Below, piece by piece: positions 1-64,000 of a DNA stretch of 64,000 bases. How positions within the stretch are numbered: the stretch's first letter is position 1; every line of letters starts with the position of its first letter. Both the position numbers and the translations under genes were made by a program. The stretch covers positions 62,001 to 126,000 of the forward strand of contig NZ_VULQ01000002.1 in the NCBI RefSeq assembly GCF_009696575.1, in the 5' to 3' direction. The DNA is from Anaerococcus porci. Lineage in GTDB: Bacteria; Bacillota; Clostridia; Tissierellales; Peptoniphilaceae. The notes under the pieces are model-generated. The model was not told the DNA's origin. It ran no database searches and was given only the letters and a program-made list of their open reading frames with translations.

Positions 1-171
1 ATCAAGTCCTTGACTAATTATTATTTCTAAACTATCATAAAGCGATATTGATGAATCAAGCAATAAGGCGAGTTGCTTTAAAAATAAAGCTAAGATATTG
101 GAGTTAATTTTAATATTTCCAATATATTTATTAAAAAATTCCTTGAGCTTTTTTAAGTTAATATTATTCAA
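1..171 (-). CDS. Type II secretion/type IV pilus F-family protein (PilC/GspF/ComGB-like), N-terminal part
   Basis: An open frame of 57 codons runs off the left edge of the window. Translated on the minus strand it reads roughly NNINLKKLKEFF, then LALFLKQLALLLDSSISLYDSLEIIISQG. This matches the start of the first T2SF cytoplasmic helical domain, where a phe-x-arg/lys-gln-leu-ala pattern precedes a 'leu-leu-x-(ser/ala)-(gly/ser)' segment. The family forms the inner-membrane platform of type II secretion, type IV pilus or competence pseudopilus machines. The likely start is TTG at 171-169, directly after the frr stop codon and in the same frame; no ATG is available. The rest of the protein lies outside the window, so pilus, competence or secretion roles cannot be separated. 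Confidence 0.6.
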   Translation of the reverse strand, partial: MNNINLKKLKEFFNKYIGNIKINSNILALFLKQLALLLDSSISLYDSLEIIISQGLD

Positions 172-729
172 TTATACTTCTAATAATTCTTTATTTTTCT
201 TATCTACTATTATATCTATATTATCAATATATTTTTCAGTAATGTTTTGAATTTCTTCTTCTATAGAATATCTATCATCTTCTGTAAGATCCCCAGTTTT
301 TTCTGCTTTTTTTACAACATCCATATTATCCCTTCTTATATTTCTAATTTGGATTTTGCTATCTTCAGAATATTCTGATACTTGCTTTGTCAATTCTTTT
401 CTTCTTTCTTCAGTAAGAGATGGAAAAGGAAGCCTAATTACTTCACCATCATTTTGAGGATTGATTCCTATATCTGATTTATTAATAGCTTTTTCAATCT
501 CTTTAATATTTGACCTATCCCAAGGCTTAATAACTAACAATCTTGGTTCTGGTATAGAAATTGTTGCGGCTTGATTGATTGGTGTTTGGGTTCCATAATA
601 TGAAAATGTAATCCCATCTAATATTGAGTCATTGGCTCTACCTGCTCTAATTTTGGAAATTCTAATTTCGAATGATTCTACCGCCCTTTTCATTTGAGAT
701 TCTGTATCCTTAATAATCTTCTCGTACAT
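172..729 (-). CDS. frr: Ribosome recycling factor
   Basis: This 185-residue protein has full family length. With EF-G it splits post-termination 70S ribosomes so the subunits can be reused. Hallmarks are the N-terminal helix with RISKIRAGRAND, the PINQAATISIPEPRLLVIKPWD segment of domain II, and the C-terminal helices with the IRNIRRD motif and acidic end. I prefer ATG at 729 over the in-frame TTG three bases upstream, because it overlaps the pyrH stop as TGATG and sits behind an AGGAGAG ribosome-binding site. pyrH-frr is a standard bacterial pair and the overlap implies translational coupling. Confidence 0.97.
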   Translation of the reverse strand: MYEKIIKDTESQMKRAVESFEIRISKIRAGRANDSILDGITFSYYGTQTPINQAATISIPEPRLLVIKPWDRSNIKEIEKAINKSDIGINPQNDGEVIRLPFPSLTEERRKELTKQVSEYSEDSKIQIRNIRRDNMDVVKKAEKTGDLTEDDRYSIEEEIQNITEKYIDNIDIIVDKKNKELLEV

Positions 730-1442
730 CAAAAACTCTCCTTTACAATTGTTCCTATTTCTTTTCCTTCAACTATCTTAACTAAATTACTTGGATCATC
801 TATACCAAAAACTAAAATCGGCATATTATTGTCCATGCATAAACTTGTCGCAGTGGAGTCCATAATTTGTAATCTCTTTTGTAAAATTTCACTGTAGGTT
901 AACCTATCATATTTTTTTGCATCGTCATACTTATTAGGGTCTTTATCATAAATACCATCAGTACCTTTCTTTCCTAAAAGTATTACATCTGCACCAATTT
1001 CTAGAGCTCTTAAAGAAGCTGTAGTGTCTGTTGAAAAATATGGAAGTCCAGTACCAGCTGCAAAAATAACGACTCTCCCTTTTTCAAGATGCCTTGCTGC
1101 TCTTCTTCTTATATATGGTTCCGCTACTTCTTGCATATTTATAGCTGTCATTAGTCTTGTTTCAAGATTCATTTTCTCAAGTGCATCTTGAACTCTAAGA
1201 CCATTCATAACTGTTCCTAACATACCTATAGTATCACTGGTAGCTCTTTCAACATTTCTACCACTTCTACCTCTCCAGAAGTTTCCTCCGCCTACAACTA
1301 TGGCTATTTCAAGACCCATTTCTTTGGTTTTTTTGATATTGTTACAAATATTGTCTATTGTAGCATCATCAAATCCAAATCCTTTGTCTTTGGCAAGCGC
1401 TTCTCCACTTAATTTTAAAACTACTCTTTTAATATTGCGCAA
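729..1442 (-). CDS. pyrH: UMP kinase
   Basis: This 237-residue cytoplasmic enzyme phosphorylates UMP to UDP with ATP in pyrimidine nucleotide synthesis. It belongs to the amino-acid-kinase fold rather than the P-loop family. Visible motifs are [10 protein letters not shown] at the N-terminus, [11 protein letters not shown] in the nucleotide and effector region, and DAVIL-type [20 protein letters not shown] near the ATP site. The start is TTG at 1442, chosen because AGGAGGAAAAG lies just upstream and no in-frame ATG exists nearby. Its own candidate promoter follows upstream. The usual neighbours tsf and rpsB are absent; a prophage relic lies upstream instead. Confidence 0.97.
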
Positions 1443-1464
1443 AACTTTTCCTCCTATTAGTAAA

Positions 1465-1493
1465 ATTATATCCTATTTTGAAATTTTCATAAA
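1465..1493 (-). promoter_or_regulatory. Candidate promoter of pyrH-frr
   Basis: Minus strand -10 TATAAT (1465-1470) with a weak -35 TTTATG (1488-1493) and a 17-base spacer, about 25 bases upstream of the pyrH start. The -10 is consensus and the -35 is poor. Confidence 0.5.
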
Positions 1494-1573
1494 GTTATAA
1501 GTTATAAGTTTTAAAATTTTATTAGATAGTTTACTATATGTATATCTACCCAAATCAGAAAAATAAAATCTTT

Positions 1574-1602
1574 ATAAAAAATAGTCAAGCTTTCACTTGA
1601 CT
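1574..1602 (-). terminator. Rho-independent terminator
   Basis: Minus strand stem AGTCAAG/CTTGACT (1583-1589 with 1596-1602), six-base loop, followed by ATTTTTT. It would end transcription coming from the prophage relic before pyrH. Confidence 0.75.
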
Positions 1603-1637
1603 CAGCCTATGGATAAATCAGATAAATCCTTAAAATT

Positions 1638-1946
1638 TTAATATATTTTGTCTATAGTACGATGGACTATTGCAGAATAAATTAATCGTTCTAAAATTAT
1701 TACAAACTCCTCCACGACAATTTGGACTCTATAAGCCGACAGGCTATACTCAAATTGTCTAAAAGTAACTTGTAATGATTCAACTTTAGAATTCATAATT
1801 TTGCAACAGCCCATTTTATTAAAATATTTGACCAGTGCTGTAATGTTTTTTCTATTTATTGAATTAGTTCTTTCTCTTTCGATTGTATCAACGTATTTTT
1901 CAAATACTTCTGCATTAAAATATGTCTTATCAAATAATTTAGGCAT
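1638..1946 (-). pseudogene. Phage major capsid protein fragment truncated by MITE copy 1
   Basis: The open frame encodes 102 residues, but only the first ~44 (bases 1813-1946) are phage sequence. They begin MPKLFDKTYFNAEVFEKYVD, which resembles the N-terminus of tailed-phage major capsid proteins that follow a gp20 scaffold gene. From GCCKIMNSK onward the translation is simply MITE copy 1 read through to a chance stop. The start lies 10 bases downstream of the scaffold stop, the expected order scaffold then capsid. The rest of the capsid gene is absent, so the product cannot assemble. The capsid assignment rests on a short N-terminus and gene order. Confidence 0.6.
1664..1812 (-). mobile_element. 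MITE-like palindromic element, copy 1
   Basis: About 149 bp bounded by imperfect inverted repeats: GGACTATTGCAGAAT at the low end and GGGCTGTTGCAAAAT read inward from the high end. Internal dyads are also present: ATTACAA.../TTGTAAT and ACAATTTG/CAAATTGT. Two relatives occur at 41392-41541 and 44501-44646. No transposase is encoded. It forms the 3' part of the open frame 1638-1946, which shows it landed in a phage gene. Confidence 0.8.
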
Positions 1947-1956
1947 CTAAATCCTC

Positions 1957-2523
1957 CTATAAAATACCTTTCTTGTTAGCTTCAAGCATTTCCTCATAAG
2001 TCATATCTTTTAATTCCTTTTCTCCTATAGATCCAGACTTACCCATGCTTCTTTGCTTTGGTTCTTCCTCAGTTTTAAATAGGTATGAATCACTTTCTTT
2101 TAGCCCCTCAATTTGTGCCTTTAAATCATCATTTAAGTTTTTAGAATCCTTTAGACTATCAATATCAAGTAAAGCCTTAGCTGCCTTTAAGTTTCTACTA
2201 CCAGCATTAACCAAGCCTAAATCTATAGCATTATTTAAAGTTATATTGTCCATATCCTCTTTAGCTTTGATTTGTGCCTGTTCATACTTGTTTTTATATT
2301 CTTCAGCACTTGCCTTAATTGATTCAATATCCATATCCTTAAACGCTTCTATCTGCTCATTTGCACTTGCAACTTGATTTTTAAAATTTTCATTTTCAGT
2401 TTTTAAAGTTTCAAAGTTATTTTTAAGTTGGTTATAATCTTCAACTTCTTTTCCTCTTAACTTAAAAACTGCCGCTATCTGTTCATCATTTAAACCTATC
2501 TCTTTTAATTCTTCCGTCTTCAT
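1957..2523 (-). CDS. Phage scaffolding protein, gp20-like (phage minor structural protein GP20)
   Basis: This 188-residue acidic, highly helical protein has a long central coiled coil (about residues 25-95, rich in Glu, Lys, Asn and Gln). It starts MKTEELKEIGLNDEQIAAVF and ends with a short basic/acidic tail, KDMTYEEMLEANKKGIL. This is the layout of GP20-type scaffolding proteins of Firmicutes siphophages, which template procapsid assembly and are then removed. It appears intact, but it is stranded between a truncated minor capsid gene and a truncated capsid gene, so it is a relic of a lost morphogenesis module. The start has a GGAGATG ribosome-binding site. Confidence 0.8.
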   Translation of the reverse strand: MKTEELKEIGLNDEQIAAVFKLRGKEVEDYNQLKNNFETLKTENENFKNQVASANEQIEAFKDMDIESIKASAEEYKNKYEQAQIKAKEDMDNITLNNAIDLGLVNAGSRNLKAAKALLDIDSLKDSKNLNDDLKAQIEGLKESDSYLFKTEEEPKQRSMGKSGSIGEKELKDMTYEEMLEANKKGIL

Positions 2524-2604
2524 AAAACATCTCCTTTTAAGCTTTTTAAGTCGTTGCTCTGACTTAGATATTTGTTTTTTTGCATTTTAGGTCTGCTTTG
2601 ACCA

Positions 2605-2681
2605 TGGCGAAGCTTAAAGGATTTGAACCTTTATCTTCCAGATTTGGAGTCTGGTGTTTTTCCTGATTAAACTAAAGCTCC
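2605..2681 (-). tRNA. tRNA-Trp (anticodon CCA)
   Basis: A full cloverleaf folds on the minus strand: acceptor GGAGCTT/AAGCTTC, D stem GTTT/AAAC, anticodon stem CCAGA/TCTGG around loop CTCCAAA (anticodon CCA), T stem AAAGG/CCTTT with loop TTCAAAT, and discriminator G, followed by an encoded CCA (2605-2607). It sits inside the prophage relic between a small membrane protein gene and the scaffold gene. Confidence 0.88.
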
Positions 2682-2689
2682 AAAAAAAA

Positions 2690-2763
2690 TCGCACGATTA
2701 ACTCATGATTATTACTAGGCTATGACTACCTCTAAACGTAATAACTCACGATTATCGCACGAT
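2690..2763. repeat. Short direct repeats upstream of tRNA-Trp
   Basis: The 11-mer TCGCACGATTA occurs at both ends of this stretch, with related ACTCATGATTATTAC and ACTCACGATTATCGC copies between. A 7-bp dyad TTATTAC/GTAATAA is included. It may be a leader or binding site for the phage module; function is unknown. Confidence 0.45.
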
Positions 2764-2767
2764 TATT

Positions 2768-2959
2768 TTAGATTATTTTTTTATTTATTATTAAAGCTAT
2801 TACTATAAATGTTATCCCAATTAATAAACTTATCCATAAGGGCGACAACACCCAAATCCACGACCAATTAATATGATTAGTGAGTTTTAAAAATATAAAC
2901 AACAAGGTTAATAAACCGAAAAAACCTATACCATTACCATTACAATTTTCACTTTCCAT
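2768..2959 (-). CDS. Small phage-associated transmembrane protein
   Basis: I take the start at ATG 2959 (63 residues, MESENCNGNG...), which has a GGGGAG ribosome-binding site; the longer frame adds 11 residues without one. The protein has a hydrophilic Asn/Gly-rich N-terminus and two predicted membrane spans (GFFGLLTLLFIFLKLT and PLWISLLIGITFIVIALII) joined by a Trp-rich WSWIWVL segment. Short proteins with this pattern are common in Firmicutes phage structural regions and are often annotated 'transmembrane Fragile-X-F'. Its function is unknown. Its place between minor capsid and scaffold genes fits a phage origin. Confidence 0.65.
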   Translation of the reverse strand: MESENCNGNGIGFFGLLTLLFIFLKLTNHINWSWIWVLSPLWISLLIGITFIVIALIINKKII

Positions 2960-3027
2960 AATTACTCCCCTTAAAAAAAGCACATCTAACAAGTGCTAGT
3001 GTGCTTTATTTTAAAATTCATATGTTA

Positions 3028-3294
3028 TTAATAGTTGCTTATATAAGAGTATGTTTTTTCATCATAATCATGATTTCTAAAGAAAATGTCATCATGAATA
3101 TTTTGAGCTTTTCTTCCAAAATCAGTCAAATCAAAATTTTCATCCATACCATTTTCGCCACAGACTAATTCCAAATCTATATCCGATAATAAATCTTCTA
3201 AATCGTTTAACGTTTCTGCCTCTTTAATTTTTTCTTTTCCATTTTTAAGATATTTAGTAATAAACTCTCTCTCATAATCTGTTATTATAAACAT
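3028..3294 (-). CDS. Hypothetical protein of the prophage relic
   Basis: An 88-residue acidic protein that I do not recognise. It begins MFIITDYEREFITKYLK and is mostly helical, with an Asp/Glu-rich middle (LNDLEDLLSDIDLELV) and an ending rich in Tyr, His and Asp. It has no signal peptide or membrane span. Its ATG follows the minor capsid stop by two bases, with AAGAAGG as ribosome-binding site, so the two were co-transcribed. Similar small acidic ORFs follow minor capsid genes in Firmicutes siphophages, which is the only clue to its role. Confidence 0.6.
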   Translation of the reverse strand: MFIITDYEREFITKYLKNGKEKIKEAETLNDLEDLLSDIDLELVCGENGMDENFDLTDFGRKAQNIHDDIFFRNHDYDEKTYSYISNY

Positions 3295-3296
3295 AA

Positions 3297-4397
3297 TTAC
3301 CTTCTTTTTTTGTTTTGACTAGTTTGTATTAGCCTACCTCTGTCTATATCTAAAGTAACTTTTACTGCACTATTTATATATTGGTTTCGCTCTTCATTTT
3401 TTACAATACTGCGTTTTATTTTATTAGGATTCAGTAATGATTTTTTTATTTCGTTTATGTCAACGCCCCTTCTCATACCTTTTTTAGGTATATCATCATG
3501 GGCATGTTGACCGATAACTCTATCTATAAAATGGGTCCCGTATTCATTTATTTTTATCCCATCTTTGGTTGTTATACCTACTAGTTTATCATCAATTTCT
3601 TTGGAAAATTCAATGTATCTGTCAATTCCTACTAAAACAGAAATATCTTCATTATCAACAGCTTTTTTAAAACCTTCAAGTAGCCACATCTGATTATTGT
3701 CTTTTATCCTATTAACAATTCTATCAGCATCTTTATAATTCTTTGTACCTAAATAATCCCCATATAAAGTTTGATTTAATTTTCTATTCGCCCAAACTTC
3801 CTTACTTGCCTTACTTCTATTATACCCATAAACGTTAGTATTTACACTGGCAGGGCGAAGTTTTCCAGCCTTATTAAAATCTTTATATAACTGTCTTTGC
3901 CTTTGTAATCTTACCTGGGCTATTAGCTTACTTTCTTCATCTCCCACCTTTTCATACATCATAACCCTATGCTTATATTTTCTTATAGTTCTTTCAATCT
4001 GTCTTTGCTTTTGGGTTGCTTCATAATAAGTATATTCCTTACCATCAAACTCAAAAGGCTCTGGATCTATATCGTCAAGCATTTCTTTAGTCCACTCTTT
4101 TTCTGATATCCCCTCAAAGAATGGATACCAATTATGCCTGCAATTTGCACCCATAAATCCAGTAACTTCTCCATATCCAATGTCATCTAAACTTAAATAC
4201 TTACTATTCTCACCCGATATAGACACAACTTGCCCTTGCCATACCGCATGGCTTGGTCTAGCTCCAGCATGAGCCGATATCTCCATCAAATCTTGCCCCA
4301 TATCCTTAGCATTATCCATAGATATCTCGCCCGTCATTTGATTTAAAGTAGTTCTTACAATCATCTTACTTGCTGATTCTAATGTATAATTACGTCC
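3297..4397 (-). pseudogene. Phage minor capsid protein 2, 5'-truncated
   Basis: The ATG-initiated frame (3297-4364, 355 residues) contains the conserved region of Phage_min_cap2: RTTLNQMTGEISM, HAGARPSHAVWQGQVVS, GANCRHNWYPFFEG and a basic C-terminal half. Recognisable coding continues upstream of the ATG without a start codon (GRNYTLESASK, 4365-4397). The frame stays open to a TAA at 4539-4541, but residues before about 4397 no longer look like the family. The normal N-terminal part of several hundred residues is missing, so this is a truncated gene from a prophage deletion. Internal initiation at 4364 is conceivable but would leave a partial domain. Confidence 0.75.
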
Positions 4398-4732
4398 ACT
4401 ATTGATATAATTTGTAGACTTTATACTTAAATTATATATTTGACGAAAAAAACTTAAAATATATTTTTTTAGAGAAGTGTTTTTGAAAATAGAAATATTA
4501 GAGAAAATACTTTTAATAAAAAATGTATTATCCAGATTTTAAGAAAGCTGATATTAAGAAAAAGATATCTTATTCTTTTAATTAAACCTTTATAATTTTT
4601 GTACATAATAATAATGTAGATGGCAAAGCTTTGCAAAAATTAATAGGTTTTACTAATTTTAAGGCACACATACTCCTAAATCTAATATTTAGAGTAATAT
4701 ATTTTAAAGAATCACAAAAAATCAAATAAAAA
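4398..4732. other. Non-coding prophage/chromosome junction
   Basis: AT-rich, with no gene I can support. The frame of the truncated minor capsid gene remains open to 4538 but without homology. The left breakpoint of the prophage deletion probably lies here. I found no clear attachment-site repeat by eye. Confidence 0.4.
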
Positions 4733-4759
4733 AGTGGGATAAACAATCCATTTCCCACT
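4733..4759 (-). terminator. Second terminator after the tRNA pair
   Basis: Minus strand stem AGTGGGA/TCCCACT with an AT-rich loop, followed by TTTTTT. It backs up the terminator at 4778-4805. Confidence 0.65.
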
Positions 4760-4777
4760 CATTAACCACAACAAAAA

Positions 4778-4805
4778 AAGAAGCGTTAAAACACTAACAC
4801 TTCTT
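4778..4805 (-). terminator. Terminator of the tRNA-His/tRNA-Leu unit
   Basis: Minus strand stem AAGAAGTGTTA/TAACGCTTCTT with one G-T pair, followed by TTTTTT, nine bases after the tRNA-Leu CCA end. Confidence 0.8.
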
Positions 4806-4813
4806 TTAAATAT

Positions 4814-4899
4814 TGGTGCGGGATAAAGGAGTTGAACCTTCACGAGAAAATCTCACTAGATCCTAAGTCTAGCGCGTCTGCCAATTCCGCCAATCCCGC
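4814..4899 (-). tRNA. tRNA-Leu (anticodon TAG)
   Basis: Acceptor GCGGGAT/ATCCCGC, anticodon stem CTAGA/TCTAG around CTTAGGA (anticodon TAG), the long variable arm expected for tRNA-Leu (TGAGATTTTCTCGT), T loop TTCAACT, and an encoded CCA (4814-4816). It is transcribed after tRNA-His. Confidence 0.96.
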
Positions 4900-4902
4900 A
4901 TA

Positions 4903-4980
4903 TGGGGTGAGTAGAGAGATTCGAACTCTCGATCTCCTGGGCCACAACCAGGTGTCTTAACCAACTGGACCATACCCACC
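4903..4980 (-). tRNA. tRNA-His (anticodon GTG)
   Basis: Acceptor GTGGGTA/TACTCAC with the extra G-1 (4980) opposite discriminator C, which is diagnostic for histidine. Anticodon stem CCTGG/CCAGG holds TTGTGGC (anticodon GTG). CCA is encoded at 4903-4905. It is the first gene of the two-tRNA unit. Confidence 0.96.
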
Positions 4981-5001
4981 AAGTAAATAACTTACTATAT
5001 A

Positions 5002-5030
5002 AGTATACATCCAATCAAGCTACTTGTCAA
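5002..5030 (-). promoter_or_regulatory. Promoter of the tRNA-His/tRNA-Leu unit
   Basis: Minus strand TTGACA (5025-5030), 17-base spacer, TATACT (5002-5007), about 20 bases before the tRNA-His 5' end. Near-consensus sigma-A promoter. Confidence 0.85.
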
Positions 5031-5144
5031 ATAAATTTAAAAATATTCTTTTTATTTTTCATATTTACTCTAAGTTGTCTCTTCTGACTTGATTATAATA
5101 CCACGTTTTAATGGTTAATGCAAGTTTTTTTAAAAACTTATAGT

Positions 5145-5173
5145 TTTACAAAAAAGAACTCTTATAGTAAAAT
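5145..5173 (+). promoter_or_regulatory. Candidate promoter of the recX unit
   Basis: Plus strand TTTACA (5145-5150), 17-base spacer, TAAAAT (5168-5173), 34 bases before the small ORF start. Confidence 0.55.
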
Positions 5174-5207
5174 ATTTTTAGGATTGACTAGAAATTGAGG
5201 TGATTTC

Positions 5208-5312
5208 ATGAAAAAAAAGTCAAAAAGTAAACTTATCTTAAAAATTTTCGCTATTGTTATAGCCCTATCTATGATAATTCCTATAGTTATGAATGCTGTT
5301 GAGTCTTTATGA
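5208..5312 (+). CDS. Small membrane protein (34 residues) coupled to recX
   Basis: ATG at 5208 follows GAGGTGATTTC, a good ribosome-binding site. The 34-residue product has a lysine-rich start (MKKKSKSKLILK) and then one hydrophobic span (IFAIVIALSMIIPIVM) ending NAVESL. Its stop overlaps the recX start as ATGA, so recX translation is probably coupled to it. It resembles the general shape of DUF4044-type mini membrane proteins of Firmicutes, but I cannot assign a family firmly. It could also serve mainly as a leader ORF for recX. Confidence 0.6.
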   Translation: MKKKSKSKLILKIFAIVIALSMIIPIVMNAVESL

Positions 5313-5905
5313 TTTTAGAAAATATAGATTACTCAGAAAAAGAAAATATTATAAAACTTACAATATCAAACGAAATTTTTTATTTATCTTATGAGTTTTA
5401 TAATAATTTAGATATAAACATTGGTGATGAAGTTGATTTTAATCTTTATAAGAAAATTTTAAATGAAAATGACTATAATAGATGTAAATCTTATGCCTTA
5501 AAACAAATTTCATATTCTAACAATACTAGCTTTGATTTAAGAAATAAAATGTATAGAAAGGGATTTTCAGATGATAACATTAGTAAGGTTATTAAATTCT
5601 TAAAATCCTTTAATTTTATAGATGATGATTACTATGTAAGAAGCTTTGTTAATGATAAGTCAAAAATTTCATCTTGGTCTAAGGCTAAAATCAGGTTTAG
5701 GTTAAAGGCTAAGCATATAGATGATAAGTTAATTGATAAATATCTGGATAAAATTACTTATAAGGATGAATACGAAAAGGCTAATTTTTTAGCTCAAAAA
5801 AGGTTTGACCTAGGTCATGATAAGGATAAAGTATTTAGGTTTTTAGCTAATAGGGCATTTTCTTATGATATTATTAAGAATGTTTTAGAGGACTTATACC
5901 AATGA
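5309..5905 (+). CDS. recX: Regulatory protein RecX
   Basis: This 198-residue protein has the RecX three-helix tandem repeat layout. Typical sequences are CKSYALKQISYSNNTSFDLRNKM (first repeat), GFSDDNISKVIKFLKSFNFIDDDYYVRSFV (second) and KAKIRFRLKAKHIDDKLIDKYL (third). RecX binds RecA filaments and inhibits strand exchange and coprotease activity. recA is in this window but 48 kb away, as is usual in Firmicutes. The N-terminal ~60 residues form the extra domain seen in Gram-positive RecX. The gene overlaps the small ORF before it and the GIY-YIG gene after it, so the three form one operon. Confidence 0.9.
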   Translation: MILENIDYSEKENIIKLTISNEIFYLSYEFYNNLDINIGDEVDFNLYKKILNENDYNRCKSYALKQISYSNNTSFDLRNKMYRKGFSDDNISKVIKFLKSFNFIDDDYYVRSFVNDKSKISSWSKAKIRFRLKAKHIDDKLIDKYLDKITYKDEYEKANFLAQKRFDLGHDKDKVFRFLANRAFSYDIIKNVLEDLYQ

Positions 5906-6171
5906 CTTATGGATATGTCTATATGTTAAGATGCTCTGATAACAGTCTTTATACTGGATGGTGTAAAAACATTGATGATAGGTTAAATAAACATAATAGC
6001 GGATTAGGAGCTAAATATACAAGAAGTCGTAGACCCTGTAAGTTGGTTTTTTTTAAAGAGATAAATAGTAAAAGTGAAGCTTTAAAGCTTGAAATTAAAT
6101 TAAAAAATTTAAAAAAGGAATATAAGGAAAACATAGTAAGAAATTTCCAAAATAAAAATGGAGCTATTTGA
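5902..6171 (+). CDS. GIY-YIG endonuclease domain protein (UPF0213/YhbQ-like)
   Basis: 89 residues making up one GIY-YIG domain. The catalytic signature appears as YGYVYMLRC...LYTGWCKN, followed by the conserved Arg in DDRLNKHNSG and the AKYTRSRRP segment of the YhbQ/UPF0213 subfamily; a catalytic Glu is present in FFKE. These stand-alone nucleases are thought to act in DNA processing, but their physiological role is poorly defined. The start overlaps the recX stop (ATGA), tying it to a DNA-repair operon. Confidence 0.88.
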   Translation: MTYGYVYMLRCSDNSLYTGWCKNIDDRLNKHNSGLGAKYTRSRRPCKLVFFKEINSKSEALKLEIKLKNLKKEYKENIVRNFQNKNGAI

Positions 6172-6188
6172 GGTAGCCCCTTTTTTTT
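6160..6188 (+). terminator. Terminator of the recX unit
   Basis: Plus strand GGAGCTA/TAGCCCC stem with one mismatch, then eight T. It overlaps the last codons of the GIY-YIG gene and the 3' end of the convergent RNase gene. Confidence 0.6.
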
Positions 6189-7093
6189 AATTTATCTTTA
6201 AGTCTTTCTCCTTTCCTTTCAATACTTAATTCAAATAAACCCATCTTAGTAAATCCAAATATTTCATAATTTTCAAAGAATTTAACAATTGTTTCTTTAA
6301 CTAAATTAATTAAATTATCATTTCTACTAGATCTTAAAAAATCTATAATAACCATACCTCCTATATTTCTTAATTTTATATTATAAAAAATAAACTCGAG
6401 TATGGATTTATTTATCTGATAGAAAAAGTCGCTTTCATTAAGAGTAGAATTTTTCTTTGATGAATTTACATCTATTACTGTAAGAGTTTCTAACTCATTT
6501 ATTATAATTGATAGATTGCCTCTATATAGCTTATCTTTTCTTACACTTTTTAAAGACTCTTTAAATAATTTATCATTTACTATATCCACCTTAGCTAATT
6601 CTAATTCTTTATTTTCTTCAATATAGAAGTCTAATTCATTTTGAGATAATATTAACTTTGGACTAGGTGTAAAGTTTTCTTCTCTTATAATCTTATCTCT
6701 AAGATTTATCAAATCATTGTATGACTTCTTATTATAAATTCTGTTCTTTTTTAACTTAGGATAGCCTTTATTTTTAAATCTATATAGATAATATTCTTCA
6801 TTTTCTATCCTGAAATTTGCACTCATAGTTGGAAGTTTATCATCAAATCCTTCTTTTACTAATTGTACGATAATAGAATCTCCAATTTTAAAGCTTTTTT
6901 TTGTTTTTAAAAAGCCCCTTTTATCTTTATCATATAATAAAAAATAAGCATTTATGGAATCTATTTTTCCAACAACTCTAGCCCTGTATATATTATATAG
7001 TTCAGGATTGTAAAAATTCAATTCATAAAGCTTATCTTCTACTACCTTACCAAAGGCCTTATTTTTGTCATCTATAAATATATAATCTGTCAT
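6164..7093 (-). CDS. Short ribonuclease E/G family protein
   Basis: This 309-residue protein matches the catalytic half of RNase E/G, which cleaves single-stranded RNA 5' of AU-rich sites. An S1-like domain (residues 30-115; IYRARVVGKID, GDSIIVQLVKEG) is followed by the RNase H-like DNase I region. The two metal-binding aspartates are present in TVIDVNSSKKN and GGMVIIDFLRSS. It is shorter than usual: the zinc-link Cys-Pro-x-Cys segment and C-terminal small domain are missing and the end is a basic tail. It overlaps the MinD-like gene by 4 bases and ends the mre cluster, where clostridia often carry rng. Confidence 0.8.
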   Translation of the reverse strand: MTDYIFIDDKNKAFGKVVEDKLYELNFYNPELYNIYRARVVGKIDSINAYFLLYDKDKRGFLKTKKSFKIGDSIIVQLVKEGFDDKLPTMSANFRIENEEYYLYRFKNKGYPKLKKNRIYNKKSYNDLINLRDKIIREENFTPSPKLILSQNELDFYIEENKELELAKVDIVNDKLFKESLKSVRKDKLYRGNLSIIINELETLTVIDVNSSKKNSTLNESDFFYQINKSILEFIFYNIKLRNIGGMVIIDFLRSSRNDNLINLVKETIVKFFENYEIFGFTKMGLFELSIERKGERLKDKLKKRGYLK

Positions 7094-7713
7094 TTTTTAA
7101 ATTTCATTTTTATTTTTTCTATAAAGCTAAGCTTCTCAATATCAGCTTTTTTGTCATCCTTAAGATTGTTAATAATATCTATATAGTCTTCATTTTTTCT
7201 TTTTACACCTAAAAATTTAGAAGATTTTTCAAGGATTTCATTTCTCACTATTCTCTCATCAAAGCCATCCTCTGCTTCGATAAAAAAATAATCTGCATCT
7301 ATTTTCTTATTTATATCCTCATCGCTGACTATCGTTATGGTTTTTTTATTTTCAATCATATTCTTAGCTAAGTTATCAAAAATCAAATAATCATAGCAAG
7401 ATAAGTCCTCAATTAATTTATTTATATCATCCTTTTTTATTTCATACTTATCCTCTAATAGAGGAGCTATTATAAAATCTATATTTTTATCTGCTTTGTT
7501 AATCACATTTTCTAAACTAACATAGTTTAAGAAATGATCACATATATCATATGTAATCATTCCTTCCATGTCGTAAATATCTTCTAAATTCAGACTAGTA
7601 TTTCTCTTAAATGATATTAATAGACATCTTTTATCTTTAGACAAATCCTTTGATAAATTATTCATAAAAGGAAGCCTATATTCTAGCTTACCTTCAATTA
7701 AATATATTTGCAT
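7090..7713 (-). CDS. Degenerate MinD-like protein lacking the P-loop
   Basis: A 207-residue protein in the place MinD occupies in clostridial mre-mrd-min clusters. Its middle aligns by pattern with MinD: YDICDHFLNYVSLENVI (like the 'YDL-D' region), then DDINKLIEDLSCYDYLIFDNLAKN (like 'KKLIDEL..YDYI-ID-PAG'). The C-terminus, SFIEKIKMKFKK, resembles the amphipathic membrane-targeting helix. The N-terminus has LIEGKLEYRLPF where a deviant Walker A (GKGGVGKT) should be, so ATP binding looks lost. minC and minE are absent nearby. It may be a membrane-bound adaptor of the elongation machinery, which is inference. The start overlaps the mrdA stop. Confidence 0.65.
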   Translation of the reverse strand: MQIYLIEGKLEYRLPFMNNLSKDLSKDKRCLLISFKRNTSLNLEDIYDMEGMITYDICDHFLNYVSLENVINKADKNIDFIIAPLLEDKYEIKKDDINKLIEDLSCYDYLIFDNLAKNMIENKKTITIVSDEDINKKIDADYFFIEAEDGFDERIVRNEILEKSSKFLGVKRKNEDYIDIINNLKDDKKADIEKLSFIEKIKMKFKK

Positions 7714-10700
7714 TATTCATCTCCATGTTCATGTTCATCTACTTGATTAATCTCGCCAAGTCTATCAGCTGGATTTATTCCTTGCTCTTGTTCATTTTTT
7801 AGATTATTTATTTTTTGGTCTTCTGGATTTATTTTAATATCAAAATATTTGCATATTATATCTCTCATTATAGGAGCACAATTATAGGAAGTATCTCCTT
7901 GGGTTAAAACCATAGATACAGCTATTTCCGGATCATCATATGGAGCAAATCCAACCATCCATGCATAAGGATCATACAAAGTTCCATCTGCATTTTTTCC
8001 TTCTACTTCAGCCGTACCTGTCTTTGTACCTATATCCAGTGGAATTGTTTTAAGGATTGGATTATTTTGAGATACTAATAAAGTACCATATTTAATATCT
8101 TCTAAATATTTTGAATCTTTTATATCAATCTTTTTGTTTTCAGTTTGATTTTCAAATAAGACATCCTTAGAGTTATGCTTAGTTACTTTATCTATTAGTG
8201 TATATTTATTTAAATATCCACCATTTGATAAAGTAGATATCACTCTGTTCATTTGAAGTGGAGTGTAGGAGTTTTGACCTTGACCTATAACTATATTTAA
8301 CATATCAGTAATATCCCATTGTGCTTGATTTAAATAAGTATATTTTAAGGTATCTACTAGACCTGCACTATCCCCTTCTTTTATTTCTATAGGTTCATAT
8401 CCCATCTCATCTATCATTTTTATAAGTCCATTTCTATCTAAAGAATTTGGATTTTCAGCAAGCTTAAGTATTGTATCAATATCTGTATCTAAATCTGCCT
8501 GAGTTTTTTTAGTGTTTTCCTTAATATATTTTTTAAGATTTCCATCAAGATATTTTTTCATCATTGCTTTTGTTACTTCAAGTTTTTTATCGGTTGATGG
8601 AATATTACCCTTACTTTCTTGGGGTATATTTATCTCAATACCAGTAATATTGTTAAGTCCTAACATCTCGGCTGCTTTTCTTATATCATTTAACTCTAAC
8701 TTTATGCCCAAGGAGTTTCCAGTTGCTGGATTTTCTCCCAAAGCTAAACAATAGAAATAATAGTTGCATGAATCTCTTATAGCGCCATATAAGGTCTCTT
8801 CACCATGAGTACCACCTGTTTCTGACCAAATTAAGCATGAAAATCTTTTATTACCAATGTCCATAAAACCATTACACAAATTTGTTTTTTGTGGATCAAG
8901 TCCTTTTTCAAGTGCTGCTAAACTTGTTACAAGTTTAAAGGTTGAACCTGGCATTACTGCTGTTTGACTTGCTATATTCATCATCGGCCTTGCCTCAAGT
9001 ACACTAGCATCATCAGGAACTTGTAGGCTTTCCCAATCAGTCGCAGATATTCCTGTCGCAAATAAGTTTGGATCATAACTTGGGTAGGAAGCCATAGCGA
9101 GAACCTCTCCTGTTTTAACATTACTTACTACAACTGCTCCACTTGTTGCATTAGGAGCTGATCTTAAAGGAGTGAAATTTCCATATTCTGAACTATATGA
9201 TTTACCTTGTCTAAGAGCAGCCAGTACATCCTTTAGAGAATTTTCTGCTTGTGCTTGCAAATTAGCATCAATTGAAAGATATACATCATTGCCTGGTTCT
9301 GAATCAGTTTTTGATAAAGTTTCAATTCTATTACCAGATGAATCTACAGTCACTACTGATTTACCATTTTTTCCCCTTAAGCTATCTTGATATGATTCCT
9401 CAACTCCAGTCTTACCTATAATTTCATCTCTTAGATAAGATTTTTCATTAACATATTTTTTAACTTCATTATCTGTTGCAATAGGCCCCATGTAACCTAG
9501 GATATGACTTGCTAAATTTCTATTAGGATAAGACCTTATAGGAATTGTTGCAACACTTATTCCCTTTGCCTTATCTATATTCTCTTCTATTCTTAATACT
9601 GTAGCTTCATCTAGATTATAAACCAAATTTATAGGCCTAAAACCAAAAGATCCTTGCCTATTTATTAGATTATCAATAGTAAGCACACCTATAGATTCAT
9701 AATCGTTATCATTTTCTATTCCTGATATAAGTTTAATATAATCAAGAATTTCCTTAGCACTATCTGACTTACTAAGAGTTTTTATTACAGTATCCTTGTC
9801 ATGAAGCTTATCTTTTGTAGCATAATATTCAAAAAAGTCCTTTTTATCAATATTAAAGGTATAATCCCAATCCTTGATGTCATCTTCTGATATATCAATT
9901 GAAGGATAGACATTATTTAGAGTATTGGCATTTTGAGCTAAATACTTATAATTTTTATCTAAAATAACAGGTTTTAAAAGATTATTTTTATCAGCAAGTA
10001 CAGCAAGCTCTTCTACAGGATCACCTGCTTGGGAATTTTTAAATTTGATGTCTACAGAATAAATATTTTTATCATCTTTTGTTTCAGTTTTTACTTCTGT
10101 TGTAAAATTTGCATAAATCCCTTTATTTTCCAATTTTTCTATAAGTTCATTGGCTGGTATCATATAAGACCCATCTTTTTCATTTATACTTGCAGATTTT
10201 AGAAACTCTTTGACAGATGACTTTTTAACTATTTCATAAAAATCATCACTTGCCTTAGAATTTAAATCAATACTAGGATAAATATTATTAAGGCTTGCTT
10301 TTTTTTGTATGAATTTTTCGTCTGCACTTATAGCATAGTCTTTTAAAATAATATTTGAATTTAGACCTTGTTTTTTAATTATATTATAAGCTAATATTCT
10401 AGCTTGATTATTTTCTAAAATATTTTTAATTACAGATTTATCATCTCCAATTGATTCAACCACTACACTAACGGGATCATCATTAATACTATGTCCTATA
10501 GACTTTAATTTACTCTCAGCATTATCCTTATATTTTAAGTTAAGACCATTTTCATCATTACTTACTAATAAGGGTATATCTATCCCTCTTTTTTTCAAAG
10601 CAAGCAAAGCTGTTTTCATAGTATCATATTGTATTCCATTTTCATTTGAATTTGAAGTTACAATTTCTCTCATTAAATTATTATCAACAATTATATCTAC

Positions 10701-11117
10701 AATCTTATCTTCTGGAGACTTATCTTCATTGAAATAATCATCTTTTTTCTCATATTGGAAAGAATTTAATCTAATATCAAATTCGTTTTGATAATTAACT
10801 CCTGCTTCTTCTAAAATATTAACCAAAGAATTAATAGCCTTTATCCTATCTTCATCTTTTAAGTTTGTTAATTGATCTTTATAAAGTTGAACTACAAAAG
10901 AAGGTACAGTTGTAGCCAAAACATTACCATTTCTATCAAGGATATCTCCTCTACTAGCTATCTCATCAACTTCTTGTACCTTTCTATTGTCAGATAAATC
11001 TCTGTAATAGTCTCCTTGTCTTACCATTAAAGAAAATAATTTTATAGCTATTGCAATAAATAAGAAGCCAAATATTACTTGAACCAAGGTTAGCCTATTT
11101 TCTTTTTGTTTTTTCAA
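7713..11117 (-). CDS. mrdA: Penicillin-binding protein 2 (elongasome transpeptidase), unusually long
   Basis: A class B PBP of 1134 residues with one N-terminal membrane anchor (about 10-32), a dimerisation/pedestal region (45-560) and a transpeptidase domain (650-1100). Catalytic motifs are all present: S725-x-x-K728 in PGSTFK, S783-C-N785, and K1032-T-G in IGTKTGTAEV. It cross-links peptidoglycan during side-wall growth with RodA and MreBCD. The pedestal is greatly enlarged and contains a repeated phrase, LNN(I/V)YPSID, at about 276-284 and 400-408, suggesting an internal duplication. The start is TTG behind GAGGTG. It is the last strong elongasome gene in the mreB-C-D-mrdA order. Confidence 0.93.
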   Translation of the reverse strand: MKKQKENRLTLVQVIFGFLFIAIAIKLFSLMVRQGDYYRDLSDNRKVQEVDEIASRGDILDRNGNVLATTVPSFVVQLYKDQLTNLKDEDRIKAINSLVNILEEAGVNYQNEFDIRLNSFQYEKKDDYFNEDKSPEDKIVDIIVDNNLMREIVTSNSNENGIQYDTMKTALLALKKRGIDIPLLVSNDENGLNLKYKDNAESKLKSIGHSINDDPVSVVVESIGDDKSVIKNILENNQARILAYNIIKKQGLNSNIILKDYAISADEKFIQKKASLNNIYPSIDLNSKASDDFYEIVKKSSVKEFLKSASINEKDGSYMIPANELIEKLENKGIYANFTTEVKTETKDDKNIYSVDIKFKNSQAGDPVEELAVLADKNNLLKPVILDKNYKYLAQNANTLNNVYPSIDISEDDIKDWDYTFNIDKKDFFEYYATKDKLHDKDTVIKTLSKSDSAKEILDYIKLISGIENDNDYESIGVLTIDNLINRQGSFGFRPINLVYNLDEATVLRIEENIDKAKGISVATIPIRSYPNRNLASHILGYMGPIATDNEVKKYVNEKSYLRDEIIGKTGVEESYQDSLRGKNGKSVVTVDSSGNRIETLSKTDSEPGNDVYLSIDANLQAQAENSLKDVLAALRQGKSYSSEYGNFTPLRSAPNATSGAVVVSNVKTGEVLAMASYPSYDPNLFATGISATDWESLQVPDDASVLEARPMMNIASQTAVMPGSTFKLVTSLAALEKGLDPQKTNLCNGFMDIGNKRFSCLIWSETGGTHGEETLYGAIRDSCNYYFYCLALGENPATGNSLGIKLELNDIRKAAEMLGLNNITGIEINIPQESKGNIPSTDKKLEVTKAMMKKYLDGNLKKYIKENTKKTQADLDTDIDTILKLAENPNSLDRNGLIKMIDEMGYEPIEIKEGDSAGLVDTLKYTYLNQAQWDITDMLNIVIGQGQNSYTPLQMNRVISTLSNGGYLNKYTLIDKVTKHNSKDVLFENQTENKKIDIKDSKYLEDIKYGTLLVSQNNPILKTIPLDIGTKTGTAEVEGKNADGTLYDPYAWMVGFAPYDDPEIAVSMVLTQGDTSYNCAPIMRDIICKYFDIKINPEDQKINNLKNEQEQGINPADRLGEINQVDEHEHGDE

Positions 11118-11127
11118 AACCTACACC

Positions 11128-11619
11128 TCATATTCTATATGTTGGAATATACATAATTTTGTTTACTACTAAATGATAAATCAAATAAATCACTGTATTT
11201 AATATCGCTTCAATTATAACTGGTATAAAAAGGTAGTTTTTAATTACTTGTAAATCTCCTTTAAATAAATAAGTTATAAGACCTACAAATAAAAAGTTAA
11301 TAAAGGTGAATACAAAACTTAACAAAAGTCCAGTATTTTTATCACTCTTAAACCTTAATCTATCATTTCCTACAAATGTTCCTATGAGAAAATAAGAAAG
11401 TGCCCTTATACCTATTACATCTGCGAACATCAAATCTTCCAATAATCCTACAATTAAACCTGAATATGCTCCAGTCTTTGGTCCCAATGTTAATGATAAA
11501 GCTATTGTCATAGCTATGATTAAATTAATATTTGCACCAAATATATCAACTTTAGAAAAAACTGTGATTTGTAAGATAAAACTCACAAAGACAACAATTA
11601 ATGTTTTAAATTTATTCAT
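11128..11619 (-). CDS. mreD: Rod shape-determining protein MreD
   Basis: 163 residues with five to six predicted membrane spans and the pattern of MreD: an N-terminal span (KTLIVVFVSFILQITVF), a region LTLGPKTGAYSGLIVGLLEDLM with the conserved gly-leu-x-glu-asp, and LSYFLIGTFVGN. It is an integral membrane component linking MreB/MreC to PBP2-RodA. ATG overlaps the mreC TGA stop (ATGA), and the gene is followed 10 bases later by mrdA. Confidence 0.92.
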   Translation of the reverse strand: MNKFKTLIVVFVSFILQITVFSKVDIFGANINLIIAMTIALSLTLGPKTGAYSGLIVGLLEDLMFADVIGIRALSYFLIGTFVGNDRLRFKSDKNTGLLLSFVFTFINFLFVGLITYLFKGDLQVIKNYLFIPVIIEAILNTVIYLIYHLVVNKIMYIPTYRI

Positions 11620-12461
11620 TTTGTCCCCCCTTTATTTTGTAGTATTAAAACCCTATATAGGTGAGAAAAATCTACTGGAGAATCTACTGTAATGTTTTTT
11701 CTTAAAGAATCATTGGACATATTTACATTAGAAATTTTTCCAAGGTATAACCCTTTTGGATAAACTCCACCTATTCCTGAAGTCAAAAGAATGTCAGAAT
11801 CTTTTACATCACTATCTACTTCAAGCATATAACCACTTATAGTTTTATTCTTGTAATCATCTATAACTCCATAATCACCACTTCTTGAATTAATAAAAGA
11901 AACGTCATTAGATGAGTTTTTGATGGTTTCAACTTCTGCTGTAGTATCATTTACAGAAACAATTTTACCTATTACTGCTGATGAATAATCAGTGTTTCCT
12001 ATAGCTTGAAGTACAACATCATTTACCCTAATACTATCATTTTTTCCCTTGTCTATAAAGAATGATTCATGCATAGAGTTAACATCAGAATTAATAATTT
12101 GTGCTTTTATATAATTATAGTCACTATTTTCTATTGCATTTCTTTCTGCTTTTAAATAATCTTCTCTATTAATTATCTCTGACAAATTAGCATTTTCTTT
12201 TAATAATTTATTATTTTCTGCCTTCATCTTTTCTAACTCAGATCTTGTATTTTTGGAGCCAAATGTATCTTCTACAGCATTTATTATCTCTGAAGATATT
12301 GCATATGAAACTTTATTTATTGGTTGAAAAATTGTATTAGTTAGATTATTACCAGCCTTAACTAGTCCTTCCGACATATTTGATGTAAATATTAATACAA
12401 TTAATAAAATTATTGTAATTATAAAAGATTTATTACTTTTCTTCTTTCTCCTATATGACAT
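11616..12461 (-). CDS. mreC: Rod shape-determining protein MreC
   Basis: 281 residues. A basic start (MSYRRKKKSNKS) leads to one membrane span (FIITIILLIVLIF), a periplasm-side coiled coil (about 70-105, SELEKMKAENNKLLKENANL) and the two beta-barrel domains (DVVLQAIGNTDYSSAVIGKI, LLTSGIGGVYPKGLYLGKI). The last segment is the conserved 'TSG-gg-yP-GL-G' motif. MreC activates PBP2-RodA. The gene starts 3 bases after mreB stops. Confidence 0.93.
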   Translation of the reverse strand: MSYRRKKKSNKSFIITIILLIVLIFTSNMSEGLVKAGNNLTNTIFQPINKVSYAISSEIINAVEDTFGSKNTRSELEKMKAENNKLLKENANLSEIINREDYLKAERNAIENSDYNYIKAQIINSDVNSMHESFFIDKGKNDSIRVNDVVLQAIGNTDYSSAVIGKIVSVNDTTAEVETIKNSSNDVSFINSRSGDYGVIDDYKNKTISGYMLEVDSDVKDSDILLTSGIGGVYPKGLYLGKISNVNMSNDSLRKNITVDSPVDFSHLYRVLILQNKGGTK

Positions 12462-12463
12462 AA

Positions 12464-13477
12464 CTACCTACTTTTATATTTAAAAAATCTATCAGGATCT
12501 TCAAGTATAATTCCAGCTCCTTTTATAGCATCAAGTTCTGGATTATCTGAAACGTGTCCCTTAAGATCTATTTTCTTTTCTATAAATTCTTTAAGTCCTT
12601 TTATATTAGATAAACCACCAGTCATTATAAAACCATCATTTTTTATATCAGCCGAAAGTTCTGGCGGTGTTTTTTCTAAAACAAGATAAATCATATCTAC
12701 TATCTTATCTGCAAAAGGAAGAATAATTTCAGCTAACTCTTCACTTCTTAATTTAATACGCTTAGGCTTAGCGTCTATTAAGTCTCTACCTTCTACATTC
12801 ATTGACTTTTCTTTATCACTTATTTTAAGTGATAAAATTTCTTTTTTAATATTCTCTGCTGTATTTATCCCAATCTCAATCTTTTTATTGTTTCTTAGAA
12901 ATGAAACAATCTCTTTATCTATGTAATCACCACCTAAATTCATAGTTTTACTGGCAACAATTCCATTTAAACTAACAAGGCAAACTTCACTTGTACCTGC
13001 CCCTAAATTTAAAGCTAAAACTCCTCTTGGATCTTCTGGACTAAGTCCTATACCAAATAAAGCAGCCAGTGATTCATCAACCATAATTACATCCCTACTT
13101 CCAGCATGTAAAGATGCATCTTCAACTGCCCTTTTCTCTATATCAGTAATTCCACTTGGGACACAAACAACTACCCTTGGTTGAATTACTGAAAAACCTG
13201 GATTTATTTTTTGAAAAAAGTAATTTAGCATAGCTTCAGTCAAGTTAAAATCTGATATTACTCCCTTTTCTATAGGTTTTTGAACAATAATATCATCCGG
13301 AGTCTTACCTATCATATCTTTAGCAGGCTCCCCTATAGCTTTTATAGCCTTATTTTGATGATCAAGTACTAATAGTGATGGTTCACATATTACCACACCC
13401 TCACCTTTTTTATAAACTTCAATACTTGAAGTACCTAAGTCGATTGCTAGGTCCTTTGCTATTATTCTAAAATTCAT
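12464..13477 (-). CDS. mreB: Rod shape-determining actin homologue MreB
   Basis: 337 residues, full length. Actin-fold motifs are LAIDLGTSSIEVY (phosphate 1), GVLALNLGAGTSEVCLVS (phosphate 2) and GFIMTGGLSNIKGL (adenosine). It lacks the membrane-binding hydrophobic tip 'FGFFS' at the start and begins MNFRIIAKD instead. MreB forms membrane-associated filaments that orient peptidoglycan synthesis. If the host is a coccus, as suspected, retention of mreBCD would be notable; the shape itself cannot be read from the sequence. It is transcribed after radC with 12 bases between them. Confidence 0.93.
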   Translation of the reverse strand: MNFRIIAKDLAIDLGTSSIEVYKKGEGVVICEPSLLVLDHQNKAIKAIGEPAKDMIGKTPDDIIVQKPIEKGVISDFNLTEAMLNYFFQKINPGFSVIQPRVVVCVPSGITDIEKRAVEDASLHAGSRDVIMVDESLAALFGIGLSPEDPRGVLALNLGAGTSEVCLVSLNGIVASKTMNLGGDYIDKEIVSFLRNNKKIEIGINTAENIKKEILSLKISDKEKSMNVEGRDLIDAKPKRIKLRSEELAEIILPFADKIVDMIYLVLEKTPPELSADIKNDGFIMTGGLSNIKGLKEFIEKKIDLKGHVSDNPELDAIKGAGIILEDPDRFFKYKSR

Positions 13478-13489
13478 CTAATCTTACTC

Positions 13490-14167
13490 CTATATAAAAT
13501 TTTCTTCTCTAAAACTATAATATTCATCTAGTCCTATTATTATGTGGTCTAGTACTTCAATATCTAATATTTTTCCTGCATCTATAAGTCTATTAGTTGT
13601 TAGCATATCACTTTTTGATGGATTTGAATTTCCACTAGGGTGATTGTGAACAAAAATTACGGATTTAGCACTCTTTCTTACTGCCACAACAAAACACTCT
13701 CTAGGATTTACTATGGAGGAATTTAAATCACCAGTAGAAATTAACTCCTTTGATATAATAACATTTTTAGTATCTAATAATATAGCATAGAAATGTTCTT
13801 TTTTTGTGTCTAAAAATTTATTTTTCATCAACTTGTAAACATCATTAGATGACTTAATTTTGACTATTTCTTTATTTAGTATTCTTTCTGATAGTCTTCT
13901 ACCGAATTGAATACCTGCTATAATCTTACTTGCCTTAGCAAGTTTTATACCTTCAATTTCACAAAGTTCTTCTACAGTAATTGAAATAAGTTCATCACTA
14001 GAAAACTTGTCAAGAATATCCTTAGAAAGTTCTATAGCATTTTTACCTTGAGAACCAGTAGAAATTAAAATTGCTAAGAGTTCTTCATCACTTAACACTT
14101 CATATCCTTCATTTTTTAATCTTTCTCTTGGTCTTAAAGATTTGTCTATATCCATAATTTTTTTCAT
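13490..14167 (-). CDS. radC: RadC family JAB1/MPN-domain protein
   Basis: About 225 residues. The N-terminal helix-hairpin-helix region (LRPRERLKNEGYEVLSDEELLAILI) and the C-terminal JAMM-type metal site (VFVHNHPSGNSNPSKSD and the downstream IGLDEYYSFRE) are both intact. RadC proteins are widely conserved, but their role in DNA repair is unproven. I chose ATG at 14167, behind AGGTG, over an upstream GTG at 14179 that would overlap the previous gene and lacks a ribosome-binding site. radC next to mreB is a common Firmicutes arrangement. Confidence 0.93.
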   Translation of the reverse strand: MKKIMDIDKSLRPRERLKNEGYEVLSDEELLAILISTGSQGKNAIELSKDILDKFSSDELISITVEELCEIEGIKLAKASKIIAGIQFGRRLSERILNKEIVKIKSSNDVYKLMKNKFLDTKKEHFYAILLDTKNVIISKELISTGDLNSSIVNPRECFVVAVRKSAKSVIFVHNHPSGNSNPSKSDMLTTNRLIDAGKILDIEVLDHIIIGLDEYYSFREENFI

Positions 14168-14168
14168 G

Positions 14169-14681
14169 TTATACTGCACCTATTTTTTTTAAATGTTCAA
14201 TAATAAAACCTGTACTTAATCCCACAAAAAATCCTGTAAAAATCCCTATAAAAACTAGTATAGGAAAATAATAAAACATCTTTAAATTAGACATAAATAC
14301 CGCTGCAACTATTATTTGCCCAAAATTGTGAAAGAAAGCTCCTAGTTCACTTACACCAATTAATGAGAAATCATCTCCTATTTTTTTTAATCCTATATAC
14401 ATTGCTGTGGTTGAAAAAATAGCCCCTACAAAAGAATAGAAAAATGACATTACCTGTCCTGTTATTAAAACAAGTAAGAGTGATTTTAAAGCACTAACAG
14501 AAAGTGATTTCTTATAATCATAAATGTATATTGAAACAAATATAACTATATTTGAAAAACCGAGCTTTGCACCAGGTATTGGTACGGGCATAGGTATCAT
14601 AGACTCTATTAAAGATATAGCAAGAGATAGGGCTGTTAGTAAGCTTAAATTTATATAAGTTTTAACATTTGATTCCTTCAT
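14169..14681 (-). CDS. Gx transporter family membrane protein (Hpre_diP_synt_I)
   Basis: 170 residues with five predicted membrane spans. The segment SLIESMIPMPVPIPGAKLGFSNI is the signature of the family once called heptaprenyl diphosphate synthase component I and now grouped with ECF-type S-component-like 'Gx transporters'. The substrate is unknown. It overlaps the NusG-II gene by 4 bases, a pairing common in clostridia, and some of these pairs lie near rnf or redox genes. Here rnfB ends about 400 bases upstream, though behind its own terminator. Confidence 0.85.
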   Translation of the reverse strand: MKESNVKTYINLSLLTALSLAISLIESMIPMPVPIPGAKLGFSNIVIFVSIYIYDYKKSLSVSALKSLLLVLITGQVMSFFYSFVGAIFSTTAMYIGLKKIGDDFSLIGVSELGAFFHNFGQIIVAAVFMSNLKMFYYFPILVFIGIFTGFFVGLSTGFIIEHLKKIGAV

Positions 14682-15070
14682 CCTACCACCTTATCTATTC
14701 CATCATCTTTGCTTTTTTCATCATCTTCTTCTATAATTTCTAATATAAGTCTATGTGGCAGACATACTATTGTTTCTCCACTTTTACTTATAGCTGGCAT
14801 ATGGGTACAAATAAGATCTCTACAATTTGCTTCTTTCATATTTACTTTACCATCTTTTATTTCTACAACATTGTACTTACCATTACCTATTTCTATTTTA
14901 AAGGTCTTATCCTTATCTAGTGGATATTTTCCATATTCTTTTCCATTTAACTCCACTAATAAATAATCCCCATTTACATTAGATTTAAATCTTTGCACAA
15001 AAAAAGCCATCAAAATACTCAATAGCAAAAGCGACACTATAACAATCAAATCTCTTCTTTTAATTTTCAT
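14678..15070 (-). CDS. NusG domain II-containing membrane-anchored protein
   Basis: 130 residues: a basic N-terminus, one membrane span (LIVIVSLLLLSILMAFFV) and an extracytoplasmic beta-rich domain of the NusG_II family with the Cys pair in NCRDLICTHMPAISKSGE and the CLPHRLIL ending. Family members accompany Gx transporters and Rnf or ApbE genes in clostridia. Their role is not established; a redox or flavin link is suggested only by context. It is the first gene of a unit running through the Gx transporter to radC and the mre cluster, with its own promoter. Confidence 0.82.
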   Translation of the reverse strand: MKIKRRDLIVIVSLLLLSILMAFFVQRFKSNVNGDYLLVELNGKEYGKYPLDKDKTFKIEIGNGKYNVVEIKDGKVNMKEANCRDLICTHMPAISKSGETIVCLPHRLILEIIEEDDEKSKDDGIDKVVG

Positions 15071-15086
15071 AAAATACCTCTTTTAA

Positions 15087-15116
15087 AGTTTATCATTTAA
15101 GCTTTGTTAATGTCAA
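15087..15116 (-). promoter_or_regulatory. Candidate promoter of the NusG-II/Gx/radC/mre unit
   Basis: Minus strand TTGACA (15111-15116), 18-base spacer, TAAACT (15087-15092), shortly before the NusG-II start codon. The -35 is perfect and the -10 matches 4 of 6. Confidence 0.6.
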
Positions 15117-15394
15117 TTTTTAAAGCTTAAAAGAAAAAAATACAAATTAAAATCAAAAAATCCAAAATATTACAAAGCTGATTAAATCTCATCTTTTTCC
15201 TATATTTTAATATTTAGACATCCTATATAAGCTATTTATAAATATAAATTATAAGATAATCTAGCTAAAAGAACATATATGAAAAAAATCCTTATATTGA
15301 AGGAATAATAATTGATTCTATCTAAAAGATACATATTAATATTTAATATTTTTTAAAACTTTTATAAAAATTTATAATTTTAATTATTTCTATT
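15117..15394. other. Non-coding interval between the rnf terminator and the NusG-II promoter
   Basis: About 280 bases of very AT-rich sequence. I see no ORF with a ribosome-binding site, no tRNA and no structured RNA that I recognise. Confidence 0.4.
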
Positions 15395-15442
15395 AAAAAA
15401 GCATCAACAATACCAATAAATAATTGATTTTGTTAATGCTTT
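15395..15442 (-). terminator. Terminator of the rnf operon
   Basis: Minus strand 13-bp stem AAAGCATTAACAA/TTGTTGATGCTTT with one G-T pair, then TTTTTT. It lies 37 bases after the rnfB stop. Confidence 0.85.
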
Positions 15443-15478
15443 GAGATTGATTAACTTTAAATAGTTTTATTAAAATTA

Positions 15479-16276
15479 TTACCTTACTTCTATACATTTA
15501 GCTGGACATTTTTCAGCAGCTTCTTTTAGAAGTTCAATATCAAGTTCGTTTGATATAGTTTCTTTTGATAGGAAATTTTCCATTGAGAATCCTTCAGGAT
15601 AAGTTCTTGCACATATTGAACAACCTATACAACCTACCTTACAATTTCCTCTTACATCTTTTCCCTTGTCATGTGATGAGCAAATAACAATTGCCTTTTG
15701 TGAATATGGTACAAGCTCAATTATATTTTTTGGGCAAGTATCTACACAAGCCCCACATGCTACACACTTTTCTCTGTCAACAACGCTTACACCATTTTGC
15801 ATATGTATAGCATCAAAGTCGCATGCCTTAACACATGAACCACATCCTACACAACCATAATTACAAGCTTTTTTTCCACCAAATAAGCTAACTTGAGCTC
15901 TACAATCTTCTAAACCTTGATATTCAAATAAGTCTTTAGCATTATCACAGGTTCCATTGCATTTAACTACCGCTACTTTTTTTTCGCCTGCACCAGCTGG
16001 TTCAACACCCATGGCCTCTGCAACAGCATCTGTTGTAGGTTGACCGCCTATAACACAAGCTGAAACTGGAGCTTCTCCTTTAGCTATAGCATTCGCACAT
16101 CCATCACAGCCTGGATATCCACAAGCACCACAGTTTGCACCAGGTAGTGCATCTCTTACTCTTTCAACAATAGGATCTGTTTCTACTTCAAATTTTGTAC
16201 TTATTACACCCAATAACATAGCTAAGATAAAACCTAAAACAGCTAATACTATTGTTGGTATTATTATATTCATCAT
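15479..16276 (-). CDS. rnfB: Rnf complex subunit B (iron-sulfur electron-transfer subunit)
   Basis: 265 residues. It has an N-terminal membrane anchor (IIIPTIVLAVLGFILAM), then the FeS domain Cys cluster CGACGYPGCDGC, and ferredoxin-type clusters such as CVGCGSCVKAC and CVACGACVDTC, with a further Cys-rich motif CKVGCIGCSIC. RnfB accepts electrons from reduced ferredoxin and passes them to the membrane complex. It is the last gene of the rnfCDGEAB order typical of clostridia, 12 bases after rnfA, and is followed by a strong terminator. Confidence 0.96.
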   Translation of the reverse strand: MMNIIIPTIVLAVLGFILAMLLGVISTKFEVETDPIVERVRDALPGANCGACGYPGCDGCANAIAKGEAPVSACVIGGQPTTDAVAEAMGVEPAGAGEKKVAVVKCNGTCDNAKDLFEYQGLEDCRAQVSLFGGKKACNYGCVGCGSCVKACDFDAIHMQNGVSVVDREKCVACGACVDTCPKNIIELVPYSQKAIVICSSHDKGKDVRGNCKVGCIGCSICARTYPEGFSMENFLSKETISNELDIELLKEAAEKCPAKCIEVR

Positions 16277-16288
16277 TTTACTTCTCCT

Positions 16289-16864
16289 CTATGCTAATCC
16301 TGCAAATCCCATGAAGGCAATTGACATTAGTCCTAAAATAATCAAGGATATTGGAGCACCTTTGAAAGCTTCAGGAAGATCATTGTCTTCAACCTTTTCT
16401 CTTATTGATGCTAATATTACTAAAGCTATCAAAAATCCTACTGCAGCAGCAACTGAGTTTACTGTTGTCTCTAACAAGTTATATGAATCGTTAATATTCT
16501 TTATTGCTACACCCAAAACAATACAATTTGTTGTAATAAGTGGTAAATACACACCTAAGGCTTCATATAGATTTGGCATTGACTTTTTCATTATCATTTC
16601 TACAGTTTGCACCAAGGCAGCTATTACTAGTATGAAAACTACGGTTTGCAAGTATCCTATATTTAATGGATTTAATATGTAATATTGAATAACCCAAGTA
16701 ATAATAGAAGAAAGTGTAACTACAAAAATTACAGCAGCTCCCATTCCTTTAGCAGTCTCTACTTTATTTGTAACACCTAAGGTAGGACATATACCTAAAA
16801 ATTGTCCTAATACATAGTTATTTACAAATATTGATGCAATAATTATTGAAAATAAATTAGACAT
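16289..16864 (-). CDS. rnfA: Rnf complex subunit A
   Basis: 191 residues, six predicted membrane spans. Conserved sequences are NNYVLGQFLGICPTLGVTNK near the start and YLPLITTNCIVLGVAI in the middle, where a Cys pair coordinates the membrane FeS centre shared with RnfE. RnfA forms the ion-translocating core with RnfD and RnfE. It has a GGAGG ribosome-binding site and lies 9 bases after rnfE. Confidence 0.96.
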   Translation of the reverse strand: MSNLFSIIIASIFVNNYVLGQFLGICPTLGVTNKVETAKGMGAAVIFVVTLSSIITWVIQYYILNPLNIGYLQTVVFILVIAALVQTVEMIMKKSMPNLYEALGVYLPLITTNCIVLGVAIKNINDSYNLLETTVNSVAAAVGFLIALVILASIREKVEDNDLPEAFKGAPISLIILGLMSIAFMGFAGLA

Positions 16865-16873
16865 AATTTCCTC

Positions 16874-17545
16874 CTAATTATTTGCTTTTTTCTTTTTACT
16901 ATTTGATATAGCACTTGCTACAGCAAACATAATACCTAATATAATAAATGAAGATGCAGGTTGTACTAAAAATCCAACTGTAAAATCTTTTGGAATTATT
17001 CTAATATCCAATAGAGTACCATTACCAAACAATTCTCTAATCGTTGCAAGTATTGATATAGCTATAGTATAACCCAAGCCTTGTCCAAGACCGTCAACAA
17101 TTGATGCTAGTGGTCCATTTTGTGAAGCAAAGCCTTCAGCTCTTGCAAGAATTATACAGTTTACAACTATAAGTGGAATAAAGATTCCTAGTGATTCATC
17201 AAGTGCTGGCAAATATGCTTTTATTAGCATTTGTACCATAGTAACGAAACTTGCAATTACAACTATAAATGCTGGTATTCTTACTTCATCAGGTATAAAA
17301 TTTCTTAAAAGTGAAATAACAAGATTTGACAAAGTAAGTACAAATATTACAGCAGCCCCCATTCCTATCGCATTTGATAAGGATGAAGATATAGCAAGTA
17401 CAGAACACATACCAACCATTTGTACGAAAACTGGGTTATTTGAAAATATCCCATCTTTAAATACTTTTAATAGCTTAGGTGAATGTTTTTTTCTTCTTTC
17501 TTTTTCTTTTTGAACATCTATAGGTTTTCCAGTTTGTCTTTCCAT
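16874..17545 (-). CDS. rnfE: Rnf complex subunit E
   Basis: 223 residues. A charged cytoplasmic N-terminus (MERQTGKPIDVQKEKERRKKH) is followed by FKDGIFSNNPVFVQMVGMC and six membrane spans, including the family core SLGIFIPLIVVNCIILARAE with the conserved Cys. It is paralogous to RnfA; the two pack pseudo-symmetrically. The N-terminal extension is a little longer than in Gammaproteobacterial homologues. The C-terminus ends in a lysine run. Confidence 0.95.
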   Translation of the reverse strand: MERQTGKPIDVQKEKERRKKHSPKLLKVFKDGIFSNNPVFVQMVGMCSVLAISSSLSNAIGMGAAVIFVLTLSNLVISLLRNFIPDEVRIPAFIVVIASFVTMVQMLIKAYLPALDESLGIFIPLIVVNCIILARAEGFASQNGPLASIVDGLGQGLGYTIAISILATIRELFGNGTLLDIRIIPKDFTVGFLVQPASSFIILGIMFAVASAISNSKKKKANN

Positions 17546-17555
17546 ATCTATCCCC

Positions 17556-18095
17556 CTACTTTATGCTTTCTAATACTTCTCTTGCAGTATTGATACCATT
17601 TACAATAGAAGTTGTAGATAGTGTTGCTCCTGAAATTCCTACAATTTCATTTTCAGATCCAGATTGTGAAGCACCAACCTTATTGTCCATGCTTACTCCC
17701 TTAACACCTTCTTTAAACCAATCTTCTTCCATTTGAAGACCAAATCCTGCAGATTCTGAATGTTTCAATGGAGAAAATCCTGTTATTTTATTGTCACTAT
17801 CAACACCTAATATGAACTCGATGTCTCCACCATATCCACCCTTAGAAATGATATCGAATACATAACCCTTGTCTCCATCAGCCTTATATACTCCTACTAT
17901 AGAAGCAGGAAAATTTCCTTTTACTTCTTCAAAATTATTTGCCTCTGGGAAAGCCACCTTTAATGATTCGTTTAATTTTTCTTGATCTGCTTCTTTTATA
18001 ATTGGCTCTGTAATTGAGTTTGTAAAAGCTAGAACCAAGGCTGACACAGCTGTTATAATTAATAATTTGATTCCTAATTTTAATGCTTTACTCAT
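17556..18095 (-). CDS. rnfG: Rnf complex subunit G (covalent FMN subunit)
   Basis: About 179 residues with one N-terminal membrane span (LLIITAVSALVLAF) and an extracytoplasmic FMN-binding domain. The flavin-attachment motif SGATLSTT near the C-terminus is intact (IVGISGATLSTTS); family members carry FMN on this Thr, added by ApbE. I chose ATG at 18095, overlapping the rnfD stop by 8 bases with GGGGGAAAAAG before it, rather than an upstream ATG at 18125 that would overlap rnfD by 38 bases. No apbE gene is in the window. Confidence 0.94.
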   Translation of the reverse strand: MSKALKLGIKLLIITAVSALVLAFTNSITEPIIKEADQEKLNESLKVAFPEANNFEEVKGNFPASIVGVYKADGDKGYVFDIISKGGYGGDIEFILGVDSDNKITGFSPLKHSESAGFGLQMEEDWFKEGVKGVSMDNKVGASQSGSENEIVGISGATLSTTSIVNGINTAREVLESIK

Positions 18096-19032
18096 CTTTT
18101 TCCCCCTTATCATTAGCATGACCAAATACCTTTGGCATTGTTTTACTATCTATAAGTGGTACTAGTAAATTCATTAGAAGTATTGAATAAGATACACCTT
18201 CTGGGTAGCCACCAAACACCCTAATAACAGATGTTATAAGTCCACAACCTATTGCGAATATTATCTCGCCATTTTTTGTAACAGGACTTGTTGTATAGTC
18301 AGTTGCCATGAAAAATGCACCTAACATCAAACCACCTGACAATAGTTGTTCTAATATTCCATCAAAAGATTTGTTAAAAATAACCAATAAAACTGCTGTT
18401 GTTAATATGTAAACTAAAGGTATTCTTAAAGAAATAACTTTTCTAAAAACTAGATATAAGGCTCCAATCAAAATGGCAAGTGTTGAAACTTCACCAATAC
18501 ATCCACCCATATTTCCTATAAACATATCTATAAGTGATAGTTTAGACCTATCAGATAATGCTGTTGCAGCTGATACGGCTGAAACTCCACCCGGTGCTAC
18601 AAAGTAAGACATTGAACTTGACCATGAAGCAAGTAAAAATGCTCTAGCTCCTAGGGCTGGATTTACAATATTTTGTCCTATACCACCAAAAAATTGCTTA
18701 CATATAACTATAGCAAAAACCGCACCTATAACTGTTTGCCAAATTGGCATTGTAACAGGTAGGTTATAAGCTAAAAGTAAACCTGTAACTACTGCTGACA
18801 AGTCATTTATTGTAGACTCTCTTTTCATTACCTTATTTGAAATAAACTCTGCTACCACACAGCTTATAACTGAACATAAGATTAAGATTAATGCTCTAAT
18901 TCCAAAGAAATAAACGCCCGCTAAACCTGTTGGAACCAAGGCGATTATTACATCGAGCATCTCTTTACTAACAGTTCTCTCGCTTCTTAAATGAGGAGAG
19001 GATGATACTACTAATTTATTTTGCGCTTGCAT
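18088..19032 (-). CDS. rnfD: Rnf complex subunit D
   Basis: 314 residues with about nine membrane spans. Conserved sequences include SSPHLRSERTVSKEMLDVIIALVP at the start, FFGGIGQNIVNPALGARAFLL, and the flavin-attachment-like SAVSAATALSDRS segment. RnfD carries covalent FMN in characterised complexes and is a main candidate for ion translocation. The final HANDKGEKDE tail overlaps the rnfG start. Confidence 0.95.
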   Translation of the reverse strand: MQAQNKLVVSSSPHLRSERTVSKEMLDVIIALVPTGLAGVYFFGIRALILILCSVISCVVAEFISNKVMKRESTINDLSAVVTGLLLAYNLPVTMPIWQTVIGAVFAIVICKQFFGGIGQNIVNPALGARAFLLASWSSSMSYFVAPGGVSAVSAATALSDRSKLSLIDMFIGNMGGCIGEVSTLAILIGALYLVFRKVISLRIPLVYILTTAVLLVIFNKSFDGILEQLLSGGLMLGAFFMATDYTTSPVTKNGEIIFAIGCGLITSVIRVFGGYPEGVSYSILLMNLLVPLIDSKTMPKVFGHANDKGEKDE

Positions 19033-19043
19033 TTAATTCTCCT

Positions 19044-20360
19044 CTACTTTCCTGCTTGACGTATTTGTCTTTTTCCAAATCTTATAGCCTCTACTAAAGG
19101 TCTTTTGGAAGGACAAATATATGAACATGAGCCACACTCTATACAATCAAGTATGTTTAACTTTTGTGCCTTATCAAATTTTTCTTTAAGTGAATATTTA
19201 TGAATTAATAAAGGCATTAATCCCACTGGACATACGCTTACACACTTTCCACACCTAATGCATGGATTTGTAATTGGTGCTTTAGATTCTTCTCTATTTA
19301 AAACTAAGATACAATTTGAAGCTTTTTCTACTGGTTGTTTAATATTTGGTTGAGCAATACCCATCATAGGTCCACCATTTATAACCTTACCAAAATCTTC
19401 CTTGAATCCACCTGCTTCATTTATCATATCTTCAAAGCTAGTACCAATCCTAACTAGGAAATTAGATGGTTCTTTAATGCCATGTCCTGTTACTGTAACG
19501 TATCTTTCAATAAGAGGTTTGTTATAATAAACTGCCTCATAAATTGCATTAGCACTTGACACATTGGATACAATAACACCAACATCCATTGGCAAGCCAC
19601 CTGATGGGACTTCTCTATGTAAAACTGCATTTATAATTCTTTTTTCATCACCTTGAGGGTATTTTGTCACCATAGTTGCAAGCTCAAGTTTTGAGGAGTT
19701 CTTATCAGCTAATGCTTTTTTTATTTTTTCTATAGCATTTGGCTTATTATCTTCTATAGCAATAATTCCCCTTTTTGCATCAACAGCCATGACTAATAGT
19801 TCAAGTGCATCAACTATTATCTCAGGTTTTGTTTTTAAAAGAAGATCATCACATGTAACATAAGGTTCACATTCTGCACCATTTATAATAACAGTATCAA
19901 TTGCTTTATTTGGTGAATATTTTATATGTGCAGGAAATGCTGCTCCTCCCATACCTACAAGACCATTTTCTTTCATCCTATTAACTATTTTTTCTTTAGT
20001 TAAATTAAGGATTTCTTCTTTTTCAAACTTCATCTCTTGGTCATAGCCTTCAGTGTTAATCACTACAGCCTTACTATTTTTACCGCTAGCTGTTTGAATG
20101 TCAATTATACTGTCTACTTTACCATTTACTGATGAATGGATATTAGCTGAGAAATTACCTACAGCCTCACCTATAAGCTGTCCTATTTCGACTTCGTCGT
20201 TTTTCTTAACTAAACATTTGCTTGGAGCTCCAATGTGTTGAGTCAAAGGAATAGTAACCTTTAAAGGAATCTTAGCGATTTTTAGATTATTATTCTCGCT
20301 TAATTCCTTAAACTCTGGAATCTTAACTCCATTGTCAAATGACAAATTTTCTAGAGCCAT
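19044..20360 (-). CDS. rnfC: Rnf complex subunit C (NADH-binding, iron-sulfur)
   Basis: About 438 residues. The N-terminal barrel-sandwich part (PLTQHIGAPSKCLVKKNDEVEIGQ) precedes the NADH/FMN-binding region of the 51-kDa type (KENGLVGMGGAAFPAHIK, INGAECEPYVTCDD, GVIVSNVSSA), then two [4Fe-4S] motifs, CIRCGKCVSVC and CIECGSCSYIC. RnfC oxidises or reduces NAD on the cytoplasmic side. I chose ATG at 20360, which has AAGGAGAG in front, over an ATG five codons upstream. It is the first gene of rnfCDGEAB. Confidence 0.96.
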   Translation of the reverse strand: MALENLSFDNGVKIPEFKELSENNNLKIAKIPLKVTIPLTQHIGAPSKCLVKKNDEVEIGQLIGEAVGNFSANIHSSVNGKVDSIIDIQTASGKNSKAVVINTEGYDQEMKFEKEEILNLTKEKIVNRMKENGLVGMGGAAFPAHIKYSPNKAIDTVIINGAECEPYVTCDDLLLKTKPEIIVDALELLVMAVDAKRGIIAIEDNKPNAIEKIKKALADKNSSKLELATMVTKYPQGDEKRIINAVLHREVPSGGLPMDVGVIVSNVSSANAIYEAVYYNKPLIERYVTVTGHGIKEPSNFLVRIGTSFEDMINEAGGFKEDFGKVINGGPMMGIAQPNIKQPVEKASNCILVLNREESKAPITNPCIRCGKCVSVCPVGLMPLLIHKYSLKEKFDKAQKLNILDCIECGSCSYICPSKRPLVEAIRFGKRQIRQAGK

Positions 20361-20392
20361 AATCTCTCCTTTCATTTTTTATGTATAAACAC

Positions 20393-20421
20393 ATTATAGT
20401 TTATTTCACGATATTATTCAA
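20393..20421 (-). promoter_or_regulatory. Promoter of the rnf operon
   Basis: Minus strand TTGAAT (20416-20421), 17-base spacer, consensus TATAAT (20393-20398), about 33 bases before the rnfC start codon. Confidence 0.75.
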
Positions 20422-20424
20422 TAA

Positions 20425-21081
20425 TTAAAGCAAATCTGTTTTTATTTTCTTTAAAAAACTCTTATAGTTTTTAATAGCTAATTTTTTCCTATTTGATAAA
20501 TCTTCTTGCGTTGGAAGCCCATCTTCATAGAAAACTTGCATCAAATCATAGTTTGCATTAATTTTTATAACATATTGTCTGGTTTCTTCAATTGGAATAT
20601 TACTAATTTCTGGATCATACCTATCTATTATTCCATCCTCAATCCACTTATCAACATTACCTATTCCACCATTATATGCAGCAAGAGCTAAATCCTTATT
20701 GTTATAATATTTATATAAATAATTATAGTATCCCACTCCAAGATTTAAATTATAGTCTACTTCCTTAAGTTTATCTGGTAAATAATCTTCACCTAAAATC
20801 TCTGCACTGTGTTTTGCAGAATTTTCTAAAAGTTGCATAAGTCCCATTGCATCTTGACTAGAATGAGCATTTATATCAAAATCACTCTCTACTTTTATAA
20901 TAGATGATACTAGCAAAGGATCTACATTATATTTTTCTGAATATTTATATATTTCTTCTTGATAGGCTATTTTTTGTCTAGATGTTTGGTAGGCTATTAG
21001 TGAAAAACTAATCACAACCACCATCAAAAAACTTATAATTATTAGTCCAAATATTTTAAGTATACTTTTTAATACCTTCAT
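20425..21081 (-). CDS. Lytic transglycosylase, SLT domain, membrane-anchored
   Basis: 218 residues. One N-terminal membrane span (FGLIIISFLMVVVISFSLIAY) leads to an extracytoplasmic goose-lysozyme-like SLT domain. The catalytic Glu is in SSIIKVESDFDINAHSSQDAMG, followed by GLMQL and the substrate-cleft motif ALAAYNGGIGNVDKWI. It cleaves peptidoglycan glycan strands and forms 1,6-anhydro-muropeptides. It overlaps the coaE stop (ATGA), giving the unit polA-coaE-slt, an association also seen in clostridia. Confidence 0.93.
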   Translation of the reverse strand: MKVLKSILKIFGLIIISFLMVVVISFSLIAYQTSRQKIAYQEEIYKYSEKYNVDPLLVSSIIKVESDFDINAHSSQDAMGLMQLLENSAKHSAEILGEDYLPDKLKEVDYNLNLGVGYYNYLYKYYNNKDLALAAYNGGIGNVDKWIEDGIIDRYDPEISNIPIEETRQYVIKINANYDLMQVFYEDGLPTQEDLSNRKKLAIKNYKSFLKKIKTDLL

Positions 21082-21668
21082 ACTTTCTCCAAATCTTTTA
21101 AGGCTCTATTCACTTGTTCTTTAAGATTAGATAAGTCAGAACTATTATCAAATACAATGTCTGATTTTTCTTCCATTAGACTTTGATTTTGACTTTCTAT
21201 TTTTTTTATAGCGTAGTCTTTTCTTATCTTATCCCTTTTAATTAGCCTTTTAATCTGTATATTTCTATTTGCTTTTACAAGCCATATATAATCACATGAA
21301 AATTTCTCTTTCATTTGAAAAAACAAAGGAATTTCAACAAAAATTAAATTACCTTTATAATTTTCTATCATATGATTGATATGATTAATAATATTTTTAT
21401 GACTTATTTTATTTAAAATTTCTCTTTTTTGGGGATCATCAAAAATTATTGAAGCCAAAACTTTTTTATCAAGCTTACCATCTAAAAAAGCTCCTTTAAA
21501 TGCATCTATTTTTTTTATAGCAATATAATTTTTACCACCTTCTTTTAAAAGTTCTCTATTTACTAAGTCTGCATCAATAACCTCATACCCCATATCTCTT
21601 AAAATTTGTGATAAGGATGACTTACCACTAGCAATAGTTCCTGTAATTACAATCCTACTTGGATTCAT
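21078..21668 (-). CDS. coaE: Dephospho-CoA kinase
   Basis: 196 residues. It catalyses the last step of coenzyme A synthesis, phosphorylating the ribose 3'-OH of dephospho-CoA. The P-loop is GTIASGKSS near the N-terminus, followed by EVIDADLVNREL. The lid/core sequence IFVEIPLFF-like NLIFVEIPLFFQ and the CoA-domain ANRNIQIKRLIKRD are present. The start lies inside the 3' end of polA (14-base overlap), a standard polA-coaE coupling. coaX, which starts the same pathway, is also in the window. Confidence 0.93.
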   Translation of the reverse strand: MNPSRIVITGTIASGKSSLSQILRDMGYEVIDADLVNRELLKEGGKNYIAIKKIDAFKGAFLDGKLDKKVLASIIFDDPQKREILNKISHKNIINHINHMIENYKGNLIFVEIPLFFQMKEKFSCDYIWLVKANRNIQIKRLIKRDKIRKDYAIKKIESQNQSLMEEKSDIVFDNSSDLSNLKEQVNRALKDLEKV

Positions 21669-24294
21669 ACATACTATCTCCAGAATCTATATCAACTAAA
21701 AGTGGAACTTTCAAATCTGCTGCATCTTGCATAGATTTTTCTAAAATTTCTTTAGCCTTATTCTCATCTTCTTTTCCTACTTCAAGGATTATTTCATCGT
21801 GAATTTGTAAAATAATTTTTGCATCTATTTTTGATTTTTTTAAATTCTCATAGGTTTTTATCATGGCATATTTTATAATATCTGCTGCAGAACCTTGAAT
21901 TGGTGTATTAAGTGCAACCCTTTGGCCAAAACTTCTTACATTGAAATTTTTAGAATTTATTTCAGGCACATATCTTCTTCTATTAAAGATAGTTTTTACA
22001 AAGCCATCTTCTTTTGCCTTATCTACAATTTTTTTCATATATTCTTTTATTTGTGGATAAGTATTTAGATAATTATCTATATATTCTTTGGCCCTTTTTC
22101 TTGGAATATTTAAGTTTTGACTTAAACCATAATCACTGATTCCATAAATTATCCCAAAGTTTACCGCTTTTGCCTCACTTCTTTGAAGTTTTGTAACCTC
22201 ATTAATTGGCGTATTAAATACTTCTGATGCTGTCTTTGTATGAATATCTACAGAATAAGAAAAGGCATCCTGCATCTTTTTATCATCTGAAAGGTGGGCT
22301 AGAACTCTTAATTCAATTTGTGAATAATCAGCATCAACTAAAATCTTTCCCTCATCTGCCTTAAAAGCCTTTCTTATTTTCCTACCCTCATCAGTTCTTA
22401 TAGGTAGGTTTTGAAGATTAGGTTCAGTTGAAGAAAGTCTTCCTGTAGCTGTAACATTTTGTTTAAAGGTAGATCTTATTCTTCCATCTTCATCTATACA
22501 TTCTTCTAAAGATTCAAGATAGGTTGATTTTAATTTAAATAACTCCCTATATTTTTCTATTTTTGGTATAATTTCATGTTTATCTCTAAGCCTTTCTAAA
22601 ACTTTAGCATCTGTAGAAAATCCAGTCTTAGTTTTTTTGATAATTGGTAGATCTAAATCTTCAAATAAAACTTTTCCCAATTGTTTAGTAGAATTTATAT
22701 TAAACTCAGATCCAGCAAGCTCATAAATATCATCTTCTAACGATTTGATTTCAACTGATACTTCCTCTTTAATCTTTTCAAGTTCTTCTTTTTTACAAAC
22801 AAAGCCAACAATTTCCATCTCTGATAAAACTTTTGAAAGCTTTATTTCACAATCCTTATATAGGTCAAACATTGTAAGTTCAGTAAGCTTTGAGATTAAG
22901 ATATCTTTGGAGTCCTCTATGGCATTAAGTGTTGATGCCATATACTTTCCAAGTATTTCTTTATTCAAATCTATAAATAACTTTTTCTTCTTACCTTTAC
23001 CTAGCAATACTTCTTTATTTTCAACTTCATATTTAAGATATACTTGTGATAAAGCCTTAATATCATAAGAAGACCTTGATGGATCAATAAGATAATGCAT
23101 AAGCATTACATCATCATATGGTAATTCTACATTAATACCTATTTTATTAAGAAGAACTATATCTTCTTTTATGTCAAATGACACTTTATTTATTAGCTTA
23201 TCTTCAAATATATCTTTGAAGTTTTTAACAAAATCATCATCCAAGTCGTATATATAAGTTTTTGAAGTATCTGATTTTATAGCAATAAAAAGTGGTTTTG
23301 AATGGATGTAATTTTCTCCATCATAGATAGTCTTAAAATAGAAGTTTTGGCTTTTTTGAATTTCATCAATTATTTCATAATTTTTGCTAAATTCATAAGA
23401 AAAGTCCAAACTTTTTTTTATCTTTTCTTCACTATCTTCAAATTTTTCTAGAAATTTATTAAAGTTATATTTTGAAAACTTTTCCTTTAAAGAATTTAAA
23501 TCAGGTTCTTTTACCCTTATATCATCTAATTTAATTTCTACTGGAGCATTAGTTACAATAGTACCTATCTTTTTACTTAAAAAGGCAATAGCTTTAGAAT
23601 TTTCTAAATTTTCCTTTGTCTTCTTTCCTGAAATTTCATCTAAGTTTTCATAGAGACTTTCCATAGAACCATAATCTTGAATGAACTTAATAGCTCTTTT
23701 TTCACCTATTCCATCAACACCCGGAATATTATCACTTTTGTCCCCCATAAGTCCTTTAACATCTATAAGCTGTTTTGGAGATAGACCATATTCTTCTTTA
23801 ATAGTTTTTTCTGTAATCTCTTCCATTTGAGATATTCCCTTACGTGTAAGATAAACTACAACTTTTTCATTTACAAGTTGAAAATAATCCTTATCCCCAG
23901 TAATTATTACAGTATCTAGTCCATCATCTTTTGCAATTTTTGCAAAAGTTCCAACAATATCATCAGCTTCATAACCATCTATATCCAAATATCTAACATT
24001 TAAAGAATCTAGTATATCTTTTAAAATACCAAATTGATAATTTAGTTCATTTGGAGCCTTATCCCTATTTGCCTTATAATCTTCAAATTCTTTGTGTCTA
24101 AAAGTTTTAGTCTTTTTATCAAAAGCTACAAGTATATAATCAGGTTTGTATTCTTCAACAGCCTTAAAATACATTGTCAAAAATCCATAAACACCATTTG
24201 TCATAACACCATCAGCGTTTGTAAGATTTGGGAGGGCAAAAAAAGCTCTAAATATCAAGCTAGATCCATCTATTAGCATTACTTTTTTACTCAT
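21655..24294 (-). CDS. polA: DNA polymerase I
   Basis: About 879 residues. The 5' nuclease domain (1-290) has MLIDGSSLIFRAFFALP, ITGDKDYFQLV and the helix-hairpin-helix GLMGDKSDNIPGVDGIGEKRA. The middle domain (300-470) looks like a 3'-5' exonuclease fold but has no recognisable Asp-x-Glu motif, so proofreading is probably lost. The polymerase domain has motif A VDADYSQIELRVLAH, the O-helix RSEAKAVNFGIIYG, and motif C QIHDEI. Start chosen at ATG 24294 with AAAGGAGAATTGT upstream; the open frame continues 21 codons further without a ribosome-binding site. It serves in Okazaki-fragment processing and gap repair. Confidence 0.96.
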   Translation of the reverse strand: MSKKVMLIDGSSLIFRAFFALPNLTNADGVMTNGVYGFLTMYFKAVEEYKPDYILVAFDKKTKTFRHKEFEDYKANRDKAPNELNYQFGILKDILDSLNVRYLDIDGYEADDIVGTFAKIAKDDGLDTVIITGDKDYFQLVNEKVVVYLTRKGISQMEEITEKTIKEEYGLSPKQLIDVKGLMGDKSDNIPGVDGIGEKRAIKFIQDYGSMESLYENLDEISGKKTKENLENSKAIAFLSKKIGTIVTNAPVEIKLDDIRVKEPDLNSLKEKFSKYNFNKFLEKFEDSEEKIKKSLDFSYEFSKNYEIIDEIQKSQNFYFKTIYDGENYIHSKPLFIAIKSDTSKTYIYDLDDDFVKNFKDIFEDKLINKVSFDIKEDIVLLNKIGINVELPYDDVMLMHYLIDPSRSSYDIKALSQVYLKYEVENKEVLLGKGKKKKLFIDLNKEILGKYMASTLNAIEDSKDILISKLTELTMFDLYKDCEIKLSKVLSEMEIVGFVCKKEELEKIKEEVSVEIKSLEDDIYELAGSEFNINSTKQLGKVLFEDLDLPIIKKTKTGFSTDAKVLERLRDKHEIIPKIEKYRELFKLKSTYLESLEECIDEDGRIRSTFKQNVTATGRLSSTEPNLQNLPIRTDEGRKIRKAFKADEGKILVDADYSQIELRVLAHLSDDKKMQDAFSYSVDIHTKTASEVFNTPINEVTKLQRSEAKAVNFGIIYGISDYGLSQNLNIPRKRAKEYIDNYLNTYPQIKEYMKKIVDKAKEDGFVKTIFNRRRYVPEINSKNFNVRSFGQRVALNTPIQGSAADIIKYAMIKTYENLKKSKIDAKIILQIHDEIILEVGKEDENKAKEILEKSMQDAADLKVPLLVDIDSGDSMYESK

Positions 24295-24361
24295 ACAATT
24301 CTCCTTTATATTAGTATAACATATTTTAAAATCTAAATTAAAAAAGTAAGTAGCCAATAAA

Positions 24362-25924
24362 CTACTTACTTAAGTCAATAACATAATCATAATCATCTTT
24401 ATTTATAGACGAAATATTATTCTTTGTGATTATATCCGTATTATCTTTTTGAAAAATATATCCTATCATATATTTATAATATCCGATTTTATCTTCATTT
24501 AATACTATTAAAATATTTTTGCTATGCTCTGGCATACTATTATAAAACTGATCAAGTTTATTTTTTACAAATATATTTTCTGAGTTATTATACATATCCT
24601 TATAATTAATAAGTGTTACAATTGTAAGTAAAATAATTGAAATAGATATAATTAAAAAGTTTCTAAATGATTTATTAATTAATAAATATATAGCTAATAA
24701 TATTAAATAAAGGTCAATTGTTTTACTATATCTATCAAATGAAGCTAGATTTATAGCCTCAAACGTAGGCATTGAATATAAATACATATAATAATTACCT
24801 AATTGATAAATAATATATATAGTAGCTAAACTTATAATTATTTTTAAAACTTTATTTTTTCTATTACTTAATAAAAATACTATAACTAAAACTATAAAAA
24901 ATAAAAATATAATTTTTTGCTCTAAAATTGCATTTATAAATCTCTCACTTATTAATCTTATGTCTTCACTTGTCTTAAGAGAAAAATTTGTCTTATAACT
25001 TTCTATATCTAGACTATGTTTGCCAAATTCAGTAAAAGTTTTATGAATATGAAATGACCAAGATCTTTGACTTATAAATAAGCTTAATAGAGAGAAAATT
25101 ACAAGTTTTAAATCTTTTCTTATATATTTATATATTAAATAGAATACTATAAGAATTGTAAAATAAACACTAGAGTTTTTAATAAGACTTGTATAAAGTA
25201 TTATTGGAAAAATCATTAAAGAACTACTCTTATTATTTATAAAATCATTCTCATAAACATATATCATACTTGCAAAACCACTTGTCGATATAAGCGTATC
25301 TACTAACAAACTATTTACTGGTGTATTAAAATATAATACTGTTATTGCTAAAATAAAAAACAAAAAAACACTTACTAAATTTTTCTTGAATTTACTAAAT
25401 AATACAAAATACCCACTAAGTATAGCAAATCCATTTACAAACATTGCACCAAATTCTGAGTATGAAAAAAAGTTCATTATAGCATATATAAAATAAGCGG
25501 ACATTTGAGGGTAAGTATTAAATAAAATATATTTATCACCTTCATTATTTAGTCTATTTGTTTCAATCAAAAATTTAGATATTCTAGCCCAATGACTAAA
25601 ATTATCGTAATGAAGCATTTTTTTATTAAAAAGTATTAAAAATAAGATTATGAGTAAAACTAAAAAAAAACAATAATCCTTCAATTTTAGTAAAGCTTCT
25701 TTTTTTTTGACTATTATAAATATAAAGTATATTGAAAGTATTATATCAAACACATATATGCCTATCTTCATTATTGAAAAAAGTGCTAAAATATATACAA
25801 AACTAGATATTACACAAACATATAAAAATGGTATAAATGATGTAGAGATTTTAATTTGTTCTTTAATAAACAAAGAAAATCCTAAAAAAGAAAAACTTAT
25901 AAGAATCAAATTTATAACTAACAT
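24362..25924 (-). CDS. Multi-pass membrane protein, probable GT-C-type glycosyltransferase
   Basis: About 520 residues with roughly 12 hydrophobic spans and a short extracytoplasmic/cytoplasmic C-terminal domain (KNILIVLNEDKIGYYK...). The first large loop carries acidic and aromatic residues, LHYDNFSHWARISKFLIE, in the position where GT-C enzymes place their catalytic acidic motif. That, and the adjacent GT2-GtrA gene, suggest transfer of a sugar from an undecaprenyl-phosphate carrier to a wall polymer. The start is ATG 25924, behind AATAGGAGATATT, not the ATG at 25948. Base composition is even more AT-rich than its neighbours. Family assignment is tentative. Confidence 0.6.
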   Translation of the reverse strand: MLVINLILISFSFLGFSLFIKEQIKISTSFIPFLYVCVISSFVYILALFSIMKIGIYVFDIILSIYFIFIIVKKKEALLKLKDYCFFLVLLIILFLILFNKKMLHYDNFSHWARISKFLIETNRLNNEGDKYILFNTYPQMSAYFIYAIMNFFSYSEFGAMFVNGFAILSGYFVLFSKFKKNLVSVFLFFILAITVLYFNTPVNSLLVDTLISTSGFASMIYVYENDFINNKSSSLMIFPIILYTSLIKNSSVYFTILIVFYLIYKYIRKDLKLVIFSLLSLFISQRSWSFHIHKTFTEFGKHSLDIESYKTNFSLKTSEDIRLISERFINAILEQKIIFLFFIVLVIVFLLSNRKNKVLKIIISLATIYIIYQLGNYYMYLYSMPTFEAINLASFDRYSKTIDLYLILLAIYLLINKSFRNFLIISISIILLTIVTLINYKDMYNNSENIFVKNKLDQFYNSMPEHSKNILIVLNEDKIGYYKYMIGYIFQKDNTDIITKNNISSINKDDYDYVIDLSK

Positions 25925-26016
25925 AATATCTCCTATTGATAAAATCATACTGTATAGATTTTTATTTTGCCGATTCTAAACTTATCAAAATAAAAAACAT
26001 AAAACTATTATATTCT

Positions 26017-27081
26017 TTAATTAAAAATATACTTATCTTGTATCTTAAATGATACTAAGAATATAAGGCTATCTACTCCTATCTTTATAATAGATGAATC
26101 TAAATTTATCATATAATATATCTTATCTACTAAAAATGCAGATAATATTAATTGACTTAACCATAGAAAAATATATTTAAGAAATACGTTCTTATGATTG
26201 ACATCATCATTAAAAACCAAGTTTTTATTTACTGTATAATTAAATAAGCCAGAAATAATCCTAGCAACTATCGTTGAAATCCATATGATAGGTGAAAAGC
26301 TTGTAAACATATTCTTTAAGATTTTTACAAGTAATGTATATGAACTTATATCTACTATCCAAGATGAAATAGATGATAAGATAAATTTAAAAAATGTCTT
26401 AAACATCACTAAATAAATCTTAAAAGAATCTTTTATTGGATTAAAATGGGTTTCACTATTGTTGTCAAAATATACTGTTTTTATAGGAATTTCTTCAATT
26501 TCTATATCATTTTTTGAAGAGTAGATAAGCATATTTATCTCATATTCAAATCTCTCGCCTTCAAGATCTAAGAAATCTTCTAAATGTTTTTTTGATATTG
26601 CTCTGAGACCTGTTTGAGTATCATAAATTTTATCACCAAACATAATTTTATAAACAAAGCTAGTTATTTTATTTCCAAATGCACTTTTAAAAGGAACATT
26701 ATCTTTATTAAAATTTCTAGAGCCTAAATAAAGTTTATTTTCTTTTGATAGTCTAAGAATATTAGCTATATTTTCAATATCAGATACATTGTGTTGACCA
26801 TCTGAATCTGCTGTTATGACATAAGAAAAATCATTGTAATTATTTAATATATAATTAAAAGAATTCTTTAATGCTCTTCCTTTCCCAAAATTTTTATAGT
26901 GCTTAAATATTTCTACACCCTTACATTTTAAATCGTCGAAAAATTTTTCATAATCTTTACTACAGCCATCATCCACTATTAAAATTCTTTCAAATCCTTT
27001 TTTCCTTAAATCATTTATGTAGTTAAATAGAATTTCTTTAGGTGGATTTAGGGCTGGTATTAATATTATAATATCCTTCAT
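26017..27081 (-). CDS. GT2 polyprenyl-phosphate glycosyltransferase fused to a GtrA flippase-like domain
   Basis: 354 residues. The N-terminal GT2 domain (1-220) has ILIPALNPP, LIVDDGCSKDY, the DxD-type ITADSDGQHN, and DTQTGLRAISK, as in DPM1/GtrB enzymes that make Und-P-hexose. The C-terminal part (230-354) has four membrane spans with GtrA signatures, including SSWIVDISSYTLLVKIL and SGLFNYTVNKNLVF. The same chain would therefore make the lipid-linked sugar and help flip it, and the neighbouring GT-C-like protein would be the acceptor-specific transferase. The pair reads as one operon downstream of the tRNA-Leu terminator. Confidence 0.85.
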   Translation of the reverse strand: MKDIIILIPALNPPKEILFNYINDLRKKGFERILIVDDGCSKDYEKFFDDLKCKGVEIFKHYKNFGKGRALKNSFNYILNNYNDFSYVITADSDGQHNVSDIENIANILRLSKENKLYLGSRNFNKDNVPFKSAFGNKITSFVYKIMFGDKIYDTQTGLRAISKKHLEDFLDLEGERFEYEINMLIYSSKNDIEIEEIPIKTVYFDNNSETHFNPIKDSFKIYLVMFKTFFKFILSSISSWIVDISSYTLLVKILKNMFTSFSPIIWISTIVARIISGLFNYTVNKNLVFNDDVNHKNVFLKYIFLWLSQLILSAFLVDKIYYMINLDSSIIKIGVDSLIFLVSFKIQDKYIFN

Positions 27082-27116
27082 AATTTCCTTACTTTTTTTC
27101 TTATCATTTTCATTCT

Positions 27117-27141
27117 AAAACAAAAGCAGGCCTAAGCCTGC
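27117..27141 (-). terminator. Terminator after tRNA-Leu(CAA)
   Basis: Minus strand GCAGG/CCTGC stem with a CTTAGG loop that extends the pairing, followed by TTTTGTTTT. Confidence 0.7.
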
Positions 27142-27165
27142 AAACATGGAAAAATAAAAAATCAA

Positions 27166-27252
27166 TGGTGCTGGTGGTGGGACTTGAACCCACACGCTCC
27201 GAAAAGCAACAGAGTTTGAGTCTGTCTCGTCTGCCAATTCCGACACACCAGC
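27166..27252 (-). tRNA. tRNA-Leu (anticodon CAA)
   Basis: Acceptor GCTGGTG/CACCAGC, anticodon stem ACAGA/TCTGT around CTCAAAC (anticodon CAA), long variable arm TGCTTTTCGGAGCGT, T arm GTGGGTTCAAGTCCCAC, encoded CCA at 27166-27168. Confidence 0.96.
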
Positions 27253-27303
27253 ATTAATAATACTTGTATATTATATCATTAATTAAAACTCCTTGCAAAT
27301 TTT

Positions 27304-27897
27304 TTATAATTTTCTAAAATCTTTTATGTCTTTATAAAGCTTTCTTAACTTCACTCTAATTTCTTTTGCATTTCTAGAATAGTAAAATTTAATTCCTAAT
27401 ATTGCACAAGTTATTCCCAATATCGATCCTACAATAACATCTGAAGGATAGTGAACATAGAGATATAATCTAGAAAATGCTATTAAAAACGTAAGTATTG
27501 TTGCCATTATATTTATCGTTTTTGATTTAGAAAACAAGAGTATTACTGTAAGCATACAAAATGAAATTGCTGCATGTCCAGATGGAAAGGATGGATCGGT
27601 TGGCTTCAGTATCAAAAGCTTTATTCCATCAACTATCTCAAAAGGTCTTGCCCTATCAAACAAAGGTTTTAATATTAAATTTACTATTATAGTATTTACA
27701 ATTAAGGAAAAAATCATTATTTTTCCTATATTTTTATACTCTTTTGTTGTAAGAAATATTAATATCAACAATATCCAAAATATACCCATATTACCAAGAG
27801 CTGTTATACTCGTCATAAGGTTATCTAATAAAGGTGATTTTAGAGTATTTTGTATAAAATTTAATATTGATATATCTATTTTAGTTATAAAACCCAT
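27304..27897 (-). CDS. PAP2-family membrane phosphatase (undecaprenyl-diphosphatase-like)
   Basis: 197 residues with five to six membrane spans. The three PAP2 signature motifs are present: K-x5-6-RP as KPLFDRARP, PSGH as PSFPSGHAA, and SR-x5-H-x3-D as SRLYLYVHYPSD. Family members dephosphorylate lipid diphosphates, in Firmicutes often undecaprenyl diphosphate (BcrC-like), recycling the carrier used by peptidoglycan and wall glycosylation. It sits near the Und-P glycosylation genes but is transcribed separately. A role in phosphatidylglycerophosphate dephosphorylation cannot be excluded. Confidence 0.87.
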   Translation of the reverse strand: MGFITKIDISILNFIQNTLKSPLLDNLMTSITALGNMGIFWILLILIFLTTKEYKNIGKIMIFSLIVNTIIVNLILKPLFDRARPFEIVDGIKLLILKPTDPSFPSGHAAISFCMLTVILLFSKSKTINIMATILTFLIAFSRLYLYVHYPSDVIVGSILGITCAILGIKFYYSRNAKEIRVKLRKLYKDIKDFRKL

Positions 27898-27944
27898 ATT
27901 AACTCCTCAGCAAATACTATTATTATTTTATCACAAATCAAATA

Positions 27945-27970
27945 ATAAAAAAAGGCTCAGTTGAGCCTTT
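27945..27970 (-). terminator. Terminator of the CapA-family gene
   Basis: Minus strand AAAGGCTCA/TGAGCCTTT stem followed by TTTTTTT, just past the capA-like stop codon. Confidence 0.85.
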
Positions 27971-27973
27971 CTT

Positions 27974-29248
27974 TTAGTCCACTTTAGTATTAATCGTATC
28001 TGTGACCATTGAGTCAGCCTGCCTAATTCTTTCTCTTTGAACTTCATCTACTTGGTCATAATATTTTCCGCCTTCAAGAAAATCAGTTGTATTATATACT
28101 TTTGCATATGCGCCATAATCATCATATCCATGGCCTACCCATATAGGATAAAATTCTACCTTATCAAGTCTAATTTCACCAGTAGCAATATTTTTTTCAA
28201 CTCTAATATCAAAGGCTACAGTTTGTTCAGTTCTAATATCTCCCAAGCCTTCTAATGATTGCATGGAAATAAAATTACCACATGAGTATGCAATATATCC
28301 TTCTCTTCCATCTTTTGCTTTATATGATTCTGCTGGTTGAACTACATGAGGATGGTTTCCTATGACAATATTTGCTCCCCATTCTATCATATTTCTTCCA
28401 AGTTCTACTTGAGCTTGACTAGGGTAAGATTCATATTCATTTCCCCAATGTGGATAACAAATTATTAAATCTGCCTTATTTTTCTTGGCATCTTCTATAT
28501 CATTTTTAATTAATTCGGAATCTAAATAATTTATTAAATCTTCTGGTTCATTTTCTGTAATAATAGATTCAAGACCATTTATACCATAAGTATAGGAAAG
28601 AACTGCCAATTTTATATTTCCTACATTCCTATATAAAATTCTATCTCCATTCTTAATTCTTGTCCCAACATGGTCTATATCATTTTTATCCATATAAGAT
28701 ATAGTGTCGAATATTCCCTTTTCTCCTGAATCTGCGGAATGATTATTTGCAGTAGTTAAGATGTCAAATCCAGTATCTTTTATATCTTTAATATAATCTA
28801 CTGGTGTGGTAAACATAGGATATCCTGATGCTTCCTTGTCAGGATTTACTGAAGTTTCAAAATTACCTATTGAAATATCAGAATCACTCACAAAATCTTT
28901 AATATATGAAAATTGACTAGAAAAGTCATAAGCTGTTTGACCTGTTGAATAAAAAGCATGATTTACTTGTGACATATGAGCCATTATATCTCCAAATGCT
29001 TTTATTCTTATTTTTTCTATATTATTATTCTTCTTATTTTCTTTATCATTTACTATTTTGGTTGAAATATTTGACTTATAATCTTTATCACTTGTTTTTT
29101 CAGGATTTTTTATATCATCAATTAGCTTTACAATACTTACGACTTCTTTTGAATTGATTTTTTCTTCATTTTTTACTTTACATGATGATAAAGAAAAAAA
29201 TATCAAAGAAAATAATAAGATTTTTATAATTTTTCTAGTATATTTCAC
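27974..29248 (-). CDS. CapA/PgsA-family metallophosphatase-like lipoprotein
   Basis: 424 residues. The signal sequence ends in lipobox LSSC, so it is anchored outside the membrane, followed by a Lys/Asn-rich linker to about residue 80. The CapA domain has GDIMAHMSQ, TTANNHSADSGEKG, CYPHWGNEYES and IGNHPHVVQP, the conserved metal-site motifs of this calcineurin-like family. CapA proteins take part in poly-gamma-glutamate capsule synthesis, but many lone copies exist with unknown substrate; no capBCE genes are seen here. The start is GTG at 29248 with AAAGGAAA before it. Confidence 0.85.
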   Translation of the reverse strand: MKYTRKIIKILLFSLIFFSLSSCKVKNEEKINSKEVVSIVKLIDDIKNPEKTSDKDYKSNISTKIVNDKENKKNNNIEKIRIKAFGDIMAHMSQVNHAFYSTGQTAYDFSSQFSYIKDFVSDSDISIGNFETSVNPDKEASGYPMFTTPVDYIKDIKDTGFDILTTANNHSADSGEKGIFDTISYMDKNDIDHVGTRIKNGDRILYRNVGNIKLAVLSYTYGINGLESIITENEPEDLINYLDSELIKNDIEDAKKNKADLIICYPHWGNEYESYPSQAQVELGRNMIEWGANIVIGNHPHVVQPAESYKAKDGREGYIAYSCGNFISMQSLEGLGDIRTEQTVAFDIRVEKNIATGEIRLDKVEFYPIWVGHGYDDYGAYAKVYNTTDFLEGGKYYDQVDEVQRERIRQADSMVTDTINTKVD

Positions 29249-29296
29249 ATGATTTTCCTTTTTTATCTATAATATAACAAAGTTTTGTTGATTTTC

Positions 29297-30613
29297 CTAA
29301 AATGATATTTGATATCTTATAGCTATAATGCATAAAATTAAGGCCATTGGTACATACAAGTATCTACCAAGATAATACCAAGCGTTTTTATGTTTTATCT
29401 TAGTACCCTTATTTATCTCATCTAAAAGATCTTCTTTTTTCATAACCCAAAACCATGATATTGCACCCATTATAGCAGATATAGGGAGTATATAGATTGT
29501 AACAAAATTCATCCAAACTCCCCATTTAGCTATAGGGTGTAAAAATAATCCTGCCATTAATACTATTGCCATTAATACTACTAAAACTAAATTTCTATTT
29601 AAATTATTAAATTTAGATGTAATAGCTTCTGCCACAGTTTCAATCATAGACTGAACAGATAGAACTCCTGCGAATACTATAGCTATATAAAGAATAACCG
29701 CAAATAATCTTCCTCCAGATATATTTTGTAAAACTTTAGGTAAAACTACAAAAATAAGCTTTGGTCCTTCTGACTGAGAAAATCCAAATGCAAATGTTGC
29801 TGGAAGCATAACAAATGACGAAAGCATTGCTGCAATAGTATCAAGTACAGCGGTTATAGTAGAATTATGAACTATATCTTCACTTTCAGGAAGGTAGGAG
29901 CCATAAACTACCATAACTGTTGATACAAGAGATAGGGAGAAAAATGCCTGTCCCATAGCTGCAATCCACAATTTTATATCAAACAATTTGCTTACATCCA
30001 TACTAAAAATAAACTTATAACCTTCAAACGCCTTATCTAAAAAAGCAATTCTTACTGCTAAAAGTATAAATAAAATAAAAAATAAAGGCATCATAAATGA
30101 GTTAGTTTTCTCTATACCTTTAGTTCCATATGCAAGTGTTAAAAAAACTATAATTACTAGTAAAAGATGTTCTTTTAATAAGACAAAATCTTTAGTAGAT
30201 ATTGACTCAAACCACACATTTGAATCAGTACTCAATAGACTTCCATTTATTGAATCTAAAAGAGCTTTTAGTACATAAGTTATAACAACTGTATAACCTA
30301 TTGCTAAAAGAAAAACTCCAATTAAAGGAATCCACCTAATAATTTTTCCTACTTTTTCATTACCCCTACTTTTCCAAACACTTTTAAAAACACCCATAGG
30401 GCCTGACTTATACTTCCTACCCACCGCACTTTCAGCAGCAAGTCCTACTCTTCCAAATATAAATACAAAAAATAGATAGGGAATTAAAAAGGAGAGTCCT
30501 CCATTCATTCCAAGCTTATAAGGAAAAGCCCACACGTTGGCAAGGCCTACTGCGCTTCCAACACAAGCCATAATAAATCCCCACTTATTAGTAAATTTTC
30601 CATTATTTTCCAT
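29297..30613 (-). CDS. Sodium-dependent transporter, NSS/SNF family (copy 2)
   Basis: About 438 residues, 11-12 membrane spans of the LeuT fold. TM1 reads SAVGLANVWAFPYK, close to the family GLGN-x-x-RFP signature but with Ala where LeuT has its gate Arg30. The family imports amino acids or related compounds with Na+. It is paralogous to the gene immediately upstream. I chose ATG 30613, with TGGAGAA in front, over an ATG at 30625 that overlaps the preceding stop. The sodium gradient could come from Rnf if that complex pumps Na+; ion specificity is not readable here. Confidence 0.88.
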   Translation of the reverse strand: MENNGKFTNKWGFIMACVGSAVGLANVWAFPYKLGMNGGLSFLIPYLFFVFIFGRVGLAAESAVGRKYKSGPMGVFKSVWKSRGNEKVGKIIRWIPLIGVFLLAIGYTVVITYVLKALLDSINGSLLSTDSNVWFESISTKDFVLLKEHLLLVIIVFLTLAYGTKGIEKTNSFMMPLFFILFILLAVRIAFLDKAFEGYKFIFSMDVSKLFDIKLWIAAMGQAFFSLSLVSTVMVVYGSYLPESEDIVHNSTITAVLDTIAAMLSSFVMLPATFAFGFSQSEGPKLIFVVLPKVLQNISGGRLFAVILYIAIVFAGVLSVQSMIETVAEAITSKFNNLNRNLVLVVLMAIVLMAGLFLHPIAKWGVWMNFVTIYILPISAIMGAISWFWVMKKEDLLDEINKGTKIKHKNAWYYLGRYLYVPMALILCIIAIRYQISF

Positions 30614-30624
30614 AAAATTCTCCA

Positions 30625-31947
30625 TTAAAATGTTACTTTAAATACTAAGGCTAAAACTGATAAAATAATTGCTATTGGTACATATACATATCTTCCAAGC
30701 CTATACCATTTAAGAGAAACTTTCTTATCTGCTCCTTGGTTAACTTCATCCAATAATTCTTCCTTTTTCCAAAAATAAAACCAAGTTATAGCTCCTATAG
30801 ATGCACCTATAGGTATAATATAAATGGAAACAAGATCCATCCAAGGTCCCCACTCATTTATTGTTTCCATATTAACTCCTACTATAAAAGTTATAAGACC
30901 AATAATAGTTAAGGCTTTAATTCTACTTATTTTCTTAAATCTATGCATTATTGATTCTACAATCACTTCAAACATATTTTGAAGGGAAGATACACCTGCA
31001 AAAATAACAGCTGTGTAAAGTATGATTGCAAATATACGACCACCTTTTATATTTTGTAAAACAGTTGGTAATACTTCAAATAAAAGTCCTGGTCCACCAG
31101 CTTGTTCTAGGCCAAAAACCAATACAGAAGGCACAATTACACACGATGATAAAAGTGCTGCGAGAGTATCAAATATAGCTGTTGACTTTGTTACAGATAT
31201 TATATCCTCATCCCTATTTAGATAAGAACCACAAACAATCATCCCACTACCTGTTACAGAAAGAGAAAAGAAAGCTTGTCCCATGGCATTAACCATAGTT
31301 TTAAGATTTAACTTATCTAAATCTAGCCTAAACATATACTTATATCCCTCTAAAGCATTAGGTAAAGAAAGAATATAAATTGCTATAATTACAAATAAAA
31401 TAAAAAATGCTGGCATCATAATTTTATTGGACTTCTCTATTGTATGAGCTCCCTTTAAACAAGTAAAAAGTGTTACTGCTATAATTATAAAATGATAAAA
31501 AACAACTGAATAATCTTTTTGTGAAAAAGATTCAAACCAATCTTTACTATTTCTTACTAGAAGTTCACCACTTAAAGAATCTACCAAGGCCTTTAATACG
31601 TAAGTTACAATTACTGCATAACCTATAGCTATAAATAGCGAACCTATTAGAGGAATAAATCCAATATTTCTACTTATAAAACTATGTTTTTCATTATTTT
31701 TCTTGGAGTTTAAAGCATACTCATAAGAACCTAGAGTTCCTGTTTCAGCTCTTCTACCTATTGCAAATTCACTAGATAAACCTACATAGGCAAAAATGGA
31801 TACAAACACCAAATAAAACAAGAGAAAGATTAGACCTCCGTCTTGAAACTTATAAGGAAAGCCCCAGACATTCGCCATTCCAACTGCACTTCCTACCGCC
31901 GTTAGGATAAAACCTAATCTAGACGAGAATTTTCTTTCATTGTTCAT
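30625..31947 (-). CDS. Sodium-dependent transporter, NSS/SNF family (copy 1)
   Basis: 440 residues, 11-12 membrane spans. TM1 reads SAVGMANVWGFPYK, with Gly at the position of the LeuT gate arginine. It shares the Gly-rich TM1, the YVLKALVDSLSG loop, GQAFFSLS in TM6-7 and the C-terminal WYRLGRYVYVP ending with copy 2. Tandem duplication followed by divergence is likely, and a heteromeric or substrate-split pair is possible. TM6 carries the substrate-site pattern MGQAFFSLS expected in bacterial NSS. The substrate is unknown. Confidence 0.88.
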   Translation of the reverse strand: MNNERKFSSRLGFILTAVGSAVGMANVWGFPYKFQDGGLIFLLFYLVFVSIFAYVGLSSEFAIGRRAETGTLGSYEYALNSKKNNEKHSFISRNIGFIPLIGSLFIAIGYAVIVTYVLKALVDSLSGELLVRNSKDWFESFSQKDYSVVFYHFIIIAVTLFTCLKGAHTIEKSNKIMMPAFFILFVIIAIYILSLPNALEGYKYMFRLDLDKLNLKTMVNAMGQAFFSLSVTGSGMIVCGSYLNRDEDIISVTKSTAIFDTLAALLSSCVIVPSVLVFGLEQAGGPGLLFEVLPTVLQNIKGGRIFAIILYTAVIFAGVSSLQNMFEVIVESIMHRFKKISRIKALTIIGLITFIVGVNMETINEWGPWMDLVSIYIIPIGASIGAITWFYFWKKEELLDEVNQGADKKVSLKWYRLGRYVYVPIAIILSVLALVFKVTF

Positions 31948-32010
31948 ATTTAACTCCTTTACTTTAACACACCAAGGTGTCGGCGTGCTATTGAACTTTT
32001 TTTATTATAT
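31948..32010 (-). promoter_or_regulatory. Leader/promoter region of the NSS pair
   Basis: A minus strand TATAAT (about 32005-32010) without a good -35 precedes a short leader containing the palindrome ACACCTTGGTGT, then AAGGAG before the ATG. The palindrome could be an operator; I cannot name a regulator. Confidence 0.35.
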
Positions 32011-32033
32011 CATAAGAAGTTAAAATATGGTAA

Positions 32034-32396
32034 TTAATTTGGCTTAAAAAAAGAAAATCTTCCTATAGCAATAAGTTTGCAATTGTCATCAAATACATCA
32101 CAATCTATATTTACAATATGTCTACCCTTCTTTCTAACATTACATTTTGCATATAAATAAGCTGTATCATGGGCTGGTCTTAAAAAATTTGTATAGCCTT
32201 CAGTTGTTACAATTTCTACTTCACCAAAAATTTCAGATGCTTTCTTACCACATGCCGTATCAATTAGGGTCATAATAACCCCTCCATGAACTATATTATT
32301 AATATTTAGACAATAATTTTTTATAGGTATTCTGGTTAAGATTTCCCCATCCTTATCTTTTATATATTCTATTTCAAGATAATCAACAAAATTCAT
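32034..32396 (-). CDS. PaaI-type hotdog thioesterase
   Basis: 120 residues, one hotdog fold. The conserved helix motif is NINNIVHGGVIMTLIDTACG, matching the N-x-x-x-x-x-HGG-x-x-x-x-L-x-D pattern of PaaI thioesterases. These hydrolyse acyl- or aryl-CoA; the physiological substrate cannot be predicted. It is divergently transcribed from the lipid kinase gene, with a 90-base intergenic region. Confidence 0.85.
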   Translation of the reverse strand: MNFVDYLEIEYIKDKDGEILTRIPIKNYCLNINNIVHGGVIMTLIDTACGKKASEIFGEVEIVTTEGYTNFLRPAHDTAYLYAKCNVRKKGRHIVNIDCDVFDDNCKLIAIGRFSFFKPN

Positions 32397-32489
32397 CTTA
32401 TCTCCTTTCTATACTTTAGATTTTATTATAACATTTTTTTATAAAACATTTTACTCATGTTATAATAGTTCTATATTTGATGGTGATTT

Positions 32490-33398
32490 ATGGAAAAAAT
32501 ATTATATATCCTATCATCAAAGTCTGGTAAAACTGAATTTGATATAGGAAAAAATGATTTAAAAAAACTTTATAAAAATAGAAAAAACGATGTTAAAATC
32601 ATAGAAACAAACTATAAAAATCACGCTAAAATTGCGACTTATGATTTTATTAAATCTAACAAGGATGTTAAAAAAGCTATTATTGTTGCAGGCGGAGATG
32701 GTTCTTTAAATGAAATCGCTGAAATTATTTATAAATATGATAGAAATAATTCATCTTTAGGACTCATACCAATGGGAACTGCTAATGATTTTTCTAAAAA
32801 TTTCTCTTACAAGAATTTTTCAATCAATAGTCTATTAAATTTCAAAAATAAAAAGATTGACTTAATTAAGGTAAATAATTCAATATGCATAAATGTTCTA
32901 TCATTAGGTTTTGACACTATTGTTTTAGAGAATGCTTACAAGATTCTCGATAAAAATCCAAATCTTGGAAAAAAAGCCTATCTACTTGGAGTTTTAAAAT
33001 CTATTCCCAAGATTTCTTATAAAGACCTATATTTAAAATTAGAAGATGATAAGGGAAATATGTTAAAATTCAATGATAAGTTTCTTTTATCAGCTATTTG
33101 CAATGGTGGATTTTATGGATCTGGTTTTAACCCAGCTCCATCTGCAAAAGTTGATGATGGAGTTTTAAATTTAGTTTATGCTAAAAAAATACCAACATTG
33201 CTGCTTCCATCTCTTATAGTCAGATATAAGTATGGAAAACTTGAAAATTCAAAGTATCTTAAGGAAATAAAGGTTAAAAAAGGTCTTATAAAAGCAAAAG
33301 AGGATATTCTTGCAAATATTGATGGAGAAATTTTCAAATCTAATAATATTGAATTTGAAATCATAGAAAAAGCAATTAATTGGATATATTTTAATTAA
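32490..33398 (+). CDS. Diacylglycerol kinase-family lipid kinase
   Basis: 302 residues of the DgkB/YegS family. The catalytic domain has AIIVAGGDGSLNEIAE (nucleotide loop) and LIPMGTANDFSKN, followed by the beta-sandwich domain with ISAICNGGFYGSGFNPAPSA, VDDGVLNLV and IDGEIF. It likely phosphorylates diacylglycerol or a related lipid, returning it to phospholipid or teichoic-acid metabolism. It is a lone plus-strand gene between a thioesterase and the lysine operon, and it ends in a hairpin shared with the convergent ddh. Confidence 0.88.
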   Translation: MEKILYILSSKSGKTEFDIGKNDLKKLYKNRKNDVKIIETNYKNHAKIATYDFIKSNKDVKKAIIVAGGDGSLNEIAEIIYKYDRNNSSLGLIPMGTANDFSKNFSYKNFSINSLLNFKNKKIDLIKVNNSICINVLSLGFDTIVLENAYKILDKNPNLGKKAYLLGVLKSIPKISYKDLYLKLEDDKGNMLKFNDKFLLSAICNGGFYGSGFNPAPSAKVDDGVLNLVYAKKIPTLLLPSLIVRYKYGKLENSKYLKEIKVKKGLIKAKEDILANIDGEIFKSNNIEFEIIEKAINWIYFN

Positions 33399-33422
33399 AA
33401 ATTGGCCAAAAGGCCAATTTTT
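33397..33422. terminator. Bidirectional terminator between the lipid kinase gene and ddh
   Basis: Stem AAAATTGGCC/GGCCAATTTT with AAAA loop. The flanking A and T runs let it work in both directions. Confidence 0.85.
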
Positions 33423-34377
33423 AAATATTTTCTTTTAAAAGTTTGTCATAATCTTTTTTAGATAAGTATTTTGGTGCTATATCAAGTACTGTATAAGCAC
33501 CATATTTTTCTTCTTTATTGAATCTATAAATAGCCCTAGCATAGGCTAAATCTACTGCTGCTGTAAAATCAGGATTACTATCAAGATCAAGTCTAAATTC
33601 AATGGTTGATAGGTTATTATTAGCCGACTTACCACTTCTAATTACTCTTCCTCCATGAGGCATTCCCTTGTGATTTCTGTTGAGTTCATCTTGACTTATA
33701 AAATGAACACTTGTTTCATACTTATCAAAGTAATTAGGGATTGACTTTATTTCTTTTTCTAATTCTTTTAGGTCATATCCTTCTTTGGCTACTGCAAAAA
33801 CCTCTCTTACATGAGCATCTTCTGCTTTAAATTCTAAATTTTCACCATTTTTTACCTTTTCAATGTAGTCTTCCTTTGGAATAGTATATTGACTTGCATC
33901 AGCTATACCATCTATTGATCTTACTGCAGCAGAGTGTCCTTGACTTATACCCTTTCCCCAGAAAGTATAGGTATTTCCGTCCTCAAGTACTGACTCAGCA
34001 TAGGTTCTAATTAAAGAAAATAAACCTGGATCCCAACCTGTTGATATTAATGCTGTCTTTTTATTATCTTTTGCTAGTTTATCCATTTCTTTATAGTAAT
34101 CATAGATTTTTTTATGTGTATCAAAGCTATCAACAGTATTAAAATTTTCAATCAACTTAGGGGCTTGAATAAGTATATCTTTATCAGATGAACCACAAAG
34201 TATCAATACATCTATATCATCCTTATAATCATTAATATCATCTAATAAATAAAACTTATCTTCCTTTAAGTCTCTCCTTGTAAATATTCCAAAAAGTTCC
34301 ATATCATCTGATCTTTTTATGAGACTTTCACATGATTTCCCTAAATTTCCATAACCAACTATTCCTATTCTTATCAT
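33421..34377 (-). CDS. ddh: meso-Diaminopimelate dehydrogenase
   Basis: 318 residues. The N-terminal NADP-binding Rossmann motif is IGIVGYGNLGKS. STGWDPGLFSLIR, WGKGISQGHSAAVRSIDGI and MPHGGRVIRSG-type sequences are diagnostic for Ddh. It converts tetrahydrodipicolinate, NADPH and ammonia into meso-DAP in one step, replacing the dapD/C/E/F branch, none of which is seen here. It is the last gene of lysA-asd-dapA-dapB-ddh, one base after dapB. Confidence 0.95.
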   Translation of the reverse strand: MIRIGIVGYGNLGKSCESLIKRSDDMELFGIFTRRDLKEDKFYLLDDINDYKDDIDVLILCGSSDKDILIQAPKLIENFNTVDSFDTHKKIYDYYKEMDKLAKDNKKTALISTGWDPGLFSLIRTYAESVLEDGNTYTFWGKGISQGHSAAVRSIDGIADASQYTIPKEDYIEKVKNGENLEFKAEDAHVREVFAVAKEGYDLKELEKEIKSIPNYFDKYETSVHFISQDELNRNHKGMPHGGRVIRSGKSANNNLSTIEFRLDLDSNPDFTAAVDLAYARAIYRFNKEEKYGAYTVLDIAPKYLSKKDYDKLLKENI

Positions 34378-34378
34378 A

Positions 34379-35137
34379 TTATTCTCCTATATTTAAAATT
34401 TCTTTTATATCTATTAAACCATTTTCTTTATCTAAAATATACTTTGCTGCCTTTAAAGCACCTATGGCAAATATTTTTTTGCTTTGAGCGTGATGAGATA
34501 TACTTACTACTTCATCAAGACCTGCAAAAACTACTTCATGGTCACCATTTATACTTCCAGCTCTTAAAGAATGGATGCCAACTTCATTTGGATTTCTACT
34601 ATCAGAAAATCCTTCTCTTCCATAAAGCTTAGAAAGTTTATTATCCCTTGCTTCATTTACAGCATCAAAAAGAATGTTTGCAGTCCCACTAGGTGCATCC
34701 CTTTTTTTATTATGATGAGCTTCAATAATTTCAATCTCAAAACCATCTAAAAGTTTTGATAATAGTTTTGATACATATACCATTACATTTACGCCTAGCG
34801 AAAAATTTCCAGATTGGACAATAGGAACTTTCTCGCTAGCTTTTTTTATCTTTTCTAGGTCCTTATCATCAAATCCAGTTGATGCAATTACTAATGGAAT
34901 ATTTTTATCTAAGGCTAAGGATAAAATCGAATCAAGACTATCCTTAGATGAAAAATCAATAATTACATCAGATTTTTCTTTTATTTTTTTTATATCAGAA
35001 TAAATAGTAAATTCATCACACACTTTATCTTCTTTAGAAAAACCAGCGCTTACTTTGAAATCTTCTGATTTTTTTATAAGATCAATTAGAACCTCACCCA
35101 TTGCACCTGTTGCACCTGATACCAGTACTCTAATCAT
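34379..35137 (-). CDS. dapB: 4-Hydroxy-tetrahydrodipicolinate reductase
   Basis: 252 residues. Rossmann motif VSGATGAMGEVL, the catalytic EAHHNKKRDAPSGTA segment, and HSLRAGSINGDHEV. It reduces the DapA product to tetrahydrodipicolinate with NAD(P)H. It overlaps dapA by 8 bases and precedes ddh, so the last two steps to meso-DAP are translated together. Confidence 0.95.
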   Translation of the reverse strand: MIRVLVSGATGAMGEVLIDLIKKSEDFKVSAGFSKEDKVCDEFTIYSDIKKIKEKSDVIIDFSSKDSLDSILSLALDKNIPLVIASTGFDDKDLEKIKKASEKVPIVQSGNFSLGVNVMVYVSKLLSKLLDGFEIEIIEAHHNKKRDAPSGTANILFDAVNEARDNKLSKLYGREGFSDSRNPNEVGIHSLRAGSINGDHEVVFAGLDEVVSISHHAQSKKIFAIGALKAAKYILDKENGLIDIKEILNIGE

Positions 35138-36008
35138 TTAAATCCTCCAAGGCATTTTTTATTAGAATTTCACATTTCTCGCTTGCTTTTGTAAGAGGAA
35201 GTCTAAGTTCATTTTTATAAAGTTTTAATACAGATCCTGCAAATTTAATCCCTATAGGATTTACATCCACAAATAAGGCTTTTATAAGATTAAAATATTT
35301 TAATTGAATACTTGCTGATTTTTCAAAATTTCCATCTAAGGCATATTTAACTAAATCATGAACTTCTTTTGGATATATATTTGCAAGAACAGAAATAACT
35401 CCATTTCCCCCAACACTCATAAGAGGTGTAATTACATCGTCGTTTCCAGAATATATAGCAAAATCTTTAGGAAGTACTTTTCTAAGATTAGTTGTATAAG
35501 CTAAATCTCCCTTAGCGTCCTTAATTCCAACAATATTTTCAATCTTACTTAACCTTTTTACTGTTTCTACTTCAATATTTACATTAGTTCTTCCTGGCAC
35601 ATTATAAAGTATTATTGGCTTTATCGAATTATTAGCTATTTCTTTATAATGTTTATAAAGACCTTCTTGGCTACACTTGTTATAGTAAGGAGTCACTAGT
35701 AATAGTGCATCAACCCCATCAATTTCTGATACTTTTTTAGAAAATCTTATTGCTTCATTTGTATTATTTGAGCCTGTACCTACTATTAATGGAATCTTAC
35801 CCTTAATCTCATCTATACTAATATCAATAAGTTTCATTTTTTCACATTCACTAAGGCAAGCTGCTTCAGCAGTAGTACCAAGAGCAACTATTGCATCTGT
35901 ATGATTTTCTAAATGAAACTTGATTAAATTTCTATAAGCTTCATAGTCTACACTTAAGTCTTCATTAAAGGGCGTTACAATTGCAACACCACTACCTTCA
36001 AATAACAT
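35130..36008 (-). CDS. dapA: 4-Hydroxy-tetrahydrodipicolinate synthase
   Basis: 292 residues, TIM barrel of the NAL family. It condenses pyruvate with aspartate semialdehyde. The Schiff-base lysine is in IVGIKDAKGD, the proton-relay tyrosine in LYNVPGRTN, and the carboxylate-binding loop is GTTAEAACLS, the variant seen in many clostridial DapA rather than GTTGES. It starts one base after the asd stop. Confidence 0.95.
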   Translation of the reverse strand: MLFEGSGVAIVTPFNEDLSVDYEAYRNLIKFHLENHTDAIVALGTTAEAACLSECEKMKLIDISIDEIKGKIPLIVGTGSNNTNEAIRFSKKVSEIDGVDALLLVTPYYNKCSQEGLYKHYKEIANNSIKPIILYNVPGRTNVNIEVETVKRLSKIENIVGIKDAKGDLAYTTNLRKVLPKDFAIYSGNDDVITPLMSVGGNGVISVLANIYPKEVHDLVKYALDGNFEKSASIQLKYFNLIKALFVDVNPIGIKFAGSVLKLYKNELRLPLTKASEKCEILIKNALEDLND

Positions 36009-36989
36009 CTATACCTCCATTAAAAGTTCTGCATTTTCGACTGCATTCGTTGCTGCTCCCTTTCTAATATTATCAGCTACACACCATAAATTTAATCCAT
36101 ATTCTAATGAATAGTCTCTTCTAATTCTTCCTACAAATACATCATCGTATCCTGTGGCCTTAGTTGGAAGAGGATAAAGTTCATTTTCTATATCATCAAC
36201 AACTTTTACTCCTTCTTGATTTTCAAGAATTTTCTTTATGTAATCAAGATCAAAATCCTTATCTAGCTCAATATTTATTGAAATAGCATGTGAATTTTCA
36301 ACAGGAACTCTTGCTGTTGTTGCAGTGATTTTTAGACTATCATCTCCAAGAATCTTTCTTGTTTCATTTATCATTTTCATTTCTTCTTTTGTATATCCAT
36401 TTTCTGTAAAGTCATCAATTTGTGGAAGAACATTATTAAAAATCTTATATTTCCACTTATAATTTGTTTTATTGTATAAATCTTCTAAGGCTCTTTCACC
36501 TCCACCAGATACCGCTTGATATGTATTATAGACAATTCTTTTTATATTAAAATTATCAAATATTGGTTTAAGTGCCAAGACTGATTGAATTGTAGAACAA
36601 TTTGGATTTGCTATTAACATAGTATCCTTTGTAATCTTATCCTTATTAATTTCTGGCACAACCAAGATTACATCATTATGCATCCTAAAAAATGATGAGT
36701 TATCAACACATTTAACGCCATTTTTGATAGCAATTGGAATATACTTTTCAGATACAGCTCCACCAGCAGAAAATAGGGCAAGATCAATGTCTTTATTTGA
36801 AAAGGAATTTTCATCAAGCTTTTCAACTGTAACATCTTCTCCCCTAAATTTAATTTTATTTCCTGCACTTTTTTCACTAGCAAGAGCTCTTAAATTTTTT
36901 ATAGGAAAATTTCTTTCATCGAGTATTTCTAAAATCTTTCTTCCAACAAGACCTGTTGCTCCAACTACCGCTACATTAAATTCTTTCAT
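36009..36989 (-). CDS. asd: Aspartate-semialdehyde dehydrogenase
   Basis: 326 residues. NADP motif VAVVGATGLVGRKILEIL, catalytic cysteine in ANPNCSTIQ, and YQAVSGGGERALEDL with the substrate-binding region. It makes aspartate semialdehyde, the branch point for lysine, threonine and methionine. It overlaps the 3' end of lysA by 14 bases, so the operon is translationally tight. Confidence 0.95.
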   Translation of the reverse strand: MKEFNVAVVGATGLVGRKILEILDERNFPIKNLRALASEKSAGNKIKFRGEDVTVEKLDENSFSNKDIDLALFSAGGAVSEKYIPIAIKNGVKCVDNSSFFRMHNDVILVVPEINKDKITKDTMLIANPNCSTIQSVLALKPIFDNFNIKRIVYNTYQAVSGGGERALEDLYNKTNYKWKYKIFNNVLPQIDDFTENGYTKEEMKMINETRKILGDDSLKITATTARVPVENSHAISINIELDKDFDLDYIKKILENQEGVKVVDDIENELYPLPTKATGYDDVFVGRIRRDYSLEYGLNLWCVADNIRKGAATNAVENAELLMEV

Positions 36990-38295
36990 TAATTTCTCCT
37001 TTATAAATTTCGTCTCTACTAATTAAATCATCCAAACTTTCTCTTCTTACAGCTAAATAATCACATCCATCCTCAACAAATACAACCGCCGCCTTTCTTT
37101 GCTTATTATAATTTGATGCCATTGAATAAGTATAGGCACCAGAATATGGGATAAGAAGTAAATCATCTCTTTCTACCTTAGGAAGTTTCACCTCATCAAT
37201 AAGTATATCTCCTGACTCACAAAGCTTTCCACCTACTCTATAAATTATATTAGCCTCATTATTTAATTTATTAGCTAAAATAGACGAATACTTAGCATCA
37301 TAAAGGCTAGGTCTTATATTATCGCTCATGCCTCCATCTACAAAAATCAATGGAAATCCTTCTAGTGTTTTCTTTGTTGAGCCAATTGTATAAAGCATAG
37401 AACCTGATTTTGAAATCAAGCTTCTTCCAGGCTCAATGCCAACATTTTTTATATTTATTTTATAATAAACTAATAAGTTTTCTATTGTTTTTATATAATC
37501 TTTTAAAAATACTTCAATATCTAAATCCCTATCTTCAATTCTTTCTTTTGTTCCAAAACCTCCACCTAAATTAATATGACTAAACTTATATGAATTATCT
37601 TCTTCAATTTCTTTCATATATTTAAGCATAATTTTTGCTTCTTCTTTGAAAAAATCTAGATTTTTAACTTGACTTCCTATGTGGGCATGAAAGCCAAGTA
37701 TATGCATGTTTTTATTTTTTAAGGATTTACTTATAAAGATTTTTGTATTTTTATCTCTAATATTTAAACCAAATTTAGAATCGGCATTAGAAGTTTGTAT
37801 AAACTTGTGAGTATCAGTCTTAACATCTGGATTAATTCTAATTAAAACATCAATCTTTTTATTTTTCTCATTTAATATAGAATCTAAAAGATAATACTCA
37901 TCGACTGAATCGATAATTATAAGTCCTATATTCTTATCTATTGCATATTCTAACTCATCCTTACTTTTGTTGTTTCCATGAAAGTGAATTCTACTAGAGT
38001 CAACTCCTGCTTTAAGACATACAAAAATCTCTTCTTTTGAAACACAATCAAATAAAATATTGTAATTATTTAAAAGTGATAATACATAAAGATTTGAGAA
38101 AGCCTTAGTAGCATAAACCACCTCTGTATCAAACTTTAAAGATTTAAAATTATCTACAAAAGCCTTTGTCCTATTTTTTAAACTTTTTTGATCGAATATA
38201 TATAAGGGAGTCTGATATTTATCTTTAAGTTTTTCAACACTTACTCCTCCTATATACAAAATTCCATCTTTATTTTCAAAATTATTATCTAACAT
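36976..38295 (-). CDS. lysA: Diaminopimelate decarboxylase
   Basis: 439 residues, PLP-dependent fold-III decarboxylase that converts meso-DAP to lysine. The PLP lysine is in VVYATKAFSNLYV, followed by GFHAHIGSQ, NLGGGFGTKE, EPGRSLIS and the C-terminal CESGDIL and YSGAYTYSM motifs. I chose ATG 38295 behind GGGAGGATTT. The longer open frame to 38472 merely translates the lysine riboswitch and its terminator. It is the first gene of the lysine operon. Confidence 0.95.
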   Translation of the reverse strand: MLDNNFENKDGILYIGGVSVEKLKDKYQTPLYIFDQKSLKNRTKAFVDNFKSLKFDTEVVYATKAFSNLYVLSLLNNYNILFDCVSKEEIFVCLKAGVDSSRIHFHGNNKSKDELEYAIDKNIGLIIIDSVDEYYLLDSILNEKNKKIDVLIRINPDVKTDTHKFIQTSNADSKFGLNIRDKNTKIFISKSLKNKNMHILGFHAHIGSQVKNLDFFKEEAKIMLKYMKEIEEDNSYKFSHINLGGGFGTKERIEDRDLDIEVFLKDYIKTIENLLVYYKINIKNVGIEPGRSLISKSGSMLYTIGSTKKTLEGFPLIFVDGGMSDNIRPSLYDAKYSSILANKLNNEANIIYRVGGKLCESGDILIDEVKLPKVERDDLLLIPYSGAYTYSMASNYNKQRKAAVVFVEDGCDYLAVRRESLDDLISRDEIYKGEINERI

Positions 38296-38308
38296 AAATC
38301 CTCCCATT

Positions 38309-38339
38309 AAAAAAATCATGAGCAAAAGGCCCATGATTT
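38309..38339 (-). terminator. Attenuator terminator of the lysine riboswitch
   Basis: Minus strand AATCATGGGC/GCTCATGATT stem followed by TTTTTT, located between the aptamer and the lysA ribosome-binding site. With lysine bound, this hairpin should form and stop transcription. Confidence 0.85.
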
Positions 38340-38350
38340 CCTTTCGCCGC

Positions 38351-38495
38351 AATATAGTAAGTTCTCCAATAAGGATTGGCACATCCTTATTGACAGTTGC
38401 ATCCATATTTTGAATACAACCAACACCATGGGGTATTTCGGCGGTTATGCCTTTCAATGATTTACTAATCATAACCGCGACCTCTTGACTACATT
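38351..38495 (-). ncRNA. Lysine riboswitch (L-box)
   Basis: The minus strand leader of lysA carries the L-box core in order: AAGAGGTCGCGG, AGTAAATC, GAAAGGC, CCGCCGAAAT, GTTGGTTGTA, CAACTGTCAATAAGGATG and GGAGAACTTACTAT. P1 pairs AATGTAGT (38488-38495) with ACTATATT (38351-38358). It is followed by the attenuator at 38309-38339. It controls lysA-asd-dapA-dapB-ddh, consistent with lysine feedback. Confidence 0.93.
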
Positions 38496-38513
38496 GTTAA
38501 GTTGTTATGTAAT

Positions 38514-38542
38514 AATTTATCACTAATAGTCCTATAAGTCAA
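38514..38542 (-). promoter_or_regulatory. Promoter of the lysine operon
   Basis: Minus strand TTGACT (38537-38542), 17-base spacer, TAAATT (38514-38519), upstream of the L-box. Confidence 0.65.
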
Positions 38543-38584
38543 ATATTTTATTATTATTATCTAAAATATTTTATAATTATGGGC

Positions 38585-39196
38585 CTAATCTTGTTTAAAT
38601 TTAGAGACATAGGGATTATTTTTTATAAAAAATCTATACGGAAGATTTCTCGCCTCTTTTGCATAATCTATACCAACTCTCCTATCTACCTCTATTTCAA
38701 AAGAAAAATTGGAATCTTCGATATAAAGACTTCTTGAAAAAATATTTTTTCCATTTAAATCTTTATCTATTTTTAGAGCTTTGGTAAGCTTTGCTGGTCC
38801 ATTAGTGATATTTTTCTTTTGATAGTTAGATAATTCATTGTATTTTTTATTAAACCTATTAATAGCAAATTGATCTATATTTGACAAAGGTTCTACTGCT
38901 CTTATTAAAACTCCTTCTGGAACTTTTTCCCCAAAACTGGATATATTTAGAAGAAAGTGAATTCCATAGGTTTGATAAATATAAAGAGTTCCACAATCCA
39001 TATATAATATTTTATTTCTTTCGGTCATCTTATCATTAAAGGTGTGACAAGCCCTATCATTTACCCCAAGATAAGCTTCTGTTTCTACAATTCTTGATTT
39101 CATTTTTATATTATTTATATTTCTTACTAAAGTCTTTCCAATTAAATCTTTAGCAAGACTAAGTGTTTCCTTCTTGTAAAAATCTTTTCCTAGCAT
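38585..39196 (-). CDS. DNA-3-methyladenine glycosylase (AAG/MPG family)
   Basis: About 203 residues. RIVETEAYLGVNDRACHTF (catalytic Glu and base-flipping region), LYIYQTYGIHFLLNIS and ITNGPAKLTKAL are family hallmarks. It removes alkylated and deaminated purines in base-excision repair. Start is ATG 39196 with TAGGAGGAAAT before it; the frame extends 16 codons upstream without a ribosome-binding site. It is divergent from aspartokinase. Confidence 0.92.
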   Translation of the reverse strand: MLGKDFYKKETLSLAKDLIGKTLVRNINNIKMKSRIVETEAYLGVNDRACHTFNDKMTERNKILYMDCGTLYIYQTYGIHFLLNISSFGEKVPEGVLIRAVEPLSNIDQFAINRFNKKYNELSNYQKKNITNGPAKLTKALKIDKDLNGKNIFSRSLYIEDSNFSFEIEVDRRVGIDYAKEARNLPYRFFIKNNPYVSKFKQD

Positions 39197-39258
39197 ATTT
39201 CCTCCTATAATATATATTTTATATGAAAATATAAAAATAGCCATATTTGAAATATGAT

Positions 39259-39288
39259 TTGCTAAACAAATATGTTTTAATGTATAAT
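39259..39288 (+). promoter_or_regulatory. Candidate promoter of aspartokinase
   Basis: Plus strand TTGCTA (39259-39264), 18-base spacer, consensus TATAAT (39283-39288), 42 bases before the ATG. No riboswitch fits in the short leader. Confidence 0.6.
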
Positions 39289-39329
39289 AATGATTAAATT
39301 TAAATATTTAAAATTTAGAAAGGAATATT

Positions 39330-40691
39330 ATGAAAAAAACCGCAAAATTTGGAGGCTCTTCAGTGGCCAATTCTACACAAATTAAAAAAGTTTGTGATAT
39401 TGTTTTAAATGATAAAGAGATTTGTGCTGTTGTAGTATCTGCACCTGGAAAAAGATATAGTAATGATATTAAGGTTACAGACCTATTAATAGATTTATAT
39501 GAGAAGTACAGGAATAAAGATCCAAAATATAAAGAACAACTCGAAAATATTATAAAAAGATATGAAGAGATTGTCTTAGATCTTAAACTTGATGAAAAGC
39601 TACTTGATGATTTTAGACTTATCTTAAATAAATACCTAGATGAAATAGATGATTCTTTTTATCTCGAAAATGCAATTAAATCATGCGGAGAAGACTTTAA
39701 CGCAAGACTAATTGCAAAATATATCAGTTCCTTAGGATATAAATGTTCTTATCTATCACCAAAAGAGGCTGGAATACTTGTTGAACACACAATAAATGAA
39801 CCTATAATCTTAGAAGAAACTTATAATAATATAAAAAGATTTAAAGATGATGATAGACTTTTTATAATTCCTGGTTTTTATGCTATATCACCTCAAGGTA
39901 AAATTATAACATTCCAAAGAGGTGGCTCAGATATAACCGGCTCAATCGTTGCTCGTGGTCTAGAATGTGATATTTATGAAAACTTTACAGATATGTCATA
40001 CATCTATACTGCCCACCCAAATCTAATTGATAATCCTAAACCTATAACAAATATTACATATAGGGAAATGAGGGAGTTATCCTATAATGGTTTTGAGATT
40101 TTTCAAGAAGATGCAGTAGCACCTCTTTTGAAGAATAATATAAAAATACAAGTTAAAAATACCAACGACCCTAATAATGGTGGAACCATTATAGAAACTA
40201 AGAGAAATAATATTAAGGAAAACCCAATTATAGGTATATCAAATGTTGGTGATTTTCTTGCCTTTAATATTACAGAATATCTTATGAACAAGCAAGTAGG
40301 ATATATTAATAAGCTTCTTGATATATTTGAATATCAACATATACCAGTAGAACATATACCTACAGGCATAGATTCCTTATCTATTTTAATTCGTAAGAAA
40401 TACATAACTAGTGAATTTCAGATGCAAAATATAATAAATACTATTAAAACAAACTTTGATTTTGATGAATTTGAAATAATAGACGATCTTTCAGCTATAG
40501 CAATTGTTGGGGAGGGATTAAAGAATATCATGACACAAACCCTATATAAAATATCAAAAACTTTTGATGAAGAAAATATTAAATTAGAAGCAATAATACA
40601 AGGTGCAAGCAATAACTCTCTTTTTGTTTTTATCAAAAAAGAAAATGAAAAACTTGCAATCCAAAAACTTTATAAAGAATTTTTTAACTAA
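39330..40691 (+). CDS. Aspartate kinase
   Basis: 453 residues. It phosphorylates aspartate, the first step towards lysine, threonine and methionine. The N-terminal KFGGSSVANS is the ATP-site signature. FQRGGSDITGSIVARGL and YTAHPN follow in the kinase domain, and two ACT domains (about 310-450) would bind amino-acid effectors. It stands alone, divergent from mpg and away from the L-box operon, so feedback is probably allosteric rather than by the riboswitch. Whether lysine or threonine is the effector cannot be told. Confidence 0.93.
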   Translation: MKKTAKFGGSSVANSTQIKKVCDIVLNDKEICAVVVSAPGKRYSNDIKVTDLLIDLYEKYRNKDPKYKEQLENIIKRYEEIVLDLKLDEKLLDDFRLILNKYLDEIDDSFYLENAIKSCGEDFNARLIAKYISSLGYKCSYLSPKEAGILVEHTINEPIILEETYNNIKRFKDDDRLFIIPGFYAISPQGKIITFQRGGSDITGSIVARGLECDIYENFTDMSYIYTAHPNLIDNPKPITNITYREMRELSYNGFEIFQEDAVAPLLKNNIKIQVKNTNDPNNGGTIIETKRNNIKENPIIGISNVGDFLAFNITEYLMNKQVGYINKLLDIFEYQHIPVEHIPTGIDSLSILIRKKYITSEFQMQNIINTIKTNFDFDEFEIIDDLSAIAIVGEGLKNIMTQTLYKISKTFDEENIKLEAIIQGASNNSLFVFIKKENEKLAIQKLYKEFFN

Positions 40692-40717
40692 AAGCTTAAG
40701 CTTTTAGTTAATTTTTT
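40686..40717. terminator. Bidirectional terminator between aspartokinase and the HAD pseudogene
   Basis: Perfect 24-base palindrome, AACTAAAAGCTT and its complement, with a T run on the plus side. It overlaps the stop regions of both convergent genes. Confidence 0.85.
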
Positions 40718-41332
40718 CTAATATATCTTTAATTTCTAAAGGCTCCTTCACTATATAAGATGCCCTTTTAAATTCACCTATATTACCATATCCATATTCT
40801 ACACCTATAGATTTAAGTCCAAGTTTAAAGCTTGCATTTATATCATATAGCCTATCACCTATCATTATAGACTCATCTCTTTTTAAATTATTTTTTCTAA
40901 GTAGACTTTCAAGAACCCTAACTTTTGTATTCAAACTTTCTGTAGAACCTTCTACATAAGTAAAATAATTACCTATTCCAAAATAATCAAGTATTTTTAA
41001 GCTAGATTCCCTACCCTTGCTCGTAGCAACGAAGAGTCTATAAGAATTATTGTATAGGTATTTAATTAACTCCTCAATTCCTTCATACATACTTGTCTCA
41101 TACATTCCTTTTTCAAAATAATAATATCTATAATAATCTACTGCTTCATCTGCCTTGGCTTCTCCTACTTCTTTTACGAAAGACTCTCTAAGTGGTGGGC
41201 CTATATATTTTTTAAATCATCGACTTTATAAATTATATCCATCTTATCTAGACTATATTCAAAAGCCTTAATAATACCTTCTCCTGATTTTGAAATAGTC
41301 CCATCAAGGTCAAATATTATATTTTTTATCAT
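40704..41332 (-). pseudogene. HAD-family phosphatase (Gph-like) with frameshift
   Basis: Two minus strand frames together give one HAD hydrolase. The first starts at ATG 41332 (MIKNIIFDLDGTISKSGEG, the catalytic Asp motif) and hits a stop soon after VDDLKN. The second resumes as GPPLRESFVKE, a conserved cap-domain phrase, and continues to the 133-residue ATG frame at 41105 with VATSKGR (motif II) and ESIMIGDRLYDINAS (motif IV). The shift maps to a run of six A (41208-41213), where seven would restore DDLKKYIGPPL. It could be a true pseudogene, slippage-prone expression or a sequencing error. Confidence 0.8.
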
Positions 41333-41391
41333 ATTAACTCCTTTTATAATATTTTAGCATTTAATATAAAAGTTAAATTATCACAAAAAAA

Positions 41392-41541
41392 GAGGCAGTT
41401 GCAGAATGAATTAATCGTTCCAAAATCATTACAAGCTCTTAACGACAATTTGTCTCCATGAGCTGGAAGACTATTCTCAAATTGTCTATGAGTAACTTGT
41501 AATGATGAAACGTTATAAATTCATAATTTTGCAACAGCCCC
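41392..41541 (-). mobile_element. MITE-like palindromic element, copy 2
   Basis: About 150 bp with inverted termini (GGCAGTTGCAGAATGAATTAA and, from the other end, GGGGCTGTTGCAAAATTATG) and nested dyads ATCATTACAAG/CTTGTAATGAT and GACAATTTG/CAAATTGTC. It sits directly between the HAD pseudogene and the lipoprotein gene, 7 bases from the lipoprotein stop, so it may act as that gene's transcript end. Confidence 0.85.
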
Positions 41542-41547
41542 TAATTT

Positions 41548-42684
41548 CTATTTACTTGCTGCATCATAGATTACATCTAGATAACCAACTGCATCTGTAA
41601 GAGTTGCGCCACTAATTTCATCTATAGCTTTTCCTTTTTCATTTTCATCTGCTATCTTTTTGATTTCTTCAGCTGTTTTTCCTTTTGTATACTCTTCTAT
41701 AGCCTTGAAATTTTCAGATATGTCATTTTTAGCTTTAGCATGTTCTTTCATAAGAGCTGAATATTCCCTATCGTTTTCAAGTTTAGAAGCCAATTGATTT
41801 TTCTTATCAGCATAGTTTTCGCCAAACTTTTTATCTGAATTTGGAACACCTTTTTCACCAAAATATTGATATTCATCAATTGATGTTGCTACAATCTTAT
41901 CATTTTGTAATAAAACAAATACATCTGATACTGAATTATCTGTATTTCTACCTCCAAATGCTGATTTAAGTGTTAAATTGTCAACACTTTGTGTATCGGC
42001 TTTTACAGCAAATTTATCATTTTTTGCTGTATAAACTATAGACTTAAGATATGCTTTTGTATCTACTAGAGTTGCTCCACTTACTGCATCTATAGCTTTT
42101 CCATCTTCAGCATTATTTATAACTTCTTCTATTTCAGAGATGGTTTTTCCTGAAACAAAGTTTTCAATTGCTTTGAAATTATCTTTAATAGTAACAGTTG
42201 AACCAGCTTTCTCTTCCATTAGTTTAGAGTAAGCATCGCTATTTTCTACCTTAGAACCTAAGATTTTACCTTCTTTAGCCCCTTTTTTGAACTCTTTTTC
42301 TCCATCTTGATTTGGAAGTGCTTTAAATTCTTTTTCATCAAAATATTGGAATTCATCTAAAGATGCTGTTATTATCTTATCTGCTTGAGTAACCACCACA
42401 GTTCTAGCAAATGAGCCCTCCCCATGTGGAGCTGATAAAGATCTTCTTAAAACTATATCTTCACTCGAAAATTTACTAGCTTTGGAATCTTCTTCATTAG
42501 ATGTGCTTTTTTCGTTGCTCTTATCTTCATTAGATGCTATTTTTTTATTTGAAGCTTCATCGCTTTTTGCAGAAGTAACTGCATTTGATTTTGTTTCTGC
42601 TGTATTATTGTTATTATTAGAACAAGCTGTAAAAGCTAATGACAAGGCAACAGCCAAAGCTGTTAATTTTATTTTTTTATTCAT
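41548..42684 (-). CDS. Lipoprotein with two FMN-binding-like (SGAT) domains
   Basis: 378 residues. Signal peptide with lipobox FTAC (Cys21), a low-complexity Asn/Ser/Lys/Glu linker to about residue 72, then two similar domains of about 140 residues. Each begins with a beta segment (VVVTQADKIITASLDEFQYF at 96-115; FVLLQNDKIVATSIDEYQYF at 256-275), contains NFKAIE-(N/E)-(F/Y)-x-x-GKT, and ends in DAVSGAT (Thr205) or DEISGAT (Thr361). This is the Asp-x-x-Ser-Gly-Ala-Thr motif on which ApbE attaches FMN in RnfG and in multiflavin lipoproteins such as PplA. An extracellular electron carrier is plausible but inferred. The gene stands alone with a strong promoter. Confidence 0.75.
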   Translation of the reverse strand: MNKKIKLTALAVALSLAFTACSNNNNNTAETKSNAVTSAKSDEASNKKIASNEDKSNEKSTSNEEDSKASKFSSEDIVLRRSLSAPHGEGSFARTVVVTQADKIITASLDEFQYFDEKEFKALPNQDGEKEFKKGAKEGKILGSKVENSDAYSKLMEEKAGSTVTIKDNFKAIENFVSGKTISEIEEVINNAEDGKAIDAVSGATLVDTKAYLKSIVYTAKNDKFAVKADTQSVDNLTLKSAFGGRNTDNSVSDVFVLLQNDKIVATSIDEYQYFGEKGVPNSDKKFGENYADKKNQLASKLENDREYSALMKEHAKAKNDISENFKAIEEYTKGKTAEEIKKIADENEKGKAIDEISGATLTDAVGYLDVIYDAASK

Positions 42685-42725
42685 ATATACTCCTCTTTAG
42701 AAAAATTGAAATCATTTACTTTTTT

Positions 42726-42753
42726 ATTATACATCATTATTAGTATGTGTCAA
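42726..42753 (-). promoter_or_regulatory. Promoter of the twin-SGAT lipoprotein
   Basis: Minus strand consensus TTGACA (42748-42753), 16-base spacer, consensus TATAAT (42726-42731). One of the strongest promoters in the window. Confidence 0.85.
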
Positions 42754-43073
42754 TTAATACTTAATTAATAAATATATCGTAATATAATACAATGAAAATA
42801 TAATTATATTTAAAATAATAATTAATTATCTTTTAATATATTTCAAATGACCACATCCACTAAAATTCTATAATGTTTTCAAATTTTAATAGATGGAACA
42901 TAAATAAGTAACTCAAGTCTTTTACCATACTCATTCTACAAAGGGAATTCTTTAAAATCCCTAAAATAAAAATTCTGCTTATAAGCTTCTAATGTAGTTT
43001 TAATTCCTATATGAAATTCCATATATTCGTAAAATGTTGCTAAATCATATTACTTGATTAGATTTTTCATCAA
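42754..43073. other. Non-coding interval
   Basis: About 320 AT-rich bases upstream of the lipoprotein promoter. No ORF, tRNA or known RNA structure is apparent. Confidence 0.4.
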
Positions 43074-43111
43074 ATAAAAACCGTAAATAGAAAATTTCTC
43101 TATCTACGGTT
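43074..43111 (-). terminator. Terminator of the DUF3784-like gene
   Basis: Minus strand stem AACCGTAGATAGA/TCTATTTACGGTT with one mismatch, followed by TTTTT. Confidence 0.75.
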
Positions 43112-43154
43112 AATACGTTATTTTGGCTTATTTATTAGCAATTTATAAAAAATA

Positions 43155-43502
43155 TTAACTTCTCATAGAATAATTTATAACTACAATTCCTAAAATCGTA
43201 ATTATTCCAGACAACCCCCATGCTCCCATAAGAATATCATTATAAAGCTTAATATTCTTAACAAAAAAACTAGACAAAAAGGCAATAACTAAAGGTATAC
43301 TCATTGTAAAAGTCATTTTTTTGACTTTAGATAGATATCCTTTTCTTATTAGCTCTTCTTTCTTGTCTTCTTCCATAGTATTAAATCCTGCTATAATATT
43401 TCCATTTGTCTTATCTATCATATATGAAGAAAATAATGTTAAAATAATCGGTATCAATAAAACTATTTTAACAGTAATATCTTTGGGATCCGCTAAATTC
43501 AT
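43155..43502 (-). CDS. DUF3784-like small membrane protein
   Basis: About 115 residues with three predicted membrane spans. The phrase IIAGFNTMEEDKKEELIRKGYLSK between span 1 and span 2 is typical of DUF3784 proteins ('aGyntms-ee-k-yd-kkl'). Function is unknown; relatives are often near immunity or surface genes. I chose ATG 43502, with GAAGGAGAG before it; the longer frame starts at a TTG inside that ribosome-binding site. It sits alone in the accessory island. Confidence 0.65.
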   Translation of the reverse strand: MNLADPKDITVKIVLLIPIILTLFSSYMIDKTNGNIIAGFNTMEEDKKEELIRKGYLSKVKKMTFTMSIPLVIAFLSSFFVKNIKLYNDILMGAWGLSGIITILGIVVINYSMRS

Positions 43503-43716
43503 ATGTAAATCACTCTCCTTCAAAAGTCAAAATATTATTTCCATTTAAAATAGAAAATACCATCATATAATCGTTATAATCCTAAGGTTTTAAATCAGTA
43601 AGTGTCTTTCATATACTATCATTTTTTTGATATTATCAAACATTTTTTCATTAATGTATAAAATCATCTCATTATTTAGCACATATTTAGTAAAATCTAA
43701 TTTTATTTTATCAAAC
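43503..43716. other. Non-coding interval before the IS256 relic
   Basis: About 210 AT-rich bases. The right inverted repeat expected for the IS is not found here, so that end appears deleted. Confidence 0.4.
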
Positions 43717-44112
43717 TTAATAACACCAGTCTAGTCCATAATAATGTACCTGGCATCTTTGCCATATTACATTTACGAATGTTTCTTTTATTACTTTTAC
43801 TAGTAGTGCTTTTTCATTTCTTTGATATCTTTCAAAGACTTCTGTTGAGAATTTACCATCTCTTGTCCTAGGTACTCTTAAAGTTAATGTTCCTATTTTG
43901 GTTGTATAGTCACGTTCATAGTATCCATTACGATAAGTAGTTCTACTAGGATCTCTTTGATAGGCTGTATTTTCTAAATATTCATCTCTTTCTTTTTCCA
44001 TAAGCTCGTTAAAAACTTTTGTTAAGATAGATTTGGCAATTTTATTATCTACAGATTCATTAATTAAATTTTGTATTTCTTCTTGATTAATTGTAAAATG
44101 TAATTGGATCAT
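43717..44112 (-). pseudogene. IS256-family (mutator-type) transposase with internal deletion
   Basis: 131 codons. The first ~100 residues are a normal IS256-family N-terminus (LHFTINQEEIQNLI, AYQRDPSRTTYRNGYYERDY, VPRTRDGKFSTEVFERYQRNEKALL). The frame then jumps directly to IKETFVNVIWQRCQVHY, which in full transposases lies some 120 residues later, near the second catalytic region. So an in-frame internal deletion removed the first catalytic Asp region, and the C-terminal third is also missing. The protein cannot transpose. The ATG has a ribosome-binding site AGGAGGAACAA. Confidence 0.88.
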
Positions 44113-44207
44113 TTGTTCCTCCTAGTTGGTTTTTGTGGTTAAAAACATTGTACTAGTTTGGGTTTCAAATGACCTTTTTCTTTTTACACAATTATACGGA
44201 CTCTATC
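43717..44207 (-). mobile_element. IS256-family element, remnant
   Basis: Contains the deleted transposase and one terminal inverted repeat. The sequence ending at 44207, read on the minus strand as GATAGAGTCCGTATAATTGT, is the typical IS256-family end. The other terminus is missing. Confidence 0.8.
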
Positions 44208-44500
44208 AATTACAGCTAACTTTTGTGTATTCTAGCAAAAAGCCAAACCAAAGAATACCTATATTTATATTTCTTGCTCTAGGTTATAATTAATTTTTTT
44301 CCTTAATTCATATACTTCTCATAGATATCATCTTTGTTAGTTAATATATCAATAATTTAATTTGTGTAATAAATAAAGATAATACATCTTTTCATTAATC
44401 CACTAATTCTTATATATAAATCTATTTACTAAACCTATACGAAAACAAAACTTTTCTCCAATTAAAATTCATGTATGAATTCCTTTATTAGAACAAAAAA
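44208..44500. other. Non-coding interval between the IS end and MITE copy 3
   Basis: About 290 AT-rich bases with no supported gene or RNA. Confidence 0.4.
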
Positions 44501-44646
44501 GGGCTATTGCAAAGTTATGAATTTCTAACGTTTTATCACTACAAGTTACTCATAGACAATGAGAATAGACTGCCTCTTAAGGAGGTGAAATTGTCTTGAA
44601 GGAGCTTGTAATGATTCGTAACGATTAATTCATTCTGCAATAACCC
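44501..44646 (+). mobile_element. MITE-like palindromic element, copy 3 (inverted)
   Basis: About 146 bp, opposite orientation to copies 1 and 2. It opens GGGCTATTGCAAAGTTATGA and closes with the complement of GGGTTATTGCAGAATGAATT. The middle differs most from the other copies. It lies 35 bases after the lysS stop, where it may help end transcription. Confidence 0.82.
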
Positions 44647-44681
44647 AATTTATAATATATTATTTAGTTTTATCATGTTTT

Positions 44682-46589
44682 TTAATATAATTTTGCTCCA
44701 GCTGGAATATTATCATCCAACATTATTAAGTTAAGATTTTCTTTTCCATCATTCTCACAAATAGCAGATATAATCATACCTTCCGAGTTAATTCCCATCA
44801 TCTTACGAGCAGGAAGGTTACAAATTGCAAGCAAAGTTTTTCCAATTAGATAATCTGCGTCATAATAATCTTTGATACCTGATAAAATAGTTCTCTCTTT
44901 TCCTGAACCATCATCTAATGTGAATTTCAAAAGTTTTTTTGACTTTGGAACTTCTTCGCAGTTCTTAACTTTTACAACTCTAAAATCAGATTTTGAGAAT
45001 GTATCAAAATCAACCATATCTTCAAATAAAGGTTCTATCTTTATTTTTGAAAGGTCAATTTTTTCTGTCGTAAGTTTGTCGTAAGTTTCTTTTGATGAAT
45101 CCCTGTTTTCTACCTTTTCCTTACCTACTGGCTTCATTGTTGGGAATAGTAAAACATCTCTTATAGATTTTTGATTTGTAAGTAACATTATTATTCTATC
45201 AATTCCTAGACCTAATCCACCTGTTGGAGGAAGTCCCACTTCAAGTGCATTTACAAAGTCATAATCCATCATTTGGGCTTCGCTATCACCTTTTTGTCTT
45301 TTTTCAACTTGCTTTTCAAATCTACCCCTTTGATCATCAGCATCATTAAGCTCAGAGAAAGCATTTCCGATCTCTGCTCCTGATATAAATGCTTCAAATC
45401 TATAAGTTAGATTTTCATCATCATTTTTTCTTTTAGCAAGAGGAGATATGTCTACTGGGTAATCATATATAAATGTAGGTTGAATTAAAGTATCTTCTAC
45501 AAATTCATCAAAGAATTCTGCTACTATTTCTCCCCATGTATCCTTTACTTCTACATTTTTCTCTTTGGCAATGGAAACTGCATCTTCATATGATTTAATC
45601 TCATTAAAATCTACTCCGCATGCATCTTTTATAGAATCAATCATTGTAATTCTCTTCCAAGGAGCTTTAAGTTCTATTTCATGTTCTCCATATTGAACTT
45701 TTGTAGTTCCTAGAACATTTTGAGCAACTTGAGAAATCATTTCTTCTGTAATTTTCATCATATCTTCATAGTCAGAATATGCTTCATATAACTCAATTGA
45801 GGTATATTCAGGGTTATGTGTTGTATCCATTCCTTCATTTCTAAACATCCTACCCATTTCATATACCTTGTCAAAGCCACCTACTATAAGTCTTTTTAAG
45901 TATAGTTCATTTGCAATTCTTAAATACATATCTATATCTAAGGTATTGTGGTGAGTAATAAATGGTCGTGCACTAGCTCCACCTGCTATAGTATTTAAGA
46001 TTGGAGTTTCTACTTCAAGATATCCCCTATTATCTAAGAACTTTCTTATTTCTGAAATTATTTTACTTCTTAGAATAAATACTTCTTTAACTTCTGGATT
46101 TACTATTAGGTCAACATATCTTTGCCTATATCTAATATCAGGATCTTTAAGACCATGCCATTTTTCTGGTAGGATTTGAAGTGATTTTGATAAAAGTTCA
46201 CTTTTTTCTGATTCTATGGAAATTTCTCCTTGATTTGTTTTAAATACTTTACCTTCTACCCCTACTAAATCCCCTATATCATAAGCTTTGGTTTCTCTGA
46301 AGTCATCTCCCATGATATTTTTCCTATTTACTATTTGGATTTGTCCTTTTGAATCTTGGATATCCATAAAGCTCATATTACCATGACCACGTCTTGCCAT
46401 TATTCTTCCAGCAATTCTTACGTTTTTACCTTCAAATTCTTCAAAGTTATCTCTAATATTCTTTGATAAAGTTCTATTTCTAAAGTTTACAATTTCATAT
46501 GGATTTTTTCCATCTTCTTTGAGTTTTTCAAGCTTTTCTCTTCTAATTTGAAGCATTTCATTAGGATCTTGATTCATATTCTTAGCCAT
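44682..46589 (-). CDS. lysS: Lysyl-tRNA synthetase (class II) with C-terminal EMAPII/Trbp111-type tRNA-binding domain
   Basis: About 635 residues, against about 500 for a standard LysRS. The OB-fold anticodon domain (50-150: [24 protein letters not shown]) is followed by the class II core with motif 2 ([18 protein letters not shown]) and motif 3 ([13 protein letters not shown]). An added C-terminal segment (about 528-635) reads [16 protein letters not shown], then [36 protein letters not shown]. That is the tRNA-binding domain normally at the C-terminus of MetRS. The start is ATG 46589, after GGAGACTTT; the longer frame overlaps greA. Order coaX-dus-greA-lysS is conserved. Confidence 0.95.
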
Positions 46590-46597
46590 AAAGTCTC

Positions 46598-47071
46598 CTA
46601 CCTTATTTCTTTTATTACATAGTAACATTTACCATTTGGTGTATTTACTTCTACTTTATCACCCTTTTTTCTACCTAATAAAGCTTCACCTACAGGCGAC
46701 TCGTTTGATATCAATCCTTCTAAGGGGTTAGATTCAGCAGTACCTACAATCTTATAAGTTAACTCTTCATCAAATTCTTCATCATAGATTAAAACTTCAT
46801 TACCAACATTTACCTCTTCTGAGTTTAAGTTTTCTTCAAAAGTTTTAGCATGTCTTATCATATCTTCAACTTTTGCAATTCTTGATTCTACTTCACCTTG
46901 TTCATTTTTTGCCTCATCATAATCAGCATTTTCTGAAAGGTCACCAAAAGATCTAGCTACTTTAATTTTTTCAGCTATTTCTGGTCTTCTTTTAGTTTTT
47001 AAATATTCAAGTTCATCTTGCAATTTTTGTAAATATTCTTTTGATAGTATTACTTCTTTTTGTTCTGACAT
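46598..47071 (-). CDS. greA: Transcription elongation factor GreA
   Basis: 157 residues. The N-terminal coiled coil ([32 protein letters not shown]) carries the acidic tip [12 protein letters not shown] that enters the RNA polymerase secondary channel, followed by the FKBP-like domain ([22 protein letters not shown]). It stimulates cleavage of backtracked transcripts. It lies 8 bases before lysS and 4 bases after the dus gene. Confidence 0.95.
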
Positions 47072-47075
47072 TTTA

Positions 47076-48041
47076 TCATCCTTTCAACATAGATTTATAA
47101 TTGTTAAGTACATCCATAACTTCATCTATATTTTTTAATTTATTTATTTTATCACGTATTTTACTAGAATTTTCAAGCCCTTTTAAATAAGCTGATACAT
47201 GTTTTCTCATTTGAGTTATTACAAGCTTTTCATCTTTGTATAAAAGCTCTAATTCATATTGTTCTATAATTTGATCTATAAGCTCTTTGGGACTTGGTTT
47301 TTTATAATTGCCATTTTTTATATATTCTTTAATTTCTCTAAATAAGAATGGATTACCCATAGCCCCTCTGGCAAGCATTACCCCATCAGCCAAGGTCTCT
47401 TCCATTATATTTATAAAGTCTTCTACAGAAAATATATCCCCATTTGCAATAACTGGTATGGATAAATTTTCTTTAAGTTTTTTTATATCTTCCCAAGAAG
47501 CTTTCCCAGAATAAAATTGCTCTTTTGTTCTTGCATGTAAAATTACATAGTCTATTCCACAATCTTGGGCAATTTTTCCAATTTCTAAATAGTTTTTATT
47601 ATTTTCATCTATACCAAGTCTAAACTTTATATTTAGTTTTTTCTTAGAAGATTTTCTCAGTATTTTACATATTTCTTCAACTCTTTTTGGTTCAGCCATA
47701 AGTTGACATCCTTCACCATTTTTTGTGATTTTTGCAACAGGACAACCCATATTAAATGATATTTCAGAAATATTATCCATTATTTCAATTTTATCTTTTA
47801 TAACTTTTTCTATTACATCAAGCTTTCTACCAAATACTTGAACATTGCAATTTTTTTCCCTTTCAGAGATAAAAAGAAGATCATCTGTTTTTTTATTATC
47901 ATAATAAAGGGCATTACAAGAAACCATCTCAGTGAAAGTCTTGTCTGCCCCATATTTTTCACAGATTAACCTAAATCCTACATCTGATACACCAGCTAAT
48001 GGAGCTAGCATAATCTGTTTATTTTTTAATTGTTCTCTCAT
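47076..48041 (-). CDS. tRNA-dihydrouridine synthase (DusB-like)
   Basis: 321 residues, FMN-dependent TIM barrel plus helical domain. Motifs are MLAPLAGVSDVGFR, FTEMVSCNALYY, EISFNMGCPVAKITKNGEGCQLM (catalytic Cys), VIANGDIFS and ADGVMLARGAMGNP. It reduces uridines in tRNA D-loops. The start lies within the 3' end of coaX (23-base overlap). Confidence 0.93.
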   Translation of the reverse strand: MREQLKNKQIMLAPLAGVSDVGFRLICEKYGADKTFTEMVSCNALYYDNKKTDDLLFISEREKNCNVQVFGRKLDVIEKVIKDKIEIMDNISEISFNMGCPVAKITKNGEGCQLMAEPKRVEEICKILRKSSKKKLNIKFRLGIDENNKNYLEIGKIAQDCGIDYVILHARTKEQFYSGKASWEDIKKLKENLSIPVIANGDIFSVEDFINIMEETLADGVMLARGAMGNPFLFREIKEYIKNGNYKKPSPKELIDQIIEQYELELLYKDEKLVITQMRKHVSAYLKGLENSSKIRDKINKLKNIDEVMDVLNNYKSMLKG

Positions 48042-48810
48042 ATATTAATCTTAAGCCTTCTAAAGTAAGATCATTTTCTATTATTTCAATATACCTACTT
48101 TCAGATGCTAGAAGCTCAGAATAACCACCCGTTGATACAATTTTAATATCTTCTTCACTGACATTTTCGAGTTCAATTACTTCTTTTATAAGCTCTCCTA
48201 TAATTCCATCTATAAGACCTATATAACCATAAACCATTCCTGAATTTATTGATTCTATTGTATTTTTAGCAATGGCAGTCTTTGGATCATGGAGTTCTAT
48301 TCTTGGAAGCTGTGCTGTTCTTGATATTAGTGCATCAAGACTTGTCTTAAATCCTGGAGCAATTGAGCCACCTAAATATTGGCCTTTTTGATTTACTACA
48401 TCAAAAGTTGATGCAGTTCCTAAGTCTACAACTATAGTAGGTCCACCATAAAGTTCATATGCAGCAACAGCATCTACTATTCTATCAGTACCAACTTCCC
48501 TTGGATTATCATATTTTATATCAATGCCAGTTTTTGTTCCAATACCTACAATCATAGCCTCTCTTTCGAAAAACTTTCTATTGGCTGATTGCCATGAATA
48601 AAGGACATCTGGAGCAACTGATGAAATAATAGTAGCTTCTATATTATTCTTATCAATATTATGTATTACAAGTATATTATAGATTGTTTGCACTAACTCA
48701 TCACTTGTTGCAATCAGATTCGTTGTTATTCTAAATCTTGTTTTTAATTTATTTTTGTTGTAAACACCGATAACAGTATTTGTATTTCCAACATCTACTA
48801 CAAGTAGCAT
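48019..48810 (-). CDS. coaX: Type III pantothenate kinase
   Basis: 263 residues, actin/ASKHA fold. The phosphate motif DVGNTNTVIGVY is at the N-terminus; REVGTDRIVDAVAAYELYGG, VVDLGTASTFDVV and LGGSIAPGFKTSLDAL follow. It phosphorylates pantothenate without feedback inhibition by CoA. With coaE elsewhere in the window it covers the first and last steps of CoA synthesis. Confidence 0.95.
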   Translation of the reverse strand: MLLVVDVGNTNTVIGVYNKNKLKTRFRITTNLIATSDELVQTIYNILVIHNIDKNNIEATIISSVAPDVLYSWQSANRKFFEREAMIVGIGTKTGIDIKYDNPREVGTDRIVDAVAAYELYGGPTIVVDLGTASTFDVVNQKGQYLGGSIAPGFKTSLDALISRTAQLPRIELHDPKTAIAKNTIESINSGMVYGYIGLIDGIIGELIKEVIELENVSEEDIKIVSTGGYSELLASESRYIEIIENDLTLEGLRLIYERTIKK

Positions 48811-48882
48811 ACATTCTCCTAATTTTCATATCGTTATTATATTAACTCTAATATAATACATCACTTAAAGTAATTTTTCAAG

Positions 48883-49377
48883 CTATTTACCTAGCTTATA
48901 TTTTCTAATAAGTGTATTTATCTCTTCTATATCTTCAACTTTAACTTGGGCTTGTTCTCTTCCTTCTTGATGATCTTTTTTTGTAATTATTACAAGATCT
49001 CCTTTTTCCTTATCAAATCCCCATTTCTTAAGTTCCTTGTAGGTATAAAAAGAATCATTTAAAAGTAGACCATTTTTTGCTACATAAAGTTTTGATTTTG
49101 TATTTAGAAAAAACACTATACCCATTACTATCATTACAGTAGCTGTAATTAGGGCTGTTTGATTTTTTGTCTTAAATCCTGTATACAAGTTAAATACACC
49201 TGTAAAGATTAATAACGCAAATAGGATATACTCCATTGTACTTGATCTTTTACCAAATCCTCTTACATCACCCTCAAGTTCTCTTTTCGATTTTTTTGAC
49301 TTATATAACTTATAGATAAGCCAAGCTATAAGTCCTAGATAAATTATTATAATAAACTTATCAAATTGATTATTCAT
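48883..49377 (-). CDS. Membrane protein with C-terminal PH-like domain (DUF5673-like), unrecognised
   Basis: 164 residues. One membrane span at the start (FIIIIYLGLIAWLIYKLY), a charged cytoplasmic stretch, two further spans (YILFALLIFTGVFNLY, ALITATVMIVMGIVFF), then a soluble beta-rich region (LYVAKNGLLLNDSFYTYKELKKWGFDKEKGDLVIIT). The 'gi-l-d--y-y-ei-kwgf' pattern is like DUF5673 and other PH-like domains. Function is unknown. It is an isolated gene between hpt and coaX. Confidence 0.55.
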   Translation of the reverse strand: MNNQFDKFIIIIYLGLIAWLIYKLYKSKKSKRELEGDVRGFGKRSSTMEYILFALLIFTGVFNLYTGFKTKNQTALITATVMIVMGIVFFLNTKSKLYVAKNGLLLNDSFYTYKELKKWGFDKEKGDLVIITKKDHQEGREQAQVKVEDIEEINTLIRKYKLGK

Positions 49378-49471
49378 ATGATATTTCCTTTCCTTTTATT
49401 TAAACTTAAAAAATAAGGCTTTTTTCATTAATGAAACAAGCCAAATTTATAAGTATATTTTCCTTATTACT

Positions 49472-50023
49472 TTACTCGTAAACTTCTCTTTTTAAAACCC
49501 CTATAAAAGGAAGATTTCTATAAAGTTGATTATAGTCAAGACCGAAGCCTACTACAAATTCATTTGGTATCTTAAATCCTACCCAATCTGCTTTAATTTC
49601 TATAAGTCTTCTTTCAGGCTTGTCTAGAAGTGCTACAATTTTTACTGAATTTGCCCCTCTTTTTTCAAGGGATCTCCTAAGTGCTTCTAAAGTCCTACCT
49701 GTGTCTATAATATCTTCTACCAATAAAACTTCCTTATTAGTAATATCTGTATCAAGATCTTTCATAATCTTAACATTTCCTGATGATTCTGTAGATGCCC
49801 CATAGCTTGAAACGTCCATAAATTCTAAAGTACAATTAATATTGATATTTTTAGAAAGCTCAGCCATAAACATAATTGAACCTTTCAAAATCCCAACAAT
49901 TACAAGTTCATTCTTATCTTTATAATACTCATTAATTTGACTTGCAAGTTGTTTTATTCTCTTAGTCAAACTTTCTTCATCTATTAGGACTTTTTCTATT
50001 TTTTCTTCTAATTCTTCTCTCAT
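49472..50023 (-). CDS. hpt: Hypoxanthine phosphoribosyltransferase
   Basis: About 183 residues. The PRPP-binding motif is [30 protein letters not shown] and LDKPERR with [22 protein letters not shown] are also conserved. It salvages hypoxanthine and guanine to IMP and GMP. I chose ATG 50023, which overlaps the tilS stop as ATGA and has GGAGGAAGT in front. tilS-hpt is the standard Firmicutes pair (usually followed by ftsH, absent here). Confidence 0.95.
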
Positions 50024-51396
50024 ACTTCCTCCGCACATATCATCAAAATTTTCTTTGTCTTATGAGTGATTTTATAATCATCAGACCTTCTAAGACCAAC
50101 TATCCAAACCAATTTATCATTTATAAAAACTAAGGGTATTTTATCCCTCATATTCTTATCTATTTTTTCATCTATAAAGAAATCCTTTAACTTTTTTTTC
50201 TTGTTATTATAAAAATTAAAGCTATCACCAGACCTTCGGCTTCTTATCTTAATAGGCAAATTCACTAATTCATAATCAAAAAAAACTGATCCTTTTTTAT
50301 TTATGCTTTTAAAATCTTCTTTATTGACTAAATGTAAGCTTATTTTATAAGATGAGAACTCTTTAATATCACCTATATTTAAAAATATAAGTCCTTCTTC
50401 TTTATTATAGTAAGTATTTTTATATAAATCATAAGTTTTATAATTTTTATAAAGTATTAAGTCGTTCTTAATAATTTTCTTTCCTAAATCTAGTCTTGTA
50501 ATTTGTGAAAAGTCATCTAGATTTTTTTTGGAAAAATTATTAATATTTCCATTTATATGTGAAATAGATCTTCTTAAAATTCTATTTCTTAGACCTTTAT
50601 CTAAGCTTTCAAAACTCTTTTTATCAAAGGATATAAAGTTTTTATCCTTTTTTACTATTATTTCATTAAGCTTTTTATCTTCAATATCTCTTAATATATC
50701 TACATCACTTTTTGCAAGATTTGAAAGTGAGATAAGAGAATTTTTAAAATTCGGATTTATTTTCTCTATCTCTGGGATTATATCAAGTCTTATTTTATTT
50801 CTAGTATAGTCAATCTCAAGATTGGTATAATCTATATGGTAGGGGATTTTTTCTTCATTTAAATATCCTACAATTTCACTTTTTGAAAAATCCATTATAG
50901 GCCTTATTATGAATTCATTTTTATAATCCATTGCCCTAAGTCCCTCAATACCAGTACCTCTAATTATTCTCATAAGAACAGTTTCAGCTTGATCATCCAT
51001 ATTGTGGGCTATGGCAATCTTATTTCCACTTACTTTTTTTCTAATTCTTTCAAAGAATTTATACCTTAAAACTCTTCCAGCTTCTTCAGACGAAAGTGAC
51101 TTTTCTTTAGCATATTCATCCATAGACTTATGGTCAGAATAAAATTTAAGCCCTAAATCTTCACTTGTTTTTTTTACAAGCTCTTCGTCCTTGTAAGCAT
51201 CTTTTCTATGTAAATGATTCAGATGGGCAAGGATAATTTCAAGTTCATAGTCCTTTTTTATTTCATTTAAAAGATAGATTAAAAACTGGCTATCAGGCCC
51301 TCCACTTGCTCCAACTATTATAGTATCATTTTTATTTATTAGATTTTCTCTTCTTATTGTTTGCAAAAACCTATTTATTATTGTCTTTGTAGACAT
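50020..51396 (-). CDS. tilS: tRNA(Ile)-lysidine synthase
   Basis: About 458 residues. It modifies the CAU anticodon of tRNA-Ile2 to lysidine so that AUA is read correctly. The PP-loop is [41 protein letters not shown] and the C-terminal TilS domain ([28 protein letters not shown]) are present. Start chosen at ATG 51396, five bases after AAAGG, over an ATG two codons earlier. It overlaps divIC by about 26 bases. Confidence 0.94.
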
Positions 51397-51685
51397 ATTC
51401 ATCCTTTTTTACCATGCCTAATTTTTCTCTTGCTATTTTTTCTTTAAAGGTATCGGTATTTCTATTCTCATAATCTTTTTTAATATTTTCTATGTCATTT
51501 TTAACACTTTTTATATTCTTATCAGTAGTTTTTATCTGCTCAGTTAAATCACTTGATTTTCTTTGTAGGCTTTGATTGTAAGACCTTGATATAAAAAATA
51601 CTATAAAAAATATTAATATTACAAAAAGTAAAAAGCGTGTATTTTTTTTTCTTCTATTTTTTATATATCTTTCATACTTATTCAT
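51371..51685 (-). CDS. divIC: Septum formation initiator protein (DivIC/FtsB-like)
   Basis: 104 residues: basic N-terminus, one membrane span (FLLFVILIFFIVFFI), then an extracytoplasmic coiled coil (SSDLTEQIKTTDKNIKSVKNDIENIKKDYENR) and the conserved ending [18 protein letters not shown]. It is a bitopic divisome protein that partners DivIB/FtsQ and FtsL. Position between rqcP and tilS matches the Bacillus yabO-divIC-tilS order. Confidence 0.9.
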   Translation of the reverse strand: MNKYERYIKNRRKKNTRFLLFVILIFFIVFFISRSYNQSLQRKSSDLTEQIKTTDKNIKSVKNDIENIKKDYENRNTDTFKEKIAREKLGMVKKDEYVYKDNNK

Positions 51686-51923
51686 CTATAACCTCATACA
51701 TAGCTTCTGCGTTGTTTTTTTTGGCACCATCAATTATCTCAAGAACCCTTACTTTAAGATTGCTCTTACCGAAGCTTATATCAATTATATCTCCCACTTC
51801 TACAAGACTTCCCGGTTTTGCCAAATCCCCATTTAGCTTAACCCTTTCATTTAGACATGCATCTTTTGCTACTTGTCTTCTCTTAATTATTCTAGAATTT
51901 TTTAAAAATTTATCAATTCTCAT
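51678..51923 (-). CDS. rqcP: S4-domain RNA-binding protein RqcP (YabO/Hsp15 family)
   Basis: 81 residues making up a single S4 domain: MRIDKFLKNSRIIKRRQVAKDAC, then KLNGDLAKPGSLVEVGDIIDI. RqcP works with RqcH in ribosome-associated quality control, stabilising the 50S-peptidyl-tRNA complex during C-terminal alanine tailing. The start is ATG 51923 with AAAGGTGAT in front. It overlaps divIC by 8 bases. Confidence 0.92.
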   Translation of the reverse strand: MRIDKFLKNSRIIKRRQVAKDACLNERVKLNGDLAKPGSLVEVGDIIDISFGKSNLKVRVLEIIDGAKKNNAEAMYEVIDE

Positions 51924-52007
51924 ATATATCACCTTTTTTAATTATAACAAATAAATACCGCTTTAGTCCATAAAGGAAATACTTATCTTAAAAGTTTAAA
52001 AAACGAG

Positions 52008-52013
52008 TATAAT
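52008..52013 (+). promoter_or_regulatory. Candidate -10 element of dinB
   Basis: Plus strand TATAAT 15 bases before the ATG, with no convincing -35. I see no LexA/SOS-box palindrome here. Confidence 0.35.
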
Positions 52014-52028
52014 GTTTGTGGTGATAAA

Positions 52029-53069
52029 ATGAATAATATATTACATATAGACTGCGATGCCTTCTATGCTTCTTGTGAAGAAGTTAGATATCCCAAACTT
52101 AAAAATCATCCTATGGCTGTTGGTGGACTTTCTAATAAATCAATCATTACTACAGCAAATTACAAGGCCAGAGAGTATGGTATTCACTCTGCTATGCCAG
52201 TTTTTATAGCCAAAAAACTCTGCCCTAATCTAGTAATAGTTGGTGTCGACAAAAAATATTATAAGGAAAAATCAATAGAGGTTTTTGATATTATAGAAAA
52301 ATATGCCAAAATAAAAGAACAAGTCTCTATAGATGAAGCTTATCTCTTAGTTGAAGATAAAGAAAACAGAATTAATAAAGCCAAAAGAATTCAAAAAGAG
52401 GTAATGGAAAAAACCGGAATAGGTGTTTCTATTGGTATATCCTATAATAAATTTTTAGCTAAAATATCAAGTGATTGGAATAAACCCCTAGGCATTAAAG
52501 AAATTAACTCCTCTGATATTCCTCATATACTTAAAGATTTGGATATAAGTAAAGTTCATGGCCTTGGAAGAAAGTCAACTAAGAAGCTTAGAAATATAGG
52601 AATTCACAAAATAGAAGACCTTTTATCATTAGATGAAGAATTTTTAAAAAATCTTTTTGGAAAACAAGGCTCTTATGTATACCACGTTATAAGAGGAGAA
52701 GACAATAGGAAAGTAGAAATATCATCTAAAAGAAAATCTATAGGAAGAGAGTTCACTTTCAAGGAAAATACCCTGGATTTGAGAATTCTTCATTCTTATA
52801 TAGATGAAATCGCTAAAATACTTGAATCTGATATGAATGATAGGGATATTAAAGCTTATACTTTAAATCTTAAAATTAAAACAGAATATTTTAAAACTCA
52901 TACCAGATCTCATACTCAAGAAGTTCCTATATATAAAAAAGAGGATATAGCTTCTATTTCTAAAGATTTGTTAGAAAAACTTATTTCAAACGAAAAATTC
53001 AGGCTTCTTGGTATTTCCTTGTCAAATCTTTCAAAAAATAACCATACCCAACTTTCCTTATTTGACTAA
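52029..53069 (+). CDS. dinB: DNA polymerase IV (Y family)
   Basis: 346 residues. The palm catalytic acids lie in LHIDCDAFYASCEE and SIDEAYL. The steric region PMAVGG and the fingers KAREYGIHSAMP are typical, followed by the helix-hairpin-helix (VHGLGRKSTKKLRNIGI) and little-finger domains (KSIGREFTF). The last residues, LSLFD, fit the beta-clamp-binding QLSLF motif (TQLSLFD). It performs error-prone translesion synthesis and converges on recA. Confidence 0.95.
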   Translation: MNNILHIDCDAFYASCEEVRYPKLKNHPMAVGGLSNKSIITTANYKAREYGIHSAMPVFIAKKLCPNLVIVGVDKKYYKEKSIEVFDIIEKYAKIKEQVSIDEAYLLVEDKENRINKAKRIQKEVMEKTGIGVSIGISYNKFLAKISSDWNKPLGIKEINSSDIPHILKDLDISKVHGLGRKSTKKLRNIGIHKIEDLLSLDEEFLKNLFGKQGSYVYHVIRGEDNRKVEISSKRKSIGREFTFKENTLDLRILHSYIDEIAKILESDMNDRDIKAYTLNLKIKTEYFKTHTRSHTQEVPIYKKEDIASISKDLLEKLISNEKFRLLGISLSNLSKNNHTQLSLFD

Positions 53070-53110
53070 AAAAGCTGTCGCAAAATATTAATTGCAACAG
53101 CTTTCTTTTA
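53070..53110. terminator. Terminator between dinB and recA
   Basis: Stem AAGCTGTCGCAA/TTGCAACAGCTT with one mismatch and flanking A/T runs; it can serve both convergent genes. The arms closely resemble the ends of the MITE family (GCTGTTGCAAAATTAT). Confidence 0.8.
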
Positions 53111-54160
53111 TTCTTCTATGTCTAGCTCTTCTTGTGTATCTTCTTTTTTATCTTCTTCTATTTTGTCCTTTTTACTAGGATTTATAGAATTTCTAAGTTC
53201 TTGTTCTATTTGAGATAAAAGCTCTTCATTTTTCTCTAGTAGTTCTTTAACATTTTCCCTACCTTGACCAAGCTTCTCTCCCTTATAAGAATACCAGCTA
53301 CCAGCCTTTTCTACTATATCCTTATCTGCTGCAGCATCTAAAATAACTCCAGATTTTGATATACCAGTTCCATACATAATATCAAATTCTACTACCTTAA
53401 ATGGAGGAGCCACTTTATTTTTAACAACTTTAACGCGGGTTCTATTACCAATCATTTGGTCACCTTGTTGGATTGTTTTTATTCTTCTTATATCAAGTCT
53501 TACTGATGAGTAAAATTTAAGAGCTCTACCACCTGTTGTTGTTTCTGGATTACCAAACATAACACCAATCTTTTCCCTAAGTTGGTTTATAAATATTACA
53601 GTTGTGTTAGATTTTGAAATGACACCAGTAAGTCTTCTTAAAGCCTGACTCATAAGTCTTGCTTGAAGACCCATGTGGCTATCTCCCATTTCTCCTTCAA
53701 TTTCAGCCCTAGGAACCAAGGCTGCAACTGAATCTATTACAACTAAGTCTACTGCTGCAGACCTTACTAAAGATTCTGTTATATCTAGAGCTTGTTCTCC
53801 TGTATCTGGTTGAGATAGGATAAGTTCGTCTATATTAACCCCTAATCTTTTTGCATATTCAGCATCTAGGGCATGCTCTGCGTCTATAAAAGCGCAAGTA
53901 TTTCCTAGCTTTTGGTCTTCTGCTATACAATGAAGGGTAAGAGTTGTCTTACCTGATGATTCAGGTCCAAATATTTCCACAACTCTTCCTCTTGGAAGTC
54001 CTCCAACCCCAAGAGCCATATCAAGGTTTATTGCCCCAGTTGGTATTACAGATACATCAATCTTAGGTGCTTCGCCCATTTTCATGATTGCACCCTTACC
54101 ATATTTTTTCTCAATATTTTTAAATGCCTGACTTAAAGCTTTCTCTTTATCGTTAGCCAT
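53108..54160 (-). CDS. recA: Recombinase RecA
   Basis: About 350 residues. Walker [10 protein letters not shown], catalytic [11 protein letters not shown], Walker [13 protein letters not shown], loop L1/L2 region [21 protein letters not shown], and a Lys/Glu-rich C-tail. It pairs homologous DNA and triggers LexA cleavage. Start chosen at ATG 54160 ([13 protein letters not shown]) with AAAGGATGTG upstream, rather than three codons earlier. It follows pgsA by 14 bases, the standard Firmicutes ftsK-pgsA-recA order. Confidence 0.97.
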
Positions 54161-54174
54161 ATTTTTCACATCCT

Positions 54175-54705
54175 TTACATATCATCTAAGTTGAGTACTT
54201 TTTTATTTTTAACTAAATAATCTATGCCTGAATAAACTGTAAGAATTACAGCTAGATAAAATATTACTAGTCCAATAGAATTTAGTGTGTTATTGTTTAA
54301 TAAAAGTAAAACAGTAGAAATACATTGACTTAGAGTTTTAGCCTTTCCACCTTTACTTGCTGCTATTGTAATATTATTGCTTGCTGCAAGTGTTCTTAGC
54401 CCTGTGATTATTAACTCTCTTGCTATAATTAAAATAACTGCCCAGTTAGGAACTATATTTGATGAAGTTAATAGAATAAAACCTGCCATAGTTAAAATTT
54501 TATCTACAAGTGGATCCATAAACTTACCAAATGTCGTAACTAGATTTCTACTTCTTGCAAGATGTCCATCTAGAGCGTCTGTAAGAGCTGCTATAGCATA
54601 AATTATTGCAACTATATTATACATTTTACCAAAAATTAAATATAATACCACAAATATTGGAACCATAAACATTCTTACTGTTGTAACTTTATTAGCTATA
54701 TTCAT
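54175..54705 (-). CDS. pgsA: CDP-diacylglycerol-glycerol-3-phosphate 3-phosphatidyltransferase
   Basis: 176 residues, six membrane spans. The CDP-alcohol motif D-G-x2-A-R-x8-G-x3-D-x3-D appears as [27 protein letters not shown]. It makes phosphatidylglycerophosphate for phosphatidylglycerol synthesis. It starts one base after the ftsK stop. Confidence 0.95.
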
Positions 54706-54706
54706 A

Positions 54707-56989
54707 TCATTCTCCTTTTAAATAAGATTCATCTACCAAAACTTTTCTAGGTTTACTTCCTTCATAGCCTCCTATAACTCCTCTATTTTCAAGCTGGTCA
54801 ATTATTCTTCCAGCTCTAGCATAACCTATCTTAAGCTTTCTTTGTAAAAGTGAAACTGATGCAGTATTTTCACTAATAATTATCTCAATAGCTTCATCAA
54901 TTAGTTCATCTTCATCTTCATTTTCAACTACCTTGGTCTTTTCCTCTACTGTTTCTATAGCCTTTTGATCATATTCATTTTCTCTGGACTCTTTTATATA
55001 ATTAACCACCCTTAAAACCTCAGAATCTGAAACAAAAGCACCTTGAATTCTCATAGGTTTCATTGCATCAGATGGGGAGAATAACATATCTCCTTTACCA
55101 AGTAAAGTTTCAGCTCCACTCATATCAAGAATTGTTCTTGAATCAATTTGACTTGTAACAGCAAAGGCAATCCTTGATGGAATATTTGCCTTAATAGTAC
55201 CTGTTATTACATCAACAGTAGGCCTTTGTGTAGCTATTATTAAATGTATACCACATGCCCTAGACTTTTGAGCAAGTCTTGTTATATAATCTTCAACCTC
55301 ACCTGCCGCTGTCATCATAAGGTCAGATAACTCATCTATTATTATCACAACATATGGAAGTTTTTCGATTTTTTCATCCATTTCTTGATATGCTCTATAT
55401 GATGATATATCTCTTACATGATTTTCTTCAAATAATTTATATCTTCTCTCCATCTCCCTTATCGCCCAAAATAGAGATGATGAAGCCTTTTTAGGATCAG
55501 TTATTACTGGCATTATAAGGTGTGGTATACCGTTATAAATGGATAGCTCTACTATCTTCGGATCTATAAGTAAAAGTTTTACCTCGTCTGGAGAATGCTT
55601 GTAAAGAATTGACATAATTATTGTATTTATACAAACACTCTTACCAGAGCCTGTTGCTCCTGACACTAAAAGATGAGGCATTTTTTCAATAGCAGAAACC
55701 ATTGGTCTTCCTGATATAGATTTACCCAAGACAAATGGAAGTTGTCTATCATTTTTAATAAACTCATCACTTGCTATCATTTCCTTAAGGCCTACAACCT
55801 CTTTTTGTGAGTTTGGAACTTCAATTCCAACATGACTTTTCCCAGGAATCGGTGCTTCTATTCTTATATCACTTGTTGCAAGAGCTAAGGAAAGGTCATC
55901 AGAAAGATTTAATATCTTTGATACTTTGACCCCTCTTTGTGGCTTTAATTCAAAACAAGTTACAGTAGGTCCTATATTTATTTGAACAATCTTACTCTTT
56001 ATACCAAATGAATCAAGACATTCCTCTATTCTTTGGGCCTTATCTTTTATATCTTCTCTATCTTCTTCACTTGAATCATCCCTATCATCTAAAAGATCAA
56101 TCGAAGGATACTTATAATTTATGCTATATTCTTGTTTATAAGTTTCATCAAAATCTGAAAAATCAACTTGTTTCGACTTATATGAATTTATCTTTGCGGT
56201 TTCAAAAACCTTGTCAAAATCATCATTTTTTTTGTTTTCTATGTCTTTTTTATTCTCATCTGAATTTTCTTTTTTATTTGATTTTTTTGAATTAATTATA
56301 AGCTTATCTTTATCAAAATCTCTTACATTTTGCTTGAATTTTACATTTTTTATTTTCTGAAGTTTTTTCTCTCTTATAATTGTTTTGATTTTATTGTATA
56401 CTTTCTTAAATTTATCACTTGTAAAACTTATAATTATAATAATCTTATCTTTTATCGTGATAAAATAATCCTTATAAGATAGTCCACTAATATTTTTTAA
56501 TAATATAAACCAAAGAATTAAATAAAATAAGATTATTCCAACTACACCTATAAAACTTTCTAAGTGATAACCTATCCTTGTACCTATTAAACCTCCACTA
56601 GTTTTTATCATTTTTTCTGTATTTCTAAGTGAAATATCCAAAGAGCTTGATAGATATTTTAAAGATAAAATTATACCAGTAAAAAGTATAAGAATATAGG
56701 ATATTAAAAACATCTTAATATTTTTAATATATTTGTCCAAAAAAGCATATAAGAAACTTATAAATATTGAAATAGGAACCAGGTATGAAATAAGTCCAAA
56801 GGCCATAAAACTATTATATGTAATAAAATCTCCTAAACTTCCTGTATTTGGTAGAAGTAGGAAAATGAAGCAAACAAAAGATAAGAACATCATAAAAACT
56901 GAAAATGATTTCTTATTAAAATTCTTTTCTTTTTTACCATTATTATATTTAGTTTTTTTTCTTTTCCTATTGCTATTAGTATTTGCCAT
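54707..56989 (-). CDS. ftsK: DNA translocase FtsK/SpoIIIE
   Basis: 760 residues. A lysine-rich start, four to five membrane spans in the first 175 residues, a charged linker (190-300), then the motor with Walker A SGATGSGKSVCIN and Walker B VVIIIDELSDL. GTIKANIPSRIAFAV and the C-terminal winged-helix gamma domain (SVSLLQRKLKIGYARAGRIIDQLE) follow. It pumps chromosome termini through the closing septum. Confidence 0.96.
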   Translation of the reverse strand: MANTNSNRKRKKTKYNNGKKEKNFNKKSFSVFMMFLSFVCFIFLLLPNTGSLGDFITYNSFMAFGLISYLVPISIFISFLYAFLDKYIKNIKMFLISYILILFTGIILSLKYLSSSLDISLRNTEKMIKTSGGLIGTRIGYHLESFIGVVGIILFYLILWFILLKNISGLSYKDYFITIKDKIIIIISFTSDKFKKVYNKIKTIIREKKLQKIKNVKFKQNVRDFDKDKLIINSKKSNKKENSDENKKDIENKKNDDFDKVFETAKINSYKSKQVDFSDFDETYKQEYSINYKYPSIDLLDDRDDSSEEDREDIKDKAQRIEECLDSFGIKSKIVQINIGPTVTCFELKPQRGVKVSKILNLSDDLSLALATSDIRIEAPIPGKSHVGIEVPNSQKEVVGLKEMIASDEFIKNDRQLPFVLGKSISGRPMVSAIEKMPHLLVSGATGSGKSVCINTIIMSILYKHSPDEVKLLLIDPKIVELSIYNGIPHLIMPVITDPKKASSSLFWAIREMERRYKLFEENHVRDISSYRAYQEMDEKIEKLPYVVIIIDELSDLMMTAAGEVEDYITRLAQKSRACGIHLIIATQRPTVDVITGTIKANIPSRIAFAVTSQIDSRTILDMSGAETLLGKGDMLFSPSDAMKPMRIQGAFVSDSEVLRVVNYIKESRENEYDQKAIETVEEKTKVVENEDEDELIDEAIEIIISENTASVSLLQRKLKIGYARAGRIIDQLENRGVIGGYEGSKPRKVLVDESYLKGE

Positions 56990-57020
56990 ATATACCTCTC
57001 TTTAGATTATATAACAACAA

Positions 57021-57048
57021 GAAAAATAAATAAACTGCCATTAGGCAG
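57021..57048 (-). terminator. Terminator of pnp
   Basis: Minus strand CTGCC/GGCAG stem with TAAT loop followed by TTTATTTATTTTT. A second hairpin, AAGGCC/GGCCTT (57077-57094), lies closer to the stop codon and may protect the 3' end. Confidence 0.7.
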
Positions 57049-57124
57049 CTTCAAGTTCTCTACAAATATTTAAGACAAGGCCACAAAGGGCCTTCCTTTA
57101 ATATCTTTGTAGTTAGTATATTTA

Positions 57125-59233
57125 TTAATCTTCTTTATTAGATTTTTCTTTTTCTTCTATTAGTAGGGCCTTTCTTGAAAGATTAATCCTACCTTGTCTA
57201 TCAATATCTGTAACCTTAACTCTTATCTTATCTCCAACTGATAAAACATCTTCAACCTTCTCAGTCCTCTTTGTATCGATTTGAGATATGTGTAAAAGTC
57301 CTTCTTTACCTATAGCAATTTCTACAAAGGCACCGAAGTTCATAATTCTTTTAACTTCACCTTCATAAATATCTCCTGCTTTAGGATTTGTTACTATTGA
57401 CTTAATCATCTCTATAGCTTTTTTTCCACTATCACCATCATTTGATGCAACGGTTATATGACCATCATCTTCAGTTTCTATCTTAACTCCTGTTGCATCA
57501 ATTATTTTATTGATAGTCTTTCCACCAGAACCAATTACATCCCTAACTTTTTCTGGATCTACGTCTATGGAAAAAATTCTTGGTGCATACTTTGAAAGAT
57601 CATCTCTTGGCTTTTCTATTGCTCCTGTAATAACATCAAGGATTTTAAATCTTGCTTGTTTGGCATCATATAAAGCATCTTTTAAAACTTCTCTATTGAT
57701 TCCTGCAATCTTCATATCCATTTGAAGAGCTGTTATACCATCTTTAGTCCCTGCTACCTTAAAGTCCATATCGCCTAGATGATCTTCCAATCCCTGTATA
57801 TCTGTTAGAATTGATATAGAATCATCTTCTTTTATAAGTCCCATAGCAATACCTGCCACAGGTTTCTTAATTGGTACACCTGCATCCATTAAGGCAAGTG
57901 TTGAACCACAAATTGAAGCTTGTGATGATGAACCATTTGATGAGAGCACTTCACTTACAACCCTAATAGTATAAGGAAAATCACTTTGATCCGGCAAGAC
58001 AGGTATTAAAGCTCTTTCTGCCAAACGTCCATGACCTATTTCACGTCTTCCTGGACCTCTTAGAGGTCTTATATCTCCTACACAAAATGGTGGAAAATTA
58101 TATTGGTGTATATATCTTTTTGTTACCTCTTTTCTATTCATAGAGTCAATAACTTGTTCTTCTCCAGGCGAACCAAGAGTAAGAACTGATAATACTTGAG
58201 TTTGTCCACGTTTAAATAAACCTGAACCATGGGTACGAGGTAGAAGACCTACTTCTGCAGAAAGTGGTCTGATTTCTGTCATCTTACGTCCATCGGGCCT
58301 AATCTTATCAATAGAAATCATTCTTCTAACTTCTTTTTTCATGATAGAATCTACAGTCTTGTGAATCTCATCTTCACTTTCTGGATATTCTTCTAAGAAG
58401 TCTTCTTTGCAAGCTTCTTCTATTTTAAATATATCATCTTCTCTTTTAACCTTATCAGTTGTTCTTATAGAGTTTTTGATTTCTTCTGTATATTTATCTT
58501 TAATTTTTCTTTGAAGTTCAGTTTCAACTTCTTTTTCAACTTCCATCTTTTCTTTACCAATATCATCTATAATAGTTTGGATAAAGGCACACATTGATTT
58601 TATTTCTTCGTGAGCTATCATCATAGCTTCGAGCATTTCTTCTTCTGAAAGTTCATTTGCTCCAGCTTCTACCATGTTGATAGCATCTGCGGTACCTGCT
58701 ACTGTAAGATTTAAAGAAGTTTTTTCTCTTTGATTCATATTTGGGTTTACAACAAATTCACCATTTACATATCCAACATTAACTGCAGCAACTGGTCCAA
58801 AGAATGGGATATCAGATATTCCCAAAGCAATTGAGGCACCAATTGTAGTCATACAATCTGGTTCGTTATCTTCATCAACTGAAAATGGTGTTGCTATAAC
58901 TTGTACATCGTTATAGAAGTTTTCAGGAAATAGTGGCCTAAGAGGTCTATCCATTTGACGAGAAATCAAAACCGCATCATCAGTAGCCTTGCCTTCTCTT
59001 TTAATAAATCCACCTGGTATCTTTCCTACAGCATAAAGTTTTTCTTGATAGTCACAAATTAATGGGAAAAAGTCAATTCCCTCCCTTGGCTTATCACTTG
59101 CAACAGCAGTAACTAAGAGAATTGTATCACCACGTCTTATTATACATTCTCCATTAGTTTGCTCAGCAAGCTTTCCGATTTTTATAGAAAAATCTGATCC
59201 ATGTTGTGACTTATATTCATAAGTTTTTTCCAT
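57125..59233 (-). CDS. pnp: Polyribonucleotide nucleotidyltransferase
   Basis: 702 residues. Two RNase PH domains (FSIKIGKLAEQTNGECIIRRGDT; EVGLLPRTHGSGLFKRGQTQ with the catalytic core), KH domain (PEKVRDVIGSGGKTINKIIDATG) and S1 domain (GDIYEGEVKRIMNFGAFVEIAIGKEGLLHIS). It degrades RNA phosphorolytically from the 3' end as a trimer. It follows rpsO, as in most bacteria, but a strong hairpin lies between them. Confidence 0.97.
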   Translation of the reverse strand: MEKTYEYKSQHGSDFSIKIGKLAEQTNGECIIRRGDTILLVTAVASDKPREGIDFFPLICDYQEKLYAVGKIPGGFIKREGKATDDAVLISRQMDRPLRPLFPENFYNDVQVIATPFSVDEDNEPDCMTTIGASIALGISDIPFFGPVAAVNVGYVNGEFVVNPNMNQREKTSLNLTVAGTADAINMVEAGANELSEEEMLEAMMIAHEEIKSMCAFIQTIIDDIGKEKMEVEKEVETELQRKIKDKYTEEIKNSIRTTDKVKREDDIFKIEEACKEDFLEEYPESEDEIHKTVDSIMKKEVRRMISIDKIRPDGRKMTEIRPLSAEVGLLPRTHGSGLFKRGQTQVLSVLTLGSPGEEQVIDSMNRKEVTKRYIHQYNFPPFCVGDIRPLRGPGRREIGHGRLAERALIPVLPDQSDFPYTIRVVSEVLSSNGSSSQASICGSTLALMDAGVPIKKPVAGIAMGLIKEDDSISILTDIQGLEDHLGDMDFKVAGTKDGITALQMDMKIAGINREVLKDALYDAKQARFKILDVITGAIEKPRDDLSKYAPRIFSIDVDPEKVRDVIGSGGKTINKIIDATGVKIETEDDGHITVASNDGDSGKKAIEMIKSIVTNPKAGDIYEGEVKRIMNFGAFVEIAIGKEGLLHISQIDTKRTEKVEDVLSVGDKIRVKVTDIDRQGRINLSRKALLIEEKEKSNKED

Positions 59234-59252
59234 ATTTTCTCCTAACTACAAA

Positions 59253-59271
59253 AAAAGCGGGAAAATCCCGC
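59253..59271 (-). terminator. Intercistronic terminator between rpsO and pnp
   Basis: Minus strand GCGGGA/TCCCGC with a 3-base loop and seven T, 10 bases after the rpsO stop. pnp would depend on readthrough or another promoter. Confidence 0.85.
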
Positions 59272-59280
59272 CATATTTAA

Positions 59281-59547
59281 CTATTTTCTTAATCCAAGTT
59301 TTTCAATGATTTGACGATATCTATCAATATCATTATTCATAAGATATGTTAAAAGACCTTTTCTACGTCTAATCATTTTGAAAAGTCCTCTTCTTGAAGA
59401 GTGGTCTTTCTTATTAGCCTTTAAGTGTTCTGTAAGATCTTTGATTCTTTTTGTAAGAATAGCAATTTGTACCTCTGGTGAACCTGTGTCTTTTTCATCT
59501 TTTTGGAAATCTTTTATTATTTGTGTTTTTTCTTCTTTGTTTAACAT
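59281..59547 (-). CDS. rpsO: 30S ribosomal protein S15
   Basis: 88 residues, full family length and helical. Hallmarks are [44 protein letters not shown] and [14 protein letters not shown]. It is a primary binder of 16S rRNA that organises the central domain. It has an AGGAGG ribosome-binding site and a dedicated promoter with a ~75-base leader. Separation from ribF by two accessory genes is unusual. Confidence 0.97.
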
Positions 59548-59657
59548 ATATCTATCCTCCTAAATTTCAATACGCCCAAACCATGAAACAGTTCGAGGAA
59601 ACTTAATCCATAGTTAAGGTATCTTTGATATTATACCAAATATATTTTATTTTGCAA
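59548..59657 (-). promoter_or_regulatory. Promoter and leader of rpsO
   Basis: Minus strand TTGCAA (59652-59657), 16-base spacer, consensus TATAAT (59630-59635). The ~75-base leader contains a small CTTAA/TTAAG hairpin and then the ribosome-binding site. S15 autoregulates through leader structure in other bacteria; I do not recognise a known S15-binding fold here. Confidence 0.65.
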
Positions 59658-59777
59658 AGATATTTTTGACTTAAAAAATTCAACTTTTTTTAAAAAATAC
59701 TGGTAATTTTTATGAAATTATTATAAAATATAATTGATAATGAATTTAATTATCAATTAACGAGTAAGGAGTATGTA

Positions 59778-60164
59778 ATGAAATTTACTGATGATATGAA
59801 AGAATTAATCTCAAAACAACTTGCCTATATAGCAACGGTTGATAATAATGGACTTCCTAACATTGGGCCTAAAAGAACCATGAGAATACTTGAAGATGGC
59901 AAATTTATCTACTGTGAAAATACTGGTGGTAGACATCATGCTAATATCAAGGATAATGGTAAAATTATTATCTGTTATGTTGATAGAGACAATAATCATG
60001 GATATAGATTTGAAGGAAGAGCCAAATCTTATACAGATGATGAACATATAGCTCTTGCAGAAAAAACTGTTGGTGTAAAACCAAAGGCTGCAACTATAAT
60101 AATAAATATAGAAAAAATCTATACTCTAGACTCTGGTCCTAAAGCTGGAAAATCAATAGGTTAA
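59778..60164 (+). CDS. Pyridoxamine 5'-phosphate oxidase-family flavin-binding protein
   Basis: 128 residues, one split-barrel domain: MKELISKQLAYIATVDNNGLPNIGPKRTMRIL, with an ENTGGRHHANIKDNGKIIICYVD core. Family proteins bind FMN or F420-like cofactors as dimers; the substrate is unknown and it is too short to be a classical PdxH. A GAGTAAGGAGTATGTA ribosome-binding site supports the ATG. It is divergent from rpsO and appears inserted in an otherwise conserved ribF-rpsO interval. Confidence 0.82.
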   Translation: MKFTDDMKELISKQLAYIATVDNNGLPNIGPKRTMRILEDGKFIYCENTGGRHHANIKDNGKIIICYVDRDNNHGYRFEGRAKSYTDDEHIALAEKTVGVKPKAATIIINIEKIYTLDSGPKAGKSIG

Positions 60165-60207
60165 TCCTGATATCTAAATGAGTATATACTATTATAATTT
60201 CATAACA

Positions 60208-60235
60208 AACTAGAATAAATTCTTTCTAGTTTTTA
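60208..60235 (+). terminator. Terminator of the PNPOx-like gene
   Basis: Plus strand AACTAGAA/TTCTAGTT stem followed by a T run. Confidence 0.7.
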
Positions 60236-60243
60236 TCTACAAT

Positions 60244-60283
60244 AAAAATGCACCTACTGTTTTTCAGTTTAGTGCATTTTTAT
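60244..60283. terminator. Bidirectional terminator after the surface protein pseudogene
   Basis: Stem AAAAATGCAC/GTGCATTTTT; the flanking A and T tracts allow use from both sides. Confidence 0.75.
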
Positions 60284-60302
60284 TTATAGATTATTTTAAA
60301 AC

Positions 60303-61321
60303 TTATCTATTTCTCTTAGATTTAAATAAGACAATACTTGATGTTGCAATTAGTCCAAGAATACTTGAAAGACTAGAAACACCAGTTTTTGGATTTGATA
60401 CTTCATTATTATTTAATTTTCTTATAGATTTTATTTCTTTGCTTGTTTTATTTTCTGGTTTCTCACCTGGTTCTTCTGTTCCCGGTTTTTCGCCTAAATT
60501 TTCTTTTCCTGTTTCTTCTTTACCTGTGTCTTTTTTGCTACCATCTAAATTATTATTCTTACCATTACCACTTAGGCTCAAGCCATGAAATATTTTTGAA
60601 TGAAAGTCTTCTTTTCCAGTTCTAAACATATAATTTAGTTCTCTAGCAACCTTTATTATATCATCACTAGCCATAACTAATGATTCTTTATCATTTATAT
60701 CAATATTATTTTCTTTAATTAATTTTTTCAATTCGTTAGCTTTTTTGGTTAGCTTATCGTCAAATTCTTTTGATATATAATACTCAGATCTATCTTCTAC
60801 AAAATTTTTATGCATATTTAAAACAACAGGAATTAAGTTAGATTTTGTGTAGTCTTTTATTGCTTTTTGATAAATATCATCAATTTCATGAGATGATTTA
60901 GCATTTTTAGTTTCTTCTTTGTTAGAATCATTTTCTATATTGATTTTCTCATTAGAATTAGTAAGATTAGTTATAGTTTCGTTCTTTCTTCTAAGTTTGA
61001 CTTTGCATTTACATCATTATTTAAATTTGATTCTTCTTTAATACTTAGATTTTCTTTTAATTCAGAATCTAATTTGTCAGCATTTTTATTTTCTTGAGAT
61101 TTTTCTTCTTTATTATTAATCTTATGGTCTGAATTTTTTTCTGATTTGTATTCCATATGACCTATATCTGATTTTAATTCTTCATTTTCAGTTTTTTCAT
61201 CTAATTTTATAGTATTAGATCCAGTTACCGCTACATTTGAACTATTTGCTAAACTAGTAAATGTAGGTAAAGCCAATATAAATGATAAAGATGCCACAGC
61301 TATTTTCTTAGAATTTTTCAT
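60303..61321 (-). pseudogene. Sortase-anchored surface protein with one frameshift
   Basis: Two frames form one gene. The first (61321 to 60971) has a signal peptide (MKNSKKIAVASLSFILALP...SLA) and a Lys/Glu/Asn/Ser-rich stalk. It stops after NLEERTKL, but the -1 frame carries on immediately as ETITNLTNSNEKINIEN with no start codon and runs into the second part (MHKNFVEDRSEYY, helical domain to about 60600). It then passes through a Pro/Gly/Glu linker to NPKTG, a hydrophobic span and KSKRNR, a sortase signal variant. One missing base near 60982-60990 would explain it. It could be a pseudogene, phase variation or a sequencing error. Confidence 0.8.
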
Positions 61322-61396
61322 AAGTTTTCTCCTTTCACAAACTTAATTATGTATATATTATATATATTATCAAACTAAAAATATTTCTAAATTAAA

Positions 61397-61425
61397 TAAA
61401 AAAGAGCAGTTATAAACTACTCTTT
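61397..61425 (-). terminator. Terminator of ribF
   Basis: Minus strand AAAGAGTAGT/ACTGCTCTTT stem (one mismatch), then TTTTTT. It overlaps the last codons of ribF. Confidence 0.75.
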
Positions 61426-62358
61426 TCTATATTTATCTATTAAATTGTATCCTCTAGTTTTATCTTTTTTCATTTGTTCGATTAGCTCTTCTGCATTTTT
61501 AAATTTATAGTCAGGCCTAAAGTATTCTAGAAATTCTACGGTCATATTTTTACCATATATATCTTTGGAAAAATCCAATATATAGGTTTCAATTTTTATA
61601 TCATTTGGACCAAAGGTTGGATTGGTTCCTATATCTGTTAGGGCAAAGTAGCTTTCCTTATCTATTCTTACTCTTGTAAAGTATACTCCAGATTTAGCTT
61701 TTATATAGTTGAAGTTTAGCATAAGATTTGCTGTAGGAAAATTCAATAATCTTCCTCTTTGTGCTCCCTTTACAACTTTTCCCTTTATCTTAAATGGATG
61801 TCCCAAATCAAAGTTTGCTTTTTTTATTTCCCCATCTTTTACCATTTTTCTTATATCTGTTGAGTTTATAATTCTTCCATTATCAAGCTCAAAATCTACC
61901 ACCTTTGTCTTATAGCCAAAGTCCTCTTCATATGATTTTAATGTATTTATATCTCCTTTGGCCATTTTCCCAAAGCGATAATTATCCCCAACTATGACAT
62001 ACTTGGTATTTAGTTTTTCATATAAGATTTCTTTGATAAATTCTCTGGGACTTAAATTTTTAAATTCTTCTGAAAATTCTAAAAAACAGAAACATTCTAT
62101 TCCCATATCATTTAATATTTCTATTTTGTCGTCAAGGCTTGTCAGATATTCTTTTTCTCCATTTAATATATTCTTGGTATTTTCTTTAAACAATAGGACA
62201 GACGGAGTAAGTCCGAAATTTCTGGATATTTTTATATTTTCTTTCATAAGTTTTTGGTGTCCCCTATGAACTCCATCAAAATTTCCCAAACTTACAGCCT
62301 TAGGACTAAGTTCAATTTGATTATTGTCTAGGTCAAATACTTTAATATTATCCTTCAT
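61417..62358 (-). CDS. ribF: Bifunctional riboflavin kinase/FAD synthetase
   Basis: 313 residues. The FAD synthetase domain has SLGNFDGVHRGHQKLM and VIVGDNYRFGKMAKGD with NSTDIRKMVKDGEIKKA. The riboflavin kinase domain has GHPFKIKGKVVKGAQRGRLLNFPTANL and the C-terminal LLD-type ILDFSKDIYGK. It makes FMN and FAD, the flavins needed by Rnf and the twin-SGAT lipoprotein. It overlaps truB by 11 bases in the conserved truB-ribF order. Confidence 0.95.
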   Translation of the reverse strand: MKDNIKVFDLDNNQIELSPKAVSLGNFDGVHRGHQKLMKENIKISRNFGLTPSVLLFKENTKNILNGEKEYLTSLDDKIEILNDMGIECFCFLEFSEEFKNLSPREFIKEILYEKLNTKYVIVGDNYRFGKMAKGDINTLKSYEEDFGYKTKVVDFELDNGRIINSTDIRKMVKDGEIKKANFDLGHPFKIKGKVVKGAQRGRLLNFPTANLMLNFNYIKAKSGVYFTRVRIDKESYFALTDIGTNPTFGPNDIKIETYILDFSKDIYGKNMTVEFLEYFRPDYKFKNAEELIEQMKKDKTRGYNLIDKYRKE

Positions 62359-63223
62359 AAAATACCCTCTTTAGTTTCAATGCATTATTTGAAATCTTTC
62401 CTATTCCTATAAATTCATCTTCCACATATACCCTAATATTTTCTATATCATTTTTATTGGCTAGTTTTATTGTCATACCATTTATAGATTTTTTTAAATT
62501 TGATTTATCTAGAATTATTTTGTCCATATTTAATAAGGCCTTATCTATTGGAATTATTTTTTCTTTTATCTTAACCATAGGAATATTTTCTAAATTTTCG
62601 CTTTTTATAGAATCTTTTATGTGGAAATCTCCCACTTTTATTCGTCTTAACTCATGTACATTGGCAAAAGTTTTTAATTCCTCTCCCAAATCATTTACAA
62701 GTGTTCTTATATAAGTGCCTTTTGAACAAGTAATCTTAAATCTTGCAAAAGGAAAGTCAAATGAAAGGATTTCAAAATCATAGATTTTTATATTTCTTTT
62801 TTTCCTTTCTACATTCTTTCCTTCTCGTGCAAGCTCATATAATTTGCGACCATTATATTTTAGGGCAGAATACATGGGAGGTATTTGTTCAATATCTCCT
62901 ATAAATTTACCTTTAATTGTCATTTCTAAGTCTTTTTTGCTAAATAAATTAGATGATTTAGCAATTATTTTACCAGTTTTATCTTGGCTATCTGTTTTTT
63001 CGCCAAAAAAGGCAAGAGTCTCATAAACTTTTACTTCATCCATCAAAAAGTTTGAAACTCTTGTCGCTTTACCTATTAGAAGAGGTAATAGTCCTGTTGC
63101 TAGGGGATCAAGTGTGCCTGCATGACCTATTTTTTTTATAGATAATTTTTTTCTTAACATATAGACACACTTTGCAGATGATATCCCACTTTCCTTATCT
63201 ATTAAAAGAATTCCATTAGTCAT
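62348..63223 (-). CDS. truB: tRNA pseudouridine-55 synthase
   Basis: 291 residues. GILLIDKESGISSAKCVYMLRKK, then KKIGHAGTLDPLATGLLPLLIGKATR with the catalytic Asp, YSALKYNGRKLYELAREG, and CSKGTYIRTLVNDLG. It isomerises U55 in the T-loop of tRNAs. It overlaps nrnA by 8 bases. Confidence 0.96.
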   Translation of the reverse strand: MTNGILLIDKESGISSAKCVYMLRKKLSIKKIGHAGTLDPLATGLLPLLIGKATRVSNFLMDEVKVYETLAFFGEKTDSQDKTGKIIAKSSNLFSKKDLEMTIKGKFIGDIEQIPPMYSALKYNGRKLYELAREGKNVERKKRNIKIYDFEILSFDFPFARFKITCSKGTYIRTLVNDLGEELKTFANVHELRRIKVGDFHIKDSIKSENLENIPMVKIKEKIIPIDKALLNMDKIILDKSNLKKSINGMTIKLANKNDIENIRVYVEDEFIGIGKISNNALKLKRVFYEG

Positions 63224-64000
63224 CTATGGCCTCTTTTAAGATTTTTCTCATAGTATCTAAGGCATCTTCCATATTTTTTTCATAAAGTGAAAAGCCAGCC
63301 GCTCTAATGTGTCCTCCTCCATTATTATCTCTTGCAATTTTGGATACATCTAGCCATTCTTTGCTTCTTAAAGAAATCTTATATTCACCATCATCATACT
63401 CTTTTATAAGACAGGCCACTTCAATTCCTTTTAAATCTCTAAGCATATTTACAACTGATTCACTATCTCCCATTTGCATCGAAAAGTCTTCACACATTTT
63501 CTTACTTACCCCAACTAGGGCATATGGTTTGTTGAATTCAACTTTAGAAAGGATATGATTTTCAAATCTTAATTTAGAAATTTCCTTATTTTGATAGAGA
63601 TTTTTATAAACATACTCATAGTCTGCACCTTCATTTATAAGTTCAGCTGCTGTAAGAAAAGTTAATTCACTTATATTCGAGTATAAAAATCTTCCAGTAT
63701 CTGTTACCAGACCTATATAAAGAAGTGTTGCTATTTCATTATCTATAGGAAGTTTGAGTCTTTTAATTATTTCATAAACTAACTCACATGTGGCTGGAGA
63801 ATCTGAGTAAATTATATTTAAGTCTGTATCTATCTTTCCACCTTTATGATGGTCAATTACTATAGTGTTCTTTGATTTTTCGCATATTTCTATTGCCTTA
63901 TCTATCCTATCAAATTCTGAACAATCTACTATTATAAATAAATCATATTCGTCTAAGCTTGGTTTTTTATATTGACTTAAATCAGGAAAAAATTTTAGGT
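63216..64000 (-). CDS. nrnA: DHH/DHHA1 nanoRNase/pAp phosphatase (NrnA-like), C-terminal ~260 residues
   Basis: The frame is open from the window edge to the stop and continues beyond it. The visible part has the second acidic motif FIIVDCSEFDRID, the DHH motif VIDHHKGGK, a SDSPATCELVYEII motif and TDTGRFLYSN, then the DHHA1 domain with NNGGGHIRAAGFS. The short ATG at 63497 is internal. NrnA degrades 2-5-nt RNAs and dephosphorylates 3'-phosphoadenosine 5'-phosphate. nrnA-truB-ribF follows infB-rbfA in most Firmicutes. Confidence 0.93.
   Translation of the reverse strand, partial: LKFFPDLSQYKKPSLDEYDLFIIVDCSEFDRIDKAIEICEKSKNTIVIDHHKGGKIDTDLNIIYSDSPATCELVYEIIKRLKLPIDNEIATLLYIGLVTDTGRFLYSNISELTFLTAAELINEGADYEYVYKNLYQNKEISKLRFENHILSKVEFNKPYALVGVSKKMCEDFSMQMGDSESVVNMLRDLKGIEVACLIKEYDDGEYKISLRSKEWLDVSKIARDNNGGGHIRAAGFSLYEKNMEDALDTMRKILKEAIDD

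Follow-up and report, generated by a model that had tools for sequence, protein, structure and literature searches.

Carried on the minus strand of the window (the whole stretch of 64,000 nucleotides of Anaerococcus porci DNA that was analyzed) is a gene encoding a 378-amino-acid lipoprotein, composed of two repeats that each close in a flavinylation motif (Table 1). The lipobox cysteine is invariant in all 20 of the sequences aligned (its own and 19 from the genus). The signal peptide is followed by a polar linker, much of which (residues 28-66) falls below a pLDDT of 50 in the structure predicted by AF2. The repeats, each approximately 145-150 amino acids long, align with one another at 41% identity (E 2e-32), with strand 3 ending in EFQYF in the first and EYQYF in the second. 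The sequence and the repeat alignment bear out the first-pass annotation of this DNA in its coordinates for the gene, in its placement of Cys21, Thr205 and Thr361, and in its recognition of the two repeats and their pentapeptides. The very low E-values with which both domains match the family's own profile arise by construction, since the profile was built from the same family.

That annotation also claimed a strong promoter for the gene, and a perfect -35/-10 pair was indeed found upstream. The surrounding region (41300-43200) contains 14 promoter-like sites against an expectation of 11.2, and therefore it is the perfect match alone that is notable.

Table 1. Features of the lipoprotein gene and of related genes and repeats within the window
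Feature	Position	Strand	Basis
Gene for the 378-aa lipoprotein with two FMN-bind2-type domains	41548-42684	minus	ORF, ATG start
Signal peptide, lipobox FTAC, predicted lipidated Cys21 (within SLAFTAC)	42622-42684	minus	sequence
Ser/Asn/Lys/Glu low-complexity polar linker, residues 22-73	42466-42621	minus	sequence and predicted structure
Domain 1, residues 74-222	42019-42465	minus	own-profile E 5e-62; AF2
Flavinylation motif DAVSGAT, residues 199-205, Thr205	42070-42090	minus	motif match
Domain 2, residues 234-377	41554-41985	minus	own-profile E 6e-54
Flavinylation motif DEISGAT, residues 355-361, Thr361	41602-41622	minus	motif match
Perfect sigma-70-type promoter consensus TTGACA-16-TATAAT, 12/12	42726-42753	minus	promoter-site scan
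rnfC-D-G-E-A-B	15479-20375	minus	RnfG by Pfam and NCBIfam; other rnf names read from translations
RnfG, classic FMN_bind protein	17556-18125	minus	Pfam, NCBIfam; TIGR01947 87 bits, cut-off 102
EetA-like gene (NusG_II), after rnfB	14678-15070	minus	Pfam; name by analogy with the Enterococcus locus
EetB-like gene (Hpre_diP_synt_I), after rnfB	14169-14681	minus	Pfam; name by analogy with the Enterococcus locus
IS256/Mutator-family transposase fragment	43717-44112
Repeat of ~155 bp, MITE-like	41385-41542

The flavinylation motifs and the identity of the domain

Both repeats fit exactly the ApbE motif as it has been defined, D-x-x-[S/T]-G-A-[S/T] (PMC12052999). When the residues of the mature protein were shuffled 200,000 times, at least one motif appeared in 262 of the shuffles and two motifs in none. 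Conservation was assessed over an alignment (A4) of 97 single domains, drawn from 75 loci in named genomes, in which the lipoprotein of the window is represented by domain 1 only. The alignment omits L051, L053, L058, L060, L061, L064, L072, L080, L083, L100, and L108 as near copies, fragments, or (L064) sequences with unread letters, and it also lacks the second domains of L045, L071, and L074. Within it, Thr occupies the attachment position of 96 of the 97 domains, the initial Asp of the motif is kept in 91, the Gly in 88, and the Ala preceding Thr in 86, while outside the motif Lys145, Tyr152, Ser153, and Gly179 are invariant. The motifs of the domains left out also retain Thr (the second domain of L074 has DAISGST, that of L045 ETVSGAT), the exception being the truncated second domain of L072, which has no motif.

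The motif is subject to some variation. In 8/97 domains it takes the form D-x-x-[S/T/A]-G-C-T, with a Cys immediately N-terminal to the Thr predicted to be flavinylated, and the carriers are single-domain proteins of Clostridia (L079, L089, L090, L091, L092, L094, L096, and L106). The first repeat of the Anaerococcus tetradius protein (L048) reads EAVGKTD, having lost the Thr, and Glu replaces Gly (SEAT) in the second repeat of L036 and L038 and in both repeats of L073. A further sequence, D-[ATV]-V-S-A-A-T, is found at residues ~33-39, just past the N-terminal hydrophobic segment, in all six of the non-lipoprotein relatives of Caloramator/Thermosediminibacteraceae that were compared (L056, L059, L068, L070, L071, and L077). 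It may be either the site of signal peptidase cleavage or a flavinylation-like motif, the third in the protein where two others are present.

Standard family models do not reach the protein. Its score against Pfam FMN_bind (PF04205) is 13.0 bits (E 0.17), short of the gathering cut-off of 22 bits, and no NCBIfam model exceeds its cut-off; the best stretch in the NCBIfam models for RnfG and NqrC is the second motif alone (E 0.4 and 3.2, respectively). If weak Pfam matches (E <= 1) are considered over the 97 aligned domains, FMN_bind is found in 49, with a best E of 3.3e-4, and the next family in 6. The suggestion that the domains diverge from the textbook FMN_bind domain is upheld by the shortfall in bits and by the weak matches of the family. 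Comparison of profiles is more telling with PplA than with RnfG. Against nine PplA sequences, hhalign aligned the domain profile with a probability of 86 and a score of 44.3 (E 4.9e-6), where none of 40 controls with shuffled columns scored above 25.3, and PplA itself is a clear Pfam FMN_bind protein (E 1.2e-12). Against RnfG, the probability was 11 and the score 25.9, with an alignment extending little beyond the motif. That score hardly exceeds the maximum of the shuffled controls (24.3), and so direct homology with RnfG is not claimed from sequence.

Several other matches were judged to be due to chance. Pfam CCP_MauG gave a match below its cut-off to residues 292-334 (E 0.0072), and the same family appears in 2/97 of the aligned domains, a set that does not contain the domain 2 in which this match lies. 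PHROGs yielded seven weak matches, mostly at the signal peptide end, which were set aside. A search of PDB sequences with the lipoprotein returned nothing, and one with the A4 domain profile returned three chance matches (E >= 0.12), no FMN_bind entry among them.

The structure predicted by AF2 for the whole chain has a mean pLDDT of 85.5 and a pTM of 0.80 (64 residues have a pLDDT below 50), and that for residues 72-225 alone has a mean pLDDT of 93.9 and a pTM of 0.89. The pTM of the whole chain may hint at a confident arrangement of the two domains relative to each other in the model. The fold predicted for the domain begins with three strands and an insertion that includes one short strand, and continues with three helices, after which come the motif and a final helix; in domain 1, a loop (85-90) separates strands 1 and 2, strand 3 ends at residue 116, the extra strand occupies 140-144, and the next long helix begins at 149. 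Foldseek found no match at E <= 0.001 with either the full-length model or the single domain. The C. perfringens structure 3O6U, classed as FMN-bind1 (PMC11334425), was at rank 8 for the domain model (TM 0.58 by target and 0.48 by query, E 0.5) and at rank 37 for the full-length model, whose top matches were weak ones to SufU/IscU-type scaffolds. The predicted resemblance to the FMN_bind fold is therefore suggestive, not decisive.

Considered feature by feature, the domain shares with classic FMN_bind (RnfG, NqrC, 3O6U) three strands, a helix, the motif, a C-terminal helix, and Thr as the attachment site, but by eye it has ~30 residues more than that of RnfG, inserted after strand 3 and ahead of the first long helix and including an additional short strand. 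The likeness to PplA/Cad (NF041941), the EET (extracellular electron transfer) lipoprotein of Listeria and Enterococcus, extends to the plan of the whole protein, a lipoprotein of two domains with two D-x-x-[S/T]-G-A-T sites, and to a pattern SK..N...Y..MK..AG and a C-terminal helix. However, domains of the present type are some 30-40 residues longer (by eye), and the NF041941 cut-off of 325 bits is far off: the homolog L049 scores 45.7, and the lipoprotein of the window is unlisted at E <= 10.

A closer counterpart has been described. Huang et al. (2024, mSystems, PMC11334425) recognize two kinds of FMN_bind domain, FMN-bind1 of ~120 aa and FMN-bind2 of ~160 aa. The latter domains were identified by BLAST, often number two or four per protein, have insertions that separate strand 1 from strand 2 and strand 3 from helix 1, and pair into a pseudo-symmetric two-flavin unit; one model, from Erysipelotrichaceae, is described (PMC11334425). 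The lipoprotein of the window has in common with that description two copies of the domain, an insertion after strand 3, ahead of helix 1, failure to be detected by Pfam, and a rough length, although ~160 aa is stated there as against ~145-154 aa here. What the first-pass annotation proposed might be a new subfamily is very probably FMN-bind2: the divergence that it perceived is real, but the same features were already in print in 2024, to go by the published description. The term FMN-bind2 was found in the literature in that work and its preprint alone.

Single-domain relatives, a fusion with PG_binding_1 (L059), and proteins in which the domain accompanies classic FMN_bind (L057 and L064) show its use as a module. 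Four lipoproteins of Faecalibacterium (L057, L058, L060, and L061) bear an N-terminal DGVAGAT motif, which in L057 lies in the classic FMN_bind domain, ahead of two FMN-bind2-type domains. They are candidate flavin electron carriers for this genus of the gut.

Companion genes and linkage to extracellular electron transfer loci

The genome possesses one ApbE, a gene that the first-pass reading had led one to look for, encoding 377 amino acids with a lipoprotein-like N-terminus. Its presence along with the lipoprotein is little informative, because ApbE and FMN_bind are both found in all 61 of the genomes searched. Classic FMN_bind genes number three: that for RnfG in the window and two others, which encode an FAD_binding_2 protein of 610 aa and a small protein of 114 aa. 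None of these matches is a PplA-like two-domain gene.

The same early reading had looked to the quinone pool or the Rnf side as a source of electrons, and rnf genes do lie in the same window, ~21 kb from the lipoprotein gene, followed by genes like eetA and eetB. NusG_II, the EetA-like family, is found in 61/61 genomes, and in at least 21 of them, including this one, comparison of coordinates places it <=3 kb from an RnfG-like FMN_bind match (in frames of 180-197 aa, one of 344 aa). Three of the genomes in which they are neighbors (G001, G007, and G014) lack the lipoprotein. Rnf-EetA is therefore a module widespread in the order rather than one peculiar to the lipoprotein. The EetB-like neighbor of rnf was considered in the window alone.

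An association with extracellular electron transfer is seen in Enterococcus. In E. dispar and E. canintestini, the homolog sits between ndh2-eetA-eetB, on the opposite strand, and pplA-apbE-dmkA (EetA, PplA, and ApbE were named by family models, whereas the names Ndh2, EetB, and DmkA come from inspection of the translations), in the same cluster as pplA and beside it rather than replacing it. All ten genomes of the GTDB genus to which E. canintestini belongs have a PplA over the NF041941 cut-off, seven have the homolog, and in all seven the homolog adjoins pplA, with apbE in the same cluster. Two of these genomes (G061 and G062) served as entry points, chosen because they carry the homolog, so the independent count is 5/8 carriers, with 5/5 linked. 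In Lactiplantibacillus plantarum, flavin-dependent anode reduction requires Ndh2, EetA, and PplA (PMC9888254).

Elsewhere, apbE lies directly downstream of the homolog in a Bacillota MAG (L073) and ~160 bp upstream of it in Caloramator australicus (L056), and in Caloramator quimbayensis genes of the UbiD, UbiA, and Flavoprotein families lie upstream. Reference EET genes were absent from the flanks fetched (up to ~6 kb, ~1.5 kb for some genomes) of the loci from Anaerococcus, Faecalibacterium, and Thermosediminibacteraceae, and from those of another Enterococcus (L109), Vagococcus (L054), and Lacticaseibacillus (L062 and L065, both of the loci from that genus with full flanks). Nor was apbE found within 11 kb of the homolog in ten carriers drawn evenly from the phylum, the nearest being at ~11.5 kb (G204).

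Distribution and genomic setting

The two-domain protein is encoded by 23 of 31 genomes of the genus, its own included (22 of the 30 others), with E <= 1.6e-35. Homologs from genomes of this GTDB genus look identical to those in named Anaerococcus records (L003 and L035, for instance, or L004 and L037), in keeping with the assignment to Anaerococcus. Of the 61 genomes searched, 28 gave a match at E <= 0.001, and 23 were counted, as the matches in the other five (G001, G007, G014, G018, and G035) cover the first ~80 residues alone. Over an even draw from the phylum, a homolog was found in 11 of 398 genomes, again including its own. In a gene tree of 37 two-domain sequences, rooted by midpoint, 18 rows from Peptoniphilaceae fall together (99/97), and Enterococcaceae and Lactobacillaceae form a separate group (100/99). 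The latter joins Peptoniphilaceae rather than Clostridia, and so an old transfer between groups is possible. Anaerococcus itself needs two changes in the tree, as the subgroup of the window also takes in Peptoniphilus stercorisuis (L039), albeit with low support (83/41).

Most of the genus genomes without the protein have something else. At least six of these eight (G001, G003, G007, G008, G014, and G030) have several FMN_bind matches within one frame of 712-1649 aa, as compared with one of the 23 carriers among the matches listed (G005, 1217 aa). The difference, 6/8 versus 1/23 among the matches listed, has a Fisher p of 0.00025, a test that ignores kinship. In one such giant frame (L194 2341-6645), of 1434 aa, four stretches match FMN_bind, and Pfam shows no further domain at E <= 1e-4.

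Traces of mobile elements near the gene, as described in the first-pass annotation, are real. The fragment of an IS256/Mutator-family transposase lies upstream of the gene, and the ~155-bp repeat, with ends resembling inverted repeats, lies at its 3' end and has 51 matches in the genome, ~40 of them spanning most of the repeat. Collections of plasmids and phages gave no match at E 1e-5, and in two related species (L035 and L037) the homolog is found among the same neighbors, judged by lengths and N-termini.

Proposed function and what it may mean

The computation supports the initial reading of the protein as a lipoprotein with two flavinylation motifs, and we think it probable that the protein serves as a lipid-anchored, two-flavin electron carrier at the cell surface. 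According to this model, the single ApbE of the genome would transfer FMN from FAD to Thr205 and Thr361 outside the membrane, and the two domains would pack as a pseudo-symmetric unit at the end of a flexible linker. Lipid anchor and linker together would let the two-flavin unit take electrons from a module in the membrane, most likely Rnf/EetA-EetB, and pass them to extracellular acceptors such as free flavins or metals. Alternatively, the acceptor may be an exported flavin reductase, perhaps the FAD_binding_2+FMN_bind protein of the same genome.

If that last route were the only one, then the lipoprotein, though flavinylated, would be not a general carrier but one that supplies electrons to a single, dedicated exported reductase, akin to fumarate or urocanate reductase. 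The genome does offer partners: the 610-aa protein has a lipoprotein-like N-terminus and scores 486 bits against TIGR01813 (cut-off 285), and the 114-aa FMN_bind protein also has a lipoprotein-like N-terminus. However, the 610-aa reductase carries an FMN_bind domain of its own and is encoded on another contig, and the homologs of E. dispar and E. canintestini sit with pplA and ndh2. We regard so narrow a role as unlikely.

Much less credible is a surface lipoprotein with no flavin at all, serving in binding or structure, whose motif is a structural turn inherited by descent. One might argue for it from the four residues outside the motif that are strictly invariant when Thr is not quite so, from the repeat of A. 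tetradius that has lost Thr, and from the lack of a significant fold match. Against this stand the Thr retained in all but one of the aligned domains, the adjacency of apbE in several lineages, and the linkage to EET loci in Enterococcus. Finally, it is hardly plausible that the gene was recently acquired on a mobile island and brought a new function, as the first-pass annotation supposed, for although the IS256 fragment and the multi-copy repeat flank it and four genes flanking it in the window, taken as references, were not found beside homologs in Anaerococcus (flanks of ~1.5 to 6 kb), acquisition is disfavored by the large share of genus genomes that carry the gene and by its clustering within Peptoniphilaceae, as well as by the neighbors kept in L035 and L037 and the absence of plasmid or phage matches.

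The two-flavin carrier favored here would be of a kind already known. Multi-flavinylated proteins in general were surveyed earlier (PMC8238504), and two have been characterized (PMC10339131). For Enterococcus, a pair of ApbE motifs in the Cad/PplA lipoprotein and its coupling to apbE have been noted, and cad-apbE pairs are also described in genomes without rnf (PMC7074142). A search (of titles and the openings of abstracts) in the literature on flavinylation, PplA, EET in Enterococcus and Anaerococcus, Faecalibacterium, and Caloramator found no paper on the present lipoprotein. Neither it nor its setting was found in print in the literature searched, nor were the linkage to the Enterococcus EET locus, the SGCT variants of the motif, and the complementary pattern with giant multi-FMN_bind proteins. 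The genomic evidence for a role in EET appears to be new and useful.

Since neither Pfam nor NCBIfam passes the lipoprotein, standard annotation overlooks the domain. A profile of the family brings out candidates for electron carriers in Anaerococcus, Faecalibacterium, Caloramator, and Thermosediminibacteraceae, and shows that the EET locus of some enterococci contains a second flavoprotein gene. Work on lactic acid bacteria has invoked an oxidoreductase, or an extracellular reductase, that is yet to be identified (PMC9888254; PMC8837199), and in the species that carry them, lipoproteins of the FMN-bind2 type offer a testable candidate for that reductase. More speculatively, two-domain FMN-bind2 lipoproteins might constitute a second, overlooked class of EET carrier in Gram-positive bacteria, standing beside PplA in part of Enterococcus, linking Rnf-EetA-EetB to the outside in Rnf-bearing anaerobes like this Anaerococcus, and perhaps, within Anaerococcus, interchangeable with the giant multi-FMN_bind proteins.
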